Of a DNA stretch of 26,019 bases, positions 1-26,019 are shown in pieces (position 1 is the stretch's first letter; every line of letters begins with the position of its first letter). Both the position numbers and the translations under genes were made by a program. The notes beneath the pieces are model-generated. The model was not told where the DNA came from and searched no databases. It saw only the letters and a program-made list of their open reading frames with translations. The stretch is taken from positions 1 to 26,019 of IMG/VR virus record IMGVR_UViG_3300031772_000245; one strand, written 5' to 3'. This DNA is from a virus.

Positions 1-1
1 A

Positions 2-97
2 ATACCCGGCACCTATAGCGAGATGGTCAGAATCAGTTCTCTTGAGGCTTCCAATTCCCCTCAGGACATAACCGTCAGTCTAATCGTCAACCCTTAA
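2..97 (+). CDS. C-terminal end of an Ig/BACON-like virion protein (partial)
   Basis: An open frame enters from the left edge and stops with TAA at 95-97, giving 31 residues. They end in an alternating beta-strand pattern with a tyrosine early on (GTYSEMVRISS), then NSPQ, then DITVSLIV. That spacing, G-x-Y-x3-V-x-I-x-S then NSPQ-x-I-x-V-x-L-x-V, is what the last two strands of a BACON or similar Ig-like beta-sandwich look like. Such domains are common on phage surface, tail and capsid proteins, often as tandem copies. Only the end is visible, so the main function of the protein cannot be judged. The assignment rests on pattern recognition of a short stretch. Confidence 0.55.
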   Translation: MPGTYSEMVRISSLEASNSPQDITVSLIVNP

Positions 98-132
98 ATC
101 CTTCATACGGTCTCTTGTCTGGAGGCCTATTT

Positions 133-393
133 ATGTCTAAGGACTTTGAAGTCAATGCATCAAGCTCTATCGATGAGTTTTTTAAGTCACCTCGTCATTC
201 CTCTGTAGCTTCATCGATTCAGAATAAGATTCGCATGGCATCCGCTGATCAAATCCCATCGGGTTTTGTGCGGATTGCTAGTGATTCTTTGGTCCGACTT
301 TCCCAGCAAGATTTCTGGAAAGTTGGTCAGGATGATAGTGGTTTTTTCATTGAACGTCTCGTCGACGACGAAGATGGACCGGTTGCTGGTTAA
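133..393 (+). CDS. Small phage protein, unknown function (86 aa)
   Basis: ATG at 133 is chosen because a GGAGG Shine-Dalgarno sequence lies at 121-125, seven bases upstream; an in-frame TTG at 115 lies before that site and is unlikely. The 86-residue product has a Ser-rich N-terminal half, then a compact segment (SDSLVRLSQQDFWKV) and an acidic C-terminus. There is no signal peptide or membrane segment. It contains two R-x-A-S tetrapeptides (232-243 and 271-282), a motif recurring across the virion genes of this window. It is followed 12 bases later by the next gene with a strong ribosome site, so the two are co-transcribed. I do not recognise a family. Confidence 0.75.
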   Translation: MSKDFEVNASSSIDEFFKSPRHSSVASSIQNKIRMASADQIPSGFVRIASDSLVRLSQQDFWKVGQDDSGFFIERLVDDEDGPVAG

Positions 394-405
394 TTAGGAG
401 GATTC

Positions 406-1644
406 GTGGACGAGAAGAGCCTCCATAAGATTGCTCGGCGTGTGGCTTCCGGGAGAATCCGCACCGCTGGGATGATCGAGTTCAAAAAGGACCAGGGTCC
501 TATACGTCGAGACCTTAGGTCTCCTGGTTTCGAATGGACGGATAATGCTCTTCGCGATCTAGCTAAAGTTCTTTGGGCTTCTCAACGAGCCCATAGTTAT
601 GCATTATCTGCATATCAGACGTTCTCGAAAATGCAGTCCGCCCAATTTAGTCCTGACGGACTCCTTGGCGGTCGTGGTTATATCCAGTCTATAAAGGATA
701 TGAGAAGCTCTATGGCGCAGGCCGTTGAGGTTTTCAGTTCTTTTACCGATACTATCCAAGATGAAATAAATGCTGATCATTGGAGTAAGTCTGGAAGAGA
801 AGATGAAGAGACTTCCGAGCTTATCGACAATGCTGAAGAGATAAAGAAAGATCCGGAAACATTCGTTGAATCCGAATATGTTGATTCCGTCACCTCCGAA
901 CCAGGGGAGAATGATAATTATTTTGAATCTGGAGAGTATGAAGAGGAGCCCGTCGAAAATCCAGACGCCGATGATTTGAATCCTGAGCTTGCAGATTCAG
1001 ACGATTCAGATGACGACGATGATGACAATAATGACGACGACCTCCCAGAAATAGAAGGTTTCCATACTTCCTCCTCTTTGAGAGATCGTTATGACTACGG
1101 AGAGGAGTCCCCTAAGGCTAGTCTCCCGAATGATGAAACAGATCAGAGTTATGGGCAAACTGAATCAGAACTTCTGATGCATACTACGACCCCAGACCGG
1201 GGCAATATTGCTGGAATCAATAGATTAATTCGCCGTCATATGGCCAATTCTTCTGTTGACCCGAACACTCTCCCTGGACCTAGAGTTGAGCATCTCGGGC
1301 CTGCTTCATCTGAATCCGGGGTTTGGGCCGACGGCGATCCTTATGGTTCCGATGATCCAATGGGCAATAATTTATTCTCCGGCACTGACGACACCAATCC
1401 CCTTTATGAGGATTATTGTGCAGATGGTGTTAGTGCGTACGATACTCCCACCGATGGGGATTCTTCCATATTTAAAAAAGCTAGTTACTCAAATCTTCCT
1501 GGTGCGGATAATAAGAAAATTCTCCCGATATATGATTTAGGTTTATCAAGCCAAGATGTTGATCTCATACTGGCTGATCATGACGAAGCGGACGATGCTG
1601 GAGAACATAAGGATATGAAACCTTATAACTGGGATTTAGAATGA
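406..1644 (+). CDS. Acidic-linker phage protein, unknown function (412 aa)
   Basis: A GTG start at 406 is supported by AGGAGG at 396-401. Residues 1 to about 125 look folded and mostly helical, with an R-V-A-S motif at residues 12-15. The rest is low complexity and strongly acidic, including a run of Asp/Asn around residues 200-216, and is rich in Pro, Gly, Ser and Tyr. The C-terminal 20 residues form a second conserved-looking block ending in YNWDLE. The stop overlaps the next ATG by four bases (ATGA), indicating translational coupling. The position upstream of the packaging genes suggests a virion or assembly role, but no family is recognised. Acidic linkers of this kind are frequent in scaffolding and internal head proteins. 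Confidence 0.8.
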   Translation: MDEKSLHKIARRVASGRIRTAGMIEFKKDQGPIRRDLRSPGFEWTDNALRDLAKVLWASQRAHSYALSAYQTFSKMQSAQFSPDGLLGGRGYIQSIKDMRSSMAQAVEVFSSFTDTIQDEINADHWSKSGREDEETSELIDNAEEIKKDPETFVESEYVDSVTSEPGENDNYFESGEYEEEPVENPDADDLNPELADSDDSDDDDDDNNDDDLPEIEGFHTSSSLRDRYDYGEESPKASLPNDETDQSYGQTESELLMHTTTPDRGNIAGINRLIRRHMANSSVDPNTLPGPRVEHLGPASSESGVWADGDPYGSDDPMGNNLFSGTDDTNPLYEDYCADGVSAYDTPTDGDSSIFKKASYSNLPGADNKKILPIYDLGLSSQDVDLILADHDEADDAGEHKDMKPYNWDLE

Positions 1645-2708
1645 GTTCTGGACTCCCGGCTGATGATTCTGTATCCCGTCTTCTTCAGGACTTTGGTATA
1701 GGAATGTATGACTCAGACGTCTCCAACGTTCGTGGAGATTCTGATGATTTAGGTTCCGAACGTAATTCAAATGGTATATCAATCCCTGACGGAGGGGGTC
1801 CAGAGTCCGACCCTCCAGAACTTATGATTGGATATCCAATATTATCTTCTGATCTAGATGACCTTGATAGAGTTCTAGCCGCTATCAGCCTTCCTGGTGA
1901 TGTTGAACGTCCATCCATACGTTCAAAACGTCCGGCTGAAGATGTAATCGATGATCGTCTTCCTACTGTAGCCGATTCCGGTCTTCCGGATGATCATGAC
2001 AATCCTGCTGCTAGAACCGATTATTACGATCATATGACAACTAGTACTAGAAAACAATCTCTAGAGACTTCTCCATACTGGCCTGATGAAGATACCTCGG
2101 TATATGGCCAGGAGTCTCTTCCGAAAGTACCTAGTAACGAAGTTACTATGGACAATGATTTGGGCGCACTTGGTAACTACTTAAGTGGTTATGAAGTGGA
2201 AGATATATCAGGCCCGAATGGTTTTCCTTCTGAAGATTTTACTCAGAACGTTGACTATTCCCGTTCTAACGATGGAACTTCCGGTGGAAGCCTTATAGCT
2301 TCTAAATTGACGAGGGCAAGAATGAATAGAACTGCAACAAATATTAGCCTCGTTGATGATTTGACGAAGGAATTCCTCAAGGATTTCGGTAAGAAAGACT
2401 TGACTCGTCGTCACGTCATGACATTTCTTCAACAGAAGAATTCACATCAATATTTGGCTTCCGATATTGTTCGTAATTTGATGATACGGCACAATGTGTA
2501 TGTGAAAGATGTTTTGGATGAGTTCCCCGAGGGGGAACTCATACAGGATGGACGTAAGTCCATGGCATCAGTTCACGATAAACTTATTGAAGTTTCAATC
2601 TCGAATTTCAGGGACCCCGAGGTCGCCAACACAGTCCGTCGCTCTGCGGCTTCTGTTTCTACTGCTATAGCTCTACTTGAGAGGATTGGTGTCTTCAATG
2701 GCCGGTGA
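1641..2708 (+). CDS. Phage protein with disordered N-terminus, unknown function (355 aa)
   Basis: ATG at 1641 overlaps the previous stop (ATGA). The N-terminal 220 residues are acidic, rich in Asp, Ser, Pro and Gly, and probably disordered. Residues about 225-355 are basic and helical, with segments such as RHVMTFLQQKN and SDIVRNLMIRHNVYV that could form a small helical DNA- or protein-binding domain. Its layout (long acidic stretch plus one folded end) mirrors the preceding gene, so the pair may work together. No catalytic motif, membrane segment or zinc site is visible. The 3' end overlaps the start of the next gene by 11 bases. Confidence 0.78.
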   Translation: MSSGLPADDSVSRLLQDFGIGMYDSDVSNVRGDSDDLGSERNSNGISIPDGGGPESDPPELMIGYPILSSDLDDLDRVLAAISLPGDVERPSIRSKRPAEDVIDDRLPTVADSGLPDDHDNPAARTDYYDHMTTSTRKQSLETSPYWPDEDTSVYGQESLPKVPSNEVTMDNDLGALGNYLSGYEVEDISGPNGFPSEDFTQNVDYSRSNDGTSGGSLIASKLTRARMNRTATNISLVDDLTKEFLKDFGKKDLTRRHVMTFLQQKNSHQYLASDIVRNLMIRHNVYVKDVLDEFPEGELIQDGRKSMASVHDKLIEVSISNFRDPEVANTVRRSAASVSTAIALLERIGVFNGR

Positions 2709-4632
2709 GAAATTCGACCTTGACCGTGGCATTGGGGACCTAGAGGGTATATTCCATAACCAGGGTATATCCGATTTATCTTGGCTCTCTGTAACCGAAG
2801 AGGATTACAAGGCAGCAGAAACTTTGCCAAAGCAGAATCTGGATATAATACCTGATCTGCAAAAAGCTCTTTTTGAGGATAAGGACGGGGTTCCCCGTCT
2901 TATCCCTATGAAACCCCATGTCATTGTGAATCAGAATCCATCTGATTCACCTCATATAGTTCCGAAAGATGAAACATCTCCAATAAGAAACCGGCTTGCT
3001 CATTACATTATGAGCAACAGATCCTTTGATGAAATAACCCAGTTAATATCGCTGGAATTCTCTCAGTCTAGTTTGAGAATGGCTTCTAAGGAGATAACTC
3101 ACTTAATGGGTGAGAGAGGTCTTCTGGGGAATGTATATATCGACGCGAGTTGTTTTCCCCGTTGCGCAACGGATTCTAAAGAACAATCCTTTGTTCAGAA
3201 GAATGGTAAACGTGCTCTATACGTCCTTGCCAAAGAGTCTTGTTCCGACTGTGTAAATAATAAATCTGGTTTTTGTTCAGTTCTCGGCAGCAAGAGAATT
3301 GTCAATGAAGTTCCGTATGGAACTCAACTTGCTGCCCATTATGCCCCTCAGTTATCGTCCGAACTCCGTCCTTTGGACTTCGGAGTTTCCGGATGGAAGC
3401 AACGTGTTAAAACTGCCTTCCTGAAATCTCCTATCTCCTCAAGATCTGATGGTATTCAGACGGCCATGACGCAACATAAGGTTGCTTCTCCGGCCATTAC
3501 TAATGCTCATATCGATGAATTCGTGAATAGGCCTGCCGTTCAGGCCAACCGCGTTTCTTCTTCTTACTCAAAATTCGCTACCAGGATGATGTTCGGTCAT
3601 GATGATAGGGAGTTCCTTATTGCCTCCGGTGACAAGGAACTTCTTTCCTTGGCGTCTGAATTCGGCCTTTTAGGGCACTCTTGGCTGGATATGGATGCGA
3701 TTGGTGGGTGTAAGCCGACTCTGGCTTTCATTCGTCGTAGAGCTGATTCAGGTCTATCTAGCATATTTCCTGATTTTGTTCTTCGAAGGTCTTCTTGTGA
3801 GTTTTGCAAGAATGTGTCTGGTGGGTGCTGTTCGGAAATATCTAAGGTTTCAACTATCATAGATGAACTTCCGAAATATAATCGTATATCTTTTGCCAAA
3901 TCTTTACTACGTTCCGTTCGGAATGGCGTTATCTCCAATGACGAAGCTAAGCTAGCGGTTTCCAGATCTGCTTCTCTTAAGAATCCGAACTGGAGATCAC
4001 TTATTGCTTCTATTAATATGAAGAAACCGGAGAAATCCCCGACACCGTCATATTCAAACACAAGGGCAAAAGCTTTTACTGGGGTTTCTACTACTGTAGA
4101 AAGAATTATTGACCCCAATGAAGTTCGTAATTTCATATCAAAAGCCATGAATTCCGGACTTTCTGGTGAAGAGCTAAAATCTTCAATACTTAAAGTCTGG
4201 ACTAGGGATGAACTTTCTTCTGTACCTCAAGTTGCCAAGATAGCCTCATATAGTGGCATTCAGGGTACCCATTTCTTGGATCCAACTGCATATGGTGATT
4301 ATGGATCCGGATGTAATGAAGGATCCTCACTACTCAAAAAGAAAGACGTACCCCTTGTTCTTGCTTCTAGCAGGTGCACCGGTTGTACCCTTCAAACTTC
4401 TCCTGGTTGGTGTTCGAAGTATGCTAAAGGACTTCTTCGTAGTATTCCGGACTCCATAATGGCATCTATGAAGGTTACTCGGGCATCTTCAAAGATTCAT
4501 ACCGCTTCTGCTGTTAAATCGTCTGATCCAGTATCAGATTTTGACATTAGTAAACCTGATATTGAGATATCAAGTTCCGGTTTTGATTCAGATTTCTCGA
4601 TATCTGTTTCTTCCCCGAATATTGACATTTAA
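2698..4632 (+). CDS. Three-repeat cysteine-rich protein, putative metal-binding virion protein (644 aa)
   Basis: I choose ATG 2698, preceded by GAGAGGA at 2679-2685; TTG 2677/2686 and GTG 2689 are in-frame alternatives. The protein carries three copies of one module. Each has a lead-in with a conserved Asp (NVYIDAS at 145-151, HSWLDMD at 327-333, THFLDPT at 524-530), then a lone Cys (C156, C338, C539), then 20-28 residues, then a C-x2-C-x4-7-S-G-x-C cluster (C182/C185/C193, C367/C370/C377, C560/C563/C572) and a downstream proline. Four cysteines per module would suit one zinc ion or a small iron-sulfur cluster. The modules are separated by about 190-200 residues of Ser-rich helical linker. 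It ends in a Ser/Asp-rich tail. I do not recognise the family. Confidence 0.8.
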   Translation: MAGEKFDLDRGIGDLEGIFHNQGISDLSWLSVTEEDYKAAETLPKQNLDIIPDLQKALFEDKDGVPRLIPMKPHVIVNQNPSDSPHIVPKDETSPIRNRLAHYIMSNRSFDEITQLISLEFSQSSLRMASKEITHLMGERGLLGNVYIDASCFPRCATDSKEQSFVQKNGKRALYVLAKESCSDCVNNKSGFCSVLGSKRIVNEVPYGTQLAAHYAPQLSSELRPLDFGVSGWKQRVKTAFLKSPISSRSDGIQTAMTQHKVASPAITNAHIDEFVNRPAVQANRVSSSYSKFATRMMFGHDDREFLIASGDKELLSLASEFGLLGHSWLDMDAIGGCKPTLAFIRRRADSGLSSIFPDFVLRRSSCEFCKNVSGGCCSEISKVSTIIDELPKYNRISFAKSLLRSVRNGVISNDEAKLAVSRSASLKNPNWRSLIASINMKKPEKSPTPSYSNTRAKAFTGVSTTVERIIDPNEVRNFISKAMNSGLSGEELKSSILKVWTRDELSSVPQVAKIASYSGIQGTHFLDPTAYGDYGSGCNEGSSLLKKKDVPLVLASSRCTGCTLQTSPGWCSKYAKGLLRSIPDSIMASMKVTRASSKIHTASAVKSSDPVSDFDISKPDIEISSSGFDSDFSISVSSPNIDI

Positions 4633-4645
4633 GTATTGTCTTTGA

Positions 4646-5248
4646 ATGGGTGATGAAAAAGATACTGATTCTCCAGTAATCGAAGGGAAACTAATACAGT
4701 TCCCTTCGAAAAATGATATTGATATGGCAGAGATAGGTGTTAATTACGCCTCTCCTGTTTCTGCCAAAGATAATGAATATATACCTACTCTCTCTGATTT
4801 GAAAAAAATGGAGAAGGAGTTTAAAGAACGTGAGGAGTTTGTTAGAACTCAGGCTCTTGTTCAATCATCAGATTTAAAAATAAATCCTGTAGATCTTTCT
4901 GATCTTTTGATCAGAGAAATAGTAGAAGAACTATCTCATTTGAAATGGGAGAGACAGAAGTTAGCTAAAGCGGGAAAGTATGCTACTAACCAATCAGTTA
5001 GTCGTATAGCCGCCCTTAAGCAACTCTCTGAAATCCTTTCAAAAAGAATAGAGAACGCTAGAAATGAAAGACTTGATCTAAGGTCTCCTCGTTTCCAACA
5101 GGTTCTAAATCTGTGGATGAATTTTCTTTATGAATCTATGAAGAAAGTTAACCTGAACGATCAAGAAATAGACCTAGTTTTCGCCCAGATGAAAGCTGAT
5201 ATGCTAGATTGGGAGAAACTGTTGGTTGATCCTTCGGATAAACCATGA
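4646..5248 (+). CDS. Helical protein directly upstream of terL (200 aa); small-terminase candidate
   Basis: ATG at 4646 has only a weak upstream ribosome site. The N-terminal 45 residues look flexible; the remainder is nearly all charged helix and likely coiled coil, with stretches such as LSHLKWERQKLAKAGKY and the C-terminal FLYESMKKVNLNDQEIDLVF. Its stop codon overlaps the terminase ATG by four bases, so synthesis is coupled to the motor protein. In many phages the small terminase subunit sits just upstream of the large one and is helical and oligomeric, so this is a positional candidate. No recognisable helix-turn-helix is seen and I have no sequence match, so the role is an inference. Confidence 0.75.
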   Translation: MGDEKDTDSPVIEGKLIQFPSKNDIDMAEIGVNYASPVSAKDNEYIPTLSDLKKMEKEFKEREEFVRTQALVQSSDLKINPVDLSDLLIREIVEELSHLKWERQKLAKAGKYATNQSVSRIAALKQLSEILSKRIENARNERLDLRSPRFQQVLNLWMNFLYESMKKVNLNDQEIDLVFAQMKADMLDWEKLLVDPSDKP

Positions 5249-8200
5249 GTTCTAAAGAACCAGTACAGAAAAGCCTCCTTACCGGAACTGTAGACTCTTT
5301 TCTTAATCAGAAAAAAAGACAACAGTCTGAAACTGAAGGAAAATCTGAAGGTGATGTAGAATTTATCACCATCATAGAATTTGTCGATAGATTTAAACTT
5401 CTTCCATATGGTTTATTCCCTGCCCAAAAATTCATACTTAAATTATATTATGGATTACCTCTAGATGGTGATCTAAAATCAATAAAAATAACTGATAAGT
5501 TCAATAAGATAATTCTTCATGAACTTACCGAAAAAGAATATCTTGCATATTTATACGATAACGGGAGATGTAATATAAGAGTCCAAGATGGGAGGATAAG
5601 GAATGAACTCATTCTGGTAGCTGGCAGACGAGCTGGTAAAAGCGAAATAAGCAGCATAGTTTGTGCGTATGAAATATATAAATTAATTTGCAGAGGGAAT
5701 CCGCAGGCATATTACGGTATGCCTGCCAGCTCTGAAATCCGCGTTCTTGATATTGCTAATGATAAGGATCAGGCCTCAATAGTTTACGGAAATATGCAGG
5801 GTTATATCGGTTCAATAGATTATTTCAAAAGTTCAAATACGCATGACACCCAATCCTATATGAAATTCAGGTCTGATGGTGATAGAAAGAAATTTGGTCC
5901 GGAAGGAAAATGTATAATTGAGGGCTCTCTTGTTTTAACTAATCGTGGTCTTTTATCGATTGAATCTTTTGGGAATCCGACTGGTCCAGAATGGCAAGAC
6001 ATTAACTTTAAGGTTGCTCAGGAAGGGAAATCTGTACACGAATTTGCTACAAATTTCTATAGTGGTGGTGAACAATTAGTAAAGAAATTGGTCACGAAAA
6101 ATGGTTATGAATTATCTGCCACTCCAGAACATAGAATTAGAGTTCTTTCCTCAGACGGGGAAATAGTGTGGAGACAATTTAATGACATAAAAATCGGTGA
6201 ATTTATTGGAATAAACAGGTCTACTAATCTGTGGTCTGATTCTTATTTTCAGACTTCTGAATTTGTGAACGAATCTCTAAATAAATTCGATGATTCGTTT
6301 TCCTTAAAGATTGGAAAATTTATAAATTGGATTGGTGGCATCGAAGGCCCCGTGGATATGACAGTATCCGAGGTTTGTGATTTGATTGGAGTAGCCTCTT
6401 TAAGGGGTGTTCTTTCTCATTTGAAGTCAATTGGATTTGATGTTCGGAAGACTGTAAAATTAAGGAAATTTGGTGCCGGTTCTACCGTTCGATGGTATCC
6501 GACAAAAATAGAATGGGATAAAAATGCAGGAAAAAATACAAAGTCCATAAATTTTCCGGAATTTCTTGATGAAAAATGGGGAGAAATTCTTGGTATATTG
6601 ACAGGTGATGGTACGTGGAATTATAAGAGTGGTATTGAGATCACAGGTGGATGTAAAGAATTTAAAAAATATTTGATTGATTTATTTAATGAGAATTTCA
6701 GCAATCATAAAATATTTTATAAGAAAAAATCTGATAATGCGTGGCAAATCAGGTCTTATTCGAAACCACTTCGCAGATTTTTGGAGAGACTTGGTTATGT
6801 AAAATATAAACCATCTGATAAGAGAGTTCCATTTGTTATTTTTCAGTCTCCTCGCTCTGTGGTAGCTTCCTATCTTCGCGGTCTTTTCGAAACTGATGGA
6901 ACAATTAATGAAAATGGGTTAGGCCTCTCTTTTTGTACCGCATCACACCGTTTAGCTTCTGAAGTTCAACTTTTGCTTTTAAATTTTGGTATTATATCCA
7001 ATCTTCGAAGTAAATATAACAGAAAGTATGATAAATACTATTATGATTTGATGATTATTGGAAATAATTCTTATAATATATTCAAGAAAGAAATTCGCTT
7101 TATAACAGATAGAAAGAACTCCAGACTTGATTCGATTCGCGCAAATAAGAATCTTGAGATGATTCCGAATCTTAACATTCAGTTGAGGAATATTATTAAT
7201 AATATTCCTCAACGTACAAGTAGTAAGTTAAAAACAAGGTTTATTAAACTCGCTGGAGACGCAGTAGATTCGAAGCGGAATTCTGGAATATCATATATAT
7301 CACTACGTGGATGTATTGAAATCGCCCGAGAAGCAAACATTGATGATTCATTGATCAAGAATTTGGATCATGTACTTAACACTTTCTATTATTGGGATCC
7401 TGTTAAGTCCATTACTGACGATAAGAAAAAAGTATATGATTTATGTGTTCCGAGTGGTTCTTCTTTCGTATCTCAAGGAATGACGAACCATAACTCGACT
7501 ATAGTTTCTTCCTTCAAAAGTTCGATAGCTAAGGGCCTCCGTGGTCGCGGCGTTATCTGTGCCGTTTTAGATGAGATAGCTTTCTTTATTGATAATGGAC
7601 ACAGCTCCGCTGAAAAGGTTTATCGAGCTTTAAATCCATCACTTGCTCAGTTTTCTCCTAAAGATCCCAAGGATAAACATATACCAATAGGAGAGACCCA
7701 TGGAAGAATGATTTTAATATCATCTCCTGATTCAAAAGAGGGTTTTTTCTATAATCAATATCTCAAAGCTATGTCCAATGATCCTGGATCTGCCAATATG
7801 TTGGTCATCCAGGCCCCCACGTGGGAAATTAATCCAACAATTTCCCCATCTTATTATGAAACTGAATTTTATAAGGACCCTGCTTCATTTAGAACAGAGC
7901 ATGGGGCTGAATTTTCTGATCGTGTTCGTGGTTGGATCGAAGATGCTGTTGATTTAAATACTATAATTGACCCTCTTCTTCGTCCAAAATTTAGGGGTTT
8001 ACCCAGGGAAGTACATTTTGCCGGAGTGGACTTTGGATTATCGAAAGATGGAACTTCCATAACTTTAACCAAATTCGCTAGTGGAAAAGTTGAACTGGTT
8101 TATCATGAAATATGGTATCCCAGAATTAGATGGAGAGATTCAAATCCACATTTGAATGATCCCATCAATCCCTATGCTCTAACTATTCATGAAACAAATC

Positions 8201-8775
8201 GTCTTGATATAGATCAAATAGCCGATTGGTTTTCATCATTGTCAAAATTATTTTATATACATAAAGGGATCTTCGATCAGTGGGCCGGGCCTGTCTTCGA
8301 GCAGATTCTACATAAAAAGGGCCTTGAACAATTTGAAATGAGGAATTTTCACACTTCAGATTCTTCATATATGTACCAGAATTTCAAAATGATGATGTTT
8401 AATAAAAGACTTTCTCTCTATGATTGGCCCATCCCGGATCCTTCAGAAACTGGAGGCTCCAGACATTCTCCATTAATTCAAGAGCTTCTCGAACTCCAGG
8501 CAACCTCTGCTGGTAAGAACATGATAATAGTAGAAGCCCCGAAAGTTGTTGGGAAACATGATGATATGTCCGATTCTCTTGCTCGTTCAGTTCTCCTGGC
8601 CTCGGAGTACATAAAAGATAACCCTAGCGCTCTTGACGTTAATCACATATCGGGAGTATCCGCTTACGCCCCCAGGATAGCTTCCGGTTCGCATGGTCAG
8701 TATCATAGAATGAAAGCTCGAATTCATGGGGTCAACAGAGATCGCATTCCGGGCATGAGGCAAAGGGTCCGCTGA
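5245..8775 (+). CDS. terL: Terminase large subunit, interrupted by an intein (1176 aa precursor)
   Basis: This is the packaging motor ATPase and nuclease that pumps DNA through the portal and cuts the concatemer. Walker A is GRRAGKS at residues 127-133. Walker B is VLDE at 774-777, with a hydrophobic lead-in. The RNase H-like nuclease begins with GVDFGLS (D929) and ends with HDDMSDSLA (D1106/D1107/D1110 region), the usual Asp positions for metal binding. An intein occupies residues 223-750; removing it leaves a 648-residue protein, a normal TerL length. The junction is K222|C223 on the left and N750|S751 on the right, between the two ATPase motifs. ATG 5245 overlaps the upstream stop. The C-terminal tail holds an R-I-A-S motif (R1144). 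The stop codon lies inside a terminator-like hairpin. Confidence 0.96.
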   Translation: MSSKEPVQKSLLTGTVDSFLNQKKRQQSETEGKSEGDVEFITIIEFVDRFKLLPYGLFPAQKFILKLYYGLPLDGDLKSIKITDKFNKIILHELTEKEYLAYLYDNGRCNIRVQDGRIRNELILVAGRRAGKSEISSIVCAYEIYKLICRGNPQAYYGMPASSEIRVLDIANDKDQASIVYGNMQGYIGSIDYFKSSNTHDTQSYMKFRSDGDRKKFGPEGKCIIEGSLVLTNRGLLSIESFGNPTGPEWQDINFKVAQEGKSVHEFATNFYSGGEQLVKKLVTKNGYELSATPEHRIRVLSSDGEIVWRQFNDIKIGEFIGINRSTNLWSDSYFQTSEFVNESLNKFDDSFSLKIGKFINWIGGIEGPVDMTVSEVCDLIGVASLRGVLSHLKSIGFDVRKTVKLRKFGAGSTVRWYPTKIEWDKNAGKNTKSINFPEFLDEKWGEILGILTGDGTWNYKSGIEITGGCKEFKKYLIDLFNENFSNHKIFYKKKSDNAWQIRSYSKPLRRFLERLGYVKYKPSDKRVPFVIFQSPRSVVASYLRGLFETDGTINENGLGLSFCTASHRLASEVQLLLLNFGIISNLRSKYNRKYDKYYYDLMIIGNNSYNIFKKEIRFITDRKNSRLDSIRANKNLEMIPNLNIQLRNIINNIPQRTSSKLKTRFIKLAGDAVDSKRNSGISYISLRGCIEIAREANIDDSLIKNLDHVLNTFYYWDPVKSITDDKKKVYDLCVPSGSSFVSQGMTNHNSTIVSSFKSSIAKGLRGRGVICAVLDEIAFFIDNGHSSAEKVYRALNPSLAQFSPKDPKDKHIPIGETHGRMILISSPDSKEGFFYNQYLKAMSNDPGSANMLVIQAPTWEINPTISPSYYETEFYKDPASFRTEHGAEFSDRVRGWIEDAVDLNTIIDPLLRPKFRGLPREVHFAGVDFGLSKDGTSITLTKFASGKVELVYHEIWYPRIRWRDSNPHLNDPINPYALTIHETNRLDIDQIADWFSSLSKLFYIHKGIFDQWAGPVFEQILHKKGLEQFEMRNFHTSDSSYMYQNFKMMMFNKRLSLYDWPIPDPSETGGSRHSPLIQELLELQATSAGKNMIIVEAPKVVGKHDDMSDSLARSVLLASEYIKDNPSALDVNHISGVSAYAPRIASGSHGQYHRMKARIHGVNRDRIPGMRQRVR
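5911..7494 (+). mobile_element. LAGLIDADG intein in terL (528 aa)
   Basis: The intein starts at Cys (TGT at 5911, precursor residue 223) in an EGSLVLTNRGL block A. Block B is TPEHRIRV. It ends with a VYDLCVPSG block F and the HN|S junction (Asn at 7492-7494, Ser +1 at 7495). These are the residues that splicing needs: Cys1, the block B His, the terminal His-Asn and a Ser nucleophile. Two LAGLIDADG motifs lie between: LGILTGDG at precursor residues 449-456 and LRGLFETDG at 544-552, both with the catalytic Asp, so the homing endonuclease looks intact. At 528 residues it is long for an intein; residues after the second motif probably hold extra DNA-binding sequence. Its codons are visibly more AT-rich than the flanking terL exteins, which fits later arrival. 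Confidence 0.95.
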
Positions 8776-8797
8776 CCCTTTGTTATTCTTTCTTTTT
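8761..8797 (+). terminator. Rho-independent-type terminator over the terL stop codon
   Basis: A perfect 9-bp stem pairs 8761-8769 with 8774-8782 around a 4-base loop (8770-8773). It is followed by a T-rich tract at 8783-8797. The TGA of terL (8773-8775) is inside the hairpin, and the next gene starts immediately after the T tract. This is a classical intrinsic terminator shape, probably limiting read-through from terL into the genes between it and the portal. Confidence 0.75.
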
Positions 8798-9040
8798 GTG
8801 TCAACCATTGAAGATACGGCTGCCTGGAAAATAACTCGCCAACTAGTGGACCATATTTTCGGTTCTGATACCGACGTCTCCGATGATGAATTCATATTCA
8901 TATACAGAGTCTTTTTGAGTCGTGGTGGTAGTTGGAAGGATCTTATGGATGGTGATACACGTATAATAATAATGCTCCAGAAAGTACTTGAGGACTTCTT
9001 CAAGGTCAGGGCCATGAAAGATGCTCTTGGAGTCAAGTAA
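8798..9040 (+). CDS. Small acidic phage protein between terL and portal, unknown (80 aa)
   Basis: GTG at 8798 is the likeliest start: it immediately follows the T tract of the terminator, and the reading from there gives a soluble protein beginning MSTIEDTAAWKITRQLVDH. A TTG at 8780 would place the start inside the hairpin. No Shine-Dalgarno sequence is visible, so expression is probably weak, leaderless or coupled. The product is helical, with an acidic segment (DTDVSDDEFIF) and ends KDALGVK. The stop is 8 bases before the next ATG. No family recognised. Its fixed place between terminase and portal suggests a head or packaging accessory role, which is inference only. Confidence 0.6.
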   Translation: MSTIEDTAAWKITRQLVDHIFGSDTDVSDDEFIFIYRVFLSRGGSWKDLMDGDTRIIIMLQKVLEDFFKVRAMKDALGVK

Positions 9041-9048
9041 CGTTTTTG

Positions 9049-9441
9049 ATGCCTAAAGTTAGATCCATCAGGGGTCTTGATGAAGATCCATTTATTTCTG
9101 GTCTTGACAAAATACTTGAACTCAGACCGAACCAATATACTTCAAAAGTAAGTGGTGACATCCACCACTTACTAGAACTCAGACATAGACTACTTATTTC
9201 CATATCAGAAATGTCTGATCAATTATTACACATGGTAGATCTTTCCATAGAATTTGAAAACTCTTCTAAGGTCCAATCTTTAAGATCATTCAACATTCAT
9301 AGGATATTCAAAGCAAAACTTCCAACTCCTGTTTTGCTTGCAGTTAAAAGATCACTTGAATTTCTTCAGAGAGACCTTGAAAGATGTGTCCATGATGGAG
9401 ATGAACTTCTCCGAAAAATGGCAGAGAATTCGACTTTTTGA
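9049..9441 (+). CDS. Helical phage protein, unknown function (130 aa)
   Basis: ATG at 9049 is used rather than the preceding in-frame TTG at 9046; no clear ribosome site precedes either. The product is almost entirely helical with leucine-spaced heptads (for example ELRHRLLISISEMSDQLL and LAVKRSLEFLQRDLERC), so a coiled coil or four-helix bundle is likely. It sits between terL and the portal gene and ends 21 bases before the portal start. Its coding sequence contains a perfect 11-bp inverted repeat at 9147-9173 flanked by short direct repeats. I recognise no family. Confidence 0.7.
   Translation: MPKVRSIRGLDEDPFISGLDKILELRPNQYTSKVSGDIHHLLELRHRLLISISEMSDQLLHMVDLSIEFENSSKVQSLRSFNIHRIFKAKLPTPVLLAVKRSLEFLQRDLERCVHDGDELLRKMAENSTF
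9147..9173. repeat. Perfect inverted repeat inside a coding sequence
   Basis: Bases 9147-9157 pair perfectly with 9163-9173 (11 bp) around the 5-base loop at 9158-9162. The hairpin lies inside the small helical-protein gene and has no T tract after it. A ten-base direct repeat, gaactcagac, lies on each side (about 9118-9127 and 9175-9184). Confidence 0.7.
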
Positions 9442-9461
9442 TTAAACTTGGGTGGTAAGTT

Positions 9462-12407
9462 ATGGCAAAGAAATCTGTCGGCGTCAATCCGCCCAAAAAC
9501 TCGAAAAATTCTATGCCTGTCATCAAGGTTGATGAACAGGATATTTCTCGTACCAAACTGACTAAACTTGAGAGATTGGCTAAACTCCAATCTCAGCAGT
9601 CTGTTCGCCTTGGTTCAGTTACCAATTTCGGAAACGCTTCTGGCGGTTCCATAAGGGACGCTGATTCTTCTTTCTACAGCCCTCAGCTATCCACAGACTT
9701 TTTAGAATTACCTCAGTCGGATCGCGAGAAACGAGAACTTTTTCGTTTCTGGTATCAAGTGCATCCGATAGTTGGATCAGCCATAGATTTCCACTGTTTT
9801 CCTCCAGGGGCTCCCGTATCTCTAATTGATGGGTCCGTTAAATTTATTGAGGACTTGAAAGTCGGCGATAAAGTCCTAAATGGATTAGGGGAAAAAACTG
9901 AAGTTGTCGGCACTTTTTCACACGATGTGGACACTTCAATCACCAAGATAAAGGTCCGTGGTGTTCAAGATATTATTGATTGTACACAGAATCATCCATT
10001 CCGGATCTATACTTCAGACCAAGTAGATTGCAAGTTCCCTAACATAGGAATGGGTGCTTGCAAAAGTGGTACTAAGAACCTATGTAAGCAGAGAAAATGT
10101 GAAGGAATTGATTTCGGTGCCTCGAAGTTTATTTTTGCCCAAGATTTGAAAGTCGGAGACTATATTTGCTCTCCCTCCATGGTAAGTTCTAATAAAGTAC
10201 TCAATAAGAATCAACTCCGTTTGCTTGGATATTATGCGGCTGAGGGGTCTTTATCCTATACAGATTATGGCAAGAATAGCCGGATTGAATTTACTCTTAA
10301 TTCCAATGGATTCAACACTGTTGCTGAAGAAATATCGAAGACTCTGATGTCTGAATATGAATATCCATCTACCAAAAAAATTAGGGAAGACTCTAACTCT
10401 TGTTATGTTAGAGTATATAGGAAGGATTTTGCGGATTTTTGTTCAGAACATGTTGGCAGTGGGTCTCTGAACAAAAAACTCAGTTCTGCTATAATGGATT
10501 CTCCCCGAGAAGACATTCTAGAATTTCTTGGTGCTTACTGGAATGGGGATGGATCCCTCACTAAGAATGGATATGTTGCTACTACTGTTTCAATGCAGCT
10601 TGCTCACCAGATCCATGCTTTGGCGTTGAAAGTCGGCTACGGTGCTACTCTGCATCGACATGTCCCTAAGACTTCTACCGGATTTAAATATACGGATTGT
10701 GTTTATAGAGTAATTGTTCCATATAAGTTTCATGAAGAGTTTTCAAAATATGCTAATTTTGTTCAAGATGGATACACCGCTGATTCGACTAGAGAATACT
10801 TCATTAAGATCGACAATGATATTTTGAGGAGAATTGAGTCGATTGAAACTGTCCATTATAAAGGTCCTGTTTATAATATAGAGGTTGATGGTGAAGGTGA
10901 CCGGAAAAGCTATATAGCTTATGGATTATCCACCCATAATACTGATGTGCCAATGTCTAAGCTACGTCTTTCTCTCCCAAAGGGGAAGGATGTTAAAAGA
11001 AATAAGCAAATACAGCAGTTCTTTCAGAGGATGTCACAACGCATTAGGTTATTCCAAACTCTCCATGAAGCAACACATGAATATTGGCTTCACGGAATAG
11101 TATTCTTGTTCGCTGAAGATCACGATTTGGTTCCGGAAATTCCAAAAGAATTAGTGGTTGATTCTGTCACTGAAACTTTAGAAGGTGTTGATTGGGCCGG
11201 TCGTTCGAATTCAAGAAATGTAGAAAAAAAGACTGTTAAGCCTGACGAAGAACTTTGGAAAAATATATCTGAATTCGTTCAAAAAAATTATCAGGGATGG
11301 CAGAGACTTCAAATTCTTCCTCCCGAACAGGTGAAAACCGAGGTATTTCAGTATACCAATCGTATGAAGATGGAATTAATTCCATCTGATAAAGATAAAA
11401 TGGTGGTAATGAAGGCTAAGGAAAATGATCCTGAAGCTCAAAAGATTGCTGACGATATACCGCATGAAATTAGAGAAAGTCTTGAAAATGGGACTCCCAT
11501 ACCTTTGAGTTCGAGCCCATATGATGATTATTTATGTTCTTCTTTCTGCTATCAATTAGCTCATAAGAAGAGTCCGTATGATACCCGTGGAATTTCACTT
11601 CTCGAACGATGCTTAAGGACACTTCTTAAGCAGGATAAACTTCGTCAGGCGCAGACAAGCATAGCTTCCCGTGCCATGACCCCTAAACGAATCGTTTGGG
11701 CGGATAAATTGTCTGAGGCCAACGTCGAGGATCTTCGTGATCAGGTAGATCAAGCTCTGATCGATCCCGATTTCACTATAGTAACTAACTTCGAAGTTCA
11801 TTGGGATGAAATTGGAGCGCGTGATCGTCTCCTTGATCTTTCCTCTGAATATGAGATGGATAATAAATTACTCTTTATAGGCCTTAGAATTACCGAGTCC
11901 ATGCTTACAGGAGAGTCTTCATATGCGGGCGAGCGCATTCATCTTGATGTCATGAATACCATGTATCTCCTATATCGGGAACAGCTTGCTGACTATGTTG
12001 AGAATTATCTCTTTCTACCTGTCGCTAAAAAGAAAGGTTTCTTTGAGATAGACGAAAACACTGGAGAGAAGATATATTTATATCCTCAACTCCAGTTCAC
12101 ACGTTTAGCTTTGAGAGATCAGGCTGACACCATGGATGTTCTCTTCAATTTATATCAGAAAGGGTCTCTCCCTGTTTCTTTCATTCTTGACCTTTTGAAT
12201 ATTGATCCTAGTGATACACTGGAACAGCTTAAGGCTGATATGTTTGGTCCCAATGATTCTACGTTCAATGAATTCATAAGAAATGCTCTCCAGAAGGCCG
12301 GAGATGCCGCTATTGATTCGACAAATATTATGGAAATAGTTGCCAGAAATGCCGGTTTGACTATTAAAAAACAGAAAGAAGAAGGTGATAGATTCGGTGA
12401 GGAATAG
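9462..12407 (+). CDS. Portal protein, interrupted by an intein (981 aa precursor)
   Basis: The portal forms the ring at one head vertex through which TerL pumps DNA. ATG 9462 follows a GGTGG-like site. Residues 112-493 are an intein; the mature extein is about 599 residues, fitting large-phage portals. N-terminal extein features include FWYQVHPIVGSAIDFH just before the intein and TDVPMSKLRLSLP just after it. Later segments are typical of portal wing and stem regions: LERCLRTLLKQDKLRQAQT, an ITESMLTGESSYAGERI block, and a C-terminal helical clip with LALRDQADTMDVLFNLYQKG. Gene order (terL, two small genes, portal, then protease, scaffold and capsid) supports the call. The splice junction is H111|C112 and N493|T494. 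Confidence 0.9.
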   Translation: MAKKSVGVNPPKNSKNSMPVIKVDEQDISRTKLTKLERLAKLQSQQSVRLGSVTNFGNASGGSIRDADSSFYSPQLSTDFLELPQSDREKRELFRFWYQVHPIVGSAIDFHCFPPGAPVSLIDGSVKFIEDLKVGDKVLNGLGEKTEVVGTFSHDVDTSITKIKVRGVQDIIDCTQNHPFRIYTSDQVDCKFPNIGMGACKSGTKNLCKQRKCEGIDFGASKFIFAQDLKVGDYICSPSMVSSNKVLNKNQLRLLGYYAAEGSLSYTDYGKNSRIEFTLNSNGFNTVAEEISKTLMSEYEYPSTKKIREDSNSCYVRVYRKDFADFCSEHVGSGSLNKKLSSAIMDSPREDILEFLGAYWNGDGSLTKNGYVATTVSMQLAHQIHALALKVGYGATLHRHVPKTSTGFKYTDCVYRVIVPYKFHEEFSKYANFVQDGYTADSTREYFIKIDNDILRRIESIETVHYKGPVYNIEVDGEGDRKSYIAYGLSTHNTDVPMSKLRLSLPKGKDVKRNKQIQQFFQRMSQRIRLFQTLHEATHEYWLHGIVFLFAEDHDLVPEIPKELVVDSVTETLEGVDWAGRSNSRNVEKKTVKPDEELWKNISEFVQKNYQGWQRLQILPPEQVKTEVFQYTNRMKMELIPSDKDKMVVMKAKENDPEAQKIADDIPHEIRESLENGTPIPLSSSPYDDYLCSSFCYQLAHKKSPYDTRGISLLERCLRTLLKQDKLRQAQTSIASRAMTPKRIVWADKLSEANVEDLRDQVDQALIDPDFTIVTNFEVHWDEIGARDRLLDLSSEYEMDNKLLFIGLRITESMLTGESSYAGERIHLDVMNTMYLLYREQLADYVENYLFLPVAKKKGFFEIDENTGEKIYLYPQLQFTRLALRDQADTMDVLFNLYQKGSLPVSFILDLLNIDPSDTLEQLKADMFGPNDSTFNEFIRNALQKAGDAAIDSTNIMEIVARNAGLTIKKQKEEGDRFGEE
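9795..10940 (+). mobile_element. LAGLIDADG intein in the portal gene (382 aa)
   Basis: The intein begins at Cys (TGT 9795, precursor residue 112) with CFPPGAPVSLIDGSVKFIED, a clear block A. Block B is TQNHPFRIY. The end is YNIEVDGEGDRKSYIAYG followed by STHN|T, giving the terminal Asn at 10938-10940 and Thr +1 at 10941. Two homing motifs are present: LLGYYAAEG (254-262, with Glu as acidic residue) and FLGAYWNGDG (355-364, with Asp). Between blocks B and C there is a cysteine-bearing insert (CKSGTKNLCKQRKC) that may bind metal. All splicing residues are present, so it should be active. It differs strongly from the terL intein in sequence and length, so the two are not recent duplicates. Confidence 0.94.
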
Positions 12408-12436
12408 AGCGACTTTTGATTGGAAGACGGATTGAA

Positions 12437-14809
12437 ATGCCAAGCGACCTGAGCCCTAACGAAAAAGAAGAGAGAGAGGCGGAGAGACTCCTTAATAAGG
12501 AGACCGCCCCCTCTCGCAAAAATCGTAAAAGAAGGGGACCTCAGCGTCACAATCGAAGAACTCGTATGAAGATTGACGACGCCGATCTTAAGAGTTCCGA
12601 TGGTGATATGACTTTGAATTACAAGTCATCCTCTCTTAGATATTCAATCGAAGATATTGCTCTTCGAACCCTCATGGCTGCATCGTGGGATCCTGAGAAG
12701 GGTATAAAAGATGAGCTTGAGGATTATAGAAGAAAGAAGACTCCGAAGCCTAAAGATATAGATGACTTAGCCAACTACGAAGTTAAGGAATTCACTCGTG
12801 AACTCCTTAAGACTTCAAAATTATTAGGAGATAAGTTCGCCACTTTTGCTGAAAATAATTATTTCAAAACTGATATTCCTAGTCAAGATATTATAGATAA
12901 AATTAACGTTAGGAAAAAGCGATTCAAGGAATCTGCTGATCAGAATTTTTCAAACACTTCCCCCGAGGATTTATCCGCATCTCTTGCCAAACTTTGGCCA
13001 AGAGATGCTAGGTCCTGGGATGTTAAAGCTGGAATATTATCGGCTCTACAAAAGTCCATAAAATCGGCTAGGGTTCCAGAAGCTCTGAAAGCAATTTATG
13101 GGTCTGATCCAACTAGACCAAAACGTCCTAATTCAGATGCGATTAAAAGTATCCTTGAGGATTTCAAGTCTAAATCGAAGAAGACTTTTGACTCCGGCAG
13201 TATGCTTGATTTCGCTGCTTTAACGGCGGCTTATAGATTTTTAGCAAATGATCCTATAACTGCTTCTAAAGGTGACCTGAATCGCCATATTACAGATCAA
13301 ACAGCTCCTATATATGATCAAATAAATAGAATGGGTGAAATAGGTCCATTCGTAAAAGAATGGGAGAAAAGTACTAAAGAGTTTGAGAGAGAAAAAGAGC
13401 AGGATGAAGACCTTAGCTATAATGATTTAATATCTAGGGCTGAGTCTAGGATAAACAAGTTCTTTGCACCTGATAAATATGATGACGATGATTCTCCGAT
13501 AGATAAAGAGTCATTCTTGAAAGGTCTCTATGAGGTAGTTGATAAATCTGGCTATCCAGAAGATGTAACCAAGAAAATATTCAAAATTTCAGCAGCTTCT
13601 TATGAGCCTTTTTCCACAGCGAATATGAAAAAAGTATCTTCATATCACGGTGTAAAAGTCCAACACCATCCAGAAGCTGATTTTTTCGGCAAGCAATCTT
13701 TAAATAAAAGATATTTTGATAAAAAAGACTTTGATGGAATAGTAGCTATAGCAAAAGAAAATATGAAGGAAGATTGGTATTCTTTCGACTGGGAAAAAGG
13801 TGCACCTGATGCCCCTTTTAGGGCCGCACTTGACGCTGCTATCCATGTATCAAACGATTCTGGTTTCCAGTCCAAAATAGACTCAAATACCTACAATTTA
13901 CTTCTGGCTCAACTCATGGGTCATGACACAAAAGAGTTCTTTTCCGAGACTTTTATTTCCCAGGAAAAACCCGGGAGGAGATCCGCTTCCATGACACAAG
14001 AGTCTTCTGCAAAAATAGTCCGTATAGCTAACGATATTCGGAAGTCGGATCCATTATCTGCTGTTGCTTTGCTTCGCATAGCAAGCAAAATGGGTTTTGA
14101 TATAAAAGCTGCTGAGGGTGACCCGCCCCCTCTCGACATTCTTATAGAAATGCAACGTAAGTTGCTGAAATTGGCTGAGAGCGGCGAAGATAATGCCATG
14201 CTTCTGAAAGGTCTTACTGACCTTTATGAGAAGATGGGTTCGCATGAGCTTGATTTCAGTAATAAATCAGGCCACGAAGCTTCTTCAAGAGTCGCTTCTG
14301 GTGATATCCAAAATAAGCTTAAGAAGCTCGGCGAGCTTCATGAAGGTGATCTTGCCGGAATTCTTAATGATAATCCTCCTGGAACAGATCCAGACGTTGA
14401 GGAAATTATTGAATGGTTCGACAAGATTATTGCAGAGGCTGACGCGAAGTCAAGAACAGCTTCAGTTCTTGTTGATATTCGAACCCTCATGAAGGTTGCT
14501 GCTTCTTCTCCCGAGATTCGATCCATCCTTCACCCATACTTGGTTGCTGCCAAGAAGAAGATGGAAAAGAAACCCTCAAAGACTTCTACAAAGAAGAAGG
14601 ATGAAGAGAAGGAAGCCCCCAAGAAGGGTTCTCCTCCCAAGAAGGAAGCTCCCAAGAAGGGTGTTAATCCATTCCCAAAGAAGGGTGTTCCCAAGAAGGG
14701 CGTTAACCCGTTCCCAAAGAAGGGTCCCCCCTCGAAAGTTTCTCAAAAGGGTAAGGGCAAAGGTCGAAAGGCCTCTGTTGAGTTCTCTGACAGAGATCTT
14801 AACTGGTGA
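12437..14809 (+). CDS. Large helical virion-type protein with Lys/Pro-rich repeat tail (790 aa)
   Basis: ATG 12437 is preferred, with GGAAGA about ten bases upstream; TTG 12416 is an in-frame alternative. The N-terminal 50 residues are very basic (a KNRKRRGPQRHNRRTR patch), suggesting nucleic-acid contact. The middle is long, charged and helical. The C-terminal 90 residues are Lys/Pro/Gly-rich with a perfectly phased 13-residue tandem repeat (PKKGVNPFPKKG). Five R-x-A-S motifs occur at R515, R547, R618, R673 and R777, the last 14 residues from the end. No enzyme motif is seen. Position directly after the portal and before the protease suggests an internal head protein or packaged protein. This is inference; the family is not recognised. 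Confidence 0.8.
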   Translation: MPSDLSPNEKEEREAERLLNKETAPSRKNRKRRGPQRHNRRTRMKIDDADLKSSDGDMTLNYKSSSLRYSIEDIALRTLMAASWDPEKGIKDELEDYRRKKTPKPKDIDDLANYEVKEFTRELLKTSKLLGDKFATFAENNYFKTDIPSQDIIDKINVRKKRFKESADQNFSNTSPEDLSASLAKLWPRDARSWDVKAGILSALQKSIKSARVPEALKAIYGSDPTRPKRPNSDAIKSILEDFKSKSKKTFDSGSMLDFAALTAAYRFLANDPITASKGDLNRHITDQTAPIYDQINRMGEIGPFVKEWEKSTKEFEREKEQDEDLSYNDLISRAESRINKFFAPDKYDDDDSPIDKESFLKGLYEVVDKSGYPEDVTKKIFKISAASYEPFSTANMKKVSSYHGVKVQHHPEADFFGKQSLNKRYFDKKDFDGIVAIAKENMKEDWYSFDWEKGAPDAPFRAALDAAIHVSNDSGFQSKIDSNTYNLLLAQLMGHDTKEFFSETFISQEKPGRRSASMTQESSAKIVRIANDIRKSDPLSAVALLRIASKMGFDIKAAEGDPPPLDILIEMQRKLLKLAESGEDNAMLLKGLTDLYEKMGSHELDFSNKSGHEASSRVASGDIQNKLKKLGELHEGDLAGILNDNPPGTDPDVEEIIEWFDKIIAEADAKSRTASVLVDIRTLMKVAASSPEIRSILHPYLVAAKKKMEKKPSKTSTKKKDEEKEAPKKGSPPKKEAPKKGVNPFPKKGVPKKGVNPFPKKGPPSKVSQKGKGKGRKASVEFSDRDLNW
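14651..14728 (+). repeat. Two tandem 39-bp coding repeats (PKKGVNPFPKKG units)
   Basis: Unit 1 is 14651-14689 and unit 2 is 14690-14728; they differ at six bases, three internal and three at the end. Each encodes 13 residues of a Lys/Pro/Gly tail. Degenerate partial units (PKKGSP, PKKEA) precede them, so the tail appears to have grown by slippage or unequal recombination. Confidence 0.85.
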
Positions 14810-14859
14810 AGCCTTAACTTTTCATTGAATTTTTTACCCGAAACCCTGGAGAGATTAAA

Positions 14860-15393
14860 ATGGCTATAGACAAGGCGATTGCAAATCAGGTTCTTTCTCA
14901 TCTCGATTCTTCGGCTAAAAAGCTTGAAGGTCTTGTTAAGGACGGGAAGCTTGATGCAAAGGTAGCCTCAGAGATGATCCTCAAGATCGATACCTTTGCC
15001 GATAAATTCCAGGTTGCCGCTTTCGGTGAGGAGAACCTCCGAAAGTTCCAAGCTAAGGTTTTGAAGCAGGATAGCGACGAGCCTTATATGAAGACCTTCG
15101 ACAACCCCAATAAGCCTCTCCAGGTTGAAGCAGATGAGCCTTATATGAAGAAGGTGGATAAGACCTTCAGTGGCGGCCCGATCGACACGTACGACAACGA
15201 CAACTCAAGTGGCGTTTCGGAGCGCAAGGAACCCCAGGTCCGTGATCTGAGCCCCCTTTCGTCTGCCAAGAAACAACCGAGCCAGCCCAGCTATGGTGGT
15301 AAGAGCACGCACCAGGGTTCGCAGGCTCCTGCGAAGACCTGGGCTCCTCGTCGGGTCGTTGCTAAGAAGACCGAGAAGACCTGGGCTCCTTGA
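14860..15393 (+). CDS. Small phage protein with internal short repeats (177 aa)
   Basis: ATG 14860 has a good ribosome site, CTGGAGAG at about 14846-14853. The first 60 residues are helical (KLEGLVKDGKLDAKVASEM). The rest is low complexity with two internal repeats: DEPYMK at residues 73-78 and 92-97, and KTWAP at 159-163 and 173-177, where the second copy is the C-terminus. GC content and codon choice are higher and more selective than in neighbouring unknown genes, resembling the scaffold and capsid genes, which suggests strong late expression. No family recognised; a minor head or head-completion protein is plausible from position only. Confidence 0.78.
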   Translation: MAIDKAIANQVLSHLDSSAKKLEGLVKDGKLDAKVASEMILKIDTFADKFQVAAFGEENLRKFQAKVLKQDSDEPYMKTFDNPNKPLQVEADEPYMKKVDKTFSGGPIDTYDNDNSSGVSERKEPQVRDLSPLSSAKKQPSQPSYGGKSTHQGSQAPAKTWAPRRVVAKKTEKTWAP

Positions 15394-15407
15394 ATTCGGA
15401 GTTACCT

Positions 15408-16103
15408 GTGACTATTCGGACGGCTTTCATAGACGACAAATTGGCCGCCCACGGTTTCCATACAGGTGATGCTGTTCGGAAACCTGGGCTTTCAGGCATA
15501 TGGCTTAGTCCTTATGCTGGAAAAGTCTTATGGTCGAACACGGATACCGGAAAAGTCCAGGTTCAATGGCCTTGGGGTGCTGAATCGGAGAGTGCCATAG
15601 AGCTGATATTGTCAGCCTCGGATTCCGTTTCTGTGCCGAATTATGATCAGAGCTATTCTACTTGGGAGAGTACTAAATATATAGACTCTCCGGAAGTTTT
15701 AAAAGCTGACGGTAAATGGCGAAAGTCTTTGGCTTCCGTTGTTTCATCCCACGAAGCTTTGCTTGATCAAGTTCGCTACCAAGCCTGTAAGTTAGCTTGT
15801 CATGACGTATCGGAGCCGTTGGCTTCCTTTTTGGTCGCTACCAAGTTCGATAATGTTTTAGATACCGGTATTTCTCGCTACGAAGTCAGCTCCGTTTATT
15901 CACACGGTCGCAGACTGGCAATATACTGGAAGGACTCCGGTCGCAGATTCCGCGTCACTCAGCGCGAGAAGAATTCTGGCGTTCTCGAATGTCCCCGTTG
16001 CGATGGCGTTCTGAAGCCCCGTATATATCGCCAGGGTCGGAGAGTCCTTCTTTGCAGAGTCTGTGGTTTCGTTATCCGACCTAAAGATCTCGTCCACAAA
16101 TAG
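15408..16103 (+). CDS. SH3/KOW-like protein with C-terminal zinc ribbon (231 aa)
   Basis: GTG 15408 is chosen because GGAG at 15398-15401 sits six bases upstream; TTG 15390, overlapping the previous stop, is an alternative. Residues about 15-65 resemble a small SH3/KOW-type beta barrel: FHTGDAVRKPGLSG, then GKVLWSNTDTGKVQVQWPWG. The C-terminus is a zinc ribbon with C195-x2-C198 and C216-x2-C219, separated by a basic linker (YRQGRRVLL). Such modules bind nucleic acid or mediate protein contacts. The combination within a late structural operon is unusual, and I cannot give it a precise role. The gene ends four bases before the stop of a minus-strand gene that faces it. Confidence 0.8.
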   Translation: MTIRTAFIDDKLAAHGFHTGDAVRKPGLSGIWLSPYAGKVLWSNTDTGKVQVQWPWGAESESAIELILSASDSVSVPNYDQSYSTWESTKYIDSPEVLKADGKWRKSLASVVSSHEALLDQVRYQACKLACHDVSEPLASFLVATKFDNVLDTGISRYEVSSVYSHGRRLAIYWKDSGRRFRVTQREKNSGVLECPRCDGVLKPRIYRQGRRVLLCRVCGFVIRPKDLVHK

Positions 16104-16106
16104 GAC

Positions 16107-16613
16107 TTAGGAGGAATGAAGTACCTCAACTTGGTATTTCTTCTCTTCCTCTCTCCATATATTTACAAAATCATTCTCCGTTAGATTTTCCATTATTTCT
16201 TTCTTCGAAATAAATTTTCTTATTTCACGTGATAGGTGAAATATCATATTTTCTTTTGAAGCATTACACCACGCAAAATAAAAACTGTTATACTCTTCTT
16301 CATATGTAGTTATCACCATTCCTGCTATTTTCCGTATAAACTCAATATCTTTCTTATGTAAACCAACCTCCTCAGGGAACTGCTTGTTTAGCCTAAATGC
16401 TCTTTCTATAATTTTTTCAATTTTCGATAATTTTGTTGTCATATTCATTTTAATATATACATATTCTTCCATTTGTAATGGAATTGTAACCGAGACTGCT
16501 TCCATTATTTCGCTATCTTTAATATACTCAAGTTTCTCTTTATCTATTGAGAAAATAGGTTTTGACCATGTATATTTTTCACAAAAGCTAATTTCGAGAA
16601 CTTTAGATATCAT
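16107..16613 (-). CDS. Minus-strand inserted gene, unknown function (168 aa)
   Basis: This frame runs opposite to the whole head operon. Its ATG is at 16613 (complement) and its TAA at 16107, almost touching the stop of the upstream plus-strand gene. It is notably AT-rich. The product is a soluble, charged, helical protein with segments such as KLSKIEKIIERAFRLNKQF and a W/Y/F-rich stretch (EEEYNSFYFAWCNAS). No catalytic motif, signal peptide or transmembrane segment is obvious. A good sigma70-type promoter lies just upstream (16619-16647). Orientation, base composition and own promoter suggest an accessory gene of the moron type, perhaps expressed early. The family is not recognised. Confidence 0.72.
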   Translation of the reverse strand: MISKVLEISFCEKYTWSKPIFSIDKEKLEYIKDSEIMEAVSVTIPLQMEEYVYIKMNMTTKLSKIEKIIERAFRLNKQFPEEVGLHKKDIEFIRKIAGMVITTYEEEYNSFYFAWCNASKENMIFHLSREIRKFISKKEIMENLTENDFVNIWREEEKKYQVEVLHSS

Positions 16614-16618
16614 TAGAT

Positions 16619-16647
16619 ATCATACATTTGGATTCTAATATTTACAA
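16619..16647 (-). promoter_or_regulatory. Putative sigma70-type promoter for the minus-strand gene
   Basis: Read on the minus strand, TTGTAA (complement of 16642-16647) and TATGAT (complement of 16619-16624) are separated by exactly 17 bases, matching -35 and -10 boxes at four and five of six positions. The -10 box ends five bases before the ATG, so the transcript would be leaderless or nearly so, consistent with the lack of a Shine-Dalgarno sequence there. Confidence 0.4.
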
Positions 16648-16673
16648 TTCAATTTTAATTCTTCTTAATAGTG

Positions 16674-16910
16674 ATGTCTGAAAGTAAAAATTGGACTTTA
16701 AATCACGACGGAACACTAACCAGGGAGTTTGGGAGGGTAAAAGTATCCGTCTCATCCCTCGACGAAGAAAATTGGTATGTCGAGTGTCCTGCCGTTCACG
16801 TTAAAAGTGAATGGGTTAATAAAGGCCCTTCTCCTGATTTTGAGAGAGTCGAGAATTTAATTCTTTATCGGTTCGACGAACTGAAAAACGACATTGAAAA
16901 CATTTTTTAA
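16674..16910 (+). CDS. Small phage protein, unknown (78 aa)
   Basis: ATG 16674 (or GTG 16671 just before it) begins a 78-residue frame with no Shine-Dalgarno sequence but an AT-rich leader shared head-to-head with the minus-strand gene. The product looks beta-rich in its first half (TLTREFGRVKVSVSSLD), then has NWYVECPAVHV and an amphipathic C-terminal helix (YRFDELKNDIENIF). Codon use is AT-rich like the adjoining minus-strand gene, so the two may have arrived together between the zinc-ribbon gene and the protease gene. No family recognised. Confidence 0.6.
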   Translation: MSESKNWTLNHDGTLTREFGRVKVSVSSLDEENWYVECPAVHVKSEWVNKGPSPDFERVENLILYRFDELKNDIENIF

Positions 16911-16963
16911 TATACTCCGATTCTTCAGATTTTCATACCAGAGTCTAATCTAGAGGATCATCC

Positions 16964-18520
16964 ATGGCTCGTCGACACTATGCAAATGCTTTGGTAAACA
17001 ATCCAAACATTGAATTTGCGAAATGGATGGATGTTGCTCGTGCTAGATATGAAGGGGTAGTTCCTAAGAATCGCCTACATAGAATCGCAAAATCGACTTT
17101 AAATAAAATAGATATTAATCAGTACCTTCTTTCACATGCTACTATAGTAGCATCTGTTGATACTTTTTCTCCTAAGAATGTTAAACTTGGCCGTCAACTG
17201 AACCGTGGCGTTCAGATCGATGTTAGGTTCCCTGATTTTCGCACTAGCGTCGAATCAGAGAAATATATTAATAACAATCGTGACGCATGGAGTCGTCCTC
17301 TTCTACTCTCTACGTATCGGACTTTCGTCGGTGCTCACGTTTTCGTTGAGCATATTCAACTTCCTGAGCTTTCGAAGGGCTTTATTGTTGATGCCATAGC
17401 CAGAGACCTTGGCGATACCGTCTACGTCGATATTCTCACAGCAACCGATCGCAAACATGCAAGACTAATAGACGATATTCTTTCTTGCAATATGAACGCA
17501 TACAGCATGGGCTGTATAAGTCAGTTCACTATTTGCAATAAGTGCGGAAACGTAGCTGTTGATGATGCTTCTACATGTCCCTGCGTTCAATACGACGGCA
17601 AGGGATCAAAATTTTTAGATGAGGATGGTGTTGAACACGTCCTTTGCGAACTCATTGGACATGCCGCTGTTCCTGATTCAAATCAGTTTATAGAGGCCAG
17701 TTGGGTTAAACATCCTGCTTTTGAGGGTGCTGTTCATCGACAATTCCTGAATCAGGACTTGTTTGGTGAGACGCGCGTTGCCGGCAAAATCCAGAATGCA
17801 TCTCGAATCCACGAGATTCGTAAGGATGTCGAGATACCTGGTGATATGTGGAAACAGGTCGCGTCTACTAAAAGGCGTGCTCTAGATCCTGATCCCGATG
17901 GTGACATTGCTGAAGATGCACCACCGGATGAGGATGCACCCGATGATGCGGATGCCGTAGAGTCTCCAAAAGACAAACCGCCCGCCGCTTCTGGTTCGAG
18001 CATGGATAAGCTTCTCGACCAAGCTCAGGAGAAATTACTCCAGATTCTCGTTGATAAACTTGGGGAGAGATTAACCCCAAAACCTGAAGATGTTGGAAGT
18101 GTTCAATCGTTGAAGGCACCAGTTAACCTGGAATCCGGAAACGACAATCTTCAACATTCCTCAGAAGAGTTTACACGTCGTCTCAAAGCCAAATTCAGTA
18201 AATCTCCCATGCTTGTTCGTTGGGCTTCTGCTACTTGGAAGACCGCATATAATCCAAGCAATCCTAAAGCCCGTGGAAGCCTTTCCCCGAAGTCTCTGAT
18301 CATATTGAGTTGGATAGAAGACAGTCTTAACGGTAAGAATTTTAGTCCAGACTTATATCGTGCAGTTATTGAATCTGGAAAAATCACTGATTATCCCAGT
18401 GAAAAATCATACGTTGCAACCTGCAGATCAAAAATTTTCCGGCCTCTAAAAGGGTCTGAAGAGGCGTTCTTAGTTCGTAAAGGACGAATAGCGTCGTTGT
18501 CCAAAATTTCAAAATTTTAA
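16964..18520 (+). CDS. Prohead (head maturation) protease-like protein with Cys cluster (518 aa)
   Basis: ATG 16964 has AGAGGA at 16952-16957. Residues 60-250 look like the phage prohead protease fold. VFVEH (H130) is followed 51 residues later by YSMGC (S181); T4 gp21-type proteases use a His and a Ser with similar spacing and an SMG/SxGF-like motif. Directly after is CNKCGN plus TCPC (C191, C194, C205, C207), a probable zinc site that I recall in related large-phage head proteases. The rest is an acidic linker (about 305-345), then a basic helical C-terminal domain. R-x-A-S motifs occur at R419 and R508, the latter 11 residues from the end. The C-terminal region may be a fused scaffold or targeting part. 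Location just before scaffold and capsid genes is classical. Confidence 0.75.
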   Translation: MARRHYANALVNNPNIEFAKWMDVARARYEGVVPKNRLHRIAKSTLNKIDINQYLLSHATIVASVDTFSPKNVKLGRQLNRGVQIDVRFPDFRTSVESEKYINNNRDAWSRPLLLSTYRTFVGAHVFVEHIQLPELSKGFIVDAIARDLGDTVYVDILTATDRKHARLIDDILSCNMNAYSMGCISQFTICNKCGNVAVDDASTCPCVQYDGKGSKFLDEDGVEHVLCELIGHAAVPDSNQFIEASWVKHPAFEGAVHRQFLNQDLFGETRVAGKIQNASRIHEIRKDVEIPGDMWKQVASTKRRALDPDPDGDIAEDAPPDEDAPDDADAVESPKDKPPAASGSSMDKLLDQAQEKLLQILVDKLGERLTPKPEDVGSVQSLKAPVNLESGNDNLQHSSEEFTRRLKAKFSKSPMLVRWASATWKTAYNPSNPKARGSLSPKSLIILSWIEDSLNGKNFSPDLYRAVIESGKITDYPSEKSYVATCRSKIFRPLKGSEEAFLVRKGRIASLSKISKF

Positions 18521-18561
18521 TCCGGCTCCAAATCAAGGATCCGTTTAGGAGGCTTTAAGTC

Positions 18562-19752
18562 ATGCGCGAGCGTCTCACCTGGCAGAAGAACTCAAACCCG
18601 CGTCAGGCGGCTACTCAGCGCCGGGCCGATATTTATGAAATGAATCAAGAGCATCCGCAACCCGGAGCGACCGACTACGAGTCGGGCAACCCGGACGAGT
18701 GGGCGGAGACTCCTGCATCGAATAAATCGGTTGAATTAGAATACGACGGCGATCACGTTAAGCGAAATGAAATCGGCCTTCCCGAGTTCCGTGCTGACAC
18801 ATGGGATCACAAGGATTCCGATAAGTGGAACGGCAAAGGCAAATACGACAACCAGCGTCTTGCTACGGAGCAGCGTGCGCGTCTTGCGATGAGAATCGCG
18901 AGCCATGCTCTCCGTACAGACAACAAGACGTTGGTCGAGCACGTTGCTTTGAATCTAATGGGTGCCCCCGATAAGGTGCTCGTTTCGATTGCCACAGGCA
19001 TTAAATCGGCTTCTCCTGATTCACTTCAGGGCGAGGTTCGTTTCCGCCGCTCACTCGCTTGCACCAAGATTGCCGCTCGTCTTCTCGGCGAGAATGGCAA
19101 CGACGAGGAAGCCACGAAGCTTGCCATCGTCATTTCGTCGGTGGATGATCCCACTCTTCGAAAGATCGTTTCCTTAGTCCGCACCTCGCAGAAGCGAGTG
19201 GCGGCTGAGGGTGATGCCGAGGATAAGCCCGAGGAGCACGCTGCAGCTGAGAAGGCTGATGACGAGCCCAAGAAGGATGAGCCCGTGGCTGCCATGGGAA
19301 AAGAAGAGGAAGATTGCGACACCGCAATGGATCAGAATGATCCTAATGCTTTCTCAGCCGCCGAAGCAGCTGAGCTTGAAGCGCTTCTTGGCGAGCAGGG
19401 CGAGTCTGGCGATGCCGCTCTCATGCAGCTCTTCACTCCTCCCACTCCCGCAGCTCCTGTGGTTGATCCCGTCATGCCCGTGATGGTGGCTTCCGACCTT
19501 GAGATTTCGTTCGACCAGGATGAAGCTCCCGAGGCGGCTGCTTCCACTCAGATCGCAAGTCTTGATGACTTGTTTGCTGACAACGACGAAGTCCGGGCCC
19601 AGCGCCAGATTTCAGCTGCCCAGTCCGAGCGCACAGCTCGTGAACTCGGCTTCGGTTCGGTTGGCCGTACCGCTTCCGCAAAGAAGCTTGGTCAGGTCAC
19701 TCGTACCGCTTCCGTGAAGCCCGAAGATCTTCTTTCGAAACTCTGGGGCTGA
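18562..19752 (+). CDS. Acidic scaffold-like prohead core protein (396 aa)
   Basis: ATG 18562 has a strong AGGAGG at 18547-18552. The product is highly charged: a basic helical middle (RLATEQRARLAMRIASHAL), then a long Ala/Glu/Asp/Pro-rich acidic region (about residues 215-355), then a basic tail. This profile and its position between protease and major capsid gene fit a scaffolding or prohead core protein that shapes the capsid and is later cleaved. R-x-A-S occurs at R111, R369 and R381; the last two bracket a short segment close to the C-terminus, a possible conserved capsid-binding tail. GC-rich, well-adapted codons suggest very high expression. Role is inferred from composition and order, not from a motif. 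Confidence 0.78.
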   Translation: MRERLTWQKNSNPRQAATQRRADIYEMNQEHPQPGATDYESGNPDEWAETPASNKSVELEYDGDHVKRNEIGLPEFRADTWDHKDSDKWNGKGKYDNQRLATEQRARLAMRIASHALRTDNKTLVEHVALNLMGAPDKVLVSIATGIKSASPDSLQGEVRFRRSLACTKIAARLLGENGNDEEATKLAIVISSVDDPTLRKIVSLVRTSQKRVAAEGDAEDKPEEHAAAEKADDEPKKDEPVAAMGKEEEDCDTAMDQNDPNAFSAAEAAELEALLGEQGESGDAALMQLFTPPTPAAPVVDPVMPVMVASDLEISFDQDEAPEAAASTQIASLDDLFADNDEVRAQRQISAAQSERTARELGFGSVGRTASAKKLGQVTRTASVKPEDLLSKLWG

Positions 19753-19766
19753 TCGGCTCAGTTTAT

Positions 19767-19804
19767 CCGATAATCATCTACTTAATTTGAGAGATGATTA
19801 TCGG
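19767..19804. terminator. Long perfect hairpin after the scaffold gene
   Basis: Bases 19767-19779 pair perfectly with 19792-19804 (13 bp) around a 12-base loop. No T tract follows, so it is either a processing or mRNA-stability element or a factor-dependent terminator rather than a simple intrinsic one. It begins 14 bases after the scaffold stop codon. Confidence 0.6.
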
Positions 19805-19988
19805 TGATACCATAAATACTATCACATACCAAAACAGGCTCACGGGTCCACAGACGAGATGACGACAATTTTTGAGTAATTCCATTTTCAAGACGGATTC
19901 GCAATTTTTATTGGACTGAATCCATTGAACGTCAAGAATAACTCCTCAAATTGAATCAAATTCAAGTCTATGGGGACTGGAGAAAATC
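19805..19988 (+). promoter_or_regulatory. Non-coding leader before decoration and capsid genes
   Basis: This is the longest non-coding stretch of the late block. CATAAATACT at about 19811-19820 is one mismatch from the T4 late promoter core TATAAATA. Nearer the start codon, TTGAAT-caa-ATTCAA (19951-19965) is a short palindrome, overlapped by an imperfect direct repeat of TCAAATT. Together with the preceding hairpin, this suggests independent transcription or stabilised mRNA for the two capsid genes. The promoter match is a single short motif and is weak evidence. Confidence 0.3.
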
Positions 19989-20642
19989 ATGGGTAGCATC
20001 GGTGGACAGGCCTCCGGCGACTTTCGGTTAAGCCAGGGCGCGCTCCGAATCCTTTACTCGATCACGAAGGACAGTCTTTCGTCGGTCGCAGCTGATGGAT
20101 TCACGCAGCTCAATCCGAACGTTGTCGTTGCGACAGCAAATAAATCAACAACGATTCCTACAAACGTTAAGCGTGGTGTGCTTGGCGGTTCGGTCGCTTT
20201 CACGCGTCCGGATGTCGGGTCAAATACAGTGGGTGGAGCGGTTCTTGTCGCTACCGCTTACGTCGCGAAGACGCGCCCTCTCGGCCTCTTCATCAACGAT
20301 GGTCTCGGCAACGCGTTTGAGAACACGCCTGCCGTGGCATCGGGTAAGTGCCCTCATCTCCGTGGCGGTTCGGTAGGCGTTAAGGTCTACGAGACTCAGA
20401 TCCAGATCGGCGCTTCGACAGCTTTGGCCTATAGCGTAGGCGACAAGCTTTATGCTTCGGTCAATGGCTATCTCACGAACCGTTGGCAGGATTCGTACGA
20501 GGCACAGTGGATCACTGTTGCAACGACTGGTAGCGGCGCTGGCGGCGCGGCAACCGAGCCGGATGTTACCCGTATGGGCACCGTCCTTTCCATCCCTGAC
20601 TCAACCAGTGCCGAGATGTTTCTCGCACTTAGCTTTATTTGA
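19989..20642 (+). CDS. Probable head decoration/capsid-associated protein (217 aa)
   Basis: ATG 19989 has CTGGAG about nine bases upstream. The product is Gly/Ala/Val/Thr-rich and beta-rich (GVLGGSVAFTRPDVGS, GGAVLVATAYVAKTRPLG), with no charge clusters, and includes SVGDKLYASVNGYLTNRW, typical of beta-sandwich capsid decoration or cement proteins. It lies directly before the major capsid gene, the usual place for such proteins, and the pair share GC-rich, selective codon use. There is no signal peptide or membrane segment. It could also be a head-stabilising or vertex protein; the decoration call rests on context and composition. Confidence 0.72.
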   Translation: MGSIGGQASGDFRLSQGALRILYSITKDSLSSVAADGFTQLNPNVVVATANKSTTIPTNVKRGVLGGSVAFTRPDVGSNTVGGAVLVATAYVAKTRPLGLFINDGLGNAFENTPAVASGKCPHLRGGSVGVKVYETQIQIGASTALAYSVGDKLYASVNGYLTNRWQDSYEAQWITVATTGSGAGGAATEPDVTRMGTVLSIPDSTSAEMFLALSFI

Positions 20643-20662
20643 GCCGGAAAGGATTATCAATC

Positions 20663-21556
20663 ATGACAAACCCATTCGGTACTCAGGCAGTCGACAACTC
20701 CATTAAGGAGAAAATTGTCGATCAGTTCATCGGAACCTCGGCAGGGCGCAAGCGTCTTGCGGCATCGATGGTTCAGCCCCTCCGCGAGCGACGCGACTAT
20801 TCGTCGGTTGGCCGTAAGACCTTCTTGGTCGAGCAGCTTCCCGACGGTGCGCTTCCTCTTTACGATAAGGACCCCGATGTGGTCGCTTACGTAATCGGTG
20901 AGGAAGGCGAGAGCATCACGGCAGTGGCGAAGCCCCGTCGTGTGATCTTCCCCCTCTTCGAGATCGCGGCTCTCCCCAAGGCCCCTCTTACGCAGGTCAA
21001 GGAGCGTCGTTATGACCTCCTCAAGCGTATGCAGGACCTTGGTAAGGCCCAGATCCAGGCCGCAGAAGACGACCGCGTCTTCTCAATCCTGGACGCCATC
21101 GCCGTCAACGGCTTCGACTCGCTTCCTGGCGGGACGAACCCCGACGTGCCCGTTGTGGCCCCCATCTCGCCTGCCATCCTCGCGGATGCGTTCGCCGAGA
21201 TCGAGCGTCATGATCTTCGCGTTGCTCGCGTGTTCATGAATGCCGTGGACTACAGCGACATCCGCAAGTTCGGTCGCGATGTCTTGGACATCGAGAGCCA
21301 GGGCGTGTTGTGGAAGTCGGGCGTGATGCAGTCGGGCTGGAACGCCCAGTTCATCGTGTCGCGTCTTGTGCCCGCTGGCGTGGTTTACCTCTGCTGCGAG
21401 CCCGAGATGTTCGGTCGCATTCCGGTGCGTACTGAGCTGAGCATCCTTTCGGCGGATAATCCCGAAGAAAGGACTATAGGTTTTTCTATGTTCGAGAATC
21501 TCGGCATCGGAGCCTACAATCCTCGTGGTTTGGTCCGCTTGATCGTTACCCGTTAA
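20663..21556 (+). CDS. Major capsid protein, HK97-fold type (297 aa)
   Basis: ATG 20663 has GGAAAGGA upstream; TTG 20639, overlapping the previous stop, is less likely. The sequence resembles major capsid proteins of large tailed phages: VQPLRERRDYSSVGRKTF, then FLVEQLPDGALPLYDKDPDV near the E-loop region, a spine-helix region with RYDLLKRMQDLGKAQIQAAEDD, an A-domain region around RVFMNAVDYSDIRKFGRD, and a C-terminal beta-rich end. At 297 residues it is short for the family and has no obvious inserted surface domain. Codon use is the most GC-rich in the window, as expected for the most abundant virion protein. Two hairpins follow the gene, the first with the TAA stop in its loop. Confidence 0.88.
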   Translation: MTNPFGTQAVDNSIKEKIVDQFIGTSAGRKRLAASMVQPLRERRDYSSVGRKTFLVEQLPDGALPLYDKDPDVVAYVIGEEGESITAVAKPRRVIFPLFEIAALPKAPLTQVKERRYDLLKRMQDLGKAQIQAAEDDRVFSILDAIAVNGFDSLPGGTNPDVPVVAPISPAILADAFAEIERHDLRVARVFMNAVDYSDIRKFGRDVLDIESQGVLWKSGVMQSGWNAQFIVSRLVPAGVVYLCCEPEMFGRIPVRTELSILSADNPEERTIGFSMFENLGIGAYNPRGLVRLIVTR

Positions 21557-21569
21557 TACGGGTAGTTTT
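21547..21569 (+). terminator. Hairpin with the capsid stop codon in its loop
   Basis: A perfect 7-bp stem pairs 21547-21553 with 21558-21564; the 4-base loop 21554-21557 contains the TAA stop. It is followed by GTTTT. The short stem and brief T run make it a weak terminator alone, but it precedes a stronger one by 13 bases. Confidence 0.55.
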
Positions 21570-21577
21570 GATCCATT

Positions 21578-21624
21578 TGAACCTCGGAATCGAAAGTTTC
21601 CGGGGTTCATCTGTATTTTCTTTC
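21578..21624 (+). terminator. Intrinsic terminator after the major capsid gene
   Basis: Bases 21578-21589 pair with 21598-21609 (12 bp with one U-G wobble) around an 8-base loop. A T-rich tract follows at 21610-21623. It lies 21 bases past the capsid stop and closes the late capsid transcript before the low-GC accessory genes. Confidence 0.75.
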
Positions 21625-21625
21625 G

Positions 21626-21982
21626 ATGTCGAAAAAGAAAGATCCGAAAGACCTAAAAATTCGCAGGAATCCTACTGAAATATTATGTAAGGGTGAATGT
21701 GGAGAAATTAAACCTGCAACCGAGGAATTCTTTTATTATCGATCAAAGTTCAAAAGCCTGAAAGACGGAACAACTAAAGAATATAAGTATGCTTCCCCAT
21801 ATTGCCGAATGTGTGAGGCAAGTTCTGCCGCTAAATCTCGTCGCGATAGATATCATACTGATGACGGGAAGATTAAAATAGATCAACAAAATAAGGAATG
21901 GCGGGATTCCAATCCCATCTACGTACAACACAAAAATGATCTTCAAAATAATAAGTATTCTACTGATCGGTGGATATCATAG
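21626..21982 (+). CDS. Zinc-knuckle protein resembling the N-terminus of endonuclease VII/HNH proteins (118 aa)
   Basis: ATG 21626 starts right after the capsid terminator, without a clear Shine-Dalgarno sequence. Residues C21-x3-C25 and C60-x2-C63 flank a segment with KPATEEFFYYRS, the pattern Cys pair, K-P-x-x-E-F-F, then a second Cys pair seen at the N-terminus of many phage endonuclease VII-like and HNH homing proteins. The following basic region (SRRDRYHTDDGKIKIDQQNK) also fits. The protein ends soon after, without the His/Asn catalytic part, so it is either truncated or a stand-alone zinc-binding domain. It overlaps the facing minus-strand gene by six bases. A free-standing homing element near the capsid gene is the likeliest origin. 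Confidence 0.6.
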   Translation: MSKKKDPKDLKIRRNPTEILCKGECGEIKPATEEFFYYRSKFKSLKDGTTKEYKYASPYCRMCEASSAAKSRRDRYHTDDGKIKIDQQNKEWRDSNPIYVQHKNDLQNNKYSTDRWIS

Positions 21983-22684
21983 CTCGTGCACATCTTTCAC
22001 ACTCTTCACATTTCTGACCAACTCCATGAATTCCCTATCTATTACTGCTTTCTTGTGCCCTTTCATGAATTTTTGCAGCGTCTCGATTAGGTATTCATTA
22101 TGCTTTAGTGTATATGCTACGCTGATGACAGCTTCTATCATATATTCTTGGTATAGGTCCAGATTTTTTAACTTACTTGCTAACTCCTCTGCTTCTCTAA
22201 TCTTTGGGTTTCGAAGATAGAAATCCTCTTTCTCCGCTGCTTTCGCACAATCGGAGAATTCTTTCGTTTTGATCAATTCTTCTATCAATATCTGCTTGTT
22301 CTTTGCGTATAGATCCGCATGTTCTTTCAGTTTTTCACTGATTTCTCCAATTATCCAATTTTTTAATTGCGGACTGGCTGAACGACGATATGCCCATGTA
22401 CTAATTATATGGTCCGAAACGAACTTATGGCGATTTCTAAATTGGTCTTCGCCACTTATTTCTATCGTTCTACCTCCTGGAATTTTATATGCTACCTTAA
22501 TCCAAACTCCTTGCTCTCTGAAAAGCACTTCATACTTGTCTTTCTTCGGTTTTCTCCAATGTAATTCCGGTTTCAAAAAATATGCAGAATTCGAACTTTT
22601 AAATTCTTCGATCCTTTTATATATCATTGATCCATCTTTTCCAAGTTTTTGAACTTCAAGATGGATGGATTCGGTTACATTCAT
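21977..22684 (-). CDS. Second minus-strand accessory gene, unknown function (235 aa)
   Basis: The frame opens at ATG (complement of 22682-22684) and ends with TGA at 21977, tail-to-tail with the zinc-knuckle gene. It is AT-rich and opposite to the late operon. The product is soluble: a beta-rich first third (KDKYEVLFREQGVWIKVAYK, GRTIEISGEDQF) then a long helical C-terminal part with charged heptads (EISEKLKEHADLYAKNKQ). No membrane segment or known catalytic motif. A short 56-base divergent region (22685-22740) separates it from the endonuclease III gene, so both may start there. Its arrangement copies that of the other minus-strand gene. The family is not recognised. Confidence 0.7.
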   Translation of the reverse strand: MNVTESIHLEVQKLGKDGSMIYKRIEEFKSSNSAYFLKPELHWRKPKKDKYEVLFREQGVWIKVAYKIPGGRTIEISGEDQFRNRHKFVSDHIISTWAYRRSASPQLKNWIIGEISEKLKEHADLYAKNKQILIEELIKTKEFSDCAKAAEKEDFYLRNPKIREAEELASKLKNLDLYQEYMIEAVISVAYTLKHNEYLIETLQKFMKGHKKAVIDREFMELVRNVKSVKDVHEL

Positions 22685-22740
22685 ACTTGTCTCATTACAC
22701 GACTCGTCTGTCGATTTACTACTAGATGTAAAATGCTTTC

Positions 22741-23397
22741 ATGGACTCAGAATACATCGTCGAGGTCTTAGAAACTATATCAAAATATGTTGGCACATCT
22801 CCCGAAGACCTCGCTGTGACTGTCGCTTCCAGGTTAAACAACCCTTTCGCTGTTCTCGTGTCTACGATTCTATCTCTTCGGACCCGAGACGAGGTCACCG
22901 CTATCGTGACTCCTCGCTTTTTAAGCGCTGCTTCGACTCCCCAAGAGACCGTTCTTCTGACTGAAGAACAAATAGAGAACCTTATCTACCCGACCAGTTT
23001 CTATAGGATGAAATCGAAATATATATTGAACATTTCAAAAGATCTCATTTCTAAATTCGACGGCAAGGTTCCGGACTCAATGGAGGACCTTCTTACTTTA
23101 AAGGGCATCGGACGAAAATCTGCGAACTTAATTATAAATCTTGCTTTTAAGAAAGACGGAATATGTGTCGATGCCCACGTTGGAAGAATTGTTAATAGAT
23201 TAGGGTTCGTCCAGACTTCGGATCCCGAAGCCACCGAGTACGCCTTAATGTCTGTTTTACCTCAGAAATGGTGGATTCCGATCAATGGTGATTTCATAGC
23301 TTTTGGACGAAAAACATGTACTCCAACATCTCCCAGATGTTCTTCTTGTCCTGTTTCCCATCTATGTGAAAAGAATGGTGTTAAAAAATTCCGTTGA
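22741..23397 (+). CDS. nth: Endonuclease III (DNA glycosylase/AP lyase) with 4Fe-4S cluster (218 aa)
   Basis: This base-excision repair enzyme removes oxidised pyrimidines and cuts the abasic site. The helix-hairpin-helix is LKGIGRKSANLIINLAF, with the catalytic lysine at K126 and the catalytic aspartate at D144 in VDAHVGRIVNRLGF; the 18-residue spacing is that of E. coli Nth (K120/D138). The C-terminus has C193-x6-C200-x2-C203-x5-C209, the exact iron-sulfur cluster spacing. Length (218) is normal, so the enzyme should be active. ATG 22741 has no strong ribosome site. It lies in the accessory end of the window, beside unknown genes and a Cas12-like gene. A phage Nth may protect its DNA from oxidation or abasic damage. 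Confidence 0.93.
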   Translation: MDSEYIVEVLETISKYVGTSPEDLAVTVASRLNNPFAVLVSTILSLRTRDEVTAIVTPRFLSAASTPQETVLLTEEQIENLIYPTSFYRMKSKYILNISKDLISKFDGKVPDSMEDLLTLKGIGRKSANLIINLAFKKDGICVDAHVGRIVNRLGFVQTSDPEATEYALMSVLPQKWWIPINGDFIAFGRKTCTPTSPRCSSCPVSHLCEKNGVKKFR

Positions 23398-23425
23398 CGT
23401 ATACCTTTAATTCCTATATTATTTT

Positions 23426-23866
23426 ATGAATCCAGATGCGATCTCCACAGCGCTCAATGAGCTTGCTGATTTAATAGATTCTCTCGAAAATCCGAGTATA
23501 TCCAGGGTATCTTCAAGTCTCGAAAGAATAATTAGTAAAGTTGCCTCCGGCTCCACCGCTGTCATCATTGGATGGGGTGATCCTGGATATGATGAAGAAA
23601 AATGGGCCCGGGATAAAAAAGTAGTCGACAAGGTTGTCGGACTACCATTCTGGGCATATGTTGATGATGTAAAGGTTCTCTTCTATTCGGATGAGAAGCC
23701 AGAAAATACTATAGTCACATACAGCCGCAATGGAAATCACAAACCATATTCTCTCATAGAGAGCCAGCAGATCATGGATGCTAGGTATATTGACTCATGT
23801 AAGAAGTTTTCTAGTTGGTCCGAGTTTGAAATTTTCGCTGAAATGGAGATAGTCGGACCGAACTGA
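23426..23866 (+). CDS. Phage protein, unknown function (146 aa)
   Basis: ATG 23426 lies 28 bases after the endonuclease III stop and is preceded by an AT-rich stretch without a Shine-Dalgarno sequence. The first 45 residues form an amphipathic helical region (ALNELADLIDSLENPSISR). The rest is mixed alpha/beta with several aromatic residues: STAVIIGWGDPGYDEEKWAR, VVGLPFWAYVDDVKVLFYS, and a FSSWSEFEIFAEME end. No cysteine cluster, membrane segment or catalytic motif is recognisable. Shared strand and tight spacing suggest it belongs to the same transcript as the repair gene. Confidence 0.7.
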   Translation: MNPDAISTALNELADLIDSLENPSISRVSSSLERIISKVASGSTAVIIGWGDPGYDEEKWARDKKVVDKVVGLPFWAYVDDVKVLFYSDEKPENTIVTYSRNGNHKPYSLIESQQIMDARYIDSCKKFSSWSEFEIFAEMEIVGPN

Positions 23867-23922
23867 CCTGACCTAATTGATTCGTTGCTCCTGATTGTAA
23901 TTTTGGATCGGGAGATCTACAT

Positions 23923-24312
23923 ATGCCCAGGAATGGTCAAGAAACCGCTTTGGAATGGTTGAGCCGCGTTTCTAGAGAGTCTAACGATTCAAACATTATT
24001 ATCCTTGCAGATTTCGCTGTTTCCCAATGGATAGATCTGAGCGAATCTTGGAAAGCCAGAGACGTTAAAACGAGAAGATCTCTTTGGGATTTGATGGCTG
24101 GAATCGAGCAGATCGGCCACAACACGATCCATAAGACGACAATGTCTACTATATATTCCGGTCCAAGTGTTTTCAATTTCCCGATTTTTCTTGAAGCGTG
24201 TCATTATCGAGGGAAAGAACCACCTGTTGGAGCCGTCGAAACTGGTGTGCGTGTTCATTCGCACAGGAGGCCACAGACTACAAAATGGGGAAATATTGTT
24301 TTAAAATCGTGA
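23923..24312 (+). CDS. Phage protein, unknown function (129 aa)
   Basis: ATG 23923 is preceded by CGGGAGA at about 23909-23915, a fair ribosome site. The first two thirds are helical (ALEWLSRVSRESND, AVSQWIDLSESWKARDVKTR, LWDLMAGIEQIG). The C-terminal third is basic and His/Arg-rich (TGVRVHSHRRPQTTKWGN), suggesting nucleic-acid or phosphate contact. It ends 39 bases before the Cas12-like gene. Because it directly precedes that gene it is a candidate partner or regulator, but there is no motif to support this. No family recognised. Confidence 0.68.
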   Translation: MPRNGQETALEWLSRVSRESNDSNIIILADFAVSQWIDLSESWKARDVKTRRSLWDLMAGIEQIGHNTIHKTTMSTIYSGPSVFNFPIFLEACHYRGKEPPVGAVETGVRVHSHRRPQTTKWGNIVLKS

Positions 24313-24351
24313 TCGATTGTAAATCTTGGTCGGTTGAGTGTAATTCGATCC

Positions 24352-26019
24352 ATGGCATCTGCAGATAAGCTTCCGACCAGAATTTATACATTCGGTCTTC
24401 TGCCTCCAAAATCAGGAGGAGAAGCTCTCCATAGGATGTTGAGGGCTTCCTGTCATTATTACAACGCTCTGCTCGAAATCGAGCTTTGGAAGCGTAAAGA
24501 AACCGCCAAATTCTGGGCCCAGAGAGGCGGATACTCCGACAAGCTCGAACAGTTGGAGACTTTAAATGATTCCGTACGCAAGACGCCGGATGATGCGAAA
24601 CCTGTTCTTTATTCCCAGATTAAAGAACTTGAACTTCACATTCGTGAGTTACGGGAAGCGGTAACAATGAAGTCTCTTCCAAAGGAAGAAGCTCGACGCC
24701 GCGAACGCGAAAAAGAAATCAAAGCAGATTTCAAAAGTAGAAAAATCGTTCTCTCCAAATCAAGACTCATGGATCTTCTTGATTTGGAACCCGATTGTGT
24801 TTCCCCTCGTCGTCGTTTCCAGCTGAATTTTTCGGTAGACTCAGAAAAGCGCGGAGTGAAGCCGAGCGGGAAGCTTCTAAACAAGCTTCTTAAAGAAGCA
24901 AACCTTATCAAGACAACTCAACATATTGATGACCAGGTATCGATTGATATCGAGCGGGCCAAAAAATATTATGGTCTGTACTATGGCACCTACGCCCTAA
25001 TTGACGATGCTGTAGACCAGGCTTTAAGGACTTCGGATACTTTCCCGGCTTTCAAACGCTGGACCGGAGAAGGCCGTGTCGGGTCTCCTGTCAGTACAAA
25101 CGAGGGATTGAACGTTAGCTCAGTTCATGATTGTTCTTTCGAAAATGGTACTTGGGCTGATAAGGGGAATACTGTTCTCCAAATCGTAAAAATCCCGGAC
25201 GAAGTTTGGGAGCAAAAAACCTCGCGTGAAAAGGGCGTCGATGGTGAACCAAATTCAAGTTGGGTTCGGAAAACGCGTACCAATATGAGGATTTGTGTTG
25301 ATTCTCTTGGTCGAGCCAATCGTGGCAGACTACCCGTCTGGGTTGAGTTTCCTATCGTCATTCACCGTCCTCTCCCGAAAAACGGAAAAATTGTCGGTGC
25401 ATGGGTTTCCATATTCATGCGCGGTAATCGAACGAAATATGAGCTTCAACTCCAAGTTCAGGATGAGACTCATCTTCATCCAAAGAAGCCTCATGGTGAT
25501 GGGACCGTTGCTTTCAACTTCGGTTATCGATCAACTGGACGCGTGGCATATACCCTCGATGATACTAATTTTGCTCAGGAAATGACTGTTGATCCGAAGG
25601 TAGAGAAGAAGATTGATCTTGCGGACAAACGAAGACAGTCACGGGAGCTTGCTGCCAATGAAATGCGAGATTCCATCTTGAAATGGTCCAAGGACTGCAT
25701 TTTTCCTGATTCTTTTAGTAGGAATGATGGTAAGAAAATCATTATTCCTCATTGGTCAGGGGAGGAATCTCGTGCAAGAAGCTATAACGAACGCTCCTTG
25801 AGGAAGAAGATTGAACTTCTCCCTCTCGCGAAAGACGAAAGTCTTTCAAATAGACTCCATAGTGTTCACAACGAGTGGAAATTCGTTTTGGCCATGGATT
25901 CACTTCTTAGTTTTTTCTGCGGCCCGAATACTCTTGTTCGTCCAGAGGACAAAATAATTTTTGAGGAGCTAAATACTTGGACCTTTGACGATAAATCAAT
26001 CCAGAACCATGAAGCCGGG
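24352..26019 (+). CDS. Cas12m-like type V CRISPR effector (partial, 556 aa visible)
   Basis: An open frame runs from ATG 24352 off the window edge with no stop. The N-terminus (YTFGLLPP, then a helix with HYYNALLEIE) resembles compact Cas12 effectors. Residues about 60-150 are charged, probably coiled helices, as in a REC region. Residues 276-288 (LQIVKIPDEVWEQ) and 327-342 (LPVWVEFPIVIHRPLP) match segments I recall from Cas12m2 of Mycolicibacterium. RuvC-I is VAFNFGYRSTGR, with N389 where the catalytic Asp normally sits. RuvC-II is IIFEELN, with E538. The 149-residue spacing between them is close to what I recall for Cas12m. RuvC-III and the zinc ribbon would lie beyond the edge. TnpB is an alternative, but the N-terminal part before RuvC-I (about 380 residues) is too long. 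There is no strong ribosome site. Confidence 0.8.
   Translation, partial: MASADKLPTRIYTFGLLPPKSGGEALHRMLRASCHYYNALLEIELWKRKETAKFWAQRGGYSDKLEQLETLNDSVRKTPDDAKPVLYSQIKELELHIRELREAVTMKSLPKEEARRREREKEIKADFKSRKIVLSKSRLMDLLDLEPDCVSPRRRFQLNFSVDSEKRGVKPSGKLLNKLLKEANLIKTTQHIDDQVSIDIERAKKYYGLYYGTYALIDDAVDQALRTSDTFPAFKRWTGEGRVGSPVSTNEGLNVSSVHDCSFENGTWADKGNTVLQIVKIPDEVWEQKTSREKGVDGEPNSSWVRKTRTNMRICVDSLGRANRGRLPVWVEFPIVIHRPLPKNGKIVGAWVSIFMRGNRTKYELQLQVQDETHLHPKKPHGDGTVAFNFGYRSTGRVAYTLDDTNFAQEMTVDPKVEKKIDLADKRRQSRELAANEMRDSILKWSKDCIFPDSFSRNDGKKIIIPHWSGEESRARSYNERSLRKKIELLPLAKDESLSNRLHSVHNEWKFVLAMDSLLSFFCGPNTLVRPEDKIIFEELNTWTFDDKSIQNHEAG

Follow-up and report, generated by a model that had tools for sequence, protein, structure and literature searches.

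Gene neighbourhood of the Cys protein

We analysed a 26,019-nucleotide stretch of viral DNA (the window), in which a plus-strand gene encodes a protein of 644 amino acids with 14 cysteines, referred to here as the Cys protein. The mechanical open reading frame of this gene opens further upstream, with a TTG at 2677, and the start codon was placed at the ATG at 2698, which is backed by the starts of homologues. The genes of the locus and the parts of the Cys protein are listed below with the basis of each assignment.

406..1644, + strand: co-conserved gene of unknown function, 412 aa, with an acidic stretch (homologue upstream in 31/33 loci)
1641..2708, + strand: co-conserved gene of unknown function, 355 aa, overlapping both neighbours (locus comparison)
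2698..4632, + strand: triple Cys-module protein P0001, 644 aa (ORF call and homologues)
2728..2856, + strand: conserved N-terminal segment, residues 11-53, GxGD...SDLSWL...LPKQNLDxIP (near-invariant alignment columns)
2971..3342, + strand: module 1, residues 92-215, helical lead-in and Cys core 3109-3315 (alignment, hhalign)
3553..3873, + strand: module 2, residues 286-392, Cys core 3655-3873 (alignment, hhalign)
4105..4506, + strand: module 3, residues 470-603, Cys core 4246-4449 (alignment, predicted fold)
4522..4629, + strand: C-terminal tail, residues 609-644, VENPVEKYEL... in relatives (alignment)
4646..5248, + strand: putative small terminase subunit, 200 aa (assigned solely from its place and helical character)
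5245..8775, + strand: large terminase subunit with a LAGLIDADG intein (homologue comparison)

The first three genes overlap one another (406-1644, 1641-2708 and 2698-4632), the Cys gene sharing 11 nt with the end of the gene upstream of it. In one relative, L104 (1-3504), the 412-aa, 355-aa and Cys proteins lie in a single open frame, and in another, L102 (3-1508), the 412-aa and 355-aa genes are fused. These fusions suggest that the three products act jointly. Homologues of the putative small terminase and the large terminase were found downstream of the Cys gene in all 33 loci, and the gene order running from small terminase through to major capsid protein was kept in the five records checked, including the 485-kb uncultured huge phage LR745208.1, an unannotated record in which two of the genes were unmatched. 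The Cys gene sits within this conserved head/packaging block, where a gene for an internal head or ejection protein would be expected. The capsid protein of the window showed 44% identity to that of Tunturiibacter phage Tunturi_5 and 37% identity to that of Bacillus phage G, which places the lineage near these two phages; in Bacillus phage G, the capsid protein is common to the lineage but no Cys module was found.

Several other features of these regions were recorded. The portal gene (9462-12407) carries a LAGLIDADG intein, as does the large terminase gene; in certain relatives, additional DNA separates the small terminase gene from the large one. By eye, a 237-aa head-module protein (15390-16103) ends in a zinc-ribbon-like C-x2-C pair and the head maturation protease (16964-18520) has a C-x2-C...C-x-C insert that looks zinc-binding. 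A phage-encoded endonuclease III-like glycosylase with the EndIII-type iron-sulphur motif lies at 22741-23397, and the end of the window (24334-26019) resembles, by eye, a transposase/TnpB-like ORF without a Pfam match. Two TnpB-like ORFs are also present near the terminase genes of LR745208.1 (15108-16409 and 18577-19860).

Three homologous copies of one domain

All 14 cysteines of the Cys protein lie inside a module, in three groups (152, 156, 182, 185 and 193; 338, 367, 370, 377 and 378; 539, 560, 563 and 572) at the positions given by the first-pass annotation. Three C-x2-C-x6-9-C clusters did not occur in any of 20,000 composition-preserving shuffles of the protein. The copies had been described as 190-200 residues apart, which is nearly correct, the distances from lone Cys to lone Cys being 182 and 201. 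The S-G-x-C ending attributed to each cluster was found in modules 1 and 2, but not in module 3, which reads C-x2-C-T-L-Q-T-S-P-G-W-C.

Profile comparison with hhalign demonstrated homology among the modules, thereby confirming the earlier reading of three domains. With the wider alignments, E-values were 1.2e-24 between modules 3 and 1, 3.2e-18 between modules 1 and 2 and 3.6e-13 between modules 3 and 2. Slices of a 26-row alignment gave 1e-18 (modules 1 and 3), 4e-10 (modules 1 and 2) and 3e-5 (modules 2 and 3), as against 0.1-0.5 for column-shuffled controls of the same slices. The Cys protein is thus a triplication of one domain. The linkers had been taken as unconserved, which was in part incorrect, because a homologous helical lead-in belongs to each repeat, so that the repeat unit measures about 115-130 residues. 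Each unit runs in the order helical lead-in, a G-x-x-G-x-x-[YF]-x-D strand, lone Cys, helix, strand, C-x2-C, last Cys and strand.

When module 3 was modelled alone, from 48 module sequences drawn from modules 3 and 1, the predicted fold reached a pLDDT of 92.8 and a pTM of 0.83, which would argue for an autonomous domain. The first full-length model was reasonable for modules 1 and 2 (pLDDT about 80) and poor for module 3, and a fold search with it returned matches limited to small helical pieces. Foldseek found no match for the module-3 model in PDB or BFVD at E ≤ 1, and the best VIA-align score was Z 2.5. Scans of the Cys protein, its relatives and the modules against Pfam, PHROGs and NCBIfam gave nothing above noise, and no relatives were found in the GTDB genomes scanned. 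In PDB, the best sequence-profile matches, among them one to ribosomal eL42 (E 0.09) and one to NrdR (E 0.56), were taken as chance. The domain family is new to Pfam, PHROGs, NCBIfam and PDB, its sequence and predicted fold being unmatched in the libraries searched, and its initial description as an unknown family therefore stands.

The lead-ins bear on whether the Cys protein is a DNA-binding packaging factor, in which helix-turn-helix-like lead-ins would let the modules recognise phage DNA or aid the terminase. Such a role fits the placement of the Cys gene, which always adjoins a putative small terminase gene and the large terminase gene. Two weak signals also fit it: a structural likeness between the lead-ins and parts of cullins (Z 2.5-4.1), and a Pfam TerS_N match over the module-1 lead-in of one relative, L011 (E = 0.0033, 17.8 bits). 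That match, however, was found in one of 26 members and falls below the curated cut-off of 27 bits, the predicted third helix of module 3 is four residues long, and a separate putative small terminase gene lies downstream. We therefore consider DNA binding an unlikely function of the modules, although it is the strongest of the alternatives to a metal-stabilised head protein.

Cysteine sets across relatives and the predicted metal site

Searches with the Cys protein or its alignment revealed relatives in IMG/VR virus contigs of up to 436 kb, and a search with the module-3 alignment added further relatives in IMG/VR contigs of up to 529 kb; one relative was present in LR745208.1. We surveyed 45 non-redundant homologues from huge phages, comprising 131 modules. 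Module cores make up 30% of the residues of these proteins and hold 548 of their 585 cysteines. The four cysteines of module 3 were invariant in 45/45 proteins, and those of module 2 in 29/29 aligned proteins that retain the site, so the possibility raised at the outset, that the cysteines might not be conserved in homologues, was not borne out.

The cysteines were kept or lost as sets. Four to six were present in 127 of the 131 modules, none or one in four and two or three in none, counts which come from 45 related proteins and are not independent. All four module-2 cysteines were absent together in L047, L053 and L089, where the module is still recognisable; these three form one clade with support of 100/100 in the tree. 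Entire modules were absent as well: module 2 in L056 and L117, and module 1 in L105. LR745208.1 (L058), which shares the gene order of the window, retains the module-3 site alone, but differs in that its module 1 lacks the cysteines of the site and its module 2 is not recognisable. Cys156 was replaced in seven sequences (L003, L004, L006, L008, L014, L017 and L046), each of which has a new Cys within the cluster, so that the count stays at least four. All-or-none cysteine sets, together with a new Cys taking the place of Cys156, are the pattern that a four-ligand metal site predicts.

From these alignments, we regard it as very likely that each module carries one four-Cys metal site. The putative ligands are C156, C182, C185 and C193 in module 1, C338, C367, C370 and C378 in module 2, and C539, C560, C563 and C572 in module 3. 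C152 was rejected as a ligand since it is not conserved among homologues, and C377 since it is specific to this 644-aa protein. In each predicted site, a lone Cys comes first, C-x2-C second and the final ligand 7-14 residues later; the ion is probably Zn2+. Metal-stabilised repeat domains are already known as a kind, and the chemistry predicted here would be ordinary. Classical zinc ribbons and knuckles share a presumed Cys4 site with a C-x2-C, but have two C-x2-C hairpins, whereas each module has a single one, the other two ligands being single residues and one of them far off; no sequence or fold match to them was obtained in the libraries searched.

The same four cysteines could instead hold a 4Fe-4S or 2Fe-2S cluster, making the modules redox-sensitive or structural iron-sulphur domains. 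The order of lone Cys, C-x2-C-x(n)-C is used by several iron-sulphur proteins, and the tail-tip protein gpL of phage lambda, which has an iron-sulphur domain, offers a phage parallel. One member also gave very weak Pfam matches to Fer2_BFD (E = 0.19) and HIPIP (E = 0.8), but these are far under the cut-off and confined to 1/26 members. The stretch from C-x2-C to the last Cys ranges from 7 to 14 residues across modules, and such variation is more usual in zinc loops than in loops that bind a cluster. The 4Fe-4S motif of the endonuclease III type likewise has four cysteines including a C-x2-C, but is spaced C-x6-C-x2-C-x5-C, whereas the lone Cys of the modules precedes C-x2-C by at least about 20 residues and the last follows 7-14 after; no module showed the EndIII-type spacing or a Pfam match. 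An iron-sulphur cluster thus appears improbable. Disulphides or a metal-free thiol switch, to which the even number of conserved cysteines per module would be suited, are very improbable, since pairwise bonds would permit the loss of two cysteines, which is the class of modules never seen (0/131), whereas C-x2-C and two more cysteines are retained or lost together, with one ligand exchanged for another within the cluster, and tailed-phage heads are assembled in the reducing cytoplasm.

Candidate protease motif, Tunturi_5 gp348 and the proposed role

The motif [RK]-x-A-S was in excess in several head genes of the window taken with their relatives: 18 sites against 2.6 expected in the scaffold, 15 against 2.8 in the protease, 19 against 5.1 in a 797-aa protein and 71 against 17.9 in the Cys protein. 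The portal, the capsid protein and a 217-aa protein showed no enrichment. In the 45 Cys proteins, 142 sites were observed against 30 expected, and every control motif was less enriched in this family than [RK]-x-A-S. In the protease and the 797-aa protein, some sites close to the C-terminus are conserved in position. We propose [RK]-x-A-S as a candidate prohead-protease motif. In the Cys family, the sites have no fixed positions and are not excluded from the Cys cores, the rate outside the cores being 1.16 times that inside, so that these data lend weak support to cleavage of the Cys protein, which we treat as a lead only.

A module-3 profile matched Tunturi_5 (PP885688.1) within gp348, at 303514-303837 (E = 9.1e-6). 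Tunturi_5 is a myovirus of 309 kb whose head measures 113 nm (PMC11924767). Its gp348, annotated as a hypothetical protein of 530 aa, has exactly eight cysteines, all of them in two sets, C255-x24-C280-x2-C283-x12-C296 and C433-x18-C452-x2-C455-x7-C463, the second being assigned by cysteine pattern as its own profile score was not significant. It also adjoins terminase genes, being followed by gp349 (170 aa), gp350 and then the large terminase across the record start. It differs from the Cys protein in having two C-x18-24-C-x2-C-x7-12-C sets rather than three, and an extended N-terminal region in which several KTAS sites occur. The direct hhalign score was modest (E 2.7e-4, probability 42%), and the claim of homology therefore draws jointly on score, genomic position and the pattern of cysteines; on these, we take gp348 of this cultured Acidobacteriota jumbo phage to be a distant relative of the Cys protein.

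The late block of Tunturi_5 contains 26 [RK]-x-A-S sites against 8.7 expected (Poisson P about 2e-6), whereas the rest of the genome has 46 against 44.8, so that the late block alone shows an excess. The 276 ORFs of this phage are headed by gp348, with 7 sites where 1.1 are expected (about 0.05 after correction for the number of ORFs). Late-block genes with an excess of the motif include those annotated as DNA ejection and DarB-like. A term search of the isolate paper (PMC11924767) found no virion proteomics of Tunturi_5.

Considering the gene neighbourhood along with the domain structure, we think it rather probable that the Cys protein is a component of the head interior or of the packaging vertex, although a position beside the terminase would also suit a packaging or assembly factor outside the virion. 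The protein would be produced from the unit of three overlapping genes that adjoins the genes for the small and large terminase subunits. In each copy, one metal ion with four Cys ligands would hold a small strand-knuckle core together, a structural role that would stabilise a small domain on a flexible chain. The copies would serve as repeated binding units, so that whole copies or sites can be lost while the protein is kept. The N-terminal segment (residues 11-53) is possibly a docking segment, and the prohead protease may trim the protein at [RK]-x-A-S sites. As a whole, the reading of a late head/packaging protein with three copies of an undescribed domain, each with one structural metal, is the one that we favour by a small measure. 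A fuller version is put forward tentatively, and we consider it rather doubtful: the domain would have a fold of its own, in which a helical bundle is fused to a Cys4 metal core, would be confined to one huge-phage lineage and would serve as a repeatable module of an internal head protein, which a prohead protease of new [RK]-x-A-S specificity would cut and which might be ejected with the DNA.

The domain family is now named and delimited, and it adjoins the terminase genes in a phage lineage that is large and for the most part uncultured. The all-or-none cysteine pattern turns what was a curiosity into a testable prediction of a metal site, and through the link to gp348 of Tunturi_5 the proposed head role and the candidate protease motif become testable by ordinary proteomics.

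What the first reader, a model, noticed from the sequence alone, without database searches (positions are those of the whole stretch)
24352..26019. Phage-encoded compact type V CRISPR effector resembling Cas12m
The last gene reads as a Cas12 effector: Cas12-type N-terminus, a WED-like beta region with an IPDEVWEQ segment and a PVWVEFP...HRPLP segment that I recall from Cas12m, then RuvC-I and RuvC-II. Seen directly: the motifs and open frame. Established: type V-M Cas12m2 binds crRNA-guided DNA and represses transcription without cutting. Inference: this phage carries its own RNA-guided DNA-binding system, perhaps to silence rival phages, plasmids or host genes. Cas12m in a large lytic-type phage genome, beside a late head operon, would be noteworthy.
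Basis: partly seen in the sequence, partly recalled or inferred. Interest (0 to 1): 0.92.

Follow-up and report, generated by a model that had tools for sequence, protein, structure and literature searches.

The report
Megaphage Cas12m effector without CRISPR array
A very large bacterial virus carries an intact gene for a CRISPR-type protein that probably binds and silences DNA rather than cutting it, but unlike nearly all the relatives examined no stored guide sequences were found beside it, so where it gets its instructions is open.

Summary
The frame at 24352 is a real cas12m-type gene, cut by the contig end after 556 of 693 codons; the rest is in an overlapping contig of the same phage (IMGVR_UViG_3300032053_000263). 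Solved Cas12m chains lead by sequence, profile and predicted fold, well ahead of TnpB and Cas12f. The protein has the HCCC zinc finger of Cas12m2 and a RuvC triad of N389/E586/D680. By its capsid protein the phage is a phage-G-like megaphage (relatives on contigs up to 436 kb). Cas12m was found in 1 of 80 capsid-relative loci, and that one is the same phage. Phage-borne Cas12m is already in print, so the claim of a first is not supported. What stands out is the missing array: array-like repeats, or a repeat fitting the family model, were found near the gene in 52 of 57 non-redundant Cas12m loci, but in none of about 37 kb of this phage. Best reading: an RNA-guided, non-cutting DNA roadblock whose guides are encoded in the mostly unseen genome, or come from outside. 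New member of a known kind.

The parts
24352..26019 (+). cas12m-like gene, first 556 of 693 codons (rest in L001:11669-12082)
25192..25215 (+).
   Evidence: stands where several relatives have a DPxAW-type segment in the alignment
25348..25380 (+). FPIVIHRPLPK (residues 333-343), a highly conserved block of the Cas12m family
   Evidence: P342 invariant, H338 and R339 at least 90% in the 50 rows
25498..25536 (+). RuvC-I region DGTVAFNFGYRST; Asn389 (codon 25516-25518) at the catalytic Asp position
25954..25974 (+).
   Evidence: lies upstream of the helix that precedes RuvC-II; the RuvC-II Glu is residue 586
20663..21556 (+). major capsid protein; marker of the phage-G-like megaphage group (context)
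22741..23397 (+). endonuclease III-like HhH-GPD DNA glycosylase, upstream (context)
23923..24312 (+). small ORF without a family match, ending 39 bases before cas12m (context)

Best explanation
The gene encodes an intact Cas12m-family (type V-M / V-U1) effector of a phage-G-like megaphage. It most likely binds a crRNA-like guide, opens matching double-stranded DNA and stays bound as a roadblock to transcription or replication, without cutting, because its RuvC site is N-E-D. The phage probably makes it during infection to silence genes of the host or of rival mobile elements. As no array or family repeat lies near the gene, the guides are most likely encoded elsewhere in the unseen part of the genome, less likely taken from the host or a co-resident element. 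Shown: family, predicted fold, triad, zinc finger, intact frame, no repeat found in the known DNA. Inferred: DNA binding, lack of cutting, guide source, timing, targets.
For: Full protein: PADLOC Cas12u1 2.3e-51 (a PADLOC model named Cas12f, PDLC01692, scores almost the same, 2.1e-50). phmmer against the PDB: five Cas12m sequences at 4.8e-18 to 4.9e-8 (one of them, 8pm4, named 'Transposase' there and Cas12m), next a Cas12f at 0.7. A 50-row profile with this protein first: Cas12m chains at 5e-180 to 6e-86, then an AI-designed nuclease and TnpB/Fanzor-type chains from 5.5e-18, in the C-terminal part. Model pLDDT 76.6, pTM 0.75; Cas12m2 8hhl Z 21.8 over 530 residues, GoCas12m 8pm4 21.6 over 523, best TnpB 15.4 over 336; Foldseek 1.3e-26 for Cas12m2, next family 7.5e-10. 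Zinc residues H651/C654/C670/C673 match the HCCC finger of Cas12m2 and D680 its Asp579 (PMC10442227 passages). N-E-D is among the triads that paper lists for Cas12m clades 3 and 4; PMC11013384 (passages) reports D-E-D, H-D-D and N-D-D Cas12m that bind and do not cut. Between the two contigs, 7 of 9 differences inside the gene are silent and the frame is open.
Against: No repeat of the family type in window + L004 + L005 (best 10.7 bits, E 1.7, inside another gene; 0 of 2 records), while the same model finds a repeat near the gene in 15 of 17 loci not used to build it. So a guide RNA for this protein is not shown at all. The protein has the longest end branch of the tree (2.49) and at most 27% identity to any of the relatives aligned, so its guide or activity may have changed. 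N-E-D itself was not seen tested in the passages read. No expression data.
Confidence: 0.6

Rival explanations
1. Guide thief or decoy: the phage carries the effector alone and loads it with crRNAs made from an array of the host or of a competing element, either to turn them against rivals or to soak them up as an anti-CRISPR.
For: No repeat in ~37 kb of this phage while 52 of 57 non-redundant loci have array-like repeats or a family repeat near the gene. PMC12669027 (passages) mentions a phage Cas9 with an inactivated RuvC that might act as an anti-CRISPR, so the idea has a parallel. A gene matching the anti-CBASS family Acb1 (30.8 bits, cut-off 27) lies about 1.4 kb downstream, so the stretch may hold other counter-defence.
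Against: The host is unknown and no host array was identified or looked for. Most of the phage genome is unseen. Cas12m repeats differ much between lineages, so borrowing guides would need a matched host system.
Confidence: 0.2
2. Decaying remnant: a Cas12m gene that lost its array and no longer works.
For: No array found; longest end branch of the tree; Asp to Asn in RuvC-I; poorly predicted stretches at 135-174 and 451-522.
Against: Frame intact over 693 codons; zinc ligands, E586, D680 and the HRPLP block kept; 7 of 9 differences between the two contigs are silent; Asn at this place recurs in 13 of 55 tree rows, and the 12 others of these have repeats near the gene (9, 3).
Confidence: 0.13
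3. A nuclease-dead TnpB-like regulator of the TldR kind with its own single guide RNA.
For: Phage-encoded, RuvC-I Asp lost, no array found. [quoted passage not shown]
Against: Sequence, profile and fold all favour Cas12m over TnpB. 13 bases separate the stop from the next start codon and 39 the previous stop from the start, and no Rfam family reached its cut-off in the window or L001, so an adjacent guide gene would have to overlap coding sequence.
Confidence: 0.04
4. An active RNA-guided nuclease: E586 and D680 with Asn389 still support cutting or nicking.
For: Two of three RuvC acidic residues are kept; PMC10442227 (passages) says clades 3 and 4 may hydrolyse DNA, speaking of the canonical DED-type site.
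Against: Asn replaces the RuvC-I Asp; characterised Cas12m with D-E-D, H-D-D or N-D-D did not cut dsDNA (PMC11013384, passages).
Confidence: 0.06

Closest known systems
Cas12m2 of Mycolicibacterium mucogenicum (PDB 8hhl/8hio) and GoCas12m (8pm4), type V-M
   Same: Overall fold (Z 21.8 and 21.6), HCCC zinc finger (stated for Cas12m2), RuvC-III DQDR as in Cas12m2, non-canonical RuvC-I
   Different: N-E-D instead of H-D-D; 693 residues instead of 596 in Cas12m2; 16-24% identity in the structural alignments; in a phage; no array found nearby
Cas12m-like gene of Virus Rctr197k (KX853510, L002)
   Same: In a Caudoviricetes genome of 197 kb; only match among 50,697 phage records, 25% identity, 7e-27
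   Different: D-E-D triad and an annotated CRISPR array starting 33 bases after the gene; ours has none nearby
Viral Cas12m with N-E-D: L010, L034, L026, L028, L035, L038
   Same: Same triad letters
   Different: Not close kin by sequence; they carry repeats or arrays beside the gene
Cas12m gene of Allomeiothermus (Meiothermus) silvanus plasmid pMESIL02 (L016)
   Same: Same family; PMC11013384 (passages) studied a Cas12m of this species as a DNA binder; that it is this very gene is assumed from the species name, not checked
   Different: Plasmid-borne, D-E-D, downstream array
TldR (nuclease-dead TnpB regulators of phages)
   Same: Works-like comparison only: phage-encoded RNA-guided control of DNA (PMC13418256, listing only)
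   Different: TnpB-derived (recalled), not Cas12m

Membership tests
Cas12m protein family (V-M / V-U1 effector) | Sequence profile closer to Cas12m than to any other Cas12 or TnpB | tested here: met
   caveat: PADLOC PDLC01692, named Cas12f, scores nearly as well as Cas12u1
Cas12m protein family (V-M / V-U1 effector) | Cas12m fold including the helical REC insertion | tested here: met
   Prediction only (pLDDT 76.6): Z 21.8 over 530 residues to 8hhl against 15.4 over 336 for the best TnpB
Cas12m protein family (V-M / V-U1 effector) | RuvC triad of a type seen in the family | tested here: met
   N389/E586/D680; NED listed for clades 3 and 4
Cas12m protein family (V-M / V-U1 effector) | Zinc finger in the TNB domain (HCCC in Cas12m2) | tested here: met
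   H651, C654, C670, C673
Cas12m protein family (V-M / V-U1 effector) | crRNA-guided dsDNA binding without cleavage | not testable with these tools
   Needs protein and RNA
Type V-M CRISPR-Cas system (locus) | CRISPR array next to the effector gene | tested here: not met
   13 bases to the next start codon downstream, 39 from the previous stop; no array by k-mers or covariance model. Hence filed as a Cas12m-family protein, not as a complete V-M locus
Type V-M CRISPR-Cas system (locus) | CRISPR array somewhere in the same genome | tested here: inconclusive
   About 37 kb known of a genome whose relatives span contigs up to 436 kb
TnpB (IS200/IS605) | Best match to TnpB profiles | tested here: not met
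   NCBIfam guided_TnpB 0.82 on the fragment; Cas12m far ahead
Cas12f | Best match to Cas12f | tested here: not met
   PDB Cas12f 0.7 against Cas12m 4.8e-18; fold E 7.5e-10 against 1.3e-26; the PADLOC model PDLC01692 named Cas12f is the exception
TldR | TnpB-derived protein with an adjacent guide RNA gene (definition recalled) | tested here: not met
   Closer to Cas12m than to TnpB; no intergenic room beside the gene. No TldR sequence was compared

The most novel reading that the evidence does not exclude
A megaphage has taken the Cas12m effector alone, without its array, and uses it with guides supplied in trans: it loads crRNAs made by the host or a competitor (as a guide thief or anti-CRISPR decoy), or has evolved a guide RNA unlike the family's repeat. 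That would be a solitary class 2 effector working as a phage weapon or shield.
Probability: 0.2. Interest if true: 0.75.

Novelty: new member of a known kind. Interest (0 to 1): 0.42.

Why it matters
Surveys that start from CRISPR arrays (such as PMC12607003, which took ORFs within 10 kb of viral arrays; passages) would miss an effector like this one. If Cas12m works without a nearby array, guides must come from elsewhere, which makes guide sharing between phage and host testable. The wider set collected here also shows many and very diverse Cas12m in viral contigs, with the RuvC-I Asp lost more than once and a strongly covarying repeat pseudoknot.

Tried and rejected
TnpB, Cas12f and TldR were considered and put aside on sequence and fold. 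Chance or frame artefact: rejected. An array just past the window end: rejected by reading on in L001/L004/L005. A structure-only descriptor (3-base stem I, 6-base stem II, AC end) gave 1 hit in the known DNA (about window 880-908, minus strand, inside the gene at 406-1644) against about 0.4 expected from letter shuffles, and rang in 7 of 8 control loci; treated as chance. An earlier stem-plus-AC scan gave 17 hits in G001 (some counted twice at two stem lengths) and 1 in window 1-2600, none looking like a repeat. The covariance model's weak hits in this phage are 10.7, 9.1 and lower; the 9.1-bit one (window 19351-19387, minus) has a full stem II and lies inside a gene. Self-targeting by spacers of three viral relatives (119 of 123 descriptor hits in G022, G024, G026): no clear excess over one shuffled set; the best matches in G024 are a duplicated spacer and a repeat matching repeats. 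Two relatives' arrays against 50,697 phage records: no match, or only the source record.

Limits. One alignment was too variable for a genome-contig scan, the next scan found no relative and the last one found one locus, so cellular Cas12m is thinly sampled: three plasmid genes and one Nitrospirota MAG. The tree is a quick one, without outgroup, with many open forks and long branches; it warns that this protein and L129 may be joined falsely. Mapping the Arg-rich pocket of Cas12m2 onto this protein was begun and not settled. Rows dropped: frames under 90 bits or without a long frame (L019, L160), L017 (not scanned), two cut-off proteins of the 57 in the tree (L154, L037). Near-copies at 95% identity were merged, but L026 and L028 (close) were both kept. 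137 capsid-relative stretches were found, 80 are kept by the tool; 43 of these 80 hold at least 5 kb downstream of the capsid gene. One of the 80, L082, has a very weak profile match (2.7e-4 whole, 0.05 for its best stretch).

Full report
What was checked. The finding rests on the last, open frame of the window, 24352-26019. The window is the whole of a 26,019-base virus record. The in-window fragment has no meaningful Pfam match (0.18), a meaningless TnpB match (0.82), and clear PADLOC matches to Cas12u1 (2.9e-29) and to a model named Cas12f (2e-27); the four PDB sequences it matches up to E 10 are all Cas12m.

The complete gene. A viral-contig scan found the same phage in IMGVR_UViG_3300032053_000263 (34,906 bases, called G001 here), in which the gene is complete: 693 codons from the ATG, L001:10001-12082. 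The two contigs overlap over 23,476 bases with 10 differences. The full protein matches PADLOC Cas12u1 at 2.3e-51 and PDLC01692 ('Cas12f') at 2.1e-50, and five Cas12m sequences of the PDB at 4.8e-18 to 4.9e-8; the next is Cas12f at 0.7.

Motifs. Alignments put Asn389 at the RuvC-I Asp, Glu586 at RuvC-II, Asp680 at RuvC-III, and H651/C654/C670/C673 at the zinc finger. PMC10442227 (passages) gives His317/Asp485/Asp579 and H549/C552/C569/C572 for Cas12m2 and lists NED among the triads of clades 3 and 4.

Relatives. Scans of viral contigs, phage and plasmid records and genomes gave 78 homologous frames at 90 bits or more, 57 after removal of near-copies: this phage, 51 other viral contigs, Rctr197k, three plasmids and one MAG. 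In the tree of 55 (two cut-off rows left out) this protein has the longest end branch and no starred set that holds it; its identity to the relatives aligned is at most 27%. Asn at RuvC-I occurs in 13 of the 55 rows, this one included; the tree needs 8 changes, and starred branches force at least 3.

Fold. With an alignment of 50 rows AlphaFold2 gives pLDDT 76.6 and pTM 0.75. Foldseek ranks four Cas12m entries first (1.3e-26 to 3.6e-21), then Cas12f at 7.5e-10. VIA-align gives Z 21.8 (8hhl, 530 residues) and 21.6 (8pm4, 523) against 15.4 for the best TnpB. The family profile separates Cas12m chains (5e-180 to 6e-86) from the rest (5.5e-18 and weaker).

The missing array. A k-mer scan flags array-like repeats within 3 kb of the gene in 44 of 57 non-redundant loci; not each of these 44 was tested with the family model. 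Of the 13 others, a covariance model R1 built from 32 repeats finds repeats beside the gene in 8 (L142, L026, L028, L006 through its copy L007, L012, L040, L136, L011), some of them a single weak copy (L028, 16.7 bits). Thus 52 of 57. The remaining five are this phage, two mycobacterial plasmid genes (L015, L018; short repeated units seen by eye in the output, not found by the model) and two cut at contig ends. Of 17 loci not used to build R1, 15 have a hit of at least 16.7 bits near the gene; the misses are L015 and L018. In window + L004 + L005 the best R1 score is 10.7 bits, E 1.7. Whole-record search: 0 of 2 for this phage, while 8 of 8 relatives ring in the same mode at E 0.01 (three of these eight gave repeats to the model). 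De novo repeat searches show only repeats inside genes. The gene stops 13 bases before the next start codon and starts 39 bases after the previous stop. R1 could miss a repeat as different as the mycobacterial ones, and only about 37 kb of the genome is known, so absence from the genome is not shown.

The phage. Its capsid protein is 75% identical to that of an uncultured 485 kb phage, 44% to Tunturiibacter phage Tunturi_5 and 37% to Bacillus phage G; most of the 203 matched records are mycobacteriophages at about 29%. A scan found 137 related stretches in viral contigs and kept 80, on contigs up to 436 kb. One of the 80 loci has the cas12m gene, and it is this phage (43 of 80 hold 5 kb or more downstream). 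Of 20 long relatives searched over their whole records, none has a Cas12m by single protein (the same query rings in G001) or an R1 repeat at 1e-3. A profile search of these 20 plus G000 and G001 found the gene in G000 (cut) and G001, with weaker C-terminal matches in G018 (four) and G010 (one). So the gene looks like a rare acquisition in a variable stretch between the capsid gene and the next virion genes, with an endonuclease III-like gene upstream and a 2H phosphoesterase matching Acb1 downstream.

How it most likely works. By family (PMC10442227 and PMC11013384, passages), Cas12m loads a crRNA, finds a PAM-flanked match and holds it, blocking transcription or replication. Asn389 makes cutting unlikely. 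Which guides it uses is unknown; an array elsewhere in the unseen genome is the simplest answer.

Novelty. Phage Cas12m is in print: PMC12607003 (passages) reports 24 viral effectors associated with Cas12m in landfills, found by looking near arrays; PMC7162821 (passages) reports type V-U variants in huge phages and suggests repression by a Cas14 that lacks a catalytic residue; PMC11656645 (passages) says V-M is enriched in plasmids and encoded by some prophages. Searches for Cas12m with phage (28 of 29 listed), type V-M or huge phage (15 of 392 listed) and orphan or array-less Cas12 with phage (15 of 115 listed) showed no title on a solitary Cas12m in a phage-G-like phage; bioRxiv and most subscription papers are not held. 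New member of a known kind, with the solitary arrangement as an open variant feature.

Noticed in passing
window 24571-25974 against G001: 9 of the 10 differences between the two contigs of this phage over 23,476 bases lie in the cas12m gene (binomial 4e-10), in two clusters; 7 silent, 2 not (S74A, T105I). Either a recombining strain variant or an assembly mixture near the contig end.
   Followed up: partly
A4 (32 repeats from Cas12m loci): Cas12m repeats share a pseudoknot: 3-pair stem I and 6-pair stem II, all 9 pairs with changes on both sides, 93% of cells paired against 64% shuffled and 24-44% when slid.
   Followed up: yes
G026 (IMGVR_UViG_3300014656_000016), L171-L174; L010: Besides clusters around its cas12m gene, Cas12m-type repeats stand as solitary units from about 9 to 70 kb of a 112,670-base phage contig on both strands (25 model hits at E<=0.5; 24 descriptor hits against 3 in one shuffle), with at least two stem types. 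No self-targets found.
   Followed up: partly
G024 (IMGVR_UViG_3300032770_000005), L012 and L163: One 152,857-base phage contig with two Cas12m genes and 69 repeat hits at E<=0.01 in several clusters.
   Followed up: partly
L007:11753-13086: An array whose repeats differ from each other, several with matching changes in both stem arms (seen by eye; model hits).
   Followed up: no
57 Cas12m proteins: Besides DED and the plasmids' HDD, viral Cas12m show triads NED, NDD, NGD, NEN, DND and DDD: the RuvC site varies repeatedly.
   Followed up: partly
window 5245-8775 and 9462-12407: Terminase large subunit and portal protein both carry intein-like insertions with LAGLIDADG domains.
   Followed up: no
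L001:13513-14013: 2H phosphoesterase matching the anti-CBASS family Acb1 (30.8 bits, cut-off 27) as well as 2'-5' RNA ligase (35.4 bits); 9 of 80 capsid-relative loci, this phage included, have a homologue.
   Followed up: partly
L001:20354-21634, minus strand: Protein with matches to a treble-clef zinc domain, an MTES_1575 restriction fold (below its cut-off) and a Mom-like acetyltransferase.
   Followed up: no
L002:2618-4513 (Virus Rctr197k): A second, transposase-like protein of Rctr197k stands beside a short annotated CRISPR array of its own, besides the Cas12m with its array.
   Followed up: no
G018 (the contig of L112): Four matches to the C-terminal part of the Cas12m profile, TnpB-like in extent, within about 14 kb of one megaphage contig.
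   Followed up: no
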